NCBI RefSeq assembly: GCF_001025155.1
Contig: NZ_AP012322.1
Location: 62,001-126,000 of the forward strand
Direction of reading: 5' to 3'
From: Bifidobacterium angulatum DSM 20098 = JCM 7096
GTDB taxonomy: Bacteria; Actinomycetota; Actinomycetes; Actinomycetales; Bifidobacteriaceae
DNA: 64,000 nt
Part shown: piece after piece, positions 1 through 64,000 of the stretch
Layout of the letters: each line of letters opens with the position of its first letter
Numbering within the stretch: the stretch's first letter is position 1
Made by a program: the position numbers and the translations under genes
Notes under the pieces: model-generated
What the model saw: only the letters and a program-made list of their open reading frames with translations
The model's database searches: none
What the model was told of the DNA's origin: nothing

Positions 1-244
1 TGGGTGGGATGAGCTGGGCGCGCTGGTGCCGGTCGTGGAGTTCGAGGGAATGTGCGATCGCCTCATCGGAGGATGCGTCGATGCCCAGTGCGGCGAGAAC
101 GGCGACAAGCGCCTCGTCGCTGATTTCGGTGTATGTGCCGAGCTGGTCGAAGAAGGAGGTCGATAGTCCGCTTGCCTTGGCGAGCTGGATCAGTGGTCGG
201 GCGAGACGTTCAGCGCTTTCTTCGCGCTGTGTGGCGTTGGTCAT
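1..244 (-). CDS. malQ: 4-alpha-glucanotransferase MalQ, N-terminal part (runs off the window)
   Basis: Only the first 81 codons lie in the window, read leftward from the ATG at 242-244. The protein begins MTNATQREESAERLARPLIQ and continues with a short helical region followed by SDEALVAVLAALG, which resembles the N-terminal extension of actinobacterial MalQ proteins. The full enzyme would transfer alpha-1,4-glucan segments between maltodextrins in the cytoplasm. A ribosome-binding sequence (GAGGAG on the minus strand) sits just upstream of the start. The gene is divergent from dnaK and shares a 417-bp intergenic region with it. The catalytic GH77 domain is outside the window, so the family call rests on N-terminal resemblance only. 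Confidence 0.6.
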   Translation of the reverse strand, partial: MTNATQREESAERLARPLIQLAKASGLSTSFFDQLGTYTEISDEALVAVLAALGIDASSDEAIAHSLELHDRHQRAQLIPP

Positions 245-474
245 AATAGGTGTGCTCCTCTTCGAGTGTTTCTGCAAACGTCCCCTATTGATTCAGCGTC
301 GACTTGGCTTCGTTTGCTGATTTCTCTATTTAGCATACAAGATAGCCTATTTTGACAACGATTGCAAAAAGGTGCTTACGCATGTCTTGCACAACGTCGA
401 TTGTGGTGCATGTCGCCGCATTTTCGCAATGAATTTTTCGCAATGAATATATATTGCATACGACTTGATGAAAC

Positions 475-495
475 CTTGATAGATACTGACTCAAC
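475..495. promoter_or_regulatory. HAIR element 1 (HspR operator) upstream of dnaK
   Basis: The sequence is CTTGATA-N7-ACTCAAC, close to the actinobacterial HAIR consensus CTTGAGT-N7-ACTCAAG. It lies upstream of the -35 box of dnaK, and the gene for the cognate repressor HspR is the last gene of the same operon. Confidence 0.7.
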
Positions 496-520
496 TTTCT
501 GAAGATTTTGGGAATAAAAG

Positions 521-550
521 TTGACATACGGAAGTTGAGTGATGTAGGCT
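521..550 (+). promoter_or_regulatory. Predicted dnaK promoter
   Basis: A perfect -35 box TTGACA at 521-526 is followed after 18 bp by TAGGCT at 545-550 as a candidate -10 box. The -10 box falls inside HAIR element 2, so HspR binding there would block RNA polymerase directly. Confidence 0.6.
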
Positions 551-554
551 CAAG
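534..554. promoter_or_regulatory. HAIR element 2 (HspR operator) overlapping the dnaK promoter
   Basis: The sequence GTTGAGT-N7-GCTCAAG matches the HAIR consensus at 12 of 14 defined positions. It starts 59 bp after the start of element 1. It overlaps the predicted -10 region, as expected for a repressor-controlled heat-shock promoter. Confidence 0.8.
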
Positions 555-661
555 TTTTGGAACGGGTCGAATGACCCGGAAGGAAACGTGAGCGGGAAAC
601 CGTAGAACGAGAACGTTGTTCCGCCGCAGCCGACGGAACCTATAAGTAAGGAGTCACAGTT

Positions 662-2533
<1,872 letters not shown>

Positions 2534-2535
2534 TC

Positions 2536-3168
2536 ATGTCTGAGTTCAACAAGGACGACTACCTGAACGACCTGCCCGATGCCGACGAACTGGCCGGGCA
2601 GGGCGCTCCTGCCGCCGACGCCGCCAAGCCGGCCGACAGCCAGCCTGTAGATCAGCCTGCCGCCCCGAAGCCCGAGGAGGGTCCCGCCGATGCCGGCAAC
2701 GGCGACCAGCAGGATGCCGACGAGGGCACGCTGACACCGCTGGGCAAGGCGAAGAAGGAAGCGGCTGATTATCTCGAAGCGTTGCAGCGCGAACGCGCGG
2801 AGTTCATCAACTACCGCAATCGCGCCAAGAAGGAACAGGATCGCTTCCGTCAACACGGCATCATCGATGTGCTGACGGCCCTGCTCCCCGCGCTCGACGA
2901 CATCGACCGCATTCGCGAACACAGCGAGATGGATGACTCCTTCAAAGCCGTGGCCGCGAAGATCGACAAGGCATTCGAGAAGTTCGGCGTCGAGAAGTTC
3001 GGCGAAAAAGGCGAGGACTTCGACCCGACCAAGCATGACGCGATCCTGCATAAGCCGGATCCGAATGCCGAGAAAGAGACCGTCGACACCGTGGTGGAAG
3101 CCGGGTACCGCATCGGCGACCGTGTGATTCGCGCGGCCCGTGTCGTGGTCGCCTCCCCGCAGGCCTGA
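2536..3168 (+). CDS. grpE: Nucleotide exchange factor GrpE
   Basis: This 210-residue protein is the nucleotide exchange factor that releases ADP from DnaK. The first 70 residues are acidic and low-complexity. A long helix (residues about 70-110, containing YLEALQRERAEFINYRNRAKKE) matches the GrpE dimerisation coiled coil. The C-terminal beta domain contains the typical ending motif VDTVVEAGYRIGDRVIRAARVVV. The start codon lies 2 bp after the dnaK stop, so the two genes are surely cotranscribed and probably translationally coupled. Confidence 0.97.
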   Translation: MSEFNKDDYLNDLPDADELAGQGAPAADAAKPADSQPVDQPAAPKPEEGPADAGNGDQQDADEGTLTPLGKAKKEAADYLEALQRERAEFINYRNRAKKEQDRFRQHGIIDVLTALLPALDDIDRIREHSEMDDSFKAVAAKIDKAFEKFGVEKFGEKGEDFDPTKHDAILHKPDPNAEKETVDTVVEAGYRIGDRVIRAARVVVASPQA

Positions 3169-3180
3169 CCGTTTTCCCCT

Positions 3181-3241
3181 CAAGGCTTCCCGACTCGCCG
3201 GCGCTGACTGCCGATCAGCGTCTGCGGTTCGGGAGGCCTTG
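3181..3241. repeat. Inverted repeat between grpE and dnaJ
   Basis: Arms CAAGGCTTCCCGA and TCGGGAGGCCTTG pair along 13 bp with one mismatch around a 35-nt GC-rich loop. No T-tract follows, so it is more likely an mRNA-stability or processing hairpin, or a weak attenuator, than a full terminator inside the operon. Confidence 0.5.
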
Positions 3242-3313
3242 CTGTACCAGTATGAAGACTTTACGAAAGGCTTCATGAAACAACTCATGAAAACCTCTTG
3301 AAAGGAGGCAGTG

Positions 3314-4315
3314 ATGGCTGAGAATGAATGGTTGAACAAGGATTTCTACAAGGTCCTCGGTGTCTCCAAAGACGCCACCACCGACGAAATCAAAAAAGCC
3401 TACCGCAAGCTGGCGCGCAAGTACCACCCCGACGTCAATAAGACCAAGGAGGCCGAAGAGAAATTCAAGGACATCTCCGAAGCCTACGACGTGCTGAGCA
3501 ATAAGGACGAACGCCAGAAGTATGACGCGATTCGCCAGTTCGGCATGGGTGGCGCCCGCTTCGCAGGAGGCTCCGGCGCAGGTGGATTCGACGCCAGCGG
3601 ATTCTCCGATATCTTCGGTTCCATGTTCGGCGGCGGCGCACCTGGCGGCTCCCGTGTGCGCTTCCAGACTTCGGGCGGCGGGCAGCCGAACCTCAACGAC
3701 ATCTTCTCGATGTTCGGTGGCGGCGCCGGCGCGCAATCCGGTGCGCCTTACGGTGGTGGCTACGGCGCAGGCTATGAGGAGCCGGCACAGCCCGAACGCG
3801 GCGAGGACCGCAATTCGAAGATCACTTTGACATTCCGCCAGGCAGTGAAGGGCGTGACCGTGTCCTTGTCCGCGGACGGCAGGAAATTCAAGACGCATAT
3901 CCCGGCCGGCGTCAAAGACGGACAGAAGATCCGGCTGAGCGGCAAAGGCAAGCCCGGCCGCAACGGCGGCGCTCCCGGCGACATGTATCTGCAGATCAGC
4001 GTGACTGAGGATCCGCGTTTCAGCATGCGCGGCCATGATCTGGTGATGAACCTGCCCGTTACCGTGGGCGAAGCCGTTGCCGGAGGCAAGGTCGAAACCA
4101 CTGATATCGACGGCAACACGGTGTCGTTCAAGATTCCGGCCGGTTCATCCAGCGGCGCCGAAGTCAAAGTGGCAGGCCACGGCGTGCATTCGGGAAACCA
4201 GACAGGCGACTTGATCGGCCGCGTGGAGATCCACGTGCCGGCAAAGCCCAACATGAGCGCCAAGCACGCGGCTAAGAAATTCGATGAGGCAGCGGGCGCA
4301 TACCTGCAGCGCTGA
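3314..4315 (+). CDS. dnaJ: DnaJ-family co-chaperone without zinc finger (CbpA-like)
   Basis: This 333-residue protein stimulates the DnaK ATPase. The N-terminal J domain (residues 1-75) contains the HPD motif in KYHPDVN. A Gly/Phe-rich linker follows (about 76-155), then two substrate-binding beta domains from [11 protein letters not shown] to the end. There are no CxxCxGxG zinc-finger repeats and the protein has no cysteines at all, so it is a type II J-protein. ATG at 3314 is preferred over GTG at 3311 because AAAGGAGG at 3301-3308 is better spaced for it. It sits between grpE and hspR and belongs to the heat-shock operon. Confidence 0.93.
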
Positions 4316-4403
4316 TCGGTTTCCGCTCGGTGCTCCGCAGGCAGCGGCCTGAACACCCAAGGAAACGACACAACGATGCCTTATAACGCCAGGGAGGTGA
4401 ATG

Positions 4404-4967
4404 ATGGCGAAAACAGCACGACAGATGCGCCAGCTGTACGCGCTGTGCGCGACGGCGCTCGTGTTGGGGCGAGCTGATCTTGATGGAGCGGATAACGCCG
4501 GATTCGACATTGCGATGCCGATCTTCACCGTCGGCCAGGTTGCCGAAATCGCCAACATTCACCCCCAGACCCTACGCCAATACGATCGCGTAGGCCTGGT
4601 GGTGCCGCAGCGGACCGCGGGCGGCGCGAGGCGCTACAGTCTGCGCGACGTCGACCGCCTGGTTCAGGCGCAAAAACTCAGCCAGGATGAGGGCATCAAT
4701 CTTTCGGGCATCACGCGCATCCTCGAATTGCAGGAGGAAACCCGGCAGCTGCGCCGTCAGATCAAACGCATGCGCGCGGAAAACGACGGCAGCGTATTCG
4801 CAGCCGGGCGCGACGGCGACATCGTCGAAATGCAACGATCCAACAGTGCACGCCGTTGGCGGCGCGACATCCACGCCACAGTACGTGAACTGCCATCCGG
4901 CGCAAGCGGCTACGATCCTAATGCGCGCACCGATTCCAAGTCGGTGATTCTTTGGGGATACCGCTGA
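4404..4967 (+). CDS. hspR: Heat-shock repressor HspR (MerR family)
   Basis: This 187-residue MerR-type regulator represses the dnaK operon by binding HAIR sites, using DnaK as co-repressor in other actinobacteria. The helix-turn-helix and wing lie in FTVGQVAEIANIHPQTLRQYDRVGLVVPQR and GGARRYSLRDV, followed by a coiled coil (ILELQEETRQLRRQIKRM). A stretch of about 37 residues precedes the MerR domain, which is unusual. An internal ATG at 4515 would give the usual short N-terminus but has no ribosome-binding site, whereas GGGAGGTG lies just before 4404. It is the last gene of the operon and probably autoregulates it. Confidence 0.93.
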   Translation: MAKTARQMRQLYALCATALVLGRADLDGADNAGFDIAMPIFTVGQVAEIANIHPQTLRQYDRVGLVVPQRTAGGARRYSLRDVDRLVQAQKLSQDEGINLSGITRILELQEETRQLRRQIKRMRAENDGSVFAAGRDGDIVEMQRSNSARRWRRDIHATVRELPSGASGYDPNARTDSKSVILWGYR

Positions 4968-5065
4968 TTCCTACCGTGGCGCGGCGCGTAACGGATACGC
5001 ATGATGCTGTCGAGCTGATTTGGTGTACTGGTGGCGTACTTCCACTCCTCAGCAAGGAGAAAAAC

Positions 5066-5737
5066 ATGCTGTTGAAAGCCGTATTCTGTGATCTTGACGG
5101 CACCACCATCGATTCCGAACCCCTGTGGCATGACGGCGAGATCGAACTCGCTACGCAACACGGCGGCTATTGGGATGAGGATCTCGGTTGGGAATGCTCC
5201 GGCAAACCCGTTCCCGAAGTCGCCGAACATATGATCGAGCACGGGTGCACACTAAGCATCGAAGAAATCGATGTGCAGCTTAAAGCCTACGTGTTCAACG
5301 CCGAACAGGAACGTCTGCCGTGGATCGACGGTGTGCGCGAAACGCTACAATCCCTGCGCGACGCGGGAATCCCCGTGATGCTGGTAACCACATCGCCAAG
5401 ACCCATGGCCGAAAACATCATGGAACAGGCTGGCGGATTGTTCCTCGACTACGTATGCGGAGACGACGACTGTGCCCATAAGCCCGACCCCGCCCCATAC
5501 CTGCTCGCCGCGAAGAAGCTCGGCATCGCCCCTGAGGATATGGGCAAATGCGTGGTGTTGGAAGATACCTTCGTCGGTCTGGAAGCGGGCGCGGCCTCCG
5601 GTGCCACGACCATCGCGCAGACCTGCACCATTCGCACCGACACGTCCTCCGGCCCGCAGTTCGCCTCCATCAACGGATACGACGGAATCGACGCGGCCGC
5701 ATTGGATGGTTTCGTCCGTCAACGGCTCGCACAGTAG
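5066..5737 (+). CDS. HAD-family hydrolase (beta-phosphoglucomutase-like phosphatase)
   Basis: This 223-residue protein has all four HAD motifs: DLDGTTIDSE near the N-terminus (nucleophile Asp), TTS in the middle, KPDP as the Lys motif and VLEDTFVGLEAG as the acidic motif IV. A helical cap domain is inserted after motif I, as in the beta-phosphoglucomutase/GS1-like subgroup. It most likely dephosphorylates a small phosphorylated metabolite or sugar phosphate, but the substrate cannot be read from sequence. ATG 5066 is preceded by AAGGAG; an upstream in-frame start at 4952 overlaps hspR and lacks a ribosome-binding site. It is followed by a hairpin at 5773-5806. Confidence 0.88.
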   Translation: MLLKAVFCDLDGTTIDSEPLWHDGEIELATQHGGYWDEDLGWECSGKPVPEVAEHMIEHGCTLSIEEIDVQLKAYVFNAEQERLPWIDGVRETLQSLRDAGIPVMLVTTSPRPMAENIMEQAGGLFLDYVCGDDDCAHKPDPAPYLLAAKKLGIAPEDMGKCVVLEDTFVGLEAGAASGATTIAQTCTIRTDTSSGPQFASINGYDGIDAAALDGFVRQRLAQ

Positions 5738-5772
5738 CGCCGGCAATGCCGGCAGTCGAGGCCAAACGGCAC

Positions 5773-5806
5773 ATTCCCCGGAAATCAAGACGATTCGCCG
5801 GGGAAT
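5773..5806 (+). terminator. Hairpin downstream of the HAD gene
   Basis: A 9-bp perfect stem ATTCCCCGG/CCGGGGAAT with a 16-nt loop follows the stop codon. The T-run is poor, so termination is only probable. A 12-bp tandem duplication (TGCTTGCGGGAA twice) follows near 5835. Confidence 0.5.
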
Positions 5807-5991
5807 ATTCGTATGCGCGGCGGTTTATAGGAGTGCTTGCGGGAATGCTTGCGGGAATGTGCAGATTTGGACAGGTAGCGATACGGGCAAGGAATCGCGG
5901 TGCGGTCTGCTGATAGGGTTGTTGACGGTTTGCCGGAAACCGTCATTGCCGGCCGATCCGGGTATCGGACGAAGGAATAATTGGGAAACGC

Positions 5992-6693
5992 ATGAATATT
6001 ATTAACTTCTTTGTGGAATTGCTGAAGGATCCGCGCGCGGCCATCGCCAGCTGGATCGCCATGGGCGTGGCCCCCACGCTGGGCTTCATCTTCATCATCA
6101 TCTTCGTGGAAACGGGTGTGGTGTTCTTCCCGTTCCTGCCGGGAGACTCGCTGCTGTTCGCAGCCGGCGTGTTCGCCGCCCCCGACAGCGCGACCGGCAA
6201 AGCGGCACTGCCGTTGATGGCATTGCTGCCCGTAGTATGGTGCGCTCCGATCATCGGCGACCAATGCAACTATTGGATCGGCCACTTCTTCGGACGGCGT
6301 ATTCTCGAATCCGGCAAAGTCAAGGCCATGACGCCGGAACGTATCGAAAAAACCGAAAAGATGATCGAGAAGTGGGGGCCGCTGGCAGTGTTCCTCGGTC
6401 GATTCTTCCCCTTCATCCGCACATTCATGCCATTCATTTCCGGCATTTCCGGCATGCGTTGGAGCCGATTCACACCGTTCTCCATACTGGGAGGCCTGTG
6501 CTGGTCGTCCCTGTTCACCCTCATGGGCTACTTCTTCGGCGGCATTCCCGCAGTGCAGCAGCATTTCGAACTCATCATCATACTGATTCTGGTCGTGTCG
6601 CTGGTACCCACCATCATCGGACTGCTCAAAGCCAAGTTCGGCAAGAAGAAGCAGACCGAAGACGCTCCCGCAGAGGTGCGGGCCGAACGGTAA
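5992..6693 (+). CDS. DedA-family membrane protein
   Basis: This 233-residue integral membrane protein has about five hydrophobic segments. The family motif is visible as FLPGDSLLFAAGVFA near residue 45 and as GRFFPFIRTFMPFISGISGM near residue 140. DedA/SNARE-associated proteins are linked to lipid carrier flipping and envelope homeostasis; undecaprenyl phosphate or phospholipid recycling is the current model for several members. The C-terminus is short, charged and cytoplasmic. A strong inverted repeat directly after the stop suggests the transcript ends here. Confidence 0.9.
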   Translation: MNIINFFVELLKDPRAAIASWIAMGVAPTLGFIFIIIFVETGVVFFPFLPGDSLLFAAGVFAAPDSATGKAALPLMALLPVVWCAPIIGDQCNYWIGHFFGRRILESGKVKAMTPERIEKTEKMIEKWGPLAVFLGRFFPFIRTFMPFISGISGMRWSRFTPFSILGGLCWSSLFTLMGYFFGGIPAVQQHFELIIILILVVSLVPTIIGLLKAKFGKKKQTEDAPAEVRAER

Positions 6694-6709
6694 CCAGCGC
6701 CGCAACGGC

Positions 6710-6781
6710 TACGAACATCCCGCATGCAACGCCTATTCCTACGGCAACAAGGAAGATGGCGATGCGTGCGGGATGTTCGTA
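6710..6781. terminator. Inverted repeat after the dedA-type gene
   Basis: Two 15-bp arms (TACGAACATCCCGCA at 6710-6724 and its exact complement at 6767-6781) flank a 42-nt loop. The long loop and missing T-run make it an atypical terminator. It lies 59 bp before the tatD start and could also protect the upstream mRNA 3' end. Confidence 0.45.
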
Positions 6782-6839
6782 TTCGGCGGGCAAAACTCGA
6801 ACAATGCAATACGCAGGTTCGTCACGGGGACGCGACACT

Positions 6840-7808
6840 ATGGCGCGTATGAGCAAAAAGAAGCATCGCGATCGCAGCTGGGCTCCCGCGCCGGAACCAT
6901 TGCCGGCCAACGCCCAGGTGATCGACAATCATACCCACGTGGCATCGGTAGTGCCGTTCTCCCGTGCCATGAGTCATGAGGCAGTGGAAAAAGGCCAGCC
7001 GGAAGTCCCCGTGTACAGCGTGGACGAGCTATTGGCACAGGCCTCGGCAGTAGGGGTTACCGGAGTGATCGACTGCGGGTGCGAACTGCCGAACCTCATG
7101 ACCGCCGTCGACATGGCACGCGAGCACGAACACGTGTACGCGGCGCTCGCCATCCACCCCAATGAGGCCGTGCACCATGGCCATCGCGCCGTACCGGGGC
7201 CGGACGGATTGCCGGTGAAGTACCAGCCGTGGCATGACGTCAGCTTCGAGGATGCGCTCGCCGAAGTGCATCGGCTCGCCGTCACCTACCCCAAGCAGGT
7301 GGTGGCCATCGGCGAAACCGGCATGGACCTGTTCCGCACCGGGGACGACGCCAAGGAACTGCAGCGCGAAGCGTTCCGCGCGCATATCGCGCTCGCCAAG
7401 GAGCTGAACCTGCCCATGCAGATTCACGACCGCGACTCCCATAAGGAGGTCATCGAAACCCTGCTCGCCGACGGCGCCCCTGAACGCACCGTATTCCACA
7501 GCTATTCCGGCGACGCGGAAATGGCCGAAATCGCCCGTGAACACGGCTGGTATTTCAGCTTCTCCGGCACCTGTAGCTACAAGGGCAACGACGGTATCCG
7601 CGAATCGTTGCGCATCGTAGGCCTTGACCACGCCATGGTCGAAACCGACGCTCCGTACCTGACGCCCATGCCGTATCGTGGCCGCACCAACGCCCCATAC
7701 ATGATTCCCTATACCCTCCAAGCCATGGCCGACACGCTCGGTATGTCGATAGCTGAAGTGGCCCGTGGAACCCGCGAAACCACGCGGAAAGTCTACGACA
7801 TCGAATGA
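6840..7808 (+). CDS. tatD: TatD-family metal-dependent deoxyribonuclease
   Basis: This protein of about 322 residues has the amidohydrolase-fold metal ligands of TatD: HTH in IDNHTH near residue 33, the Glu in AIGETGMDLF, His in MQIHDRDSH and VFHSYSGD, and Asp in VETDAPYL. TatD proteins are cytoplasmic 3'-5' exonucleases implicated in DNA repair and quality control. The N-terminus is a short basic tail and the start may be ATG 6840 or ATG 6849; neither has a strong ribosome-binding site. A longer open frame upstream overlaps the dedA-type gene and is not credible. Confidence 0.9.
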   Translation: MARMSKKKHRDRSWAPAPEPLPANAQVIDNHTHVASVVPFSRAMSHEAVEKGQPEVPVYSVDELLAQASAVGVTGVIDCGCELPNLMTAVDMAREHEHVYAALAIHPNEAVHHGHRAVPGPDGLPVKYQPWHDVSFEDALAEVHRLAVTYPKQVVAIGETGMDLFRTGDDAKELQREAFRAHIALAKELNLPMQIHDRDSHKEVIETLLADGAPERTVFHSYSGDAEMAEIAREHGWYFSFSGTCSYKGNDGIRESLRIVGLDHAMVETDAPYLTPMPYRGRTNAPYMIPYTLQAMADTLGMSIAEVARGTRETTRKVYDIE

Positions 7809-7895
7809 TTACCGAGTTGTGGGTATACCAAGGGTGAACTACCATGTCTCTGCGATATCAGAGAACGGGACTTGAGAACCCAAGGGAGGATCATG

Positions 7896-10124
7896 ATGAA
7901 GAATACGAACGAGCGGAACGTGCGGAAACGAAAACAGGGCGGTCACACTGACGGCGCGGATGGCGAGGCGCTGCTCAGAGCCGACCGATTTACCAACGTT
8001 CCCAAGGTGTCACATAGTTCGCTGACAAAAGAGGAACGCGCGGAGCTTGTCAAACAGGCCGAGGCGGAAAGCCGCGAGGCCGAAAAACTTGCCAGTGCGC
8101 ATGAACGCGGTCCGGTTGGACGCTGGTGGGTTCGACTGCAATCAGGGCCGAACAAGATCAGCCTGGGCATGGCCATCGTGGCGCTCGGCGTGGTCTACGG
8201 CGATATCGGCACATCACCGCTGTACACCATGCAGACCTTCCTGAATGGGCAGGGAGGTCTGGTCAACGCCAACCGCGAAGCGGTGCTTGGCGTGCTGTCA
8301 CTGGTGTTCTGGTCCATTACCTTGATCACCACCGTCAAATACGTGTTCATCGCCATGCGCATCGATAATCACGGCGAGGGTGGCATTTTCGCCCTGTACT
8401 CCCTGATTCGCAAGTATGGTAGGTGGCTCGTGTTCCCGGCCATGCTGGGCGGTGCGGCGTTCCTGGCCGACTCGGTGCTCACACCGGCCGTGTCCATCAG
8501 TTCCGCTGTCGAAGGTTTGGAAACCTTGCCCGCCTTGGAGGGCCTGTTCACGCAAAACAAGGAACTGACGCTCATGATCACCGTGGTGATCATCGTCGGA
8601 TTGTTCTGCGTGCAATCGCACGGCACCGAAAGCATCGGCAAAGTATTCGGTTCCGTGGTGATGGTGTGGTTCACGTTCCTCGCCGTGGTCGGCTTGGTAA
8701 ACCTGAGCCAGGATTGGAGCGTGTTCGCGGCGCTGAACCCCGTGTATGGCGTGAGATTCCTCTTCAGTCCGCACAATGCCGCCGGCATCGCCGTGATGGG
8801 CACCGTGTTCCTTTCCACCACCGGTGCCGAAGCCCTGTACTCCGATATGGGGCATGTGGGCCGTGGCAACATCTACTTCACCTGGCCGTTCATCAAGGTC
8901 GCGCTCGTGCTGTGCTATTTCGGCCAGGGCGCGTGGATGCTCAACCATTGGGATGACGAAGCCTACGACCATCTGCACGGCTTGAACCCCTTTTTCGAGA
9001 TGATGACGCCGTCCGTGCGCTGCATCGCGGTCGTGCTTTCCGTCACGGCTGGCGTGATCGCCTCGCAGGCTCTGATCACCGGCGCGTTCACCATGGTGTC
9101 CGAAGCGACTCGACTTGACTGGATGCCCCATCTGCAGGTCCGTTATCCGGCGCGTACGCGCGGTCAGCTGTATATCCCCGTCGTCAACATCGTGCTATGC
9201 GTATCGACATTGGCGGTACTGGCGTTGTTCCGCGACTCCGAATACATCTCCGCCGCATACGGCCTGGCATTGACGGTCACCATGATCACCACGACCGTGC
9301 TGTTGGCCGTTTACATCTGGCATAAGGTGAGCAAGGTCTGGTCGATGGTATTCCTAGTGGTGTTCCTCGCGATACAGACCATGTTCTTCGTGGCGTCGAT
9401 GGCGAAGTTCCTGCACGGCGGCTGGTTCACCATGCTGCTGACTCTGGCGATCCTGTTCGTCATGGTCACGTGGAACGACGGCACCAAGATCGAACGCGCG
9501 CAACGCCGTCACATGAGGCCGAAGGACTTCCTGCCCACGCTTGACAAGCTGCACGGCGACAACCACATCCCGTTCTTCGCCGACAACATCGTCTACCTCA
9601 CCTCCGATAGCGAGATGAAGCGCCTCGATACCGACATCTTCTTCTCCATCTTCGCTGATCACCCCAAGCGCGCACGCGCCTGGTGGGCGTTGAGCGTGGA
9701 AACCACCGACCAGCCGTTCACGCGTGAATACAGTGTGGAAAGCTTCGGCACCGACTACCTGTTCCGCATCAAAATGCGGCTGGGATTCAAAGTGTCGCAG
9801 TCGATTCCCGCATACCTGCATCAGATCATGCATGACCTGGAGCACACCGGCGAACTGCCGCAGCAGAAATCCATCTACCCGAAGGTCGACGCCGATCCGG
9901 GCATCGGCACCATCAAATATGTGCTGGTCCACAAGGCCCTCATGCCCGAATCCAAGGTGTCGAGAAGGGGAGCATTGTCACTGTCCGTCAAATACGCGAT
10001 CAGGCATATGGCCGGTTCCGCGGTGAAATGGTTCGGCCTGGCGCCCTACAATCCGCTCATCGAAGTGCAGCCGCTGTTCGTGCCCACGAACAGGCCGCCG
10101 AAGCTCAAGCGCACTGCGGAATGA
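7896..10124 (+). CDS. kup: KUP-family potassium uptake protein
   Basis: This protein of about 742 residues is a K+ (probably K+:H+) importer in the membrane. After a hydrophilic N-terminal extension of about 85 residues comes the family signature GVVYGDIGTSPLYTMQTF, then about 12 membrane segments to about residue 540, and a soluble C-terminal domain. The extension is longer than in E. coli Kup. ATG 7896 is chosen because GGAGGA ends 5 bp before it; ATG 7893 is also possible. No obvious terminator is seen in the 83-bp gap to the next gene. Confidence 0.95.
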   Translation: MKNTNERNVRKRKQGGHTDGADGEALLRADRFTNVPKVSHSSLTKEERAELVKQAEAESREAEKLASAHERGPVGRWWVRLQSGPNKISLGMAIVALGVVYGDIGTSPLYTMQTFLNGQGGLVNANREAVLGVLSLVFWSITLITTVKYVFIAMRIDNHGEGGIFALYSLIRKYGRWLVFPAMLGGAAFLADSVLTPAVSISSAVEGLETLPALEGLFTQNKELTLMITVVIIVGLFCVQSHGTESIGKVFGSVVMVWFTFLAVVGLVNLSQDWSVFAALNPVYGVRFLFSPHNAAGIAVMGTVFLSTTGAEALYSDMGHVGRGNIYFTWPFIKVALVLCYFGQGAWMLNHWDDEAYDHLHGLNPFFEMMTPSVRCIAVVLSVTAGVIASQALITGAFTMVSEATRLDWMPHLQVRYPARTRGQLYIPVVNIVLCVSTLAVLALFRDSEYISAAYGLALTVTMITTTVLLAVYIWHKVSKVWSMVFLVVFLAIQTMFFVASMAKFLHGGWFTMLLTLAILFVMVTWNDGTKIERAQRRHMRPKDFLPTLDKLHGDNHIPFFADNIVYLTSDSEMKRLDTDIFFSIFADHPKRARAWWALSVETTDQPFTREYSVESFGTDYLFRIKMRLGFKVSQSIPAYLHQIMHDLEHTGELPQQKSIYPKVDADPGIGTIKYVLVHKALMPESKVSRRGALSLSVKYAIRHMAGSAVKWFGLAPYNPLIEVQPLFVPTNRPPKLKRTAE

Positions 10125-10207
10125 GCAGGCCCTCAGCGGGTGAGGTATAGGCAACGGTTATAGCGCTGACCGCGCGTCGAAATGCACGCGCGGTACAGTG
10201 CCCTACT

Positions 10208-11077
10208 ATGTGCAGATTACTGGGATACGCAACGGCAGGTGCCAATCTAAGCCTCAACGATATCCTGGGCATCCCCACCGTCGAGGAATTCCGCGAATTA
10301 AGCCGCATTCATAACGACGGCTGGGGTTGCGCCTCGCTATACGATCCGCCCGAGACGCCGGGCACGATGGACGGCGGCGCACCATCGCCGGAAACCGGCA
10401 CCAAACTCTACAAATCCACTGTGGCGGCGAAGCACGACCCCTTGTTCCACGAGCTCGTTCGAGAAGGCGCACGCGGGGCGCTCTACCATCTGAGACTCGC
10501 ATCCTCGGGCATTCCGCTGATTCTGGAAAACCAGCAGCCGTTCTTCAGCAATGGCCTGAGCTTCATCCACAATGGCGACATCTCCGACTCGCACGGCCGC
10601 AACATCGTAGACAACAAGCAGTACCCGGTGAACCGCAGCACGTTCCTCGGCACCGGCGGGCGTTCCGATTCCGCGATCTTCTTCTCGATCATCCTCGAAT
10701 ACATCGCCTCCGGCTACGAACTGGACGAGGCCGTGGCCCAGACCGTGCGCCAGCTGCGTCAGACCTACCCGAAGTCGAGCTACAACTGCATGATCCAGTC
10801 GCAGGACACGTTCATCGCATTGAACGCGGCCGGGCGTGAACGCACATCGTCGCGCATCATCGAGATCTACGAGGAATACGGTGTGGGGGAGAAAGCCCTG
10901 GACTACCGTGTGATGCGCTACCGCCCGCTTACCGACGATCAGAACAATGCCGCCGGCATCGTGGTGGCATCATCCGGCTTCGATCAGTTCGAAGCGGACG
11001 GTTGGAAGGAACTCGGCAACGATCAGATGATCGTGGCCTCCAATCGCACCGGACAATGGCGGATTCGCGGCATCTGA
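10208..11077 (+). CDS. Class II glutamine amidotransferase
   Basis: This 289-residue protein begins MCRLLGY, placing the catalytic cysteine at position 2 after Met removal as in Ntn-type class II glutamine amidotransferases of the YafJ/EgtC type. Further typical elements are NDGWGCASLY, HLRLASSGIP and QPFFSNGLSFIHNGDI. It should hydrolyse glutamine or a gamma-glutamyl compound, but no synthetase partner is encoded nearby, so its role is unknown. There is no strong ribosome-binding site, and ATG 10208 is fixed by the family N-terminus. Confidence 0.85.
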   Translation: MCRLLGYATAGANLSLNDILGIPTVEEFRELSRIHNDGWGCASLYDPPETPGTMDGGAPSPETGTKLYKSTVAAKHDPLFHELVREGARGALYHLRLASSGIPLILENQQPFFSNGLSFIHNGDISDSHGRNIVDNKQYPVNRSTFLGTGGRSDSAIFFSIILEYIASGYELDEAVAQTVRQLRQTYPKSSYNCMIQSQDTFIALNAAGRERTSSRIIEIYEEYGVGEKALDYRVMRYRPLTDDQNNAAGIVVASSGFDQFEADGWKELGNDQMIVASNRTGQWRIRGI

Positions 11078-11132
11078 AAGCCGTGCGGTCTAAAAGCGCA
11101 AATCCACGGCAGGCTACCGTCAACGACCTAAG

Positions 11133-11909
11133 ATGGTGCGTATGACTGGCTATATCCCAACTCTCGAACAAGTCGACGAACTGCATCATCGCATCGCCCC
11201 CAGCGACGCAGCCTATGATCTGATCCACCGCCACTGCGTCATCGTGGCTCGGATCGCACGTGCGCTCGCTCGCAGACAGAACGCGTTGTTCACCCGGCGT
11301 TGCACGTTGCCGCAGGATGCCGCGGAACTGGCCGGACGTTGCGGGGCGGCGGCATCGGATGCGAACACCGAGGCGCAGCATGTGGTGCCGCCTTCCGACA
11401 ATGTGATCGGAGGCAAGGTGCCGCCCCGGCTCATCGACGAGCATCTGGTGGTCATCGGCGGTCTGCTGCATGATATCGGCACCTATCGTGTGCTCAAGCA
11501 CGACGGTACGGACGGCGAACCATTGCAGTTCAATGGGCCCGAATACATCAAACATGGCATTCTGGGCTACGAGTACCTGCTGGAGCAGGGTGTGGCGGAA
11601 GAGATCGCGCAATTCGCGCGCAACCACACCGGTGTCGGCCTGACCAAGGATGACGTGGTGCGTCAGGGTCTGCCGCTGCCGCCTGCGGATTATGTGCCTG
11701 TGAATCTCGAGCAGGAGCTGGTGATGGTGGCCGACAAGTACAACAGCAAGTCGCTGCCGCCCAAGTTCCTCACCGCCGGCGCGTATACGGCGCGTGCCGA
11801 ACGGTTCGGCGAGGAGAACAAGCAACGCTGGCTGGATCTGCTGGATCAGTATGGTGTGGTGGATGTGGAGCCGATGGCCGCCGAATACGGCATGGTGCTC
11901 AAGCGTTGA
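11133..11909 (+). CDS. HD-domain phosphohydrolase
   Basis: This protein of about 258 residues carries an HD metal-binding domain: a His in IHRHCVIVARIAR, the HD pair in LLHDIGTYRV, and later His in NHTGVGL, followed by an Asp in VADKYNS. An insertion of about 40 residues rich in Ala and Arg separates the first His helix from the HD pair. HD proteins of this size are often nucleotide or phosphate-ester hydrolases, but the substrate is unknown. The start could also be ATG 11142. The gene ends in a convergent region with a perfect terminator. Confidence 0.8.
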   Translation: MVRMTGYIPTLEQVDELHHRIAPSDAAYDLIHRHCVIVARIARALARRQNALFTRRCTLPQDAAELAGRCGAAASDANTEAQHVVPPSDNVIGGKVPPRLIDEHLVVIGGLLHDIGTYRVLKHDGTDGEPLQFNGPEYIKHGILGYEYLLEQGVAEEIAQFARNHTGVGLTKDDVVRQGLPLPPADYVPVNLEQELVMVADKYNSKSLPPKFLTAGAYTARAERFGEENKQRWLDLLDQYGVVDVEPMAAEYGMVLKR

Positions 11910-11950
11910 TTACCGCAGCCGCTGCAGCCCGGTGGTACAACCAATAACAA

Positions 11951-11997
11951 CCAATAACGGCGTGGGCGGATATGATTTCCGCCCACGCCGTTATTGG
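11951..11997. terminator. Bidirectional terminator between convergent genes
   Basis: A perfect 20-bp stem (11951-11970 with 11978-11997) and a 7-nt loop lie between the rightward HD gene and the leftward ABC gene. The A/T-rich ends (CCAATAA and TTATTGG) serve both directions. Confidence 0.85.
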
Positions 11998-12031
11998 TGT
12001 TCTACGATGTTGCGCCGGTTTGGATCGGGCC

Positions 12032-13075
12032 TCAGTCGGTCAGGTCGTAGACCTTCTGGGCCGCACTGGCCACGGCATCGTCGCTGGTGACGATGATGAC
12101 CACGCGCTTGGGGTCGCGGCTGCGGGCGATGCGCCGCAGCAGTTCCAGCAGTTCGGCGGCATCGGACTCGCTCAGCCCCTTGGTCGGCTCGTCGAGAATC
12201 ACGGTTTCCGCGTCGCAGCATAGCGCGCGTGCGATGGCCACGCGGCGTTGGTCGAGCGGGGACAGTTCGCTCACCTTCTTGCCGCTGGTCGCTTCGGTGT
12301 ATCCAACGCTTTGCAGCATTTCACGGGCGATCACCGGCTTGGGCTTGAGGAAGCCGCGGCCCGAGCCGTTCATGGCGTACAGCAGGCTGCCTTCGGCATC
12401 GAGGTCGCCGCGCACCGCATACCGCTGTGGCACCAGTCCGAGACGGTGCCCGCGCAGTTCGCCGAGTTCCAATTCGGTGAAATTCGAGCTTTTCGACATC
12501 ACTTCGCCGGAGGTGGGGGCCATGAACGCGCCCATAACGGCCATCAGCGTGGTGCGCTGCTCGGGATCGTCCTCATCGCTAAGCACCTTGACCGCATACA
12601 GCGTGCCCGTATAGAAGGCCATCGACAGGTCGTCAAGCACATGACGGCCTGTTTTGCGTGCGGTTGTGGTGACATGGTTCAACGAGAACGTGGGGTACGA
12701 CTTGAGCAGCACGCGGTCGCGCACCTGCCTGTCAAGACGATGGTTCGTGGTGGCGTAGGCGCGTTCGGTTGCGGCATTGGTCTTGCTTGCGTCCTTGCCT
12801 TTGGCCAGCCGCATGGTCTGGTCGACGTGGCTGGCGTTGGCGGAGGTCGCCGTGGCGTTGGCGTCGGTGTCGACGGCAGGCTTGGCGGCCTTGTCCGCAT
12901 CGTCTTGCGCCGTGCCTGCGGCGGGTTGTGCGGGTGCCTCGCCGAAGCTGCCGGCGTCGTCGTATTCGACGCTGAACTCAAGGGACTCGATATCGCCGCT
13001 GGCATGCTGGTCGCCGGTGTGCTGGTCGTTGAGGTCGTTGCTCATGGTTTCGTCCTTATCGATATCGTTGCTCAT
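12032..13075 (-). CDS. Degenerate ABC transporter ATP-binding subunit
   Basis: This 347-residue protein has the overall layout of a MacB/LolD-type ATPase but several motifs are altered. The Walker A position (about residues 163-178) reads VLSDEDDPEQRTTLM instead of GxxGxGK(S/T), the signature is LSPLD instead of LSGGQ, and the H-loop His is replaced (VTSDD). Walker B (VILDEPT, about 292-298) and a Q-loop (VPQ) remain. The first 110 residues are an acidic, Ala-rich, probably disordered extension. Its ATG overlaps the stop of the upstream permease gene by 4 bp, so the two are coupled. ATP binding is doubtful; it may be a structural partner. Confidence 0.85.
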   Translation of the reverse strand: MSNDIDKDETMSNDLNDQHTGDQHASGDIESLEFSVEYDDAGSFGEAPAQPAAGTAQDDADKAAKPAVDTDANATATSANASHVDQTMRLAKGKDASKTNAATERAYATTNHRLDRQVRDRVLLKSYPTFSLNHVTTTARKTGRHVLDDLSMAFYTGTLYAVKVLSDEDDPEQRTTLMAVMGAFMAPTSGEVMSKSSNFTELELGELRGHRLGLVPQRYAVRGDLDAEGSLLYAMNGSGRGFLKPKPVIAREMLQSVGYTEATSGKKVSELSPLDQRRVAIARALCCDAETVILDEPTKGLSESDAAELLELLRRIARSRDPKRVVIIVTSDDAVASAAQKVYDLTD

Positions 13076-14400
13076 GCCTTCGCCTCCGTTGCCGGGCCTG
13101 CCGGCTTGAAGAGATTGGCGGTGCGGAAGACCACCGGGCCGAACAGTGCCACGACGGCGAGAATCGCGATGCCGCCCAGCGAGTTGCGGATGGCCGACGA
13201 TACGATCGCCGTACTCATTGGTGTGGCGAATCCGCACAATGCCTTGCCGATCGGCTGCGCGGCGAATCCGCCGATAAGCAGACCGAGCGCGATGGGCACC
13301 ACGGTCAGCATCAGGGTTTCCACAATGAACTGCCAGGCGAGACGCGGTTTGGTGACACCGGTGATCAGGCCCATGCCGATTTCGTCGCGGCGGACGATCC
13401 AGGTGCGCATGATGGTGATGATCACCAGCAGCACACCACCGACAGCCAGCAGCACGATCTGGGCGATGCGCATCCACGATGCGGTGCTGTCGAGCGGTTC
13501 GAGTTTCTTGTTGTAGGCGTCCAAAGACGGCGAGGAGAGCTCATAGCCCTTGGGCATGGACTTCTTGGCCAGTTTGGCGAAGGTCTGGTAGTCGGCCGGG
13601 CTGCTGAGCAGGAAGGTGATGTCGAGGTCCGGCATGGCCCAGGTGCCCTTCGGGGACTTTTCCGGGTCGAGGCCGTTGGTGTATGCGGTGGCGTATGCCG
13701 TGTAGATCACGTTGTCGGGATTCTGCTTGGCCAGCGTGTACGACTTGGCGGTGGCGGGGTTTGCATACTTGTAGATGCCCTGCACGGTATAGGTGTATTT
13801 CTTCGAGGCGTCGGTCGGATTCGCCACGGTGAATGTGGAGCCGACCGTCAGCTTGTTCTTGTCGGCCAGGGCTTTCGAAATCAGTGCGCCGGTGAATTTG
13901 GTGTCGGTGTACTTGAGCTTCTTGCCCTTGACCAGGGTGATTTCGCCGAGATCGTTGTTTTTCAAGGCTTTGGCGTCGTAGAAGCTGCGTAGCAGCAGTT
14001 CGCCGCCGGTGTTGTCGGCGGATTCGTCGGCGGTTCCGGCGATGGCCTTCAGCGAGTCGCTTTGGCGTACCGGGACGGTTTCGGCGAAGGAGTAGGTGAA
14101 CGAGAGCGACTTGCTCTGTGCCGCTACGGCGATGGGGGAGTAGTCGGTGAAGGTCAGATAGTGTTCGGTTGTGGCTTTGGCATCGTCGCCTTTCATCTGG
14201 GACTGCAGCTTTGCGCCCGGCCTGATTACGGCGGTAGGCTTCTGTGCCTGGTATTCGGTGCCGTGGGCGGCGGTCTGCTTGGTCAGTACCGCGGCGGAGG
14301 TGATGGTGCCGAACGACATGATCAGCGCCAGTATGACGGTCAGGATGGAATACGCCCGGTGCCTGCCGAGGGCATGCCAGGCGTTGGTGAGAACGAACAT
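13072..14400 (-). CDS. FtsX/MacB-type ABC transporter permease
   Basis: This 442-residue protein has one N-terminal membrane helix (residues about 15-40), a large extracellular domain (about 45-305), and three C-terminal membrane helices. This is the MacB/FtsX topology. The extracellular part is rich in Lys, Thr and Ala with no cysteine. Such permeases drive mechanotransmission or export of peptides and lipids rather than classic import. It is the first gene of a two-gene leftward operon with the degenerate ATPase. The 187-bp gap upstream should carry the promoter. Confidence 0.85.
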   Translation of the reverse strand: MFVLTNAWHALGRHRAYSILTVILALIMSFGTITSAAVLTKQTAAHGTEYQAQKPTAVIRPGAKLQSQMKGDDAKATTEHYLTFTDYSPIAVAAQSKSLSFTYSFAETVPVRQSDSLKAIAGTADESADNTGGELLLRSFYDAKALKNNDLGEITLVKGKKLKYTDTKFTGALISKALADKNKLTVGSTFTVANPTDASKKYTYTVQGIYKYANPATAKSYTLAKQNPDNVIYTAYATAYTNGLDPEKSPKGTWAMPDLDITFLLSSPADYQTFAKLAKKSMPKGYELSSPSLDAYNKKLEPLDSTASWMRIAQIVLLAVGGVLLVIITIMRTWIVRRDEIGMGLITGVTKPRLAWQFIVETLMLTVVPIALGLLIGGFAAQPIGKALCGFATPMSTAIVSSAIRNSLGGIAILAVVALFGPVVFRTANLFKPAGPATEAKA

Positions 14401-14587
14401 GTGATGGTTTCTCCAGTTCTCTCAAGGCTTATACAACGGTTAGTTCCAACTTAAGACAGTAGGCTGGATTTGTTGGAGGTTATCTCGCCCAATGCTGGTA
14501 CGAGGCTCGGTGAAGTCTGGGAGATTCCTGAGAATTTCTGTAATCGTGTGGACGGGCGTGCTGCTTTGTGCGTGGAGGGTCGGAGCG

Positions 14588-15622
14588 TTAGTTGATGCTG
14601 GTGCCGCGCAGGGTGAGTTTGGTGGCGAATTTCAGCATGAACGGAACGGGGGAGATGCCCCTGTTGTTAAGTTCCTTGTCGAGGATTTCCGCGGCGGCGC
14701 TGCCCATCTGCTCGGTGTACACCGTGACGGCGCTGAGCTGCGGGAATACCTGCTTGGCGATGGCGGTGTCGTTGAACGAGATGAGGCTTACCTGCTCGGG
14801 CACCTTGATGCCGGCTTCCTGCAGCGCCCGCAGCGCGCCGATGGCCAGTGAATCGTTGGCGATGAAGAACGCCTGCGGCAGGTCGCGCGGATGGTCCTTG
14901 ATGGCCTGTTTCATCAGCCGGTAGCCGTCGCTGGTGGTGAAGTTGCCGACGTACATATTCGCCGGGTTGTACAGCTTCCATTCGGTCAGATAGTTGCGGA
15001 ACGTGTAGTAGCGTCGGTCGGCAAGCTTGGAGGATTTGTCGGCCGTATACTCCTCGCCGGCGATCATGCCGATATTGGTTTGCTTATGGCGTAGGAAGTG
15101 GTCGACCACGCTGGTGACGGAATTGATGAAGTCAGGCATGATGCAGGTGAATCCAGCGTTCAGGGTGTCGCTGTCGACGAACACGATGTGCTTGTTCAGC
15201 TTGCCGAGTGTGCGCACCTGTTCGGAGCTGAACTTACCGACGGCGATGATGCCGTCGGCGTCTTCGAAATCGGCGTGGGACGAATCGTTGAACACGCGTG
15301 TGATGGCGTAGCCGAGCTCTTCGAGCCGACGTTCGATGCCGATGCGGATGGAATAGTAGTAGAGATCCTGCAGCTCCTGGCGTTCGGTGTACCACTGGAC
15401 GACAACGACGCGGCGTTGCTTCTTGGCTTTCCCGCCGGCTTTGCGGTGCTTTTTGTAGCCGAGCTGTTCGGCGGTGGCGAAGATCTTCTTGCGGGTGTTC
15501 TCGTTGACCGACATGGTCGCGTCTTCATTGAGCACACGGGATACGGTGGCGATGGAGACTCCGACGATGGTGGCGATGTCTTTGATGGTGGGGGCTTTGC
15601 CCTTCCGCTTGGTATCCGTCAT
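14588..15622 (-). CDS. LacI-family transcriptional regulator (probable gal regulator)
   Basis: This 344-residue protein has an N-terminal helix-turn-helix (TIKDIATIVGVSIATVSRVL, about residues 12-31) and a periplasmic-binding-protein-like sensor domain. A basic linker (KKHRKAGGKAKKQRR) follows the hinge. It is divergent from galK, with a TTTAGTAAA palindrome about 60 bp before its start and a second one nearer galK. I infer that it controls galK-galT-galE and itself, with galactose or a galactoside as effector, but the neighbouring LacI at 24894 could equally bind these sites. Confidence 0.9.
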   Translation of the reverse strand: MTDTKRKGKAPTIKDIATIVGVSIATVSRVLNEDATMSVNENTRKKIFATAEQLGYKKHRKAGGKAKKQRRVVVVQWYTERQELQDLYYYSIRIGIERRLEELGYAITRVFNDSSHADFEDADGIIAVGKFSSEQVRTLGKLNKHIVFVDSDTLNAGFTCIMPDFINSVTSVVDHFLRHKQTNIGMIAGEEYTADKSSKLADRRYYTFRNYLTEWKLYNPANMYVGNFTTSDGYRLMKQAIKDHPRDLPQAFFIANDSLAIGALRALQEAGIKVPEQVSLISFNDTAIAKQVFPQLSAVTVYTEQMGSAAAEILDKELNNRGISPVPFMLKFATKLTLRGTSIN

Positions 15623-15684
15623 CGTGATCTCCTTCTGTGCCGTAGGCCGTAGAGCGAGGAGGCTGTTCCATTATGGCACAGAAT

Positions 15685-15693
15685 TTTAGTAAA
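15685..15693. promoter_or_regulatory. TTTAGTAAA operator-like palindrome, lacI side
   Basis: TTTAGTAAAC lies about 62 bp upstream of the LacI start. The same 9-mer recurs at 15873, 19922 and 26184, all beside galactoside genes. Confidence 0.55.
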
Positions 15694-15872
15694 CATACAG
15701 GTTCTCAGGTATAGCCGCTACACTACAGGAGTAGGACGTCAAAGAGGCCGTCCCACACAACCACAGATCCGCGTGCCGAATTTTCCTCTTCCCCCATCGG
15801 TGCGCGGTATGCTTTCTCAACGGCCTCTCCCGACGGAACGGTACAAGACGTTCATATCCAGCATAGGGATTA

Positions 15873-15881
15873 TTTACTAAA
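15873..15881. promoter_or_regulatory. TTTAGTAAA operator-like palindrome, galK side
   Basis: The site reads TTTACTAAA on the plus strand, the complement of TTTAGTAAA, inside an AT-rich tract about 165 bp before galK. Confidence 0.55.
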
Positions 15882-16043
15882 ATATTTTGTAAAGAAATTG
15901 TGTAGTTAAGTTGGCTATGAATATTAAAATGGGGCAAAAGCCTGAAATATAGCCAAATATCCTTGTTAAGTAAAAAATTTTGAGAAAGCGTAAAACTAGG
16001 TAAAATTGTTGGCAACAGCAGCTAAAAAACGAAGGAGTTTCTC

Positions 16044-17219
16044 ATGGACACTGCCGAACTGAACGTTAAATTCCAGGAAGTCTTTGGCGCACAGCCTGAT
16101 GCCACATTCTTCTCCCCGGGCCGCATCAATCTGATCGGCGAGCACACCGACTACAACGGCGGTCACGTGTTCCCCGCCGCGATCACCCTGGGTACCTACG
16201 GCGCGGCCCGCAAGCGCGATGACAACAAGCTGCGCTTCTATTCCGCCAACTTCGAAGAGGTCGGCATCGTCGAATCCCGTCTCGACGAGCTGGTCTACAA
16301 GAAGGAAGACAACTGGACTAACTACGCCAAGGGCGTGCTGAAGTTCCTCGGCGAAGAAGGCCACGCCATCACCAGCGGCATGGACGTGTTCGTCTACGGC
16401 AACATCCCGAACGGCTCCGGCCTGAGCTCCTCCGCATCGCTGGAACTGCTCATCGGCATCATCGCGCAGGAACTGTTCGACCTGAAGCTGGAACGCGTCG
16501 ACCTGGTCAAGATCGGCAAGCGCACCGAGAACGAGTTCATCGGCGTCAACTCCGGCATCATGGATCAGTTCGCCATTGGCATGGGCGCCGAGAACAAGGC
16601 GATCTACCTGGACACCAACACGCTGGTCTACGACCTGGTGCCGCTGGACCTGGGCGACAACGTCATCGTCATCATGAACACCAACAAGCGCCGCGAATTG
16701 GCCGACTCCAAGTACAACGAGCGTCGCGCCGAATGCGAGAAGGCCGTTGAGGAGCTCAACGCCAAGCTCAACATCAAGACGCTGGGCGAGCTGGACGAGG
16801 CAAGCTTCGACGAGTACGCCTACCTCATCAAGGACGGCAACCGCATTCGCCGCGCCCGCCATGCCGTTTCGGAGAACCAGCGCACGCTGAAGGCCCGTAA
16901 GGCGCTGGAATCCGGCGATCTCGACCGTTTCGGCCGTTTGATGAACGCCTCCCACGTCTCGCTGGAGCAGGACTACGAAGTCACCGGTCTTGAGCTGGAC
17001 ACCCTGGTGCACACCGCCTGGGAGCAGGACGGTGTGATCGGCGCCCGTATGACCGGCGCCGGCTTCGGCGGCTGCGCCATCGCCATCGTGAACAAAGACA
17101 AGGTCAACGCGTTCACCAAGGCCGTCGGCACCAAGTACGAGGAAGTCGTCGGCTACGCCCCGGCCTTCTACATCGCCGAGATCGCAGGCGGCTCCCGCGT
17201 GCTGTCCCGCAACAACTGA
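16044..17219 (+). CDS. galK: Galactokinase GalK
   Basis: This 391-residue GHMP kinase phosphorylates alpha-D-galactose to galactose-1-phosphate with ATP, the first step of the Leloir pathway. The signature [17 protein letters not shown] lies near residues 26-42, the ATP-binding loop [15 protein letters not shown] near residue 120, and the C-terminal motif [12 protein letters not shown] near residue 340. The start ATG has AAGGAG upstream (16031-16036). It leads the galK-galT-galE series and is divergent from a LacI regulator. The length is normal. Confidence 0.97.
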
Positions 17220-17229
17220 TGCAGCCATC

Positions 17230-17318
17230 GGCTCCCGAAGGAGCCTAGGATAATCGTGCGCGGCCCCGCCCGCCGTGCGCCGCGCACGATTCCAGCCGCC
17301 CGCCGTGCGTGGGCGGCA
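17230..17318. repeat. Three consecutive hairpins in the galK-galT gap
   Basis: GGCTCC-CGAA-GGAGCC (17230-17245) is followed by a 13-bp stem AATCGTGCGCGGC (17252-17264) with its complement at 17279-17291, then GCCGCCC/GGGCGGC (17296-17302 and 17312-17318). None has a T-run, so they probably affect mRNA processing or differential expression rather than terminate. Confidence 0.6.
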
Positions 17319-17375
17319 TCGCGACGGGCGATATATGACTATGAACCATTGGATACGAGGTAAGGAAGGCCTGAC

Positions 17376-18866
17376 ATGGCACAAGGGTTGGTGGACGAAT
17401 TCGTCAGCCAGGTGATCGCCAACAGCGATTACGAGGAAGTCGATCGCGTATATCTCACGAATCGCGTTATGGCGATCGTCGGCGAGGACGGTGCCGACGC
17501 GCCAGCTACCGCCGATGCCAACGACATCGTCGATCTGAAGGAAGAGCTTGCCGATCTGGCCGCACGCAACGGCAAGGTCGGCGACACCGCGGCGGAGAAG
17601 GACACCGTCGGCGCCCAGCTGATGGACTTCATCACCCCGGCCCCAAGCGTGGTGAACCGCACCTTCTGGAGCACCTACGAGCAGGACCCGGCCAAGGCCA
17701 TCGCCGACTTCTACGCGATGAGCAAGCGCAACGATTACGTCAAGACCAAGGCCATCGCCAAGAACATCTACTTCCCGGTGCCCACCGAATACGGCGACAT
17801 CGAAATCACCATCAATCTGTCCAAGCCGGAAAAGGACCCGAAGGCCATTGCCGCCGCCAAGAACGCGAAGACCTCCAGCTACCCCAAGTGCCAGCTGTGC
17901 ATCGAGAACGAAGGCTACCAGGGCCGCATCAACCACCCGGCGCGTGCGAACCACCGCGTGGTGCGTTTCGACATGGACGGCGAAGGCTGGGGCTTCCAGT
18001 ACTCCCCGTACGCCTACTTCAACGAGCACTGCATCTTCTTCTACGGCAAGCATGAGCCGATGAAGATCAGCAAGGAGACCTTCCACCGCCTGCTCGGCAT
18101 CGTTGAACAGTTCCCCGGCTACTTCGCCGGCTCCAACGCCGACCTGCCGATCGTCGGCGGATCCATCCTCGCCCATGAGCATTACCAGGGCGGCCGCCAC
18201 ACCTTCGCCATGGAGAAGGCCCCGGTCGAGACGGAATTCACCTTCGACGGCTTCGAAGGCGTGAAGGCCGGCATCGTCAAGTGGCCGATGTCCGTGATTC
18301 GACTGGCAGGCAAGAACTGCGATGAGATGGTCGAGCTGGCCTCCAAGATCCTCGACGCATGGCGTTCATACTCCGACCCCGATGCGCAGGTGCTCGCCGA
18401 ATCCAACGGCGAACCGCACCACACCATCACGCCGATCGCACGCAGGAAGGGCGACGAATACGAGCTCGACCTGGTGCTGCGCGACAATCAGACCTCCGAG
18501 GAGTTCCCCGACGGCATCTACCACCCGCACCCGGATGTGCAACACATCAAGAAGGAGAACATCGGCCTGATCGAGGTCATGGGTCTGGCCATCCTTCCGC
18601 CGCGCCTGCAGAAGGAGCTCGCCGAGGTCGAAAAGTTCGTGCTCGGCCGCGACAACGACATTGCCGAGTATCATCGTGCATGGGCGGAAGAAATCAAGCG
18701 GTCTCATCCCGAAGCGACGGAAGACACCGTCACCGGCATCGTCCAGGATGCCGTGGGCAAGGTCTTCAGCCGCGTGCTGGAAGACGCGGGTGTGTACAAG
18801 CGCACCCCTGAAGGCAAGGCCGCGTTCATGAAGTTTGTTCAAACCCTCGGAACAAAGGAGAAGTAA
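17376..18866 (+). CDS. galT: UTP/UDP-glucose hexose-1-phosphate uridylyltransferase (class II GalT)
   Basis: This 496-residue enzyme belongs to the class II GalT family found in Firmicutes and bifidobacteria, not to the shorter E. coli type. Features are YPKCQLCIENEGYQGR near residue 170, the active-site region GGSILAHEHYQGGRHTF near residue 258 and the GEPHHTITPIARR region near residue 346. It converts galactose-1-phosphate to UDP-galactose using UDP-glucose or UTP. It resembles the LnpC partner of the lacto-N-biose pathway, but no lacto-N-biose phosphorylase gene is present here. It is followed after 3 bp by galE. Confidence 0.95.
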   Translation: MAQGLVDEFVSQVIANSDYEEVDRVYLTNRVMAIVGEDGADAPATADANDIVDLKEELADLAARNGKVGDTAAEKDTVGAQLMDFITPAPSVVNRTFWSTYEQDPAKAIADFYAMSKRNDYVKTKAIAKNIYFPVPTEYGDIEITINLSKPEKDPKAIAAAKNAKTSSYPKCQLCIENEGYQGRINHPARANHRVVRFDMDGEGWGFQYSPYAYFNEHCIFFYGKHEPMKISKETFHRLLGIVEQFPGYFAGSNADLPIVGGSILAHEHYQGGRHTFAMEKAPVETEFTFDGFEGVKAGIVKWPMSVIRLAGKNCDEMVELASKILDAWRSYSDPDAQVLAESNGEPHHTITPIARRKGDEYELDLVLRDNQTSEEFPDGIYHPHPDVQHIKKENIGLIEVMGLAILPPRLQKELAEVEKFVLGRDNDIAEYHRAWAEEIKRSHPEATEDTVTGIVQDAVGKVFSRVLEDAGVYKRTPEGKAAFMKFVQTLGTKEK

Positions 18867-18869
18867 ACA

Positions 18870-19871
18870 ATGACTGTTATGGTCCTCGGTGGAGCCGGTT
18901 ACATCGGCTCCCACATGGTTGACCGACTGGTCGCAGCCGGCAAGGAGAAGGTCGTCGTCGTGGACAGCCTGGTGACCGGCCACCGCGCCGCAGTGAACCC
19001 GGCCGCGAAGTTCTACCAGGGCGATCTGGCCGATCAGGAGTTCATGCGCGGCGTGTTCCGCGAGAACCCGGACATCGACGCCGTGATCCACTTCGCCGCG
19101 TTCTCCCTGGTTGCGGAATCCATGAAGGAACCGCTGAAGTACTTCGACAACAACACCGCCGGCATGGTCAAGCTGCTTGAGGTGATGAAGGAGTTCGGCG
19201 TCAAGAAGATCGTGTTCTCCTCCACCGCCGCCACCTATGGCATTCCGGAGAAGATGCCGATTCGTGAGGATGACCCGCAGAAGCCGATCAACCCGTACGG
19301 CGAGAGCAAGCTCATGATGGAGAAGATCATGCGCTGGTGCGATCAGGCCTACGGCATCAAGTTCGTGGCCCTGCGCTACTTCAACGTCGCCGGTGCCAAG
19401 CCGGACGGATCCATCGGTGAGGATCACGGCCCCGAAACCCACCTGCTGCCGATCGTGCTGCAGGTCGCCCAGGGCAAGCGTGACAAGCTGATGATCTTCG
19501 GCGACGACTACAACACCCCCGACGGCACCAACGTGCGCGACTATGTACACCCCTTCGATCTGGCCGACGCGCACATCCTCGCCGTCGACTACCTGCGTGC
19601 CGGCAATGAGTCCAACGCCTTCAACCTCGGTTCCTCCACAGGCTTCTCGAACCTGCAGATTCTTGAGGCAGCCCGCAAGGTGACCGGCAAGGAGATCCCC
19701 GCTGAGATGGCACCGCGCCGCCCCGGCGACCCGGACACCCTGATCGCCGCTTCCGATAAGGCCCGCACCGTGCTCGGCTGGAAGCCGCAGTTCGACAACA
19801 TCGACAAGATCATCGAGACCGCTTGGGCATGGCATTCCACCCACCCGAACGGGTACGACGATCGTAAGTGA
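18870..19871 (+). CDS. galE: UDP-glucose 4-epimerase GalE
   Basis: This 333-residue short-chain dehydrogenase-type epimerase interconverts UDP-galactose and UDP-glucose with bound NAD. The Rossmann loop GGAGYIGS lies at residues 7-14, the catalytic serine/threonine region SSTAATYG at 117-124, and the YxxxK pair in YGESK with Tyr143. The start follows the galT stop by 3 bp with AAGGAG inside the galT 3' end, so it is coupled to galT. A strong terminator follows. Confidence 0.96.
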
Positions 19872-19891
19872 TTTCGGCGCAATCGCCGCAG

Positions 19892-19921
19892 CAGGGCCTT
19901 CCTTCGGGGAGGCCCTGTTTG
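19892..19921 (+). terminator. Rho-independent terminator after galE
   Basis: CAGGGCCT and AGGCCCTG form the stem around a short TTCG-containing loop, followed by TTTG. It separates galE from the lacL promoter region. Confidence 0.8.
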
Positions 19922-19934
19922 TTTAGTAAACAAA
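19918..19934. promoter_or_regulatory. Operator-like palindrome before lacL (site 1)
   Basis: A perfect 17-bp palindrome, TTTGTTTA-G-TAAACAAA, contains the core TTTAGTAAA. It lies about 70 bp upstream of lacL. Confidence 0.65.
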
Positions 19935-19955
19935 GTAACGATTGCTAAATCCACG

Positions 19956-19969
19956 GTAAACTTGTTTAC
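19956..19969. promoter_or_regulatory. Operator-like palindrome before lacL (site 2)
   Basis: GTAAAC-TT-GTTTAC is a perfect 14-bp inverted repeat between site 1 and the lacL ribosome-binding site. Its half-site matches that of site 1 in the opposite orientation. Confidence 0.55.
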
Positions 19970-19999
19970 AAGGAAAGTTCACAGAGCAAGGAGGCTCCC

Positions 20000-21943
20000 A
20001 TGGATGGCGCAAGCTCGATACAGAGCGCGGACCTGAGCTGGCTTGACAAGCCGGACGTGTTCCGCGTGAACCGCTTGGACGCGCACAGCGATCACCGGTG
20101 CTATGCCACGCAGGACGAGGCGGAACGCGACAGCAGCGGTCTGATCATGCCACTCGACGGCACTTGGAAATTCAAGTATTCCCCCAACCCGCAGGCGCGA
20201 CCCGTCGATTTCCACCAGCTGGCCGAGGCGCCCGCCGACTTCGACGACATCGCAGTGCCGGGGCATATCGAAATGGCGGGATATGACAAGAACCAGTACA
20301 TCAACACCATGTACCCGTGGGAGGGCCGTAAGTATCGCCGCCCTGCCGGCTTGACGCCAGACGATCCCGGCATCGGCACGTTCTCCGACGCCGACGACAA
20401 TCCGGTCGGCTCCTACATGCGCACCTTCACCCTGCCCGAACATATGCGCGGCCAGCGCATCCACGTGGTGTTCGAAGGCGTAGAGCAGGCGTTCTACCTG
20501 TGGCTCAACGGGCATTTCGTCGGATATGCGGAAGACACCTTCACGCCGTCCGAATTCGACCTGACCCCGTATATCAACGAGACCGGCGCCAACACCATCG
20601 CATGCGAGGTGTTCAAACGCTCTACCGCGGCATGGGTCGAAGACCAGGACTTTTTCCGTTTCTTCGGCATCTTCCGCCCCGTGAAGCTTGTGGCACTGCC
20701 CAAGATCCATGTGGACGACATCGCCGTACGTTCCCTGCTGAGCGACGATCTGCAGACGGGAACCATCACCGTCGATATGCGGCTGAGTGCCAAGGACGCC
20801 GCTGATTTCGCCGGCGCCCAGGCGGAAGTGGTCGTAACCGATCCGCAAGGCACTCGCATTGCGTCTCAGACCAGCTCACCGGAAACCGATGGCGACGCCA
20901 CCCTCGCGTTCACCAGCATTGCCGCCCCGCAGTTGTGGGACAACGGCAGCCCGAACCTGTACCGCGTCGACGTGCGCCTCATCGACGCCTCCGGCAAGAC
21001 CTGTGAGATCGCCCAAGTGGATACCGGTTTCAGGAAGCTGGTGCGTGACGGCGTGAAGGTCACGCTCAACGGTCACCGGCTCTATATCCTCGGCGTCAAC
21101 CGCCATGAGTGGAACGCCGATTCCGGCCGCTGCATCACCATGGACGACATGCACCGCGACATCGATACGATGCTGCGCAACAACATCAACGCCGTGCGTA
21201 CCTGCCACTACCCGGATCGGTTGGAATGGTACCGTCTGTGCGACGAGCACGGCATCTACGTGATGGCCGAGACCAACCTGGAATCCCACGGCACCTGGCA
21301 GAAGATGGGAATCGTCGAGCCTTCATACAACGTGCCGGGCAACAGCAGCGTATGGGAGAAGGTCGTGGTCGACCGCGCCACCACGCAGTATGAGATGCTC
21401 AAGAACCACCCGTCCATCCTGTTCTGGTCCATGGGCAACGAGTCGTATGCCGGCACCGCCATCGCGGCGATGGACGCCTACTACAAGAGCAAGCAGGACG
21501 GCCGCCTGACGCATTACGAGGGCGTGGTTCACAACCGTGCGTTCGAAGACGTCATCTCCGACTTGGAAAGCCGCATGTACGATACGCCGGAAGGCGCGCG
21601 CAAGTATCTGAGCGAGCAGCCGAAGAAGCCGTACATTCTGTGCGAGTTCATGCATGACATGGGCAATTCGCTGGGCGGCTTCGGCGACTACATGGAGCTG
21701 TTCGACGATTGCGAAGGGTTCCTCGGCGGGTTCATCTGGGATTACATCGACCAGCAGCTGTACGCGCCCGATCCGCTGACGGGCGAGAAGATGCTGTGCT
21801 ACGGCGGCGATTTCGACGATCGCTGCTCCGACTACGAATTCTCCGGTGATGGTCTGCTGTTCGCCGACCGCACGGAGAAGCCGGCCATGCAGGAAGTCAA
21901 GTATTACTACGGAAGGTACGCAGATGGAAATCGTATTCGGTGA
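20000..21943 (+). CDS. lacL: Beta-galactosidase large subunit LacL (GH2)
   Basis: This 647-residue protein is the catalytic part of a two-subunit GH2 beta-galactosidase. The sugar-binding jelly-roll is at about residues 45-215 and the TIM barrel follows. The acid/base Glu is about E481 in FWSMGNES and the nucleophile about E549 in ILCEFMHDMGNS. It ends after MQEVKYYYGRYADG, the usual end of lactobacillar LacL, so it is not a truncation. AAGGAGG at 19988-19994 supports the ATG. The last 20 bp overlap lacM in another frame. In lactobacilli such pairs hydrolyse lactose and galactosides in the cytoplasm. Two operator-like palindromes precede it. Confidence 0.92.
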   Translation: MDGASSIQSADLSWLDKPDVFRVNRLDAHSDHRCYATQDEAERDSSGLIMPLDGTWKFKYSPNPQARPVDFHQLAEAPADFDDIAVPGHIEMAGYDKNQYINTMYPWEGRKYRRPAGLTPDDPGIGTFSDADDNPVGSYMRTFTLPEHMRGQRIHVVFEGVEQAFYLWLNGHFVGYAEDTFTPSEFDLTPYINETGANTIACEVFKRSTAAWVEDQDFFRFFGIFRPVKLVALPKIHVDDIAVRSLLSDDLQTGTITVDMRLSAKDAADFAGAQAEVVVTDPQGTRIASQTSSPETDGDATLAFTSIAAPQLWDNGSPNLYRVDVRLIDASGKTCEIAQVDTGFRKLVRDGVKVTLNGHRLYILGVNRHEWNADSGRCITMDDMHRDIDTMLRNNINAVRTCHYPDRLEWYRLCDEHGIYVMAETNLESHGTWQKMGIVEPSYNVPGNSSVWEKVVVDRATTQYEMLKNHPSILFWSMGNESYAGTAIAAMDAYYKSKQDGRLTHYEGVVHNRAFEDVISDLESRMYDTPEGARKYLSEQPKKPYILCEFMHDMGNSLGGFGDYMELFDDCEGFLGGFIWDYIDQQLYAPDPLTGEKMLCYGGDFDDRCSDYEFSGDGLLFADRTEKPAMQEVKYYYGRYADGNRIR

Positions 21944-22868
21944 TGTGGTGACGGGCGTCCACGGCGACGGCTTCGAATACCTGTTCTCATGGCAGGCCGG
22001 TGGCCCGGTCTCGTTCAATATCGGCGGCCGTGAATGGCTGTATCGTGCGCCGCGTCCGGCGTTGTGGCGCGCCACCACCGACAACGACCGTGGCAATGGA
22101 TTCCCGGTCAAGTCGGCAATGTGGATGGGCGCGGATATGTTCGCCACATGTTCCAAGATCGAGCTGAGCGTTGACGGCGAGCCGGTGGACAATCCGCTTG
22201 CGCCGGACAACAACTCGTATGGCGGCCCGGTGCAGGCGCAGACCATGACCATGACCTACACCTACACGCTGCCTGTTGTGCCGGCGACCACGGTGACGGT
22301 GGCCTACACCGTTACCTCTGACGGCACAATCGGCGTAACGGTGCGTTACGAGGGCAAGGAAGGCCTGCCCGAGCTGCCGGTGTTCGGCCTGCGCTTCGTG
22401 ATGCCGACCCCGGCCAAAGGATTCACCTATACCGGGCTTTCCGGCGAAACCTACCCCGACCGCATGGCCGGTGGGGTGCCGGGGGAGTACACGGTTGAAG
22501 GCATGCCGGTCACCCCATACCTGGTGCCGCAGGACTGCGGTATGCATATGCGCACCGAACGGGTTACGGTGACGCGCGATGCCGTGCTCGACAACGCAAG
22601 GCGTGGCGACCGCAGCGAATTCTCGCTGACCTTCGCCCAGGGGGAGGATGGCGTACCGTTCGCCTTCTCCTGCCTGCCGTATACGCCGGAAGAAATCGAG
22701 AACGCCACGCATCCCAACGAGCTGCCGCCGGCACGCCGCACGGTGCTGACGGTATGCGGCGCAGTGCGTGGCGTGGGCGGCATCGATAGCTGGGGCTCCG
22801 ACGTGAGGCCCGACTATCACATCGATGCGCAGGAAAACCACGAGTTCAGTTTTAGGATTGAACTATAG
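21924..22868 (+). CDS. lacM: Beta-galactosidase small subunit LacM (GH2 C-terminal domain)
   Basis: This 314-residue protein corresponds to domain 5 of single-chain GH2 beta-galactosidases. It starts MEIVFGDVVTGVHGDGFEYL and contains the diagnostic FWRATTDNDRGNGF-like stretch (here LWRATTDNDRGNG) near residue 48. It is required with LacL to form the active site in lactobacillar LacLM. ATG 21924 has GGAAGG upstream at 21911-21916, inside lacL. An in-frame upstream start at 21846 would add 26 residues unlike the family. The overlap with lacL suggests translational coupling and fixed stoichiometry. A terminator follows. Confidence 0.92.
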   Translation: MEIVFGDVVTGVHGDGFEYLFSWQAGGPVSFNIGGREWLYRAPRPALWRATTDNDRGNGFPVKSAMWMGADMFATCSKIELSVDGEPVDNPLAPDNNSYGGPVQAQTMTMTYTYTLPVVPATTVTVAYTVTSDGTIGVTVRYEGKEGLPELPVFGLRFVMPTPAKGFTYTGLSGETYPDRMAGGVPGEYTVEGMPVTPYLVPQDCGMHMRTERVTVTRDAVLDNARRGDRSEFSLTFAQGEDGVPFAFSCLPYTPEEIENATHPNELPPARRTVLTVCGAVRGVGGIDSWGSDVRPDYHIDAQENHEFSFRIEL

Positions 22869-22891
22869 TTTTAGCGAAAACCAAGAAGCAC

Positions 22892-22925
22892 GAGGCGGCA
22901 TCCGATGGGTGCCGTCTCGTTGTTA
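22892..22925 (+). terminator. Terminator after lacM
   Basis: CGAGGCGGCA pairs with TGCCGTCTCG (one wobble pair) around a 9-nt loop, followed by TTGTT. Confidence 0.65.
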
Positions 22926-23061
22926 TCGTTGGAATACGGCCATTGGGGAGGACTGGTAAACAAGAGCAGCAAAGGACGTTTTTAAGTAAAAAGATACGTT
23001 TCAGTAAAAAAGCGTATTATCGTAAACATTGTACATATTAGGAGAAGCAAGGAGGCTTCGC

Positions 23062-24573
23062 ATGAGCAACGGCAGCTCTGCTGAACAATCCAGAAGCAAA
23101 GTAATGACTTCGCGCATCGCATACGCGACCGGCGCATTCGGACATGACATCTTCTACGCCACACTGTCGACGTATCTGATCATGTTCATCACCTCTCACC
23201 TGTTCAACTCGGGTGATGCGGCACATAACAACCGCATGGTGCTGTACATCACCACCATCATCGCCGTACTGCGTATCGTCGAGCTGTTCATCGACCCGTT
23301 CATCGGCAACATGATCGACAACACCACCACCAAGTGGGGCAAGTTCAAGCCGTGGGTCGTCGGCGGCGGTGTGGTCAGCTCCGTTGCCCTGATGGTGCTG
23401 TTCACCGATATGGGCGGCCTCAACGAGACCAACCCGATGCTCTACCTGGCCATCTTCGCGGTGCTGTACATCGTGATGGATATCTTCTATTCCTTCAAGG
23501 ACATCAGCTTCTGGTCCATGGTCCCGGCCCTGACCTTCAGCTCCGAAGAGCGTGAGAAGACCGCAACCTTCGCCCGTGTCGGCTCCACCATCGGCGGCAA
23601 CATCGTCGGCGTCGTGATCATGCCGATCGTCCTCTTCTTCTCCGTCACCAAGTCCGGCTCCGGCGATAAGAACGGCTGGTTCTGGTTCGCCTTCATCGTG
23701 GCCCTCATCGGCATCATCTCCGTGATCTGCGTCGCCCTCGGCACCCACGAGGTCGACTCCACGCTGCGCCAGAACAAGACCAAGACGGGCTTCAAGGACG
23801 TGTTCCGCATGCTGCTCAAGAACGATCAGCTCATGGCCATCGCCCTGTCCTACCTCGCCTACACCACCGGCGTAGCCATCCTGAACGCCTCCGAGCTGTA
23901 CTACTTCCAGTACATTCTCGGCGACGCCAGCAAGTTCTCCATCCTGGCCACCATCAACACCCTGGTCGGCCTGGTCTCCGTTTCGCTGTTCCCGAAGCTC
24001 GCTCAGCAGTTCAGCCGCCGCAACGTGTTCGTTGTCTGCCTGGGCATTATGCTCGCCGGCATCGTGCTCTTCTTCTTCGCCGGCAAGTCCCTGGCCCTCG
24101 TGCTGGTCGCCGCCGAGCTGTTCTTCATCCCGCAGCCGCTGGTGTTCCTCGTGGTCCTCATGACCATCACCGATTGCGTCGAATACGGCCAGCTCAAGCT
24201 CGGCCACCGCGATGAGGCCCTGACCCTCTCCGTCCGCCCGCTGCTCGATAAGTTCGGTGGCGCCGTGTCCAACTGGGTTATCGGCTTCGCCGCCGTCGCC
24301 GCAGGCATGACCGCCGGTTCCGAAAACCATGTCAGTGCCCAGGGCGAGATGAACTTCAAGCTCATCGTGTTCGTGGCCCCGCTGGTGCTCATCGTCATCG
24401 GCCTGCTCATCTTCCTCACCCGCGTCAAGCTGACCGAGGAGAAGCACGCCGAGATCGTGGCCGAACTGGAGAAGACCTGGGGCAAGGACGCGCTGGGCGC
24501 CAACGCCTCCGCCGAAGACGAGGCCACCATTGCCTCCGCGACCGAGGAAGCCGGTAGCACTCCAACAAAGTAA
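23062..24573 (+). CDS. GPH-family sugar symporter (LacS-like), first copy
   Basis: This 503-residue membrane protein has about 12 helices and belongs to the glycoside-pentoside-hexuronide:cation symporters, the LacS/MelB family. Typical elements are [21 protein letters not shown] near residue 70 and the central [21 protein letters not shown] near residue 373. No C-terminal IIA domain is present, so it lacks the PTS control domain of streptococcal LacS. AAGGAGG (23049-23055) supports ATG 23062. Its place after lacLM argues for lactose or galactoside uptake. GTAAAC half-sites upstream (22957, 23022) may bring it under the same regulator. It is about as long as the second copy at 26276. Confidence 0.9.
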
Positions 24574-24585
24574 GCCATTCATGGA

Positions 24586-24617
24586 ATTGCCGGTAGGTAG
24601 TCATACAAGCCGGCAAT
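24586..24617 (+). terminator. Terminator candidate after the first GPH symporter
   Basis: An 8-bp perfect stem ATTGCCGG/CCGGCAAT with a 16-nt loop starts about 12 bp after the stop codon. It has no T-run. Confidence 0.45.
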
Positions 24618-24718
24618 CCCCTCGACCCCACTAAGCGGCATCCATCGCATAAGCCGCTTGGTGCAGTAGCGGCCACCGCTTGCAGTTTCCCCCTTTCCCT
24701 GTGAGCGGCCGCTATAGA

Positions 24719-24753
24719 GGCCGGAGCCTTGCATTATGCAGGGCTCCGGCCTT
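24719..24753 (+). terminator. Second terminator before the LacI gene
   Basis: A 15-bp stem (24719-24733 with 24737-24751, one wobble pair) and a 3-nt loop ATT-type centre form a very stable hairpin followed by TTATG. With the hairpin at 24586 it isolates the symporter transcript. The rest of the 320-bp gap shows only the palindrome TAAAT-TC-ATTTA at 24850-24861, close to the LacI start, a possible autoregulatory site. Confidence 0.65.
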
Positions 24754-24893
24754 ATGCGTGGTTTTGCAATGGTTCTGCGTGGTTCCGTATGCAAGCGGCG
24801 CACAATCTGCCTGCCGAAATCGGCGGGTGGGGCATGCTAAGGTTGCAAGTAAATTCATTTAGCTAGCGTGATGGTTGGGAAGGCTGGGATCCG

Positions 24894-25910
24894 ATGGCCA
24901 CAATTAAGGAAATCGCGAAGCATACAGGCTTTTCGCAGGCCACGGTGTCGAGGATTCTGAACGACGACCCCTCGTTCTCTGTCAAGGAATCCACCCGGCA
25001 GAAGGTGTTAAACGCCAGTCTTGAACTGGGCTACGAGAACGTCTCGCAGTACCAGCGCATCATTATTCCGCGAGACATTGCGATTCTGAACAACGTTGTT
25101 CCCGACAAGGGGCTGCAGGACGCATATTTTGAAGAATTGCGCGAAGTGCTGACCCGGCAGGCCAAAGAACAGCGCATGAATGCGACGATCTACGACGATA
25201 TCGACGACCTGATCGCACACGGCGGCGATTATGCCGGCTTCATCTCGATGGGCCCCGCGGTGCTGCCGCCGGAAACGCTGCACAGGCTGCATCAGGCGCT
25301 GCCCCACGGCGTCTTCATCGACATTAATCCGGCGCCGAATCTCTTCGATTCCGTACAGCCAGACCTGGAACAGATCGTGCTCGACGCGCTCGACGCGTTG
25401 AAGGCCGATGGGTGCCGCCGCATCGGTTTCATCGGCGGTGCGGGCACCATGATGGGGGAGCACTCGTACCCCGAGGATGTTCGTCGTTTCGCGTTCTGCA
25501 ACTGGAGCGCACGGTTGGATCTGGACACGGAGGGACTGGTCTACGCCGACGGCCCGTTTACCGTCGCCAACGGGCGTGAGCAGGGGGAGCGGCTGATTCG
25601 CGACCATGCCGATGATCTGCCGGATGCCGTGCTGGTGGCCGCCGATACGCTTGCCGTGGGGCTGCTGCAGGCGTTTGCGGCCAAGAGCATTCTGGTGCCG
25701 CGCGATATCAAGGTGGTCAGCATCAATAATCAGGAGGTGGCGAAATACACCTCTCCAGCGCTTTCGTCGTATGACATCGACAAGGAGGAACTGACGCGCG
25801 CCGCGGTGCTGATGCTCGCCGAATCGCTGGTCAGCAAGCGCAGTGTGAAACAGCACACCTGCATCTCCTCGCATCTGGTGGTGCGTGACAGTTTTGCCCC
25901 CGAACGGTAG
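24894..25910 (+). CDS. LacI-family transcriptional regulator (MsmR/GalR-like)
   Basis: This 338-residue regulator starts MATIKEIAKHTGFSQATVSR, a helix-turn-helix of the GalR/MsmR-like branch, with a LacI sensor domain after about residue 60. The recognition helix resembles that of the LacI at 14588 (both have ATVSR and an SVxExTRxK continuation), so both may read similar operators. It lies between two GPH symporter genes. I infer control of the lactose genes, possibly through TTTAGTAAA sites, with a galactoside as inducer. No strong ribosome-binding site is visible. Confidence 0.9.
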   Translation: MATIKEIAKHTGFSQATVSRILNDDPSFSVKESTRQKVLNASLELGYENVSQYQRIIIPRDIAILNNVVPDKGLQDAYFEELREVLTRQAKEQRMNATIYDDIDDLIAHGGDYAGFISMGPAVLPPETLHRLHQALPHGVFIDINPAPNLFDSVQPDLEQIVLDALDALKADGCRRIGFIGGAGTMMGEHSYPEDVRRFAFCNWSARLDLDTEGLVYADGPFTVANGREQGERLIRDHADDLPDAVLVAADTLAVGLLQAFAAKSILVPRDIKVVSINNQEVAKYTSPALSSYDIDKEELTRAAVLMLAESLVSKRSVKQHTCISSHLVVRDSFAPER

Positions 25911-26275
25911 TTCTGCGCTTTGGGATGCGCAGGCCGCCGATGACGATAGCGGCGTGTGGTTGTATAAACCGGCGATATGAGACGCTGCTGGGGCGTTGTG
26001 AGGTGTCCGCACGACGGCTGTGTGACAGTAAGTAAAAATATTTAATCAAAGTACGTGTCACCCGTTCGTTTCACCGAAAGCATAGATGTTATCAGAGGTT
26101 GCAATCGATGCGTTCATGTCCCAAAAATCATTGATTGGTGTTGCGTTGTTCCCCATCATCTGCGGGAATTATTGAATATTTTGTTTAGTAAACATTTTTA
26201 TTCAATGAAATAAAAGATGTACAGTCGTATACACGATCAATGGATGATCTAGAGATCTTCTAAGGAGAAGAAGTC
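25911..26275. other. Regulatory region before the second GPH symporter
   Basis: This 365-bp gap has no convincing gene. It becomes AT-rich after 26030 and includes the GTTTAGTAAAC operator-like site. The ribosome-binding site AAGGAG (about 26262) precedes the next gene. Confidence 0.55.
26183..26193. promoter_or_regulatory. GTTTAGTAAAC operator-like palindrome before the second symporter
   Basis: This perfect 11-bp palindrome is identical to the core before lacL. It lies 83 bp upstream of the start codon within an AT-rich promoter region. Confidence 0.65.
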
Positions 26276-27817
26276 ATGGGAAATGAACAAACCCTCGCCA
26301 GCGGCGGCGCCCAGCGTGGCAAAATCGGCCAGCGTGTGGCATACGCATTCGGCAACCTCGGCCAGTCCGCGTTCTACAACGCACTGAGCACCTACTTCAT
26401 CGTATACGTGACCAGCTGCCTGTTCTCCGGCGTCGAAAAAGGCGTCGCAGCCAAACTGATCGGCGTTATCACCAGCCTTGTCGTCATCATCCGTATCGCG
26501 GAGATTTTCATTGATCCGCTGCTGGGCAACATCGTGGACAACACCACCACCAAGTGGGGCCGCTTCCGCCCGTGGCAGTTCCTGGGCGGCCTGGTCTCCG
26601 CCCTGCTGCTCGTGGTGATCTACACCGGCATGTTCGGCCTGGTCAACGTGAACACCACCTGGTTCATCGTGCTGTTCGTCATCTGCTTCGTCGTGCTCGA
26701 CGTGTTCTACTCCCTGCGCGACATCTCCTACTGGGGTATGATCCCGGCACTGTCCTCCGACTCGCATGAGCGCTCCACCTACACTGCCCTCGGCTCCTTC
26801 ACCGGTTCCATCGGCTACAACGGCATCACCGTCGTCGTGATTCCGATCGTCACCTACTTCAGCTGGGTATTCACCGGTTCCCACGCCGAAAGCCAGAGCG
26901 GATGGACCGCCTTCGGCATCATCGTGGGCTTGCTTGGCATCCTGACCGCGTGGTCCGTAGCCTTCGGCACCAAGGAAAGCCAGAGCGCCCTGCGTTCCAA
27001 GGCGCAGAAGAACGGCGGTCCGCTGCAGGCGTTCAAGGCTCTGTTCCAGAACGACCAGCTGCTGTGGGTCGCACTGAGCTACCTGCTGTACGCCATCGCC
27101 AACGTGGCCACCACCGGCGTGCTGATCTTCCTGTTCAAGTTCGTGCTGGACAATCAGGCCGCCTACTCCATGACCGGCATCATCGCGTTGGTCGCCGGCC
27201 TGGTCATGGCGCCGCTGTACCCGATCCTCAACAAGCGCATCCCGCGCCGCTACCTGTATATCGGTGGCATGACCTCCATGATCATCGCCTACATCATGCT
27301 CGGCATCTTCTCCAACAACATGATCATGGTGTTCGTGGCGCTGGTGCTCTTCTATGTGCCGGGCACGATGATCCAGATGACCGCCATTCTCTCCCTGACC
27401 GATTCCATCGAATACGGTCAGCTCAAGAACGGCAAGCGCAACGAGGCCGTCACCCTGTCCGTGCGCCCGATGCTCGACAAGATCGGCGGCGCCATGTCCA
27501 ACGGCATCGTTGGCTTCATCGCCATCGCCGCCGGCATGACCGGCGACGCGACCGCGGCCGATATGACCGCCGCGAACATCAACACCTTTAAGACCTGCGC
27601 GTTCTATGTGCCGCTGGTGCTGATCGTGCTGAGCCTGCTGGTGTTCATGTTCAAGGTGAAGATCAGCGAGAAGATGCATGACGATATCGTCAAGCAGCTG
27701 GAGGCCAAGCTGGCCGCTGGCGAGATCGAAAGCGACGACGAGTCCTCCGCCGATGTTGAGGATGCGCCCGCCGAAGCCGCCGGTTCCGGTGCGGCTGCTT
27801 CCGGTTCCGCCGCGTGA
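26276..27817 (+). CDS. GPH-family sugar symporter (LacS-like), second copy
   Basis: This 513-residue, 12-helix GPH-family symporter has the motifs [21 protein letters not shown] and TDSIEYGQLKNGKRNEAVTLS. It is clearly homologous to the copy at 23062 but not a recent duplicate, since the loops and N-terminus differ. The C-terminal tail is acidic and Ala-rich and has no IIA domain. It is monocistronic: preceded by a GTTTAGTAAAC palindrome and followed by a 19-bp perfect stem. Lactose, galacto-oligosaccharides or another beta-galactoside are possible substrates; the sequence does not decide. Confidence 0.9.
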   Translation: MGNEQTLASGGAQRGKIGQRVAYAFGNLGQSAFYNALSTYFIVYVTSCLFSGVEKGVAAKLIGVITSLVVIIRIAEIFIDPLLGNIVDNTTTKWGRFRPWQFLGGLVSALLLVVIYTGMFGLVNVNTTWFIVLFVICFVVLDVFYSLRDISYWGMIPALSSDSHERSTYTALGSFTGSIGYNGITVVVIPIVTYFSWVFTGSHAESQSGWTAFGIIVGLLGILTAWSVAFGTKESQSALRSKAQKNGGPLQAFKALFQNDQLLWVALSYLLYAIANVATTGVLIFLFKFVLDNQAAYSMTGIIALVAGLVMAPLYPILNKRIPRRYLYIGGMTSMIIAYIMLGIFSNNMIMVFVALVLFYVPGTMIQMTAILSLTDSIEYGQLKNGKRNEAVTLSVRPMLDKIGGAMSNGIVGFIAIAAGMTGDATAADMTAANINTFKTCAFYVPLVLIVLSLLVFMFKVKISEKMHDDIVKQLEAKLAAGEIESDDESSADVEDAPAEAAGSGAAASGSAA

Positions 27818-27856
27818 CCTTGCTATTACTACTTAACTGACCCCTTCCTATAACAG

Positions 27857-27911
27857 GGCGGTCGATATGGACGAAATCCGAGTGGAATTCGTCCATATCG
27901 ACCGCCTTTTC
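27857..27911 (+). terminator. Strong terminator after the second symporter
   Basis: A perfect 19-bp stem (27857-27875 with 27888-27906) and a 12-nt loop are followed by TTTTCC. Confidence 0.85.
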
Positions 27912-27984
27912 CATGTGCGGCGTAGTGGGGAAGCGGGGGAGTGGGGTGGTGGAGGTGCGGCGGAAGCTGGGGATGAAATACGGA

Positions 27985-28014
27985 AAGGCCGCGACCCTGT
28001 TGAGTCGTGGCCTT
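27985..28014 (-). terminator. Terminator of the 40-codon gene (minus strand)
   Basis: Read leftward, AAGGCCACGAC and GTCGCGGCCTT form an 11-bp stem with one wobble pair around an 8-nt loop, followed by TTT. It lies 57 bp after the stop of the small gene. Confidence 0.6.
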
Positions 28015-28070
28015 GTGGGAGTCCGTATGAAAGGTGATCGGCGTTGGGCCGGTTACCTAGACAAATGAAA

Positions 28071-28193
28071 TCACTTGTTGATGATGCGCTTGAACAGGTC
28101 GGAGGAGGCCTTGGCGAGGGCGAACTGGTAGAAGCCCGGATCGACGGAGGCGAGGTTGCTGTTCAGGATCTGGTCGAGAGTGTTGTTCTTCAT
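28071..28193 (-). CDS. Small protein of 40 residues, unknown function
   Basis: The product begins MKNNTLDQILNSNLASVDPG and ends LFKRIINK. It has no cysteine, no signal peptide and no clear membrane helix; the second half (FYQFALAKASSDLFKRIIN) could form an amphipathic helix. The start is preceded on the minus strand by AAAGGA with good spacing, and a terminator hairpin follows, so it looks like a complete one-gene unit. Longer overlapping frames here lack ribosome-binding sites. It sits between a sugar symporter and a LacI regulator. I do not recognise a family. A peptide regulator, secreted peptide or small membrane-associated protein are all possible. Confidence 0.6.
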   Translation of the reverse strand: MKNNTLDQILNSNLASVDPGFYQFALAKASSDLFKRIINK

Positions 28194-28778
28194 GGTTATT
28201 CCTTTCGTGCGCGGCCTTGTTTTGCTTGTTTCTGGTATCGTTCTTGCGGCCGCATGTGCGTCGTGCTTGCATTCGGGGTATTCCCGTTGCGTGGGGTGCC
28301 GCTGCACCGGCTTTGCCTGGTTTGTTGAGCGACATCGTGAAGTCTTGTTCTTTTCTGTTGTGATTTCAGTATATGCCTGTTCATTGGTGTAATCATGCTG
28401 TAGTCGTTGATTTTTTTGTATATTTATCGGGTAATCTTGAAATGAACACACAGTATGTTCTGTTCCGGTGCTTTGACCACTGCGTTTCACGAGAAACCGC
28501 CCTGTAGCGCGGGCGGTGCGGAAAAATGCCGTACGCCTGTTTCGGGGCTGAACAACAGCGATACGTAGGGTTTGAGGATGTCGGAATGGGCTTGATAGTA
28601 CAATGCCGAAGGGCGTATACCCGGATATAAGGTGTGCGTGTATGTATGTGCAATCGAAACCGACTGGTTGCCGGTGACGGATTCGTGGGATTCGCGGGCA
28701 TGACCGCTACAAGCCGGCCGACCGCGAGTCGAGCCGGAAGCAGTCGGGTTTATATATAAGCGTTGAAACGAGGCAGAT
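28194..28778. other. Long intergenic region between the small gene and a LacI gene
   Basis: This 585-bp gap has no supported gene. It holds a GAACA/TGTTC imperfect inverted repeat (28444-28460, 14 of 17 positions symmetric), a near-parS sequence at 28484-28497, and a hairpin GCCCTG-type near 28500. Promoters for the divergent neighbours must lie here. The stretch is more AT-rich than its surroundings around 28380-28450. Confidence 0.5.
28484..28497. promoter_or_regulatory. parS-like or LacI-operator-like site 1
   Basis: GTTTCACGAGAAAC differs by one base from the ParB-binding consensus GTTTCACGTGAAAC. It is 282 bp before the next LacI gene, so an operator role is also possible. Confidence 0.4.
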
Positions 28779-29867
28779 GTGGTAGGAATGCGCGATGTGG
28801 CGAAACAGGCCGGTGTCTCGCTGAGCACCGTGTCTTTGGTGGTCAATGGCACGGGTTACGTTTCCGACGACATGCGTGATCGCGTGCAACGCGCCATGGA
28901 GTCGCTGCATTATGTGCCGAACGATCTTGCGCGCAATTTCTCGCAGAATCGCGCCAATACGATCGGCATCATCGTGCCGACGATTCGGCATCCGTTTTTT
29001 GCCACGCTTACCGCAGACCTGCAGCATGTATTGGCGGGGAAGGGATTGCAGACGCTGCTGTGTTCCACCGCCGACGCGGCGCATGGCGAAGCGGCATACG
29101 TCGATATGCTTCGCAGGCGATTGATGGACGGCATCGTAATGGGCGCTCACACCGAGCATGCGCCGGATTACTGGACGTCGATTCATCGTCCGGTTATCGC
29201 ATTCGATCGTACGTTGGGGGAGGGGATTCCCTCAATCGGGTCCGACCATGTGCAGGGCGGGCGGATGATCGCCGATCTGCTGATTCGCACGGGTGCGCGT
29301 CATGTTGCGGTGATCGGCGGGCCTCATACGCAATTCAAGGAAGACGACGTGCGTACCACATTCCCGACGGTACGCTATCACCTGGTTTTGGAGCATGAAC
29401 TGGCCAAGGTCGGCGTGCGCTACGAGTACATCGAGGCTGGCGAGGTTATGGATTTCTCCGGCTATGCCGCTGCCGTGCGCAGTGTATTCGATCGTGCACC
29501 CGACGATGCGGTGGACGCGGTGGTGAGTTCGGATATCGGTGCGGCGCTGTGCGTGCGTGAGGCGATACGCCGTGGCGTGAACGTTCCTGACGATATGCAG
29601 ATCGTGGCGTATGACGGCACGTATCTTGCCGATATGGCCGGCATGCCGCTCACTGTGGTGCGGCAGGATTTTCAGGCTCTGACGAGCAGTGTCGCGGACT
29701 GCATGATGCGGCTTATTGACGGGAAAGCAGGCGATGGCAGCGTTGATGATGGCGACGACAGTGGTGATGCCGTTTCCGATGTATCGTCGCATGGTGCATT
29801 TGGCATAGGGGAGGCGGAACATTTGATACCTGTTTCGTTGATCGCCGGAGCGACTACGCGCGAGTAG
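28779..29867 (+). CDS. LacI-family transcriptional regulator
   Basis: This protein of about 362 residues starts with a LacI helix-turn-helix (MRDVAKQAGVSLSTVSLVVN) and a sensor domain with IGIIVPTIRHPFFATL. The start is GTG 28779 or, more likely, ATG 28788, which aligns with the family N-terminus. An acidic insert (DGSVDDGDDSGDAVSD) near residue 325 is unusual. It is convergent with the LacI gene at 30031 and faces away from the small gene at 28071. The target is not clear from context; near-parS palindromes lie on both sides of the gene. Confidence 0.88.
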   Translation: MVGMRDVAKQAGVSLSTVSLVVNGTGYVSDDMRDRVQRAMESLHYVPNDLARNFSQNRANTIGIIVPTIRHPFFATLTADLQHVLAGKGLQTLLCSTADAAHGEAAYVDMLRRRLMDGIVMGAHTEHAPDYWTSIHRPVIAFDRTLGEGIPSIGSDHVQGGRMIADLLIRTGARHVAVIGGPHTQFKEDDVRTTFPTVRYHLVLEHELAKVGVRYEYIEAGEVMDFSGYAAAVRSVFDRAPDDAVDAVVSSDIGAALCVREAIRRGVNVPDDMQIVAYDGTYLADMAGMPLTVVRQDFQALTSSVADCMMRLIDGKAGDGSVDDGDDSGDAVSDVSSHGAFGIGEAEHLIPVSLIAGATTRE

Positions 29868-29900
29868 CTGTCGATATGCCGTCTGCCACGTGAAACACAG

Positions 29901-29922
29901 ATATGTTTCATGTGAAACATAT
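29901..29922. promoter_or_regulatory. parS-like site 2 in a convergent intergenic region
   Basis: Ten-base arms ATATGTTTCA and TGAAACATAT flank TG. The core GTTTCATGTGAAAC differs by one base from the ParB consensus GTTTCACGTGAAAC. Half-sites CACGTGAAAC (about 29887) and GCGTGAAAC (about 29924) flank it. It lies between two convergent genes, where a promoter operator is not expected. Confidence 0.5.
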
Positions 29923-30030
29923 CGCGTGAAACACTATGGCTTGTGCCGGTCGCCTGTGACGAGTCTATGGCGGACCTATGTTTCAGGATCGAAATCCCGT
30001 GCCGGCTCTTCCCGGAAACGGGTGATGACG

Positions 30031-31038
30031 CTACTTGAGCTCCCGAACCGACCCGCGGTCTACGAATTCTGGAGGAATGACCGTTTTGACGCCGACTGCG
30101 ATCTTCTCGCCGTTGTGCTGCCGCTCGATCATGGCGAACGCCTCACGCCCCAGCTCGTGGAAGCGAAGCCGCATCGTAGTCAATTCCAGCCGTGGCACCA
30201 TGCCTTCGAGCGAGTCATCGACGCCGATGATGCTTATGTCTTCGGGAACCCGTTTACCTGCGGCACGCAATCCGAGCATCGCGCCGTATGCCATCTGATC
30301 GTTCGCCGCATACACTGCGGTGCATTCCTTTTCGTGGGCAAGCGCCAGACCTGCCTGGTATCCGCTGTCGGCTCCCCAATCGCCGATGTAAAGGGGAGGT
30401 ATTGCGGCTCCGACTTGGGCAAGGGCGTCATGCCATCCCCTGATGCGGCTTTGCGCCGCGCGGGAAGTGGAAGGGCCCGCTATGTGGTACACGGTATGGT
30501 GCCCTTTGGAAAGCAGATAATCCACGGCTGCGGTGGAACACCCGTATGAGTCGGAATCGATGGTGACGCAGTTGTCGGCCGGTTCTTCGGAAATCAACAC
30601 GACCGGCAGATTCTGCGGTGGCGTGAATTGATTGAAATCGGGGAAATCTCGTTCCATAATGACGATCACGCCGTCGAGCGGAAGATCTTCCACGAGTTTC
30701 AAGGCACCGGCCAGGGAACGATCCTGCAAGGTGTCGAGTGTGCGGATGGTAGTGGAATAGCCATGTTTCGCGGCCGTGCTGACTATGCCTTCGAGAATGC
30801 GGGCATTGCCGAAGGCCGACATATGGGAAAGCAGCACGCCGATATTATTGAACCGCCCGCTTTTGAGCGCTCGCGCGGCATAATTCGGGCGGTACCCAAG
30901 TTTTTTCATGGCCTCTTCTACACGGCTTTGCGTTTCGGGGCGAACGGCGGCGCTGCCGTTCGCGACGCGTGATACGGTCTGCGGGGAGACACCGGCTTCC
31001 TTGGCGACGTCTTGCAACGATACGGAGCTACGAGCCAT
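30031..31038 (-). CDS. LacI-family regulator divergent from the GH42 gene
   Basis: This 335-residue regulator has the helix-turn-helix SLQDVAKEAGVSPQTVSRVA near its N-terminus and the hinge YRPNYAARALKSG, followed by a sugar-sensing domain. It is divergent from the GH42 beta-galactosidase gene with a 242-bp gap, the arrangement of lntR-like regulators beside GH42 enzymes in B. breve. It probably represses the GH42 gene and itself, with a beta-galactoside such as lacto-N-tetraose or galacto-oligosaccharide as possible inducer (inference). Confidence 0.9.
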   Translation of the reverse strand: MARSSVSLQDVAKEAGVSPQTVSRVANGSAAVRPETQSRVEEAMKKLGYRPNYAARALKSGRFNNIGVLLSHMSAFGNARILEGIVSTAAKHGYSTTIRTLDTLQDRSLAGALKLVEDLPLDGVIVIMERDFPDFNQFTPPQNLPVVLISEEPADNCVTIDSDSYGCSTAAVDYLLSKGHHTVYHIAGPSTSRAAQSRIRGWHDALAQVGAAIPPLYIGDWGADSGYQAGLALAHEKECTAVYAANDQMAYGAMLGLRAAGKRVPEDISIIGVDDSLEGMVPRLELTTMRLRFHELGREAFAMIERQHNGEKIAVGVKTVIPPEFVDRGSVRELK

Positions 31039-31217
31039 GAGCCTATGTTTCCTTCTGCTGAATCAGGTGGTTGTCTGCTTCTGCCATCCTACATGAGAAA
31101 CAGATAAATGGTTTCGTCACCATTTGGGGAAGCGACCTTATGCTGATGGGCAGCGCAGTACATTGCAATTGGCCTTTCCTTTTACCTATTGCTATAATGA
31201 TAACGCAAACATTTTAG

Positions 31218-33353
<2,136 letters not shown>

Positions 33354-33485
33354 TCCTCGAAGAATCATCTGAATGGGGCGTTGCAGTCGGTATGGCTGCG
33401 GCGCCCCATTATTGTTATGCCGTCTGGTGCCGTAGTGCTGTGATTTGTGCAACAGCGGCCCGGCGATGTCGAATGACATCGAACG

Positions 33486-33505
33486 GTGTCGAACCGGTTC
33501 GACAC
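33486..33505. promoter_or_regulatory. LacI-type operator 1 upstream of sucrose phosphorylase
   Basis: GTGTCGAACCGGTTCGACAC is a perfect 20-bp palindrome, about 120 bp before the start codon. Confidence 0.75.
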
Positions 33506-33543
33506 GCGGAATTGGTTGCGTTGCGGGGCGACGTGGCGGTAGA

Positions 33544-33559
33544 ATCGAACCGGTTCGAT
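33544..33559. promoter_or_regulatory. LacI-type operator 2 upstream of sucrose phosphorylase
   Basis: ATCGAACCGGTTCGAT is a perfect 16-bp palindrome sharing the 14-bp core TCGAACCGGTTCGA with operator 1, with 57 bp between centres. A related half-site (CGAACCG) follows at 33571. Paired sites suggest DNA looping. Confidence 0.75.
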
Positions 33560-33623
33560 AGAGAAATGTGCGAACCGATAACAACGTACTCAGCTGACCG
33601 GAAACGGAGCCAAAGGAGGTCCC

Positions 33624-35138
33624 ATGAAAAACAAGGTGCAGCTCATCACCTATGCCAACCGTCTCGGCGACGGAACTCTCAAATCGATGACCGACATTCT
33701 GCGCACCCGATTCAACGGCGTGTACGACGGCGTCCATATTCTGCCGTTCTTCACCCCGTTCGACGGCGCCGACGCAGGCTTCGATCCCATCGACCACACC
33801 AAGGTCGATCCGCGCCTGGGCAGCTGGGATGACGTTGCCGAGCTCTCCAAGACCCACGACATCATGGTCGACGCCATCGTCAACCACATGAGCTGGCAGT
33901 CCAAGCAGTTCCAGGACGTGCTGGCCAAGGGCGAGGAATCCGAATACTACCCGATGTTCCTCACCATGAGCTCCGTGTTCCCGAACGGTGCCACCGAAGA
34001 GGATCTGGCCGGCATCTATCGCCCACGCCCGGGCCTGCCTTTCACCCACTACAAGTTCGCCGGCAAGACGCGACTGGTATGGGTGAGCTTCACCCCGCAG
34101 CAGGTGGACATCGACACCGACTCCAACAAGGGCTGGGAATACCTCATGTCCATCTTCGACCAGATGGCCGCCTCCCACGTCAGCTACATCCGCCTCGACG
34201 CCGTCGGCTACGGCGCCAAGGAAGCCGGTACCAGCTGCTTCATGACCCCGAAGACCTTCAAACTCATCTCCCGTCTGCGCGAAGAAGGCATGAAGCGCGG
34301 TCTGGAAATCCTCATCGAAGTGCACTCCTACTACAAGAAGCAGGTGGAAATCGCCTCCAAGGTCGACCGTGTATACGACTTCGCCCTGCCGCCGCTGCTG
34401 CTGCACTCGCTGTTCACCGGTCACGTTGAACCAGTGGCGCACTGGACCGACATCCGCCCGAACAACGCCGTCACCGTGCTTGATACGCACGACGGCATCG
34501 GCGTGATCGACATCGGCTCCGATCAGCTCGACCGCTCGCTCAAGGGCCTGGTGCCGGATGAGGACGTGGACAACCTCGTCAACACCATCCATGCCAACAC
34601 CCACGGCGAGTCCCAGGCGGCCACCGGCGCCGCCGCATCCAACCTCGACCTCTACCAGGTCAACAGCACCTATTATTCGGCGCTTGGATGCAACGACCAG
34701 CACTACATCGCTGCCCGCGCCGTGCAGTTCTTCCTGCCGGGCGTGCCGCAGGTCTACTACGTCGGCGCACTCGCCGGCAAGAACGACATGGAGCTGCTGC
34801 GCAAGACCAACAACGGCCGCGACATCAACCGCCACTACTATTCCACCGCCGAAATCGACGAGAACCTCGAGCGTCCGGTAGTCAAGGCTTTGAACGCCTT
34901 GGCCAAGTTCCGCAACGAGCTCGACGCCTTCGACGGCGAATTCTCCTACGAAGCCGACGGCGACACGTCCATCACCTTCAGCTGGAAGGGCGCCGAAACC
35001 TCGGCCTCACTCACTTTCGAGCCAGGCAAGGGCCTCGGCGTGGAGAACACCGCATCCGTCGCGTCCCTCACCTGGACCGACGGCGCCGGTGAACACCATA
35101 CCGACGATCTGATCGCCGAGCCGCCGGTCGTGGCGTAA
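33624..35138 (+). CDS. spl: Sucrose phosphorylase (GH13_18)
   Basis: This 504-residue enzyme splits sucrose with phosphate into alpha-glucose-1-phosphate and fructose. The length equals that of the well-studied B. adolescentis enzyme and the sequence is nearly the same by memory. The catalytic residues fall at the expected places: nucleophile D192 in IRLDAVGYG and acid/base E232 in LIEVHSYY. It has an AAAGGAGG ribosome-binding site. Two TCGAACCGGTTCGA operators precede it, implying repression by a LacI regulator of sucrose genes not encoded immediately beside it. A terminator follows, then a broken permease gene. Confidence 0.97.
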   Translation: MKNKVQLITYANRLGDGTLKSMTDILRTRFNGVYDGVHILPFFTPFDGADAGFDPIDHTKVDPRLGSWDDVAELSKTHDIMVDAIVNHMSWQSKQFQDVLAKGEESEYYPMFLTMSSVFPNGATEEDLAGIYRPRPGLPFTHYKFAGKTRLVWVSFTPQQVDIDTDSNKGWEYLMSIFDQMAASHVSYIRLDAVGYGAKEAGTSCFMTPKTFKLISRLREEGMKRGLEILIEVHSYYKKQVEIASKVDRVYDFALPPLLLHSLFTGHVEPVAHWTDIRPNNAVTVLDTHDGIGVIDIGSDQLDRSLKGLVPDEDVDNLVNTIHANTHGESQAATGAAASNLDLYQVNSTYYSALGCNDQHYIAARAVQFFLPGVPQVYYVGALAGKNDMELLRKTNNGRDINRHYYSTAEIDENLERPVVKALNALAKFRNELDAFDGEFSYEADGDTSITFSWKGAETSASLTFEPGKGLGVENTASVASLTWTDGAGEHHTDDLIAEPPVVA

Positions 35139-35163
35139 GGCACAGCAGGCCTAAAGGCCACAC

Positions 35164-35208
35164 AATCAGGGCATTCGTTCCATGGGGGGGCGGGTGCCCT
35201 GATTCATT
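35164..35208 (+). terminator. Terminator after sucrose phosphorylase
   Basis: A 10-bp perfect stem AATCAGGGCA/TGCCCTGATT with a 21-nt G-rich loop is followed by CATTGC. The loop contains a run of seven G. Confidence 0.65.
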
Positions 35209-35299
35209 GCAGTTTTACCGCGCATCAACATATGTTGCGATGCATATGTCGGCGTACGGCGGGTATATAACCAACACCATCATTGAGAGGGGGAAACGC

Positions 35300-36083
35300 A
35301 TGAATGATTTCGTGCGTCCGGGCATCGACGATCGCCCAGACTACGACAAGGCGCTAACGGATGAGCAGAGCCGCTGTCGGATTCCTGGTAATCGGCATTT
35401 GGCCGAAGGAACAGTCCAACGTGGACGAGCCGCGTGCCGAAATGAACATCAAGAACATCCTCAAGGCGTTCATTCCGCCGGTCGGCAAGGGCGCCCGCAA
35501 CTTCTACTACGCACTATTCGGACGACTGATGATGGTTGCCGGCTATCAGATGATCACCGGCTACCAGCTGTACATCATCAAGTACTACACGCTATCCGAC
35601 TCCGGTCTCGATGCCAATGGTTTGAAGCTTAAAGCCGCCAGCATCGTCGCCACCATGTCCGTGATCACCATGGTGGTGTCGCTACTCGCCGCCTTCACCG
35701 CAGGCCCGATCTCCGACCGTCTTGGCATGCGTAAGATTCCCGTGGCGGGAGCCTCCGTATTGTTCGCCATCGGTGCGGCCATGCCATGGATCTTCCACAA
35801 TGCGATAGGTATGTATCTGTTCGCCGCCATCGCAGGCTTCGGCTACGGCGTCTACAATGCCATCGACCAGGTGCTGAATATCTCCGTGCTGCCGAACCCC
35901 GCCGAAGCCGGCAAGGACCTGGGCGTGCTCAACATGGCCAATACACTGTCTTCCGTGCTGGGATCCGCATTGACCTCCGCATTGGTCATGATCACCGGCA
36001 ACTATGCGCTCGTGTTCCCGGCTTGCATCATCGTGGTGCTTATCGCCGCGTTCCTCATCATGCGCATCAAGGGCGTGAAGTGA
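35300..36083 (+). pseudogene. Disrupted MFS sucrose-type permease (internal deletion and frameshift)
   Basis: The gene starts at ATG 35300 with an N-terminus MNDFVRPGIDDRPDYDKALTDEQ that matches the start of the intact permease at 36374 (YVRPGIDDRPDYDKALSKED). After about 23 codons the frame changes near 35365-35375, and the rest, from FLVIGIWPKEQS to IMRIKGVK, is only the C-terminal six-helix half of an MFS transporter. The first half is missing, so an internal deletion and a frame change destroyed it. The C-terminal fragment has an ATG at 35361 without a ribosome-binding site. Its place after sucrose phosphorylase suggests it was the sucrose importer of that operon. Confidence 0.85.
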
Positions 36084-36154
36084 CGATAAAACCGTCATAG
36101 CGCCATCTGAAATGGCGCATCGTGCGGCACGGCCTGCGATACGAAGACGAATCA

Positions 36155-36186
36155 ACGGGAAGCCAGCGAAAGCGGCTTCCCGTTTC
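36155..36186 (+). terminator. Terminator after the broken permease
   Basis: A 10-bp stem ACGGGAAGCC/GGCTTCCCGT around AGCGAAAGC is followed by TTTCGC. Confidence 0.7.
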
Positions 36187-36373
36187 GCATATCTCAGGTA
36201 TCCGAGCAACCGACACTCCGCCACCAGTTCCGGCCCGCCGCAGCCGCACAACCTGTGCCTCATGCAGATACGCCCCGCAGCGTACTCTAAAACCCATAGG
36301 AGAGAAGCCATTCGCAATATGCCGAACGGCATGGTCGAATGGTTGCATCGCATCGAGGGGTAGAGGAACAACT

Positions 36374-37990
36374 GTGCTGAAACCATACGTTCGCCCGGGC
36401 ATCGACGATCGCCCTGATTACGACAAAGCACTCAGTAAGGAAGACAAGGCGTCCGTGGCGCGCCTCGCACGCGAAGATCGCCGCCTGCCTCCAGAAGCAT
36501 CGGCCAAACAGCCGGGAGCGCAGACGGCACGCCTTACCGCAGCCGGCGGCGCTTCGGCGGCAGCTGCCGGCGTCGAAGCCGCGGTTCCCGACTACTCCTC
36601 ATCATTCCTCGACATGCGAGACCCCATGACCGCCGCGGACGGCACCAAACCGTCCCGCGCAGGCGTACTGCGACTGAAATGGGCGTTCGCGCTCGCCGCC
36701 GTGCTCATCACCGCACCATGGACGATGCTGAACCTGATCGCCATCCCCAACCACATTGCGCTGCTATACGGGCTGAACACTGAAACCGTGCTGGCGGACG
36801 GCGCCAAAGAAGCGGCGCTTGCCACACCGTTGGCCGTCATCATCGCTTTGGGAGCGGTGCTGTCCATTATCGTCACGCCGGTCATCTCCACACTGTCCGA
36901 CCATACGCGAGTCATAGTCGGCAGACGCACACCCTGGCTTATCGGCGGCGGCGTATTCGCGGCACTGGTAACACTGATTCTCAGCGCCACCGATACACTG
37001 ACCGGCCTGATCGCCGGATGGCTGTTCATCCAGCCCGCATACGCCATGCTCACCGTGCCCCTATCCGCTGCCATCGCCGAACGCGTACCCGATAAATTCC
37101 GCGTAGGCGTCGAACGTTGGCATGCGGTCGGCGTGCTGGTGGGACAGGCGGCAGGCGGTGTGATCGGCGGCATGTCGATCGCCTTCGGAGCCACCGACAT
37201 ATTCATGTGTGCGGCGGTGCTGTTTGTTGTTTCCGGCATCATCCCCGTACTGGTCTGGCCGCATGAGCGTTCAAGCGTCGATCAGCGGTGGGCCCGTTGC
37301 AACTGGGAAGAAGCCTTCTCCGTATTGCGCGGACCGCGAGGCGACAATGCGGCCGTGTTCCACCGGCTGTTCTGCTCCCAGCTGTTCATGATGGCCGCCA
37401 TGAGCCTGACCAGCGTATTCCTGTGGTATGTTGTGCGATTCTCGCTGTATGGCGGCGGCGATCCGGGCGACTCCACTCCGCTCACACTCCCCGCAGGCAC
37501 ACTGGTCATGATGTTTGCCATCACCATGTTCGGCGGCGCATTGCTGGCCACCGGCCTGTCAGGCATCATCGTCGACCGCATCGATGACATGCCGGGACTG
37601 CGCAACCGCAATTTCCGCATCGCCATCGTGATTGCGGGCGGACTATACGTAGTCGGCCTGGTAGCCGGCATGGTTACCGTGATGATGGGCGGGGAGAAAC
37701 TGTTCCTGGCACTGGCATTCCTCGGCGGCTTCAGCCTGAGCATCTACGACGTGCTCATGCGCTCGCTGGTGGTCGAATCACTGCCCGACTCGCGCAATGC
37801 CGGGCACGACCTGGGGTTCTACGCGTTGGCGAAGCCGCTGGGATTGATTCTGGGAGCCGCCCTGGGCGCTGCCGCGGTGAATGCATTCGCTCCGTCGTTC
37901 GGGTATGAGGCGGTGTTCCCGGCTGCGATCATTTGCGTGTGCGTGGCCGTCGCTGTGCCGTTGACCGTAAGCAGAATCGACGGCGACTGA
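36374..37990 (+). CDS. MFS sugar transporter (sucrose-permease-like)
   Basis: This protein of about 538 residues has an unusually long hydrophilic N-terminus (about 95 residues) before 11-12 membrane helices. The N-terminus opens LKPYVRPGIDDRPDYDKALS, the same tag as in the broken neighbour, so the two are related. The MFS loop motif appears as STLSDHTRVIVGRRTPW. The start is GTG 36374 with AGAGGA upstream; longer readings to 36122 cross the terminator and are unlikely. It is the only intact permease near sucrose phosphorylase and may have taken over sucrose uptake (inference). It is followed by the leader-peptide region. Confidence 0.82.
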   Translation: MLKPYVRPGIDDRPDYDKALSKEDKASVARLAREDRRLPPEASAKQPGAQTARLTAAGGASAAAAGVEAAVPDYSSSFLDMRDPMTAADGTKPSRAGVLRLKWAFALAAVLITAPWTMLNLIAIPNHIALLYGLNTETVLADGAKEAALATPLAVIIALGAVLSIIVTPVISTLSDHTRVIVGRRTPWLIGGGVFAALVTLILSATDTLTGLIAGWLFIQPAYAMLTVPLSAAIAERVPDKFRVGVERWHAVGVLVGQAAGGVIGGMSIAFGATDIFMCAAVLFVVSGIIPVLVWPHERSSVDQRWARCNWEEAFSVLRGPRGDNAAVFHRLFCSQLFMMAAMSLTSVFLWYVVRFSLYGGGDPGDSTPLTLPAGTLVMMFAITMFGGALLATGLSGIIVDRIDDMPGLRNRNFRIAIVIAGGLYVVGLVAGMVTVMMGGEKLFLALAFLGGFSLSIYDVLMRSLVVESLPDSRNAGHDLGFYALAKPLGLILGAALGAAAVNAFAPSFGYEAVFPAAIICVCVAVAVPLTVSRIDGD

Positions 37991-38007
37991 CGGCTGCCAA
38001 AACGGTA

Positions 38008-38024
38008 TGTTCACATAGTGAACA
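38008..38024. promoter_or_regulatory. Operator-like palindrome upstream of the leader peptide
   Basis: TGTTCAC-ATA-GTGAACA is a perfect inverted repeat, 98 bp before the leader-peptide start. A 15-of-17 match recurs at 39951-39967 before ilvC-1. Confidence 0.65.
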
Positions 38025-38121
38025 CCTGGTAGATACTGCGGGAAACGGCTCCTATGGTCATATCGCAGTTCGGATGGAAATCCGAAAAGAAAACTTCGAA
38101 ACCGAAAGGAGGTTCGCCACG

Positions 38122-38190
38122 ATGACTGGATTCAATGCGCTCGCACTGCTGTCCGCACGAATTATTATCCCGTCTTCGTTGGCGGACTGA
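38122..38190 (+). CDS. Ile/Leu leader peptide (attenuation control)
   Basis: The 22-residue peptide MTGFNALALLSARIIIPSSL plus AD has three consecutive isoleucine codons (ATT ATT ATC) and four leucines. An ideal ribosome-binding site AAAGGAGG (38105-38112) precedes it by 9 nt. The last third of its coding sequence (CTTCGTTGGCGG, 38174-38185) is exactly complementary to 38212-38223, and a rho-independent terminator follows. This is the layout of ribosome-mediated attenuators of branched-chain amino acid genes. The regulated gene is the MHS transporter at 38396, with ilvC genes beyond. It is too short to appear as a normal gene call. Confidence 0.8.
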   Translation: MTGFNALALLSARIIIPSSLAD

Positions 38191-38274
38191 TTCGGCATAC
38201 AAGCTTGAGCCCCGCCAACGAAGGCAGGGCGGCAAGCGAGAATCTTGAAGCCCTGCACAGTGCGGGGCTTTTTT
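38174..38274 (+). promoter_or_regulatory. Transcription attenuator (alternative hairpins and terminator)
   Basis: Segment 1 (38174-38185) pairs with segment 2 (38212-38223), 12 bp. Segment 2's continuation GCAGGGC (38224-38230) can instead pair with GCCCTGC (38250-38256), which blocks the terminator. The terminator stem is 38248-38256 with 38262-38270, loop ACAGT, then a run of six T (38269-38274). Ribosome stalling at the Ile codons would favour the antiterminator, so transcription continues when charged tRNA-Ile is low. Confidence 0.75.
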
Positions 38275-38395
38275 GTTGCCCGCCCACAAGGCGCATGCAG
38301 CGAAAACAAGCAGCAACGAAGAAACACGCCACAGCGTGGGTGACCGGTCAGAAGGGGCCGCCCACACCAGAGAATGAGTAAGAAGGGCATTCCTC

Positions 38396-39748
38396 ATGAC
38401 TGCAGCCGATACGACTACGTCCGGCAAGCTGAAATCAATGGCTCGCGATTCGGTCAAAACCGTTATCGCCGCCTCGATGGTCGGTACCGCCATCGAATTC
38501 TACGACTTCTACGCGTACGGTACCGCCGCTGCGAACTACTTCCCGAAGGTCTTCTTCGGCGACACCGCCAACCCGACCGTCGCCCTGCTGGCCAGCTTGC
38601 TGACCTTCGCCATCGCCTTCATCGCCCGCCCGCTCGGCTCCCTGGTATTCGGTCATTTCGGCGATCGTATGGGCCGCAAGACCACGCTGGTGGTCTCCCT
38701 GCTCACCATGGGCGTCGCCACCTTCCTGATCGGCTGCCTGCCGACCTACGACCAGTGGGGCATCGCAGCAGTCGCAGTGCTGTGCCTGTGCCGCTTCGTA
38801 CAAGGCATCGGCCTGGGCGGTGAATGGTCCGGCGCTGCGCTGGTCGCCACCGAAAACGCTCCGGAAAGCAAACGTGCGCTGTACGGCTCCTTCCCGGAAC
38901 TGGGCGCCCCGATCGGCTTCTTCCTGTCGAACGGCACCTACTTCCTGCTGGAAACCTTCAACGATGACGATGCCATGCTCGCATGGGGATGGCGCGTGCC
39001 GTTCCTGCTGTCCGCAATCCTCGTAATCGTCGGCCTCGTCGTTCGCGTCCAGATGGAAGAAACCCCGATCTTCCGCCTCGCCCAGGAACAGAAGAAGGTC
39101 GTCAAGTCCCCGCTGACCGAAGTGTTCAAGAAGAGCTGGAAGCAGGTGCTGCAGGCCACCTTCCTGGTAGCCGTCACCTACACGCTGTTCTACACGCTCG
39201 CCACCTGGTCCCTCGCCTGGGGCACCAAGAGCACCGAACAGGGTGGCGGCAGCCTCGGCTTCGCCAATCAGGAATACCTGCTGATGCTCATGATCGCCGT
39301 GTGCGTGTTCGCCGCATTCATCGTGATCTCCTGCGTGAACGCCGACAAGTTCGGCCGCAAGCGCGTGATCATCATCTCCTCCTGCTGCCTCGTCGCATTC
39401 GCACTGCTGTTCCCCTACCTGCTTGACCCGGCAGTCGTCGGCCAGCGCAACTTCGCAGCCAACCTGCTGTTCCTGTGCCTCGGCTTCGCACTCATGGGCA
39501 CCGCATTCGGCCCGATCGGCGCGTTCCTGCCCGAACTGTTCGACGCCAACGTGCGCTACTCCGGCTCCGGCATCGGCTACAACCTGGCCGCCATCGTCGG
39601 CGCGGCATTCGTACCGACCATCGCCACCTGGCTGTCGCACAACTGGGGCGTGCACTCCGTTGGCCTGTACCTCTGTGTGATGGCACTGTGCTGCCTCGTC
39701 GCGGTGCTGAGCTGCAAGGAGACGAAGGACGTTGATTTCACTAAGTGA
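38396..39748 (+). CDS. MHS-family MFS transporter (metabolite:H+ symporter)
   Basis: This 450-residue, 12-helix protein belongs to the metabolite:H+ symporter group of the MFS (ProP/ShiA type). It shows ASMVGTAIEFYDFYAYGT in helix 1, GHFGDRMGRKTTLV as the signature loop, and GIGLGGEWSGAALVATENAP in helix 4-5. Family substrates include organic acids, betaine and proline. The Ile/Leu attenuator upstream and the ilvC genes downstream suggest a branched-chain amino acid or 2-keto acid precursor as cargo (inference). The stop codon is inside a 25-bp palindrome (39731-39755). Confidence 0.88.
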   Translation: MTAADTTTSGKLKSMARDSVKTVIAASMVGTAIEFYDFYAYGTAAANYFPKVFFGDTANPTVALLASLLTFAIAFIARPLGSLVFGHFGDRMGRKTTLVVSLLTMGVATFLIGCLPTYDQWGIAAVAVLCLCRFVQGIGLGGEWSGAALVATENAPESKRALYGSFPELGAPIGFFLSNGTYFLLETFNDDDAMLAWGWRVPFLLSAILVIVGLVVRVQMEETPIFRLAQEQKKVVKSPLTEVFKKSWKQVLQATFLVAVTYTLFYTLATWSLAWGTKSTEQGGGSLGFANQEYLLMLMIAVCVFAAFIVISCVNADKFGRKRVIIISSCCLVAFALLFPYLLDPAVVGQRNFAANLLFLCLGFALMGTAFGPIGAFLPELFDANVRYSGSGIGYNLAAIVGAAFVPTIATWLSHNWGVHSVGLYLCVMALCCLVAVLSCKETKDVDFTK

Positions 39749-39755
39749 AATCAAC
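39731..39755. repeat. 25-bp palindrome over the stop codon of the MHS gene
   Basis: Arms GTTGATTTCACT and AGTGAAATCAAC flank a single A. The right half (TTCACYAAGTGAAATCAACGGC, given here in its 16-bp exact part AAGTGAAATCAACGGC) recurs at 39847-39862. Confidence 0.7.
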
Positions 39756-39805
39756 GGCTGGTTTCTGCCCTCACTCAGCTGTCGCTTCGTTCGGGCGTCG
39801 CCTAT

Positions 39806-39829
39806 CGGCAGTCCACTGGACTGCCGTTT
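39806..39829 (+). terminator. Terminator after the MHS transporter gene
   Basis: A perfect 9-bp stem CGGCAGTCC/GGACTGCCG with loop ACT is followed by TTTGG. Confidence 0.7.
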
Positions 39830-39950
39830 GGACGGCTCCGTTCACCAAGTGAAATCAACGGCAGATTCGTTAAAGACTTCGCCTGAATAAGGCAAGACAT
39901 AACTGAAAAAACAACTGAAAAATAACTCAATATCCATAACTAAAATTGGG

Positions 39951-39967
39951 CGTTCACGTAGTGAACA
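39951..39967. promoter_or_regulatory. Operator-like palindrome upstream of ilvC-1
   Basis: CGTTCAC-GTA-GTGAACA matches the palindrome at 38008-38024 in 15 of 17 positions. It is part of a larger inverted repeat, GGGCGTTCAC/GTGAACACCC (39948-39970). The rest of the 364-bp gap to ilvC-1 is AT-rich and holds no gene or visible leader peptide. Confidence 0.65.
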
Positions 39968-40112
39968 CCCTTGGTGCACTCCTTGGAAAATCAGACTAAA
40001 CCTACATATCGGAAAAGCCCACAAGGATAACCAGAACAGAAGATTTCTGCACAACCACGCAGAACGATGAATATCGAATAATACAACAGAAGAATCAATA
40101 AGGAGCGCCATT

Positions 40113-41165
40113 ATGGCAGCAACTATCTGGTACGAAAAGGACGCCGATCTCTCCGTGTTCGAAGGCAAGAAGGTCGCCGTTATCGGTTACGGTTCCCAGG
40201 GCCATGCCCATGCCCTGAACCTGCGTGATTCCGGTGTGGATGTCGTCGTCGGCCTGCGTCCGACCTCCAAGTCCGTGGAGTACGCCAAGGAGCAGGGTCT
40301 GGAAGTCCAGTCCGTCGCCGATGCCACCGCTGAGGCCGATGTCGTGATGATCCTGCTGCCCGATCAGTACCAGGCAGCCGTGTACAAGTCCGAAATCGAG
40401 CCGAACCTGAAGCCGGGTGCTGCTCTGGCCTTCGCTCACGGCTTCAACATCCACTACGGCTACATCAAGCCGAGCGAGGATCACCCGGTGTTCATGGTCG
40501 CCCCGAAGGGCCCGGGCCACATCGTGCGTCGTGAATACACCAACGGCCGTGGTGTGCCGGTCGTCGTCGCCGTGGAGCAGGATCCGGACGGCAAGACCTG
40601 GCCGCTGTGCCTGGCTTACGCCAAGGCTCTGGGTGCTCTGCGTGCAGGCGCCATCAAGACCACCTTCACCGAGGAGACCGAGACCGATCTGTTCGGCGAG
40701 CAGGACGTGCTCATGGGTGGCATCAACCACCTGTGCGACATGGGCTTCGATGTGCTGACCGAGGCCGGCTACCAGCCGGAGATCGCCTATTTCGAGGTGT
40801 TCCATGAGCTGAAGATGCTCGTCGACCTGGCTAACGAAGGCGGCCTGAACAAGGCCCGTTGGTCCTGCTCCGACACCGCCCAGTACGGCGATTACACCTC
40901 CACCGTCATCACCGAAGAGACCAAGAAGCGCATGCAGTACCAGCTCAAGCGCATCCAGGACGGCTCCTTCGCCAAGGAGTTCATGGATGACCAGGCCGCC
41001 GGCGCTCCGAAGTTCAAGAAGCTGCAGGAAGAGTACAGCCACCCGCACCTGGAGACCGTTGGCCCGAAGCTGCGCGCCATGTTCTCCTGGAACAACCAGG
41101 TGGATGCCGATGCCGATATGGCCGAGTCCTTCAACGGCAAGATCGCTCGTACCCAGGTTCAGTGA
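40113..41165 (+). CDS. ilvC: Ketol-acid reductoisomerase, copy 1
   Basis: This 350-residue class I (short) enzyme performs the NADPH-dependent isomerisation and reduction of 2-acetolactate or 2-aceto-2-hydroxybutyrate in valine, leucine and isoleucine synthesis. The N-terminal Rossmann domain shows [21 protein letters not shown] and the cofactor loop GLRPTSKS; the knotted C-terminal domain carries the Mg-binding stretch [10 protein letters not shown] and later the EVFHELKML region. The ribosome-binding site AAGGAG lies just upstream. It is followed by its own terminator and a second, nearly identical gene. Confidence 0.95.
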
Positions 41166-41198
41166 GATCGTTTCACTAGTCTCGTAACGAGATAACAC

Positions 41199-41232
41199 AA
41201 GCGCTGCCCGCATGTTGCGGACGGCGCTTTTT
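41199..41232 (+). terminator. Terminator after ilvC copy 1
   Basis: AAGCGCTGCCCGCA pairs with TGCGGACGGCGCTT (two internal mismatches) and is followed by TTT. In the remaining gap before copy 2 (352 bp in all), a small hairpin TGAAGGA/TCCTTCA is seen at 41418-41436. Confidence 0.75.
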
Positions 41233-41517
41233 GCGTTGTGTGGGGGTGTGCGGTCAGGTCGACCGCCGACTGTGCTGCGGGGAACATAGGGAGAAGGGCG
41301 TAGGGGTAGTACTACGGTGTCGGTGCGGCGCTGGCAGTGACTTCGGCTGTGATATGGCTCACGTTGTGGACGGAGACGGGACTGGGGGAGCATTGCCGGT
41401 AGGATAGTGCCCAGTTTTGAAGGACAAAATCCTTCACAAGACGAATAATCTGCAAACAGTAGATACCCCGGCACATAGTGCCACACCCCACTACATATAA
41501 AAGGAGTGCCAATTACC

Positions 41518-42567
41518 ATGGCTGCACAAATCTGGTACGAGAACGACGGCGATCTCTCGGTCCTCGAAGGCAAGAAGGTTGCCATCATCGGTTACGGTTC
41601 CCAGGGTCACGCCCACGCGCTGAACCTGCGTGATTCCGGTGTGGACGTCGTCGTCGGCCTGCGCCCGACCTCCAAGTCCGTCGAGCATGCCAAGGAGCAG
41701 GGCCTGGAAGTCAAGTCCGTTCCGGAAGCCGCCGCCGAAGCCGACGTCATCATGATCCTGGCTCCCGATCAGTACCAGCGCAACATCTGGAAGAACGACA
41801 TCGAGCCGAACATCAAGCCGGGCGCTGCCGTTGCCTTCGCCCACGGCTTCAACATCCACTACGGCTACATCAAGCCGAGCGAGGATCACCCGGTCTTCAT
41901 GGTCGCCCCGAAGGGCCCGGGCCACATCGTGCGTCGTGAGTACGTGAACGGCCGTGGCGTGCCGGTCGTCGTGGCCGTCGAGCAGGATCCGCGCGGTGAC
42001 GCATGGGCTCTGACCCTGGCTTACGCCAAGGCTCTGGGTGCCCTGCGTGCAGGCGCCATCAAGACCACCTTCAAGGAAGAGACCGAGACCGATCTGTTCG
42101 GCGAGCAGAACGTGCTCATGGGCGGCGTGAACAAGCTCGTCGAAATGGGCTTCGAGGTCCTCACCGACGCCGGCTACCAGCCGGAGATCGCCTACTTCGA
42201 GGTGTGCCACGAGCTGAAGATGCTCGTCGACCTCATGAACGAAGGCGGTCTGAACAAGGCCCGCTGGTCCTGCTCCGACACCGCTCAGTACGGCGATTAC
42301 ACCAACACCGTCATCAACGAGGACTGCCGCAAGCGCATGGAATACCACCTGGGCCGCATCCAGGACGGCTCCTTCGCCAAGGAGTTCATCGACGATCAGG
42401 ATGCCGGCGCTCCGAAGTTCAAGGCTCTGCAGGAAGAGTACGGCAATGTGCGCATCGAGTCCGTTGGCCCGAAGCTGCGCGCCATGTTCTCTTGGAACAA
42501 CGGCAAGGACGAGGACGCCGACATGGCGACCTTCAACGGCAAGATCGCTCGTACCCAGGTTCAGTGA
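41518..42567 (+). CDS. ilvC: Ketol-acid reductoisomerase, copy 2
   Basis: This 349-residue enzyme is a close paralogue of copy 1 and has the same [21 protein letters not shown] and [10 protein letters not shown] motifs. Most differences are conservative (for example EVCHELKML and LMNEGG here). Long stretches of the DNA, including the last 30 bases, are identical between copies. ATG 41518 has AAAAGGAG upstream with good spacing; GTG 41506 overlaps that site and is unlikely. It has its own promoter region and terminator, so the copies can be expressed independently. Confidence 0.95.
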
Positions 42568-42595
42568 TTGCAGCCTGGTCTGATCTAGACGATTA

Positions 42596-42634
42596 GCGAA
42601 AGCGTCGCCCGCGTGTTGCGGACGACGCTTTTCG
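42596..42634 (+). terminator. Terminator after ilvC copy 2
   Basis: GCGAAAGCGTCGCCCGC pairs with GCGGACGACGCTTTTCGC around GTGTT (one mismatch). The design mirrors the terminator of copy 1. Confidence 0.75.
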
Positions 42635-42659
42635 CGTTGTATGGGGCGTTTGACGGTGA

Positions 42660-42785
42660 TTCGCCGTGCTGCCCCGGTATGCTGCCGAATCGGTCACGTT
42701 CCATATCGATTCCGCCAAGCAGGTGGAGCCGGCCGCCTTCACCGCGCCGAAGGTGCTGCGCTGCACCAACGACCTGAAACGGTGA
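42660..42785 (+). pseudogene. Remnant of a gene 3' end (possible GH2-type hydrolase)
   Basis: One frame reads FAVLPRYAAESVTFHIDSAK followed by QVEPAAFTAPKVLRCTNDLK and R, then a stop at 42783. An in-frame stop at 42657 closes it upstream, and no start or ribosome-binding site is present. The pattern (VTFHID, FTAPKVLRCTND) looks like the C-terminal beta-sandwich end of a glycoside hydrolase, perhaps a beta-mannosidase or similar GH2 protein, but this is weak. The 120-bp piece appears to be what is left after deletion of the rest. Confidence 0.5.
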
Positions 42786-42830
42786 CACCGGCGTAGCGGT
42801 GTGCAAACGGTGCGCCTAGAGAGAGGATGA

Positions 42831-42864
42831 GAAGCGCTTCGGCTCACGCTGGCTGAAGCGCTTC
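42831..42864. promoter_or_regulatory. Twin GAAGCGCTTC operators before a LacI gene
   Basis: GAAGCGCTTC, a perfect 10-bp palindrome with the central CG typical of LacI operators, occurs at 42831-42840 and again at 42855-42864, 24 bp apart. Together the copies also form a long inverted repeat. Probable autoregulatory sites of the LacI gene at 42990. Confidence 0.6.
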
Positions 42865-42989
42865 TTGCATTGCAACGCTTTGCCTCCAGCATGATGCCAA
42901 TATCAGATAGACTTATTTACAATAAGCGCGTTTTCACCCGGTCCGCCCGGGCAAGTGACAAAGACGGCATTGAGCGAAAAGAGACTGTC

Positions 42990-44033
42990 ATGGCTGGTCA
43001 AAAGAACAAGGTCACCATATTCGATGTGGCCAAAGCATCTGGCGTCTCCAGCAGTGCAGTCTCCTACGCATTGAACAACAAGCCCGGCGTATCCGAAGCC
43101 ACCCGAGCCAAGGTGCTGAAGGTCGCCAAGGGGCTTGGATGGAGACCCAACGGCGCCGCCCAGGCATTGGCCCGTGCGAACACCAGTCGCATCGGCGTGG
43201 TGCTGGCCCAGGAGGCGCGCCTGCTTTCCGCCGAACCGTACATGATGGAGCTGCTTGCCGGTTTGGGCGCCGAACTTGAGCAGCATGACTATTCGATGCT
43301 GCTTCGTTTCGCCATTGGGCGCGACAATGAAGTGGTGATTCTTAAGGATTGGATCGCCACCGGCAACGTGGACGCATTGCTGCTGGTCAACCTTGAAATG
43401 GACGATCCGCGTGTGGCATTGCTCAACGAGTATCCGGAGATGCCGGCGCTCGCCTTGTGCGATCCTTCGCTGTCTGGCGGATTGCCCGTTATGCGAAGCC
43501 TTGATATGCAAGCCGTCACCAAAGCGGTGTCGTATCTGCATGATCTGGGGCACGAGCGTATCGGTCGTGTCGGCGGTCCGGAAAGCTTCGGTCATTCCTA
43601 TATTCGCGACGCGGCGTTCTCCGATGCCGCCGCCGAGCTCGGCGTGCGATACCGCTGCCTGCATGCCGACTACACCCCCAAGGGCGGCATCGAGGCGACC
43701 AAGCGTTTACTGTCCGTCAATCCTCGCCCCACCGCCATCATCTACGACAACGATGTTATGGCCATGGCCGGCATGGGCATCGCCAGGGAAATGGGATTCG
43801 ACATCCCCGGCGATCTATCGATTATGGCGTGGGACGATTCCTTCATGTGTACTGCGGTATTCCCGCACCTGACCGTTATGGGCCGCGATATCGTCGGTTC
43901 GGGCCATCGCGCCGCCCAGCTGCTGCTCAAGCTCGTCGACGGCGAACAGGTCGGTGTGGCCGACGAATACCCGTACGAGCTGCGCGAACGCGCATCGACC
44001 GGCCCGGCTCCCGCAAGTGTCGAACAGCGGTAG
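42990..44033 (+). CDS. LacI-family transcriptional regulator
   Basis: This 347-residue regulator has the helix-turn-helix VTIFDVAKASGVSSSAVSYALN near residues 8-29 and the hinge WRPNGAAQALARA, then a sensor domain ending in the usual DDSF and AAQLLLKLVDG region. ATG 42990 fits the family N-terminus; an earlier start at 42870 adds 40 unlikely residues. It stands alone beside a hydrolase remnant, so it probably once controlled that lost gene and may now act elsewhere. Twin GAAGCGCTTC palindromes lie about 125-160 bp upstream. A hairpin follows the gene. Confidence 0.88.
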   Translation: MAGQKNKVTIFDVAKASGVSSSAVSYALNNKPGVSEATRAKVLKVAKGLGWRPNGAAQALARANTSRIGVVLAQEARLLSAEPYMMELLAGLGAELEQHDYSMLLRFAIGRDNEVVILKDWIATGNVDALLLVNLEMDDPRVALLNEYPEMPALALCDPSLSGGLPVMRSLDMQAVTKAVSYLHDLGHERIGRVGGPESFGHSYIRDAAFSDAAAELGVRYRCLHADYTPKGGIEATKRLLSVNPRPTAIIYDNDVMAMAGMGIAREMGFDIPGDLSIMAWDDSFMCTAVFPHLTVMGRDIVGSGHRAAQLLLKLVDGEQVGVADEYPYELRERASTGPAPASVEQR

Positions 44034-44097
44034 TCGTGCCGCTGGCGTGCCGCGGCAATCCGCAATCCGCGTAGACGCCATTCCACTGTGATTTCCT

Positions 44098-44125
44098 CTC
44101 TCGGCATTCGTCGCCGAGAGGTTGT
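44098..44125 (+). terminator. Hairpin between the LacI gene and rpsF
   Basis: CTCTCGGC and GCCGAGAG form an 8-bp stem with a 7-nt loop, followed by GTTGT. It probably ends the LacI transcript, before the rpsF leader. Confidence 0.55.
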
Positions 44126-44229
44126 ATCATTGAAAAGTTGCTTGTTTCAGGTCATCCGACCGCAAGCAACGCGTATACACACTCCTGCCATGGAACGTCC
44201 GTGGCCGAATAGTCCGAAGGAGGTGGGTG

Positions 44230-44526
44230 ATGTCTGCGCACAAGTACGAACTGATGTTCATCGCCGATCCTGAGCTGGATGAGCGCGGTCTGAAGAAGCT
44301 GACCGAGCAGTATCTGGAACTCGTCACCAAGGAAGGCGGTTCTGTTGACGAACCCGATTACTGGGGCCGTCGCAAGCTTGCTTACGAAATCGCCGGCAAG
44401 ACCGAGGGTAACTACGTTGTGGTGACCTACTCCGCCGAGCCTGCTACGAGCGACGAACTGGATCGTGTGCTCAACCTTAACGAATCCGTGATCCGCACGA
44501 AGATTCTTCGCAAGGACGCCAAGTAA
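44230..44526 (+). CDS. rpsF: 30S ribosomal protein S6
   Basis: This 98-residue ribosomal protein pairs with S18 on the platform of the 30S subunit. The start MSAHKYELMFIADPELDERG and the Trp-Gly-Arg-Arg-Lys-Leu-Ala-Tyr stretch (WGRRKLAYEI) near residue 40 are typical. ATG 44230 is set by AAGGAGGT at 44217-44224; GTG 44227 is too close. It heads the conserved order rpsF-ssb-rpsR-rplI. The leader just upstream contains repeated CCG triplets (CGTCCGTGGCCGAATAGTCCG) that could be an S6:S18 autoregulatory RNA, but I cannot fold it with certainty. Confidence 0.97.
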   Translation: MSAHKYELMFIADPELDERGLKKLTEQYLELVTKEGGSVDEPDYWGRRKLAYEIAGKTEGNYVVVTYSAEPATSDELDRVLNLNESVIRTKILRKDAK

Positions 44527-44578
44527 GTTTTATCGTCAGCGTTCACGCTGGATGGAAGATAAGTAAGAAGGACACGTC

Positions 44579-45220
44579 ATGGCAGGTGAAACCGTCATCA
44601 CCGTGGTGGGTAATCTCACCGCGGATCCCGAGCTGCGCACCATCGGAAGCGGCGCTTCCGTGTGCAGCTTCACCATTGCTTCGACTCCGCGCACCTATAA
44701 CCGTCAGACCGGCCAGTTTGAGGACGGTCAGGCGCTGTTCATGCGCTGCAGTGCATGGCGTGACCTTGCCAACCACTGCGCGCAGAGCCTCTCGAAGGGC
44801 ATGCGCGTCATCGCACAAGGCCGTTTGCAGCAGCGTTCCTATCAGGCACAGGACGGGTCCAACCGTACTGTGTTCGAGATGCAGGTCGATGAAATCGGCC
44901 CGTCGCTGCGCTACGCCACCGCACAGGTACAGCGCCAGTCGTCCGGTCAGGGCGGCTTCGCCGGCCGCAATAACGGCAACGCCGGGTACTCCGGCGGCGC
45001 CAGCGGCTTCGGCGGCAATGCAGGCGGCTACAACGGTGGTAATTCCGGCTTTGGCGGCAACTCCGGCTTCGGTGGCGCTCCGAGCGCACCGTCCAACCCG
45101 GTGTCCAATCAGGCGCCCGCTGCCGACCCGTGGAGCAACGGCGGCGACGGAAGCAACAGCTTCTCCACGTTCGGCGGCTCCTCCGATTTCGGTGGTGGCG
45201 ACGACGAGCCTGAGTTCTGA
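44579..45220 (+). CDS. ssb: Single-stranded DNA-binding protein
   Basis: This 213-residue protein has an OB-fold domain (residues 1-115, starting [17 protein letters not shown]) that binds ssDNA as a tetramer. A Gly/Asn/Phe-rich flexible linker follows (about 120-185), and the acidic tip DDEPEF recruits partner proteins. It lies between rpsF and rpsR, the usual place in actinobacteria, and has an AAGGA ribosome-binding site. Confidence 0.97.
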
Positions 45221-45264
45221 TCATCCAGCACACTGCATTTTCAATCGTTCATAAGGAGAACATC

Positions 45265-45513
45265 ATGTCACGTAAGAGGCCGCAACCGCCGGTCAAGCCG
45301 TTCAAGAAGAAGCCGAACCCGCTGAAGACGGCGAAGGTCACCGAGATCGATTACAAGGACGTCGCTCTGCTGCGTAAGTTCATTTCCGATCGCGGCAAGA
45401 TCCGTTCCCGTCGTATCACCGGTGTCACCGTGCAGGAACAGCGTGAGATTTCGAAGGCTATCAAGAACGCCCGCGAAATGGCTCTGCTGCCGTACGCCAC
45501 CTCTGGTCGCTGA
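45265..45513 (+). CDS. rpsR: 30S ribosomal protein S18
   Basis: This 82-residue basic protein binds 16S rRNA together with S6. The core [19 protein letters not shown] and the [20 protein letters not shown] ending are diagnostic. There are no zinc-binding cysteines, so it is the C-minus form. It has an AAGGAG ribosome-binding site and belongs to the rpsF operon. Confidence 0.97.
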
Positions 45514-45532
45514 GTTAGGGAGGCTATGAATC

Positions 45533-45979
45533 ATGGCTGAAACCAAGGTTATTCTTACCAAGACCGTTGCCAACCTCGGTCACTCCGGTGATGTTGTCGA
45601 AGTGAAGTCCGGCTTCGCTCGCAACTACCTCATCCCGCAGGGCCTCGCCTTTGCCTGGAACAAGGGCGCTGAGAAGCAGATTCTCGCTATGAAGCGCGCT
45701 CGTCTGGCTCAGGCTGTCGCCACCCGTGAGGATGCCGTCGCCGCCAAGGCCGCCATCGAAGGCACTGCCGTCGAGATCGCCGCCAAGGTGTCCGAGTCCG
45801 GCAAGCTGTTCGGCAGCATCTCCGCCGAGCAGATCGCCATCGCCCTTGAGGACAAGGCCGTTGTCGACCCGAAGGCCATCGAGGTCGAGTCCATCAAGAC
45901 CACCGGCGAATTCCCGGCAAAGGTCGCCCTCCACCCGGAGATCACCGCTTCCTTCTTCGTGAAGGTCGTCGCTGAGTGA
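45533..45979 (+). CDS. rplI: 50S ribosomal protein L9
   Basis: This 148-residue protein binds 23S rRNA at the base of the L1 stalk. The N-terminal domain has [30 protein letters not shown], followed by a long connecting helix and a C-terminal domain. It ends the rpsF-ssb-rpsR-rplI operon and is followed by a terminator. Confidence 0.97.
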
Positions 45980-46063
45980 TTTCCCCCATTCGCCGCTGCT
46001 GGCCCTCGGGGCTTGCGCGGCGGATGATTCCAGACTGAAGTACGTCTGAGCTTAAGCACAAGG

Positions 46064-46098
46064 AATCCCCCTGCACCGATTGGCGCAGGGGGATTTTC
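46064..46098 (+). terminator. Terminator of the rpsF-rplI operon
   Basis: A perfect 11-bp stem AATCCCCCTGC/GCAGGGGGATT with a 10-nt loop is followed by TTTCC. Confidence 0.85.
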
Positions 46099-46201
46099 CG
46101 TAGGTGGGCATGCTCGGCGATTGTTCGCCGAATATGGCATCGCCGCGCGGCGTCATCGGGCGCAGCGCGGCGATGTTGATTACTGTTGATCAGCGCGGAT
46201 C

Positions 46202-49180
46202 TCAGTAGTAGTAACCGTCATCGTCGAACGTGATGGTGACCTTGCCGTCCTTGATGGCGAACGACCCGTTCGCGTGGAACGTATCGGACGTGTCCGAAGG
46301 CTTCCACTCATCACCGATCTGCCATTCGTATGTGAGCTTCGCCTTGCCGCTCTTCGTGGTGAAGGACCCGTTTTCGAGATCGATGTCATTGATTTCCGGA
46401 TACTTGCTGATCGACCACGCGAAATTACGATACTCATCGTCATCGTATATGTTATAGCCGAACGGGCAGGAAGCCGGGCTGGCTTTGGTGGATTCCGCGC
46501 ATTTGTCGAGTTTGGCGTTTAACGCGCCCTCTAGGTCGCTTTCGAGCTTGGAAGTGGCCTTCACCGTGACCTCGACCGTCGACTCGTTCTGCTTGCCGGT
46601 GCGGAACGTGGTGGATTCGCCGGAAATGTAATCCGTGCTCTTCGCGGCGATGCTGTACATGCCGGGGTACAGGCGCAGTCTCCACACGTTGCCGTTCTTT
46701 TCCGCGTTCTTGGCCGTCACTGCTACCTTATTGACGGTCAGTGCTTCCGCACAATCGGGAACGGTGACATTGACCGATTTGACCAATGGCGTCGTGATCT
46801 GCCAGTTCGGGAAGATCAGGAACCTAGTACCCGACTTGTTCAGGGAAAGAGTCTCGTTGATCGTTGTGCCGTCCAGCGTATAGCTCACCGCAACGGTGGT
46901 CGTGCCGTTGCTGGTTTTCACGCTGTCGACATGCGGATTCGAGATGGTCGCGCTGTCAACCTTGGCGACGCTGTTGGACAGCAGTTTGCGCTGATCCTTG
47001 CCGATCTGCGGGTCGGCAATGCTGCTGGCCTTGTCGTAGTCGCCGCCGGCAAGCGCGGACACGTAGCTTTCCGCCACGGATTTAGCGCTGAAGACGGTCG
47101 AGCTCAGCACGCCGTAGATGATGCCAAGCGCGATGATCGCGATGGCGACGATGCCGCCGATCATGATCGTCTTCTTGGCTTTCGGGCTGAGCGGTTTCTG
47201 TTCGACTGCCGGCGCGGCGGGCGCGACGGGAGCGGGTGCAGGTGATGCCGGGGCGGCGATTGGCTGCGGAGCCGACGCTGTAGGGGCTACAGGGGCAGTG
47301 GGCGCGACGGTTTGCGTGGGTGCGGGCTGCGTGGGTGCGGGCTGCGCGGACGCGGGCTGGGCCATTGTCTGCTGCATCTGCACTGTAGGCACGGCAGTGG
47401 CGGTCCTGACCGCCTTAGGCATGCCGAACTGCGGATCGCAGGCTTTGACGTAATCGACCACGTTCTGCGGCGTCTGCTGCACGGTGCCGCCGACGAACAT
47501 CCTCCACAGACCCGGAAGTGATGTGATCACCGTCGGTCCGAACGACAACGCGAGCGCCTCGATGGCGAACATCCAGATTCCGGCGACAAAGCAGTACCAC
47601 AGGGGAACAGTCAAGGAAACCTTGTAGGAGTCGTAGTAGGCGGCGAAGCTCGTGAACGCGAATTCCACGACGAGCCAGAACGCCATCATCGCTACGGGAG
47701 CCTTCCACGTGTTTTCCCATTTGGCGTAATACTGGTCATACATGTTGCGTGCCGATGCGCGCAGCGCGATGTACAGTGTGGCGACTACGAACAGCACGAA
47801 GCAGAGCCACAACGCCCACGCATACTGGAAATGGCCGGTGAGCTTGAACAAGGTGAACGTGATGCCGGAACCGCTGCCGGAGAACGCCGCGGAAATGCCG
47901 CCGAGTGACGCCATGGAGTGCAGGATGAACGGGAGAGCGGGCAATAGCAGCGGAATCAGCAATACGCCGGCGAGGACGTTGCCTGCGGAGGCCGCCACGG
48001 CGATCAGCGCAATCAACCCAAGCACGAGGAACAGTGCGCCGTACATGGCCACGGCTTCGACGAACGTGCGCACGAAACCGCGCACGCGATGCGCCCAGCG
48101 CCACCCTGCGGTGAACACGTTACCGGAATCGGGGGCGTACTGCGCCAGCGCGTAGCCGGCCAAGGCGCCGAGACCGGCCAGCACGAACGCCATGAAGAAC
48201 GTGCGGAAGGATGCGCCGGACAGCGAAACGGATGCGGAGAACGGTCCGTAGGATCCGCCCGCTGACAAGGGGAGCGCGGCCGCGAGGACCACGATCACCA
48301 GGCCGGACAGCAGGCCGACGATGCCGGAACCGATTACGCCGGTCCATTTGAAATGCACCGCATGCTTGCGGGCCAGCATGTAGATGCCGAACGCCGCGCC
48401 GAGCATCAGCGCGATGCCGGGCAGGCCGACCGGGAGGCACAGGTGGGTGCCGTTGTCGCTATAGTCTGAGAATCCCGAGGCGCCGGTCGTCATGTTCAAC
48501 GAACCGGAGATGCCCATCACGAGCACCGTGATGACGATTTGTAGGATATTCGGCGTGTTGTAGTCCCCGCCGGAATCCGTCAGCATGTTTGAGACACTGG
48601 ACATGCCGGGAATGTCGGAAAGCGTGCCTTCAAGATTGTCGCCTGCGAAGAAGAACGCGATGGAGCCGAGCAGTGCGAGCACCAGGGCGGCGGCCAGACC
48701 GATGCCGAGACCGGCACCCATGGTGGCGATGGATTCCGTCTTGGTCAGAGCGGCGACGGTGGGATTGGTTGCCGTCTGTTGGGGCGCGGGAGCAGCCGGT
48801 GCGGCTGTTGGGAATTGCTGTGTCGGCTGTTCCTGCGGGGCGGCGGGCGCGGTCTGGAACTGCTGTGTCGGCTGGTTTTGCAGCGCAACAGGCGCAGCGG
48901 ATGCGGCAGGTGCGTCCGGCACGGGCGCAGATGCTGCCGGAGCCGTGGGCGTTGTTGGGGCCGTGGGCGTTGCCGGAGTGCTTGCTGTTACAGGAGCGGA
49001 AGTGATGGCCTCCGTAGGCGCTTCCTGTGCCGTGTCGGCTGGAGCCGCATCGGAGACAGCCGCATCGGAGACAGCTGGTTCGGCGGCCTCGGCGGCTTGC
49101 GGTGGTGTGAGCGGAGAGCCGCAGAAACCGCAGAAACGCGATTCCTTGTCGGTCGGCTTGCCGCAATTCGGACATGACAT
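46202..49180 (-). CDS. Large zinc-ribbon multi-pass membrane protein, unknown function
   Basis: This 992-residue protein begins with a zinc ribbon (MSCPNCGKPTDKESRFCGFCG; Cys 3, 6, 17, 20). A Pro/Ala/Thr-rich disordered region follows to about residue 145, then about ten membrane helices up to about residue 590. A second Pro/Ala-rich linker, another membrane helix near 665 (IMIGGIVAIAIIALGIIYGV) and a large C-terminal extracellular part (about 690-992) complete it. The C-terminal part contains a segment like WRLRLYPGMYSIAAKSTDYI, reminiscent of TcaA-type envelope proteins. It is divergent from a second zinc-ribbon membrane protein at 49334, suggesting a joint envelope function. The exact role is unknown. 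Confidence 0.8.
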   Translation of the reverse strand: MSCPNCGKPTDKESRFCGFCGSPLTPPQAAEAAEPAVSDAAVSDAAPADTAQEAPTEAITSAPVTASTPATPTAPTTPTAPAASAPVPDAPAASAAPVALQNQPTQQFQTAPAAPQEQPTQQFPTAAPAAPAPQQTATNPTVAALTKTESIATMGAGLGIGLAAALVLALLGSIAFFFAGDNLEGTLSDIPGMSSVSNMLTDSGGDYNTPNILQIVITVLVMGISGSLNMTTGASGFSDYSDNGTHLCLPVGLPGIALMLGAAFGIYMLARKHAVHFKWTGVIGSGIVGLLSGLVIVVLAAALPLSAGGSYGPFSASVSLSGASFRTFFMAFVLAGLGALAGYALAQYAPDSGNVFTAGWRWAHRVRGFVRTFVEAVAMYGALFLVLGLIALIAVAASAGNVLAGVLLIPLLLPALPFILHSMASLGGISAAFSGSGSGITFTLFKLTGHFQYAWALWLCFVLFVVATLYIALRASARNMYDQYYAKWENTWKAPVAMMAFWLVVEFAFTSFAAYYDSYKVSLTVPLWYCFVAGIWMFAIEALALSFGPTVITSLPGLWRMFVGGTVQQTPQNVVDYVKACDPQFGMPKAVRTATAVPTVQMQQTMAQPASAQPAPTQPAPTQTVAPTAPVAPTASAPQPIAAPASPAPAPVAPAAPAVEQKPLSPKAKKTIMIGGIVAIAIIALGIIYGVLSSTVFSAKSVAESYVSALAGGDYDKASSIADPQIGKDQRKLLSNSVAKVDSATISNPHVDSVKTSNGTTTVAVSYTLDGTTINETLSLNKSGTRFLIFPNWQITTPLVKSVNVTVPDCAEALTVNKVAVTAKNAEKNGNVWRLRLYPGMYSIAAKSTDYISGESTTFRTGKQNESTVEVTVKATSKLESDLEGALNAKLDKCAESTKASPASCPFGYNIYDDDEYRNFAWSISKYPEINDIDLENGSFTTKSGKAKLTYEWQIGDEWKPSDTSDTFHANGSFAIKDGKVTITFDDDGYYY

Positions 49181-49333
49181 TGGACAAATACCTCTTTTTC
49201 TTACGTAGAACAGTGCGTCGCCGCACGTTCCATCTATTTTAAGGGGGTATTACGCAGATACGAGTTTTGTTTGGGGAAAGGCCGGTTGTGTAGAATTCCT
49301 GATGGGATGTTTTCACGAGAGAGGGGAACGCCG

Positions 49334-50587
49334 ATGCGATGCGATCGATGCGGTTTCGAATGGGATGATGATGACGAGCGGTTCTGCTCCCGGTGCGGTG
49401 CCGAGCAAATGCCGGGAAATGCGAGCGCAGCGAGGCCCAGATTCTGTTCGTCCTGTGGTTCCCCGATTGAGCCCGGCATGCGATTCTGCAGCGCCTGCGG
49501 TTCGCCTGTAGGCGCGGAACCGCAGGCTTCCCAAGCCGCGCAACCCGACTTGTCGGCACCAGCAGCCCTGGTCGCTCAATCCGTTCAGGCGGTTCCTCCT
49601 GCCGCAACGGTTCCGCCTGCCCAAGCCGTCCCGTCGGCTCCATCGGACCAGTATGCACCCGCCGCGCAATCCCCCTCCTCCGGTCGCAAGAAGACACTCG
49701 TCATCGCGATAGTGGCAGTGATCGCAATCGTCGCAGGTCTTGTCGCATGGAACTTCCTCGCCCACACGAACGACGAGACGCCCGCCCGCAACGAAACCAT
49801 GTCGTCGCAAGGCAAAACCGCCAAATCCAAAACAAGTGAGCAAAGCAAGACCTGCACCACGACGCCCGACGCAAGTCTGAGCGGCGTCTCGTCCAGTGGA
49901 AGCACGCTGATCGCGACTGTTGATTTCTCCGCAGACGCGTGCGACAGCAATGCATGGAAGGGCAAGGACGTCAAAATCTCCATCAAGGATTCCGACAATG
50001 AGGTGATCGCGTCCGCAGTATACGATTTCGCATCCAAACCGATACAGTTCAAGAACGGCGAAACCACGCTGAAAATGGCATTCACGACGAATCAGTATTG
50101 GCGTGCCGTGAGCCGGATCGAAACCGGTTCGACCAGCATGGTGGTGCAGAAGGGTGCCTCGCCGAACGGCAAGCCGGCCACGGACGTGGACGGTGCCAGG
50201 GGTGGCGCGAATATCGCGGACTCCGACATGGAACGATACGCGCAGCTGGCGTTGAGCTGGCAGGTGTCGAACGACAAATCGGCGATCTCTTCGCTGCACG
50301 ACGTGCCGACCACGCAGCTGTTCAGCAGGAAATACGGCATGGAAGTCGACGGCAAAACGCAGCATTACCGCGACATCTACAAGCAGTATCTCGAACTTCA
50401 CGCCAAGTGGCCGAACGCGGTGCTGGCGTGGGCCGCGGACTACGACTACTACACACGGTACGGCCACGAGGCCGACTACTATGTGCTGCTCTCCGGCGAG
50501 CGCTTCGACTCGGTGAGTGACGCGCGGTCGTGGTGCTCGGCCAACGCGTTCGGGCCGAACGACTGCATGGCGGTGCAGATGAAGTAG
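49334..50587 (+). CDS. Zinc-ribbon single-pass membrane protein, unknown function
   Basis: This 417-residue protein has two successive zinc ribbons (MRCDRCG...FCSRCG and FCSSCG...FCSACG) in the first 60 residues. A Pro/Ala/Gln-rich linker follows, then one membrane helix near residue 125 (LVIAIVAVIAIVAGLVAWNFL) and an extracellular domain of about 270 residues with two conserved-looking cysteines (CTTT and DACDS). The C-terminal part resembles a secreted adhesion or sensor module but I do not recognise it. ATG 49334 follows GAGAGGGGAAC. The gene is divergent from the larger zinc-ribbon gene over about 150 bp. Confidence 0.8.
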   Translation: MRCDRCGFEWDDDDERFCSRCGAEQMPGNASAARPRFCSSCGSPIEPGMRFCSACGSPVGAEPQASQAAQPDLSAPAALVAQSVQAVPPAATVPPAQAVPSAPSDQYAPAAQSPSSGRKKTLVIAIVAVIAIVAGLVAWNFLAHTNDETPARNETMSSQGKTAKSKTSEQSKTCTTTPDASLSGVSSSGSTLIATVDFSADACDSNAWKGKDVKISIKDSDNEVIASAVYDFASKPIQFKNGETTLKMAFTTNQYWRAVSRIETGSTSMVVQKGASPNGKPATDVDGARGGANIADSDMERYAQLALSWQVSNDKSAISSLHDVPTTQLFSRKYGMEVDGKTQHYRDIYKQYLELHAKWPNAVLAWAADYDYYTRYGHEADYYVLLSGERFDSVSDARSWCSANAFGPNDCMAVQMK

Positions 50588-50892
50588 GTCCGGCCAGAGC
50601 GCGACCGGCGTGCGCCGTGCAAAGTATGTTGCGAAGTATGTGTTGCGCGGAGTGTGCGCCGCAATCCTCGTATCCCCCGTATCGATTGGTGCGGGGGATT
50701 GTCGTATGTAGGTGGTTGGGAATCGTGCTGTGGGCGGATTCATCGGATTCGCGTCATAGTCCATGGTGATCCACAGGTTTTTAGAGAAATTGTAAAACGT
50801 TGGAATTCCAACGTTTTACAGCGCGACACGCCGTCGTTTGCGTGATAGTCGTTTATGAGTAAACTTATCTCTCGGTTCAAGAAATGACCAAC
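50588..50892. other. Gap before tRNA-Lys with a perfect palindrome
   Basis: No gene is seen in this 305-bp gap. It contains the 30-bp palindrome at 50791-50820 and presumably the tRNA promoter between 50840 and 50890. Confidence 0.55.
50791..50820. repeat. Perfect 30-bp palindrome upstream of tRNA-Lys
   Basis: The left half is TGTAAAACGTTGGAA and the right half is its exact complement, with no spacer. It lies 73 bp before the tRNA. A spacer-free palindrome is more likely a protein-binding site than a terminator; its owner is unknown. Confidence 0.75.
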
Positions 50893-50966
50893 GCCCCTTT
50901 AGCTCAGTTGGTTAGAGCAGCTGACTCTTAATCAGCGTGTCCAGGGTTCGAATCCCTGAGGGGGCA
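50893..50966 (+). tRNA. tRNA-Lys (anticodon CTT)
   Basis: The acceptor stem GCCCCTT pairs with AGGGGGC, the D arm is AGCTCAGTTGGTTAGAGC, and the anticodon stem GCTGA/TCAGC encloses loop CTCTTAA with anticodon CTT, which reads AAG (Lys). The T arm is CAGGG-TTCGAAT-CCCTG, and the discriminator base is A. No CCA is encoded. A rho-independent terminator follows directly. Confidence 0.96.
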
Positions 50967-50971
50967 CAGAT

Positions 50972-51001
50972 AAAGCCTTGGAATTATTCCAAGGCTTTTT
51001 T
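50972..51001 (+). terminator. Terminator after tRNA-Lys
   Basis: A perfect 12-bp stem AAAGCCTTGGAA/TTCCAAGGCTTT with loop TTA leads into a T-run. Confidence 0.9.
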
Positions 51002-51196
51002 GTTTTCCGGCCACCTATTCGCGCAGCCGTTCCAGAGCGAAACGTCGCCGCTCATAGACCCGCGATGCACGACGCAAAAACCCGCATTTGCGGGGGTGTG
51101 GCGACTTCCAACGTGAGGAGTAGGGTGGAGTGTCGTCTGCTTATAGCGGAATCGCAACATCCTGTAGAGAAGAAGCAATTAATAGAGGAAACTGCA

Positions 51197-51928
51197 GTGG
51201 AATACTCACTCTTTACCAAGCTTGCCGCGGAATTCGTCGGCACCGCCGTGCTGATGGTCTTCGGCAACGGTTCGGTCGCCAACGCGGAACTGAAGAACAC
51301 CAAGGGCTACCACGCCGGCTGGCTGAATATCGCCATGGGCTACGGTTTCGGCGTGATGTTCCCGGTGCTGATGTTCGGTGGCATCTCCGGCGCCCACATC
51401 AACCCGGCCATGACCATCGCCCAGGCCGTCAACGGCATGTTCCCGTGGAACGAAGTACTGCCGTACATCATCGCCCAACTGCTCGGCGCGCTCGCCGGCC
51501 AGTTGATCGTATACATCACCTACTACCCGCACTACAAGGACACTGAGGACGCCGAAGCCATCCTCGGCACTTTCTGCACCACCGACGCGCATAACGATCG
51601 CCTGAACTACTTCCTCAACGAGTTCTTCGGCACCTTCATGCTGGTGCTCGGTGCGCTGTGCTGCCTGTCTCTGCCGTGGGGCAAGGCCGACCTCGCCGCC
51701 GCGTCCATCGTGGTCGGCTTCATCGTATGGGGTCTGGTGACCTCCATGGGCGGCCCGACCGGCCCTGGCCTGAACCCGGCTCGCGATCTCATGCCGCGAC
51801 TGCTGCACGCCATCCTGCCGATTCCGAACAAGGGCGGCTCCCGCTGGGGCGAAGCCTGGATTCCGGTCGTCGCTCCGATCTTCGGCGCGATTCTCGGCGC
51901 GTTCCTGTTTAACGTGCTGTTTGCCTGA
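51197..51928 (+). CDS. Glycerol facilitator (aquaglyceroporin, GlpF-like)
   Basis: This 243-residue MIP-family channel has six membrane helices and two NPA boxes: [12 protein letters not shown] near residue 67 and [14 protein letters not shown] near residue 195. The Asp after the second NPA box (NPARD) is the mark of glycerol-conducting members rather than strict water channels. The start is GTG 51197 with AGAGGAAA upstream; the longer open frame from 50978 crosses the tRNA terminator and is rejected. No glpK or glpD is nearby. Confidence 0.9.
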
Positions 51929-51952
51929 TTCGCGTTCACGCGTGATCGTTCG

Positions 51953-51983
51953 GCCCGCTGCGGTATTGCGCAGCGGGCTTTTT
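51953..51983 (+). terminator. Terminator after the glycerol facilitator gene
   Basis: A perfect 10-bp stem GCCCGCTGCG/CGCAGCGGGC with a 6-nt loop and a run of five T. Confidence 0.9.
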
Positions 51984-52112
51984 CATGCTTCATACCGGTC
52001 TCACCATAGGTTGGTTGCGCTGAGCGCAATATGGGATTATCGCGCGTTCGGCGCTGGGATATGGTGTGATTGTTTTGCAGGAACATCAAGGAATCAAGGA
52101 GAGGGAACCCAT

Positions 52113-54875
52113 ATGCATATGGCGATTGCGCTTATTGCAGCCATAGCGGTCACCGCGGGCATCATCTGGTTCTTCTTCGCGCCGCGCAAAGCGTATCGTG
52201 CGCGCATCGACGGCGATATGCAGGAAGCGGTGATCGAAGTGAAAGGCGGGTACAGTCCGTCGATCATCGAAGCCGAAGCCGGCATACCGCTTCGACTGGT
52301 ATTCGACCGCAAAGAGGACGGCGAATGCTCGTCCCACGTGGTGTTCTCCGATTTCGGCATCGACCGCCTGCTACCGGCCTTCCGCACCACCACATTGACG
52401 CTCGACCCCCTGCAGCCGGGGGAGTACGGCTTCGCCTGCGGCATGAACATGCTGCACGGCACATTGAAGGTGCTTCCCGGCAAGCATCATGCGGATTCCA
52501 AGACGACAGTCCCCGCAGCACCCGCAACGCCAGTAGTCTCCGCTCAGGCATCCAGCGATCCTGCACCGTCTAGTGAGCCGGGCGGCAGCATCCCCGAAGC
52601 GGACGAAACAGCCATCCAAGACATCAACAACGCGCACGAAATCACCACGCTGATCCGCAGACTCGTGGTCGCCGCCGTATGCACCATTCCGGTATTCTGC
52701 TCATCCATGCTCATGCTGTACCCCATGCCAGCCTGGGTGCAACTGCTGCTCATGCTGCCCGTGATCGGCTACGCCGGCCTGCCGATCTTCCGCAGCGGGT
52801 GGGCGGCCATCGCGCATCGCTCGCCTGAAATGAACGCGCTGGTCACCATGGGCACAGCCGCCGCATTCCTCTATTCGCTGATCGTCACCTTCGCGCCGGG
52901 CATACTGCCGGAAAACGCGCGTGAACCCTATTACGAAGCCGTAGGCGTGGTGATCACACTGATGCTGGTGGGCCAGCTGCTCGAAGCGAAGGCACGCAAA
53001 GGCACTGGCGAGGCCATTCGTTCGCTCATGGGCCTGCAACCGAATACCGCATGCGTGGTGCGCGACGGCGAGGAACGGAACATTCCCATCGACAGCGTTG
53101 TCGTAGGCGACATCATCGCGGCACGGCCGGGGGAGCGGCTACCCGTAGACGGCATAGTCGTGGAAGGCGACTCGTCGGTCGACGAATCAATGATCACCGG
53201 CGAACCCATGCCGGTGGCCAAAACGGTGGGCGACGAAGTGACCGGCGCCACCATCAACGGTGCCGGCGCACTACGCTACCGGGCCACCAAAGTCGGCAAG
53301 GACACCGTACTCGCGCAGATCGTTTCGCTGGTGAAAACCGCACAAAGCTCGAAGGCGCCAGTGCAGCGCCTGGCCGATCGCATCAGCTCGATATTCGTGC
53401 CCGCAGTAGTGCTCATCGCCGTCTGGTCATGCGCATTATGGTTCGCATTCGGACCGGAACCACGCATCACACACGCGCTGGTCGCAGCAGTATCCGTACT
53501 GCTCATCGCCTGCCCATGCGCGCTCGGCCTGGCCACACCACTATCGGTAATGGTCTCCACAGGACGCGCGGCGCACATGGGCGTGCTGATCCGCTCCGCC
53601 GAAGCACTGGAACAATCCGGGCACGTGAACGCCGTCGTGCTCGACAAAACCGGCACCATCACCGCAGGCAGACCCTCGCTCACCGACGTGCTGCCATTGG
53701 GAATCTGGCGTCAGAAACCGGACGATCTGCTGGCGCTCGCAGCCACGGCCGAACATGACTCGGAACACCCGCTCGCCGCCGCGATCATCGCCGACGCGAA
53801 ACAGCGCGGCCTGCTCACCGGCAAGTCGCAGCGCGAGGCTTTCCAAGTACACGCCGGGCTCGGCATCACCTGCACGGTCGACGGTCATGCCGTGGCCGTG
53901 GGCAACACCGAGCTCATCGACCGCCTGGACGTTGGCATGCCAAGCACCGGAAACGAGGATTTAGACGCCATCATCGCCGATATGGATGGTCTAGCGGCAC
54001 AAGGCAAAACACCGATGCTCATTGCCGTCGACGGTGAACTTGCGGGCATCGTCGCCGTGGCCGATACCGTCAAACCGGATTCGGCGCAGGCCATCGCCGC
54101 ACTGCAATCCCACGGCATCGCCGTCACCATGCTGACCGGCGACAACGAGACCACCGCGCACGCCGTCGCCCAGCAGGTGGGCGTGGACCATGTGATAGCC
54201 GGTGTACGCCCGGAAAACAAGGCCGACGAAATCGCCAAACTCCAGGCGCAAGGTTACACGGTGGCCATGGTGGGCGACGGCATCAACGACGCCCCGGCCT
54301 TGGTACGGGCGGATGTGGGCTTCGCCATCGGCACCGGAACCGACGTGGCCATCCAATCAGCCGACGTCACGGTGATGAGCGGCTCGCTTCAAGGCTTGGT
54401 GCACGAAATCGATCTTGCCCACGCCGCATTGCGCAATATCAACCAGAACCTGGGGTTTGCGTTCGGCTATAACACCGTGGGCATTCTGATTGCGGCAGGA
54501 GCACTCTACCCGTTCACCGGCATGATGCTCAACCCGATGATCGCCGGCGCGGCCATGGCGTTCTCATCGCTGTGCGTGGTGACGAACGCCAGCAGGCTCC
54601 GCCTGTTCGACCCGGCAGAACATCATGACTACCAAGTAAAGAACAACACACAGAAAGGAACCATCATGGGACTGTTCAGCGATCACAAAGCGAAAAAGGC
54701 CTGCTGCGGCGGGCACGCGGAAGCTTCCGAAGGCGCGAAGGACCCGGTGTGCGGCATGACGGTGAACCCGGCAGGCGCCCCGGCCACCCGCGAATACGAA
54801 GGAAAGACCTACTTCTTCTGCAACCCCGGATGCGCCGAAACCTTCGACAAGGACCCGGCGAAATACGCCGCCTGA
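52113..54875 (+). CDS. copA: P1B-type copper-transporting ATPase with cupredoxin-like N-terminus and YHS C-terminus
   Basis: This 920-residue pump most likely exports Cu(I). An N-terminal membrane anchor is followed by a domain of about 90 residues like a cupredoxin ([30 protein letters not shown]) in place of the usual CxxC heavy-metal domain. The ATPase core has membrane CPC ([11 protein letters not shown]), DKTGT phosphorylation, HP (EHPLAAAI) and [10 protein letters not shown] hinge motifs. After about residue 845 a linker leads to a YHS domain ([10 protein letters not shown]...[12 protein letters not shown]) with metal-binding cysteines. The linker DNA contains a ribosome-binding-like AGAAAGGA and ATG 54666, so the YHS part may also be made separately. 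ATG 52113 has GGAGAGGG upstream. Confidence 0.88.
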
Positions 54876-54972
54876 ACCACGATGCGGTTCCCGCTTACGC
54901 GCATCCAGGAGCTATAACGGTCGGCATAGCGCCTCGATAAGCGTGCATTCTGCTCACGCGCGGCATCGATTA

Positions 54973-55026
54973 CGACAACCCGAGACATCATCTTTGGAAT
55001 TTCAAGGGAGAGGTCTCGGGTTGTCG
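54973..55026. terminator. Inverted repeat after the copper ATPase
   Basis: A perfect 14-bp stem (CGACAACCCGAGAC at 54973-54986, complement at 55013-55026) with a 26-nt loop and no T-run. It lies between copA and rmuC. Confidence 0.5.
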
Positions 55027-55090
55027 CATATCCTCCGCCACGCGTAACGCGAATGGCGGTCTGTAGCGTGGGCTTGCCATACTGAAAACC

Positions 55091-56500
55091 ATGAGCATGA
55101 CATGGATTCCAATGGTGTTGATGTTGTTGATCGGCGTGGCAGTAGGGGGCGTCGCCGGATTCAGCGTGGGCAGAACACGCAGCCAGGAGGAAACGCGCCA
55201 GCCATATGGCAGCAACGCCGCCAATGGCGGTGACGTCGATTCCCTCGCCGAACAGCTCGATGCGGCACGGCTCGAAATCTCACAGTTGGAAACCTCCCGT
55301 GCCCAACTTCGCGCCCAACTGGACGGAGCCAACCAGCAGCTCGTATTCGTCAAAAGTCAACTCGCGCAAGCACAACAGGCCGAGCAGATCCGCATCGAAC
55401 ACGAGCGCGAACGTGCCGCGGCACAGGCCGAAACCCAACGTCAGGAACAAGCCCGGCGCCTGCAGGAGCAAAGCCGCGTGATAGAGGCGCTCGCGCCCGT
55501 ACAGAAGAATCTCGACGCATTGCAGAACAAGGTTGCCGAGATCGAAGAGGGGCGCAAACGCGAAATGGGCGCGCTCGGCCAGCAGCTCAAAGGGTTGGGC
55601 GAACAGCAGACACGTCTCGACCGAGAAACGAATGCGCTGTCTTCCGCACTGCGCAACAACAAGGTCCGCGGCGCGTGGGGCGAAGCGCAGCTGCGCAACA
55701 TCGTGGAATCCGCCGGATTGTTGGAACATGTCGATTTCGATACGCAGGTAGTGGTCACCGACGCCGATGGCCATGTGCAGCGCCCAGACATGATCATCCA
55801 TATGCCAGGCGGCAAAACGATTCCGATTGATGCGAAGGCCCCATACGCCGACTATCAGCGCGCGTGCGAGATCCCGGACACCGCACCGGCCGAGGAACTG
55901 GCACGGAAGACCGAATTGCTACGCGCCCACGCCAAGGCAGTGCGCGAGCATGTGAAAACCTTGGGAGCCAAAGCGTATTGGAATGCGTTCAGTGATGCGC
56001 CGGATTTCGTAATCGCATTCATCCCCAACGAATCGTTGCTGCAGGCCGCCCTGGAAACCGATCCGACACTGATGGACGATGCGTTCGCGCAAAAAGTGGC
56101 ACTGACCTCGCCGATCACCCTGTGGGCCGTGCTCAAATCCGTGGCCTACGCCTGGCAGCAGCAAAGCCTGACCGACGACGCGAAAAAGCTGTTCGATCTG
56201 TCGCGCGAACTGTACGAGCGGTTCGCCAAACTCGGTGAGCATGCCACGAAACTCGGCACGCAGCTTACGCGAACCGTTGCCGCATATAACGCGTTCGTCT
56301 CCAGTCTCGAAAGCCGCGTGCTACCCACCGCCCGCAAATTGCAGAATCTTGATCCCAGCACCGTGATCGGCGAAGTGCCTTTGCTTGATTCCGACAAGAC
56401 CAATGTCACTGAGATCGTCGCGCCCGAAGCCGCCGTGCAGGACGGTGCCCAGGATGGTGTTCAGGGCGATGCGAAAAAGAGTATGCGGGAAGCCTACTGA
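55091..56500 (+). CDS. rmuC: DNA recombination protein RmuC
   Basis: This 469-residue protein has an N-terminal membrane helix (MSMTWIPMVLMLLIGVAVGG), a coiled coil rich in Gln, Glu and Arg (about residues 50-200), and the RmuC nuclease-like domain (NNKVRGAWGEAQLRNIVESAGL onward). RmuC proteins limit recombination between inverted repeats and, recently, have been linked to defence and membrane-anchored DNA handling. The start could be ATG 55091 or 55097. It is followed after 34 bp by the PRTase-like gene. Confidence 0.93.
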   Translation: MSMTWIPMVLMLLIGVAVGGVAGFSVGRTRSQEETRQPYGSNAANGGDVDSLAEQLDAARLEISQLETSRAQLRAQLDGANQQLVFVKSQLAQAQQAEQIRIEHERERAAAQAETQRQEQARRLQEQSRVIEALAPVQKNLDALQNKVAEIEEGRKREMGALGQQLKGLGEQQTRLDRETNALSSALRNNKVRGAWGEAQLRNIVESAGLLEHVDFDTQVVVTDADGHVQRPDMIIHMPGGKTIPIDAKAPYADYQRACEIPDTAPAEELARKTELLRAHAKAVREHVKTLGAKAYWNAFSDAPDFVIAFIPNESLLQAALETDPTLMDDAFAQKVALTSPITLWAVLKSVAYAWQQQSLTDDAKKLFDLSRELYERFAKLGEHATKLGTQLTRTVAAYNAFVSSLESRVLPTARKLQNLDPSTVIGEVPLLDSDKTNVTEIVAPEAAVQDGAQDGVQGDAKKSMREAY

Positions 56501-56534
56501 ATCAGTGGGAAGAGGGGTTCGTACACTGGGCACT

Positions 56535-57176
56535 ATGACTGATTCAGGATTCCGCCCCACCGGCGTGAGTGGGTCGCACGCCGACGCCACCGCCACGAGT
56601 TTCGCATCACTCGAACCGCGCGACCAGCTGCTTGAGCTATTGCGCGAACGTGCGGCTGGCAAGCCGTTCTCCGAACTGTCCGCCGTCACCTTTGACCATC
56701 GTGGCTCCACGGTCGTGGGTCATCTACTGCTGGATGCGTTGGAGGATGCCGGATATTCCGTCGATGATTTCGACGCGGTGGGCGCACTGACCGCTGCCGC
56801 AGTGCCGTTGGTGATGTCGGTGGTGCAGGCCGCCGCGTCCCGTGGCGAGGATATCGACGGTTTCGTGATGGATTTTGTGTACCCGTCGATCAAGGGACCG
56901 TCGATCAAAGGCCGCCGCGTCGTGCTGCTCGACGCTTGGCTGTCCGAGAAGTCCTACGTGCAGACCTCGTCGTTGGTCACGTTGCGCAACGGCAACGAGC
57001 TGAGTCTTGATTTCTCCGTGGTGGAACATGAGGGCGCGAACGTGGTGGCCGTGGCTTCCATGGTGGGCGGTCTTGGCGGTGATGATGCAAAGCATATCGA
57101 AGTGATCAACCCCGTCACTGACGAACGTCATGAGCTGCCGTTCGTGCAACTGTTCGACGAAGCAGAGCTACGCTGA
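56535..57176 (+). CDS. Orotate-phosphoribosyltransferase-like protein without a normal PRPP loop
   Basis: This 213-residue protein has the PyrE-like layout: VDAVGALTAAAVPLVMSVVQAA corresponds to the V(G)GxxxGAxPLA region, then GFVMDFVYPSIKGPSIKG and GRRVVLLDAWLSEKSYVQTSSL. The last stretch occupies the place of the PRPP loop VVxVDDVxTTG, but the acidic pair and TTG are changed (DAWLSEKS). It is therefore probably not a classic orotate phosphoribosyltransferase and may be regulatory or use another ligand. Its stop overlaps the start of the methyltransferase gene by one base, so the two genes are translationally coupled. Confidence 0.65.
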   Translation: MTDSGFRPTGVSGSHADATATSFASLEPRDQLLELLRERAAGKPFSELSAVTFDHRGSTVVGHLLLDALEDAGYSVDDFDAVGALTAAAVPLVMSVVQAAASRGEDIDGFVMDFVYPSIKGPSIKGRRVVLLDAWLSEKSYVQTSSLVTLRNGNELSLDFSVVEHEGANVVAVASMVGGLGGDDAKHIEVINPVTDERHELPFVQLFDEAELR

Positions 57177-58003
57177 TGCACGCGCCGCACCCTATCGATG
57201 TGGCCGCGAAGGCCTCCGGCGAACCCACATTCCGCGAGGTCGGCGTAGGCCCGTGGGAAGAAGCCCATCCGGGTGAACCTCGCCCGACCGACGTGCAGTA
57301 TGATCCGCAACTGCTCGACGAAGGCGATCGTCGTAACGTGCTCGACCGGTACAGGTATTGGTCGGTCGCGGCGATCAAAGCCGACTTGGACGCGCGCGGA
57401 CGCCACGATTTCGAAGTCGCCGTGGAGAACTGGACGCACGATTTCAATATCGGCTCCATGGTGCGCACGGCGAACGCGTTCCAGGCCAGACGCGTGCATA
57501 TCGTCGGCCCGCATAAGTGGAACCGCAAAGGCGCGTTGATGACCGAGCTGTACCAGCATGTCGAGAATCATCCGTCGATCGCGCAGCTGGTGGAATGCTG
57601 GCATAACCGCATCGCCGGTGAGATCGCCGCCGCCCGCGCCGAGGCCGGAGCCGCAGCGTTCCATGCGCATGAGGCCGCCGTACATGGCGATACAGCTGTC
57701 GTCGCCGCGGCTACCGCCCAGGTTGATGCGGCCGAGGCACGTATTCGCGAGCTTGAAGCCTCCCGTGTGATCGCCATGGATATTATCCCCGGTGCCGTGC
57801 CTATGGAAACCTACCGTTTCCCCAAACGCTGCCTCATGCTCTTCGGCGCGGAAGGCCCCGGCCTGTCCGAAAAAGCGCTCGAACTGGCTGACGATGTGGT
57901 CTACATCTCCCAATTCGGCTCGGTCCGCTCCATTAACGCCGGTGCCGCGGCCGCCGTTTCCATGCATGCTTGGATCGCCCAGCATGCAGCAATTCGGGGC
58001 TGA
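57176..58003 (+). CDS. SpoU/TrmH-family RNA methyltransferase
   Basis: This 275-residue protein has the SPOUT motifs: ENWTHDFNIGSMVRTANAF (motif 1, near residue 85) and LMLFGAEGPGLSEKALELAD plus SVRSINAGAAAAVSMH (motifs 2 and 3 at the C-terminus), which form the trefoil-knot SAM site. A helical insertion of about 60 residues rich in Ala (VECWHNRIAGEIAAARAEAG and on) separates them. It probably 2'-O-methylates tRNA or rRNA ribose; the target is not known. Its ATG overlaps the stop of the preceding gene. Confidence 0.9.
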   Translation: MHAPHPIDVAAKASGEPTFREVGVGPWEEAHPGEPRPTDVQYDPQLLDEGDRRNVLDRYRYWSVAAIKADLDARGRHDFEVAVENWTHDFNIGSMVRTANAFQARRVHIVGPHKWNRKGALMTELYQHVENHPSIAQLVECWHNRIAGEIAAARAEAGAAAFHAHEAAVHGDTAVVAAATAQVDAAEARIRELEASRVIAMDIIPGAVPMETYRFPKRCLMLFGAEGPGLSEKALELADDVVYISQFGSVRSINAGAAAAVSMHAWIAQHAAIRG

Positions 58004-58520
58004 CTGCCTGACTAGGGGGAGTTGACCTGCCCGGTGCCGGTTTCTGGGGATGCCGGCCGGCACCGGTGTTGGTTCCGGCAGGTATCGGTCGTAGTTTGTC
58101 CGTGGCGATTCCTCCGTGCTGTGTCGCACCATATGTCCAGTTCTTCGTTTGGTCTGATTCTTTCCTGTTCTTGTTGTTCCTCGGTTTAGTTTTTCCCGAT
58201 CCAGTTTTCTCCTGAGCCAGTTTTTCCTTTTGGCCCGGTTCTTCACCTGGTTCAGTTCCTTTGTAGCCCCGATTCCTCCACTGGCTGGATGATTTTGGCG
58301 TCTGAGTGGTGCTTCAATGGTTGCTTTTCCCATTGGCTGGATGTTTTGGGCGTCTGAGGGGCATGTGAGAGGGTGTTTTTATCCAGTTGGTGGGAGGAAT
58401 GGCTGATGGAAGGCTTCTAACCGTCCGTATTCATCCAGCGGCTGGATGTTTTGACCGTTTTGAAGCCATGCGCGAAGCAAAATCCTCCAGCCAGTAGAAG
58501 AAATGGACGGATGAGGTTAT
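58004..58520. other. Intergenic region with repeat copy 1
   Basis: No gene is supported in this 517-bp gap. It contains repeat copy 1 and several short TTGGCTGGATG or CATCCAGC words in both orientations. Pyrimidine-rich text at 58130-58260 is low in complexity. Confidence 0.55.
58277..58438. repeat. 162-bp direct repeat, copy 1
   Basis: This stretch aligns without gaps to 59773-59934 (offset 1496 bp) at high identity, weaker only around 58405-58422. It contains inner repeats of CTGGATGWTTTGGGCGTCTGA type (two per copy, about 52 bp apart) and the words ATCCAG and CATCCAGC. Confidence 0.85.
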
Positions 58521-59474
58521 TCACGAGGCCATCGGTACGCCCGACCTTCGCAGTTTTGCCACCATTGGTTTTATCTGCAGTACATCATTGAACGTAAGCC
58601 GGATGATATCCGTGACTCCGGCGCGACGAAGACCTTGCTCACGATTTCGCTCCAATTGAACGGTCTCCTGGATGCTTCTATTGCTGGTCATTTCCGGATC
58701 GACGTACTTGGCCGTACCGTCGAACTCGCAAACGATGCTTCTGCCGTCGTCGGTACGCCAAAGAAAATCGACCCTGTATTGCTGTCCGGTTGCGGGATCC
58801 ACAATAACGACCTGTAACCGCGGTTCCGCAAAACCAGCTTCAATCATCGTTCCGCGCGCAAAGGACTCGCCGCCGTTATCGCTTGCAGCATTGGTGTAGC
58901 GCAGCAGCTTGATGATTTTCGAGCAATCTTGAGTGATGAGCGAGCACTCCTTCATCAGTGCCGCCTCATCGAGCCCGCCTGCGGCTGCGGAATCGAAAAC
59001 TGGTAGTGCGCCTCGGAATTCCTGCGTATTGCCGCAATCGACAAGCGTGCGGGCCTTATTGGTGACCGGGATTCCGCTTGCTATTGTTGCATCGTGCTTT
59101 GGGTATGGGCTGTAGATGACATGAAGCTTGTCATGTGGCCGATACGAGCCATGAGTGGAAAGCGTGATGGTTATTTCATGATGAAGGAACCACTGGTGTT
59201 CGAAGCCGTATGCGGCTGCTGCGGTGAGCCCGGCAAATACCCAGTTTGGGTGCATTCCCCTGAGCGTGCGTGCCATATGCAGTGATTGTTCGGCGCCGTT
59301 TAGACGATTCCAATATTCGTGACGAGAATACAGGCCGGGGTATGGTTTGGCCAGATCGCCCGCAAGATACCTTCGATAGAGGCCTTTTTGGATGAGCGAA
59401 TTGGTGCTGTGGGCGCAGCATTGCATTTTTTCGGACTGGTCAAGCAGTCGGTCGACTTGAGGATAGGCTTTCAT
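58521..59474 (-). CDS. AbiEi-antitoxin-like protein with nuclease-type C-terminus
   Basis: This 317-residue protein resembles actinobacterial proteins annotated as AbiEi-family or DUF559-type. The N-terminal half has a winged-helix-like region (LIQKGLYRRYLAGDLAKPYPGLY) followed by WVFAGLTAAAAYGFEH. The C-terminal half has VDFLWRTDDGRSIVCEFDG, matching a PD-(D/E)xK-like D...ExD pattern. No AbiEii toxin gene (nucleotidyltransferase) is adjacent, so it is not a standard type IV toxin-antitoxin pair. It lies between two 162-bp direct repeats, which suggests acquisition as a unit. Codon use looks less GC-biased than in neighbours. Confidence 0.7.
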   Translation of the reverse strand: MKAYPQVDRLLDQSEKMQCCAHSTNSLIQKGLYRRYLAGDLAKPYPGLYSRHEYWNRLNGAEQSLHMARTLRGMHPNWVFAGLTAAAAYGFEHQWFLHHEITITLSTHGSYRPHDKLHVIYSPYPKHDATIASGIPVTNKARTLVDCGNTQEFRGALPVFDSAAAGGLDEAALMKECSLITQDCSKIIKLLRYTNAASDNGGESFARGTMIEAGFAEPRLQVVIVDPATGQQYRVDFLWRTDDGRSIVCEFDGTAKYVDPEMTSNRSIQETVQLERNREQGLRRAGVTDIIRLTFNDVLQIKPMVAKLRRSGVPMAS

Positions 59475-60125
59475 GATTTGACGCTATCTTGCGGAGGCTG
59501 CCCTCGGAAAGTCTGATTGCCGGTTGTGGATAACTCGTGGTTCCTGCGCGTGTCGGCGGGTGGTTTGGCGTAATTGGGGAGGGCGGAGGGGCTTCTGCTG
59601 AATGGTTTCCTAGGAGTTGAAAGAGACGCCTACCAGGTTCGTGTTCGCCAAAACAGGAATCGGTTTTCCGGGCGCTGAGAGGTGACGGGCTTTTCAGTGC
59701 GGATGGATGACGCCTTTGTTTCCGGGCGTGGGCGGGAATGACTGCTGGTTGGCTTGCGAACGTCCTGATTATTCCATTGGCTGGATGTTTTTGGCGTCTG
59801 AGTGGTGCTTCAACGGTTGCTTTTCCCATTGGCTGGATATTTTGGGCGTCTGAGGGGCATGTGAGAGGGTGTTTTTATCCAGTCGGTGGGAGAAATGGCC
59901 GGTAGGCGGGTTTTGGGCGTCCGTATTCATCCAGCCGGTGGGGAAATCGGTCGCTGGCCGAACTGACATAACAGCACCGGGCAGTATGCATGATGGCTTT
60001 GCGGAACTGCGGCCGAGTGGTGGCCGAGCTCGCGGGCGGTCGAGATTCCAAAACGATGTGAGGGGCCTGGAATTGGCATGAAATAGGGCGCGTGCTCGTC
60101 ACACAGACGCGATACTGTTAAAGCC
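59475..60125. other. Intergenic region with repeat copy 2
   Basis: This 651-bp gap contains repeat copy 2 and otherwise no supported gene. Short open frames here have no ribosome-binding site or family resemblance. The gatC promoter should lie between about 60060 and 60120. Confidence 0.5.
59773..59934. repeat. 162-bp direct repeat, copy 2
   Basis: It has the same order of inner repeats as copy 1 (CATTGGCTGGAT words, GGGGCATGTGAGAGGGTG, TCCGTATTCATCCAG) with scattered substitutions. Together the copies bracket the AbiEi-like gene. Confidence 0.85.
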
Positions 60126-60425
60126 ATGCCTACTTTCACCAAAGAAGAAATCGTGCATTTGGGCGATTTGGCCCGAATCGCACTGAGCGATGAAGAAATT
60201 ACCCGCCTGCAGGGCGAGCTGAACGTCATTGCCGACTCCATCGATATGGTTCAGGAAGTCGCCACCGACGATGTTGAACCGACCGCCAACCCGATTCCGC
60301 TGGAAGCGTACCTGCGCCCCGACGTTCCTGAGACGCCGTTGACCCAGGCCGAGGCTCTTGCCGGCGGCCCGAAGACCGAGGCGGGCATGTTTGTTGCCCC
60401 GCGCATTCTGGGAAGCGAGGAGTGA
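60126..60425 (+). CDS. gatC: Aspartyl/glutamyl-tRNA amidotransferase subunit C
   Basis: This 99-residue small subunit stabilises the GatCAB complex that converts Glu-tRNA(Gln) and Asp-tRNA(Asn) to Gln- and Asn-tRNA. It starts [20 protein letters not shown], contains [14 protein letters not shown] and the [18 protein letters not shown] region that wraps around GatA. It overlaps or directly abuts gatA (GAGGAG for gatA is in its last codons), so the genes are coupled. Confidence 0.96.
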
Positions 60426-60427
60426 GC

Positions 60428-61966
60428 ATGACGAACGTAGCAGATCTGGTCAAGCTTTCCGCCGCCGAAATGGGCGCGGCCATCAAGAAGGGCGAGGTTT
60501 CCAGCCGCGAACTGGTCGACGCGCATCTTGACGTCATCGAAGCCGCCGAGCCGAGCGTGCAGGCCTTCCTGAAGGTCTCCGCCGACGAGGCCCGCGAACA
60601 GGCCGATGCCTTCGATGCCAAGAGCGCCGAGGAGAAGGCCGCGTTGCCGGAGCTGGCAGGCGTGCCGATCGCGATCAAGGACATGATCGTCACCAAGGGC
60701 ATCGAAACCACCGCAGCCTCCAAGATCCTCGAAGGTTGGATCCCCCCGTACGACGCAACCGTTATCGAAAAGCTCAAGGCTGCCGGCATGCCGATTCTCG
60801 GCAAGACCAACCTGGATGAGTTCGCGCAGGGTTCCTCCACCGAGCATTCCGCATACAAGACCACGCATAATCCGTGGGATACCGACCGCGTCCCCGGCGG
60901 CTCCGGCGGCGGCTCCGCTTCCGCTGTGGCGGCATTCGAAGCTCCGCTGGCCCTCGGCACTGATACAGGTGGCTCCATCCGCCAGCCGGGCGCGCTGACC
61001 GGTACTGTCGGCGTCAAGCCCACCTATGGTGGTGTTTCCCGTTTCGGCGCCATCGCCATGGCTTCCTCGCTCGATCAGATCGGCCCGTGCTCCCGCACCG
61101 TGCTCGACTCCGCACTGCTGCAGGAGATCATCGGTGGCCATGATAAGCGTGACTCTACTTCCATTCCGGAGGGCCCGCGTCCGATGGTCGCCGCCGCCCG
61201 TGAAGGCATGAAGCGCGATCTGAAGGGTCTCAAGGTCGGTCTGATCAAGGAGCTTGGCGGCGACGGATTCCAGCCGGGCGTCGAAGCTCGTTTCAACGAG
61301 GGCGTGAAGAAGCTTGAGGAGATGGGTGCTGAAGTCACCGAGGTGTCTCTGCCGCACCTGCCGTACTCCCTGGGCGCGTACTACATCATCATGCCGTCCG
61401 AGGTCAGCTCCAACCTGGCCCGTTATGATGGCATGCGCTACGGCCTGCGTGTGATGCCGCCGGACAACGTGCCGCAGACCGCAGCCAACATGATGGCCTA
61501 CACCCGCGAGGCCGGCTTCGGCGACGAGGTCAAGCGTCGTATCATCCTCGGCACCTATGCGCTGTCCGCCGGTTATTACGATGCCTGGTACGGTTCCGCG
61601 CAGAAGGTCCGTACCCTCATCATCGACGACTTCAAGAAGGCGTTTGAGAAGGTCGACGTGCTCGTTGGCCCGACCAGCCCGGTCACCGCCTTCAAGTTCG
61701 GTGAGAAGACTGAGGATCCGATGGCCATGTACGCCATCGATATCACCACTATTCCGGCCAACCTCGCCGGCGTTCCGGCCATGAGCATCCCGGCCGGCCT
61801 GAGCGACGACGGACTGCCTGTCGGTTTCCAGTTCATCGCGCCGCAGCAGCGTGACGAAGTGATGTACAAGCCGGCCGCAGCTCTTGAAGCCGCGCTGGAA
61901 GACGAATGGAACGGCCCGATCTGGAAGTCGCTGAACGCTTCCTGGCTCGACGGCCAGGCCAAGTGA
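60428..61966 (+). CDS. gatA: Aspartyl/glutamyl-tRNA amidotransferase subunit A
   Basis: This 512-residue amidase-signature enzyme releases ammonia from glutamine and passes it to GatB. The Ser-cisSer-Lys triad is visible as VPIAIKDMI (Lys), [13 protein letters not shown] and [16 protein letters not shown] 60428 is set by GAGGAG at 60416-60421; GTG 60422 overlaps that site. It is the second gene of gatC-gatA-gatB. Confidence 0.97.
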
Positions 61967-61999
61967 TCGACGGATCGGAAAGGATTTAAAGGAATCATC

Positions 62000-63496
62000 A
62001 TGGCTGAAAAACTGATGAAGTACTCCGAGGCCGTCAAGCAGTTTGACCCGGTGCTCGGTCTGGAAACCCACGTGGAACTGTCCACCAAGACGAAGCTGTT
62101 CTGCCCTGCCGAGGTCTCCTTCGGCGGCGAGCCGAACAGCCAGCTGACCCCGGTCTCCCTGGGTCTGCCAGGCTCCCTGCCGGTGGTCAACAAGACCGCC
62201 GTCGACTATGCGATCAAGCTGGGTCTCGCCCTGCATTGCGAGATTGCCGAGTGGAGCCAGTTCGCCCGTAAGAACTACTTCTACCCGGACATGCCGCGCG
62301 ACTACCAGATCTCGCAGTACGACAAGCCGACCAACGGCAACGGCTATCTTGATGTCGAGCTTGACGACGGCACCATCTTCCGTGTGCCGATCGAGCGTGC
62401 GCATATCGAGGACGACGCCGGCAAGAACACCCACGTTGGTGGCGCGGACGGCCGTATCGAGGGCGCCGACCACTCCCTGGTCGACTACAACCGTGCCGGC
62501 GTGCCGCTGATTGAGATCGTGACCAAGCCGATCGAAGGCGTGGGCGAGCGTGCCCCGGAGATCGCCGGTGCCTACATGCGTGCCATCCGCGACATCGTGC
62601 GTGCGCTGAACATCTCCCACGCGCGTATGGAGCAGGGCAACATGCGTGCCGATGTGAACGTGTCGCTGCGCCGCGACCCGAGCGATCCGTTCGGCACCCG
62701 TTCCGAGACCAAGAACGTGAATACGTTCCGTGGCATCGAGAAGACCGTGCAGTACGAGATTCGCCGTCAGGCGCAGATTCTTTCCGAAGGCGGCGAGATC
62801 CTGCAGGAGACCCGCCACTGGGATGAGGCTTCGCAGACCACCGCCGGCGGCCGTGTGAAGTCCGACGCCGACGACTACCGCTACTTCCCGGATCCGGATC
62901 TGGTGATGCTGCACATCACCAAGGAGCATATCGAAGAGATCAAGGCTCAGATGCCGGAGATGCCGCGTGAACGCCGCAACCGCCTGAAGGCCGAATGGGG
63001 CTTGAACGATGTGCAGATGCGCGACATTCTCAACGCCGATGCGCTTGATCTGATCGAAGCCACCGTGGCTGAGGGCGCTACCGCAGCCGGTGCGCGCAAG
63101 TGGTGGCTGGGCGAGCTTTCCCGCGAGGCCAACGCCAAGGGCGTGACCTTGGAGGAGCTCCCGATCACTCCGGCCGATGTTGCCGAGATCGAGAAGCTGA
63201 TCGCCGACGGCAAGCTGAACGACAAGCTTGCCAAGCAGACCGTTGCCGGCGTGCTCGCCGGTGAAGGCACGCCGAGCGAAGTTGTCGAGAAGCGCGGCCT
63301 GAAGGTCGTTTCCGACGATGGCTTGATCGACAAGGCCGTGGATGAGGCGTTCGCCGCCAATCCGGATGTTGTCGAGAAGCTCAAGAGCGGCAATATGAAG
63401 CCGATGGGTGTCATCATCGGTGCCGTGATGAGGGCCACGCGCGGCCAGGCCGACGCGAAGGCCGTCACCAAGGTGGTTATGAGCAAGATCAAGTGA
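62000..63496 (+). CDS. gatB: Aspartyl/glutamyl-tRNA amidotransferase subunit B
   Basis: This 498-residue subunit phosphorylates the Glu- or Asp-tRNA and transfers ammonia. The cradle domain starts [21 protein letters not shown] and includes [16 protein letters not shown] and [10 protein letters not shown]; the C-terminal YqeY-like tail ([19 protein letters not shown]) binds tRNA. The ribosome-binding site AAAGGA lies upstream. A GC-rich terminator follows. Confidence 0.97.
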
Positions 63497-63538
63497 TGTG
63501 ATCTGACTCGATCCTTTGGCGGGTTCCGGCCCGCCGAT

Positions 63539-63580
63539 CATGCGGGGCGTGTGCTGGGAAACCGGCGCACGCCCCGCATG
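63539..63580 (+). terminator. Terminator after gatB
   Basis: CATGCGGGGCGTGTGC pairs with GCGCACGCCCCGCATG (one wobble) around a 10-nt loop, followed by GCTTTG. A smaller GGCGGG/CCCGCC hairpin precedes it at about 63518. Confidence 0.7.
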
Positions 63581-63767
63581 GCTTTGTTGCGATGCGTATG
63601 CGTCGAAAACGACGAGGAAACCATCGTTTATTGGTTTCGCGCCGGTTCGTGGGCGTTATGCGCCTATTATCCTATTGTGTTCCCAGCAATCCTCCAGTCG
63701 GGTAGAATACCGTCGGAATGGATGTGGGCAAACCACACGATGTCAATGACGCAAGGATGAAATACAC

Positions 63768-64000
63768 ATGCCAGATAATGCTGCACAGTCGGAATCCCGA
63801 GAGCTGCCGGCCAGTATCGCCATCCCTCCCGTACGCGGTGAAATGGTGCGTCTGCGCCCGGCTACCGTCGAAGACCTCGACAGGATGGATGTGATCGATG
63901 CCTATCCGGGGGCTTCTGGCATTACCGGCAAGGATCGCGTGGCCGAACGTGCCGCCGTGCACGCCTGGGTGCGTCGTTCCGTGGCTTGGAGCAAGGGCGA
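63768..64000 (+). CDS. GNAT-family acetyltransferase, N-terminal part (runs off the window)
   Basis: The first 77 codons start MPDNAAQSESRELPASIAIP and continue VRGEMVRLRPATVEDLDRMD, the usual first strand and helix of a GNAT N-acetyltransferase. AAGGATG precedes the ATG at good spacing. The acetyl-CoA motif is beyond the window end, so the substrate cannot be guessed. Confidence 0.7.
   Translation, partial: MPDNAAQSESRELPASIAIPPVRGEMVRLRPATVEDLDRMDVIDAYPGASGITGKDRVAERAAVHAWVRRSVAWSKG

Follow-up and report, generated by a model that had tools for sequence, protein, structure and literature searches.

The closest described systems are the ribosome-mediated attenuators of branched-chain amino acid (BCAA) genes, namely ilvGMEDA, ilvBN and leuABCD of E. 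coli and ilv-leu of S. aureus and L. monocytogenes. As summarized in PMC6123439, these have in common a short leader with cognate codons, followed by mutually exclusive hairpins and an intrinsic terminator located before BCAA metabolism genes. Within the phylum of the organism studied here, leader peptides with BCAA codons have been described for the actinobacterial ilvB leaders, which overlap terminators as in the present case, and for the LEU element of leuA (Seliverstov et al. 2005, PMC1262725). That study included B. longum, for which a cbs leader and a LEU-like element of a transposase are given, and the word "transporter" occurs 0 times there. It also reports no effect of altering those codons of the Streptomyces coelicolor ilvB leader that were candidates for a regulatory role, which counts against the attenuator reading (PMC1262725).

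We analyzed a window of 64,000 nucleotides, which is the whole stretch of Bifidobacterium angulatum DNA presented above, from a genome consisting of a single contig of 2,021,974 bases. Between positions 38107 and 38274, the window contains an element that is very probably a ribosome-mediated transcription attenuator sensing charged isoleucyl-tRNA and gating a transporter gene, possibly together with ilvC by read-through. The leader, its isoleucine codons, the terminator and both sets of alternative helices are supported by comparison of the sequences of related genomes. Unlike in the BCAA attenuators, the first gene is a transporter gene and the sensor comprises only two to three Ile codons. 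The element also differs from them in its five-segment chain, where pairing of segments 1 and 2 goes with read-through, and in having the stop codon inside a protector hairpin. The ilvB leaders and the LEU element, the latter with a Leu codon run and a conserved pseudoknot, sit upstream of ilvB and leuA (PMC1262725), whereas the genes downstream of the present element and its relatives are an MHS-ilvC pair, a BASS-family gene or ilvC, and the codon run specifies isoleucine rather than leucine. No published description of the element was found in open-licence PubMed Central. The features of the locus are listed below, with the percentages of paired cells taken from the alignment described further on.

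38008..38024, no strand: dyad TGTTCACATAGTGAACA, possibly an operator; most of 28 loci have a dyad resembling it in this position
38053..38058, + strand: -10-like TATGGT; a CCTATNNT-like box is seen here by eye in many of the 28 loci
38070..38087, + strand: 5' hairpin TTCGGAT-GGAA-ATCCGAA; by eye, several relatives have another stem sequence with the complementarity kept
38107..38112, + strand: Shine-Dalgarno sequence AGGAGG of the leader (six of six bases in 83 of 85 loci, five of six in 2)
38122..38190, + strand: leader peptide ORF MTGFNALALLSARIIIPSSLAD*, 22 codons
38158..38194, + strand: leader (protector) hairpin P1, 38158-38164 with 38188-38194 (stop codon included; 96.6% of cells paired) and 38170-38174 with 38181-38185 (100%)
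38161..38169, + strand: sensor codons ATT ATT ATC
38174..38185, + strand: segment 1, partner 38212-38223 (paired in 94.4% of cells, with both-side changes at 5 of the 12 pairs)
38209..38223, + strand: segment 2, partners segment 1 (through 38212-38223), segment 3 (through 38209-38216) or segment 5 (through 38209-38215)
38223..38230, + strand: segment 3, partners segment 2 (84.7% of cells) or, through 38224-38230, segment 4 (antiterminator, 96.0%)
38250..38256, + strand: segment 4, right arm of the antiterminator and left arm of the terminator
38262..38274, + strand: segment 5, terminator right arm (38262-38268), then U tract (38269-38274)
38396..39748, + strand: MFS transporter of 450 aa, resembling metabolite:H+ symporters (MHS)
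40113..41165, + strand: ilvC, ketol-acid reductoisomerase, first copy
41418..41436, + strand: stem-loop TGAAGGACAAAATCCTTCA upstream of the second ilvC, a recurrent ilvC leader motif
41518..42567, + strand: ilvC, second copy, ATG at 41518 (GTG at 41506 also open)

A search for the transporter protein across 112 genomes of the genus gave some match in 98. The orthologue set comprises 85 loci with 73-100% identity, including one broken gene and one ended by a contig end; five paralogue loci with 55-57% identity were also read upstream and stand outside the orthologue counts. The leader core CGAATTAT[T/G]A was found in all 85 orthologous loci. At a suitable distance from segment 1, the first two sensor codons were ATT ATT in 82 loci and ATT ATG in three, the latter reading Ile-Met-Ile (ATT ATG ATT). 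The third codon was ATT in 40 loci, ATC in 14 and AGC in 31, leaving two Ile codons only in 31 of the 85 leaders. Within these MHS genes, ATT is an uncommon choice for Ile (132 ATT, 1549 ATC and 4 ATA). An Ile/Leu attenuator had been proposed in the initial annotation. The isoleucine part of this proposal was borne out by the conserved run, while leucine as a second signal was ruled out because the Leu codons vary among orthologues. We then asked of each reading frame whether a start codon preceded by at least five of the six AGGAGG bases opens a frame that continues to the Ile run. This held for frame 0 in 85 of 85 loci, for frame +1 in three and for frame +2 in none, which suggested that the leader, with its ribosome-binding site, is translated.

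The Shine-Dalgarno sequence, the 22-codon ORF at 38122-38190, the ATT ATT ATC run, two pairings and the terminator had been annotated from the window beforehand, and all were found in their places. The 1:2 pairing (38174-38185 with 38212-38223) is a perfect helix of 12 bp in the window, the antiterminator (38224-38230 with 38250-38256) has 7 bp, the central hairpin (38209-38216 with 38223-38230) contains one C-A mismatch, and the terminator hairpin is followed by six T at 38269-38274. The 1:2 and antiterminator pairings had been described as mutually exclusive, which is wrong; they are compatible neighbouring helices that together form the read-through state. The opposite, termination state consists of P1, the central hairpin 2:3 and the terminator 4:5, of which only the terminator had been named before, the two hairpins having been omitted. 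The element contains mutually exclusive helices that include an intrinsic terminator with a U tract, and by one scoring rule the terminator is present in 84 of the 85 orthologous loci; in L058 the hairpin is present without a U tract. The stretch 38110-38280 folds more stably than any of 200 dinucleotide shuffles (z = -5.18), and the element is far from chance. It ends 121 nt before the transporter gene.

From this arrangement we infer ribosome stalling, an order of folding and a response to isoleucine, as follows. The segments are made in the order 1 (the last leader codons), 2, 3, 4 and 5. With ample isoleucine, the ribosome would reach the stop codon and mask segment 1, so that 2:3 and 4:5 would pair and transcription would stop. 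If the leader is not translated, P1 would sequester segment 1, with the same outcome. When charged Ile-tRNA is scarce, the ribosome would stall on ATT ATT and open P1, leaving most of segment 1 free ahead of it. Segment 1 would then pair with segment 2, leaving segment 3 to pair with segment 4 before segment 5 exists; formation of 3:4 would block the terminator, and the transporter gene would be transcribed. Through read-through from the transporter gene, ilvC may also be gated.

To assess these helices by covariation, we used an alignment of 68 distinct elements drawn from the 84 loci with a terminator, after dropping four duplicates and 12 elements in which a long insert separates segment 3 from segment 4. 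The read-through set (1:2 and 3:4) was paired in 95.0% of 1276 cells, and 8 of 19 pairs had changed on both sides. Both-side changes were found in 38 cells, whereas shuffles gave 14.2 +/- 2.9 and slid controls between 1 and 12. Among 500 shuffles, 100 reached the observed count of pairs changed on both sides and 104 that of further pair types, two of the five measures used. The termination set (P1, 2:3 and 4:5) was paired in 93.4% of 1954 cells, with 8 of 29 pairs changed on both sides and both-side changes in 57 cells, compared with 19.1 +/- 5.6 in shuffles and 8 to 21 in slid controls; for this set, only 5 of 500 shuffles reached the observed count of further pair types. Examples by alignment column are the terminator pair 127:149 (GC to AU in 9 rows), the segment pair 29:81 (UA to CG in 7 rows) and the leader hairpin pair 19:34 (CG to UA in 6 rows). 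These events are not independent, because the rows of the alignment are related. Pair 28:82 of helix 1:2 was unpaired in 17 of 68 rows, and the internal pair 77:90 of helix 2:3 was mismatched in 53 of 68 rows, among them the window. Both helix sets are kept at 93-95%, and covariation exceeds the controls on most measures. The Ile run and the stems are conserved in the other bifidobacteria, as the initial annotation required for its reading to stand, and its central claim, a ribosome-mediated attenuator acting on Ile codons before a transporter gene, is supported by this conservation and covariation.

We calculated folding energies to compare the two states. In the window, the helices are predicted to be balanced in energy (3:4 -14.1, 4:5 -13.7, 2:3 -13.7, 1:2 -20.9 and leader hairpin -12.5 kcal/mol). 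The free transcript 38110-38274 favors termination, with a probability of 0.92 for the terminator and for 2:3, and the minimum-energy fold of 38110-38280 is a long antiterminator; the termination and antitermination states are predicted to be close in energy. The position of the ribosome was mimicked by deleting the RNA as far as 15 nt downstream of the first base in the P site. For RNA ending just past segment 4, the mean antiterminator pairing across 84 loci was 0.81 with the ribosome at the first Ile codon, 0.80 at the second and 0.74 at the third sensor codon, compared with 0.51 at the stop codon and 0.60 with no ribosome. The corresponding values in the window were 0.73 for each of the three codons, 0.18 at the stop codon and 0.58 with no ribosome. 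Antiterminator pairing in the truncated RNA was higher at the second Ile codon than at the stop codon in 83 of 84 loci and higher than with no ribosome in 83 of 84; for the first Ile codon this was the case in 80 and 78 of 84 loci, respectively. When codons were scanned in 42 of the 84 loci, the maximum lay at the two Ile codons (0.81 and 0.80), with only a small margin over 0.76 a few codons upstream. Pairing fell from 0.74 to 0.59 one codon beyond the third sensor codon and climbed again to 0.80 past the stop codon. This suggested that the profile changes sharply where the ribosome moves beyond the Ile run and antitermination is lost. With the complete terminator, stall and stop were alike (mean antiterminator pairing of 0.46 at the second Ile codon and 0.49 at the stop codon). 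The choice would therefore have to fall during RNA synthesis, and the model needs kinetic control; the calculations are of equilibrium folding of truncated RNA, from which the kinetic choice is derived.

A different wiring of the same element is the best surviving alternative, although we regard it as doubtful. Here, the antiterminator would be a long hairpin 2:5 with 3:4 nested in it, and 1:2 would be an off structure. The off state would be an extended leader hairpin that also captures segment 3 through CCCGU (38169-38173), an extension that a stalled ribosome prevents. Pairing 2:5 is indeed kept in 95.6% of 476 cells (7 both-side changes compared with 2.6 +/- 1.3) and lies within the minimum-energy fold of 38110-38280, and RNAalifold on the 68 rows lengthens 1:2 into segment 3 while the terminator stays paired. 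However, 2:5 requires segment 5, which is made last, and both the drop of antiterminator pairing past the third sensor codon and the conservation of P1 and 2:3 suit the five-segment chain better.

The region upstream of the leader was compared by eye in 28 of the 85 loci. Transcription is expected to start near 38065, downstream of the -10-like box; a promoter scan favored other hexamers at 38010-38037. The dyad at 38008-38024 lies upstream of the -10-like box and is similar in most of these loci, as would suit a scheme in which stress induction comes from the promoter dyad and a partly effective terminator fixes a constant ratio of transporter to ilvC. Such a scheme leaves the near-invariant Ile codons and the two alternative covarying fold sets unexplained, and we consider it improbable.

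Slightly less probable still is arrest by the nascent peptide, in which the conserved end ARII[I/S]PSSLAD would stall the ribosome with a small-molecule co-inducer rather than upon Ile-tRNA starvation. The stretch from CGA to the stop codon is indeed 10 codons long in 77 of the 85 leaders and similar in most of them, but the other eight end in 9 codons of differing sequence (for example, RIIISPSAS), and the overlap of the conserved stretch with P1 and segment 1 accounts for its conservation. Ahead of the Ile run, the leader has 8 to 34 codons, so that in the shortest cases only about nine residues could act in the tunnel; by eye, this part is poorly conserved across the 85 leaders, with a frequent MTG or MNG start as the exception. 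This suggested that the kept part of the leader consists of the Ile codons and the pairing segments. The least likely reading, for which the strongly covarying RNA structure could speak, treats the ORF as incidental and the terminator as part of a metabolite-binding riboswitch or a T-box. The result in all 85 loci of the frame test with Shine-Dalgarno sites points instead to a translated leader, and no Rfam family reached its gathering score at the element, where nine matches at E up to 5 all scored well below it; in the window as a whole, the only family found was tRNA.

We next examined the gene controlled by the proposed isoleucine-sensing attenuator. Judged by the transporter, the nearest named relatives of the genome were Bifidobacterium erythrocebi (98%), B. 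pongonis (96%) and B. merycicum (94%), in a comparison that may omit its own species. The label "MHS" that the gene had received proved loose: the match to TIGR00883 is full-length, but its score of 412.9 bits is below the curated cut-off of 443.45, while the Pfam Sugar_tr and MFS_1 models are satisfied. The protein is also far below the listed equivalog cut-offs of MHS models, among them those of the shikimate transporter, ProP and tricarballylate TcuC, and its best match to a solved structure was partial, to a phosphate transporter (4.7e-10). The next gene is ilvC in 83 of the 85 loci. Of the two exceptions, L087 ends with its contig inside the transporter gene, and contig C17 of the same genome carries the second half of the gene and ilvC, while in L038 ilvC sits on another contig. 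The ilvC gene is present in every one of the 85 genomes that carry the orthologue and in 14 of the 27 that do not; the other 13 show no ilvC at E <= 1e-60. A LacI-type gene follows the two ilvC genes of the window. Among the five MHS paralogues, Ile-rich leaders were found in two upstream regions, L086 (CGAATTATTA) and L085 (CGAATTATC), and not in the other three.

The distribution of the element was examined with a covariance model. Within the genus, the element was found in 87 of 112 genomes, comprising the 85 with the orthologue together with G008 and G050; ten genomes with only 22-27 bit matches were left out of this count (97 with them included). Four weak matches were inspected (L131-L134); they lacked the leader core and by eye were the ends of other genes with a terminator. 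Weak matches in G003, G010 and G045 (22.9-23.8 bits) were also set aside. A search for further copies in the genome of the window found none, and the element is single-copy there. Among 248 genomes sampled from the order, 12 matched at E <= 0.001 under strict filters that can miss weak matches, all in the same family. All of 12 regions examined from other genera of the family carry the core CGAATTATTA before an ORF that by eye resembles the MHS gene, and ilvC is next or further along.

Related leaders were also found before other genes. In G008, G050 and G111, a related leader precedes a BASS-family transporter gene (PF01758 above cut-off), with ATG ATT ATT replacing ATT ATT in G111. The MHS orthologue is absent from G008 and G050, and G111 has both transporters. 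Matches to BASS were present in 58 genomes; among 30 orthologous BASS loci, a leader lies within 330 nt in 3 and not in the other 27. The BASS protein, which belongs to a second transporter family, scores below the cut-offs of the PanS model (239.5 compared with 400) and of TIGR00841 (250.9 compared with 326.3). For a PanS/BASS homologue from Neisseria, pantoate binding is reported (PMC10645422). G050 also carries a related leader directly before ilvC, at 320 nt, with no transporter gene between (L128). In G160 and G177, sugar genes separate the MHS gene from ilvC, and a second, weaker copy (46-49 bits) with RIIS in its leader is found about 300 nt before ilvC; by eye, these ilvC copies (L139 and L140) have no clear U tract. 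The transporter had been contrasted with ilv biosynthesis genes as the controlled target. A transporter does come first, but the contrast was too sharp, because ilvC is the following gene in 83 of 85 loci and itself stands behind a related leader in G050, G160 and G177.

Published data that bear on the transporter describe induction by acid, oxygen or a sugar source, which are conditions other than Ile starvation. In acid adaptation of B. longum BBMN68, BBMN68_1264, whose substrates the authors call not clear, was up 16.86-fold, ilvC2 (BBMN68_1263) was up 7.08-fold, and ilvD, ilvE, leuA, leuB and leuC were up 2.18- to 4.65-fold (PMC3517610). Under oxygen, the table values were 2.06 and 2.07 for BBMN68_1264 and 1.55 and 1.28 for ilvC2 (PMC6244367). 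Glucose has been suggested in print as the substrate of BBMN68_1264 (PMC3517610, PMC6244367). In B. pseudocatenulatum, an adjacent MFS-ilvC pair (0087 and 0088) was up on lactulose oligosaccharides (PMC4850155), and ilvC of B. animalis ssp. lactis was up in stationary phase (PMC8876546). The printed BBMN68_1264 primers fall in orthologues of the window transporter at the printed product size of 190 bp, with three or fewer mismatches in all in 17 of 90 loci. In L042, which we take to be the B. longum locus, they have the same spacing and 6 mismatches in 40 bases, which is more than expected within a species. BBMN68_1264 is probably the orthologue of the window transporter, an identity drawn from the primer position, the product size and the neighbouring ilvC locus numbers.

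The most likely role of the transporter is uptake of something that relieves isoleucine shortage. A branched-chain amino acid or keto-acid substrate, as suggested at the outset, is plausible and was made more likely by the analysis; branched-chain 2-oxo acids or relatives are our first guess, held with somewhat less than even confidence. The MHS-like and BASS transporters may both serve Ile supply. More tentatively, the MHS-like and BASS/PanS-like transporters could be interchangeable under one Ile-sensing element and would give bifidobacteria a so far unassigned route of uptake for branched-chain 2-oxo acids or their relatives, with the element also placed before ilvC where the genes have parted. 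The element would then form an attenuator class of its own in the Bifidobacteriaceae, built on five segments and accompanied by the ilvC-specific ACA[A/C]AAU stem-loop, which in some species would lie inside the attenuator.

To our knowledge, few attenuators have been proven in the phylum, to which the present element would add a family-wide, covariation-supported attenuator with unusual wiring. It would also provide a testable function for a transporter that 85 of the 112 genomes examined in the genus carry, presumably those of B. longum, B. breve and B. adolescentis among them. Because related leaders stand before genes of two unrelated transporter families and before ilvC, they may offer a direct handle on the identity of the substrate.

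The hexamer TTCGCC at 38113-38118, which lies between the Shine-Dalgarno sequence and the start of the Ile-codon leader, can pair with GGCGGA at 38181-38186 in segment 1, the last leader codons. Pairing of the two could form a further default-off structure. By eye, relatives often carry similar CGCC stretches between the leader Shine-Dalgarno sequence and start. Upstream regions were read for five MHS paralogues (55-57% identity), and Ile-rich leaders were also found in two of these regions (loci L086 and L085); in genome G050 the Ile-rich leader of an MHS paralogue ends in RIITAIIRIITKPSMAE.

Two genomes, G160 and G177, were each found to contain a second, weaker copy of the attenuator (L139 and L140; 46 and 49 bits), located 318 and 296 nt upstream of ilvC and about 5 and 9 kb 3' of the first element of the respective genome. 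By eye, a sucrose phosphorylase-like gene separates MHS from ilvC in both genomes, and the interval at the L140 locus holds additional sugar-type genes. In the window, an MFS open reading frame adjoins sucrose phosphorylase:

35361-36083, MFS open reading frame of 240 aa with a match to the MFS_1 profile

Only about half of the profile was matched, and the frame looks like a truncated transporter.

Dyads of the TTCAC-NN-AGTGAA type were found at four places in the window, giving 8 strand matches against 0.54 expected:

38008-38024, dyad at the attenuator promoter
39737-39749, 39841-39853 and 39953-39965, dyads at the MHS end or in the MHS-ilvC interval

Counterparts of the promoter dyad were alike by eye in most of the 28 relatives compared. 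These dyads are candidate operators of a regulator. A dyad-related site was also noted at G000:C1:559220, by eye a few hundred nt upstream of a cysteine synthase-like gene.

Upstream of ilvC lies a stem-loop whose loop reads ACA[A/C]AAT and whose stem covaries:

41418-41436, stem-loop before ilvC, second copy

It was detected within 500 nt downstream of MHS in 61 of 83 loci, and the attenuator itself contains such a stem-loop in 15 of the 83 loci searched (for example L017, L021 and L066); 73 of 83 have it in one place or the other. Control searches returned 3 and 0 with reversed sequences and 1 with the reverse complement of the gap. In relatives the stem-loop was seen in the MHS-to-ilvC gap. 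Among genomes lacking MHS, the stem-loop was located 5' of ilvC in all 13 read, two of them with the loop variant ACAGAAT. When positions of GGACAMAATCC and ilvC were compared in genomes G001-G010, 15 of 21 matches were 60-222 nt upstream of an ilvC start. The ACA[A/C]AAT stem-loop is perhaps an RNA signal for ilvC.
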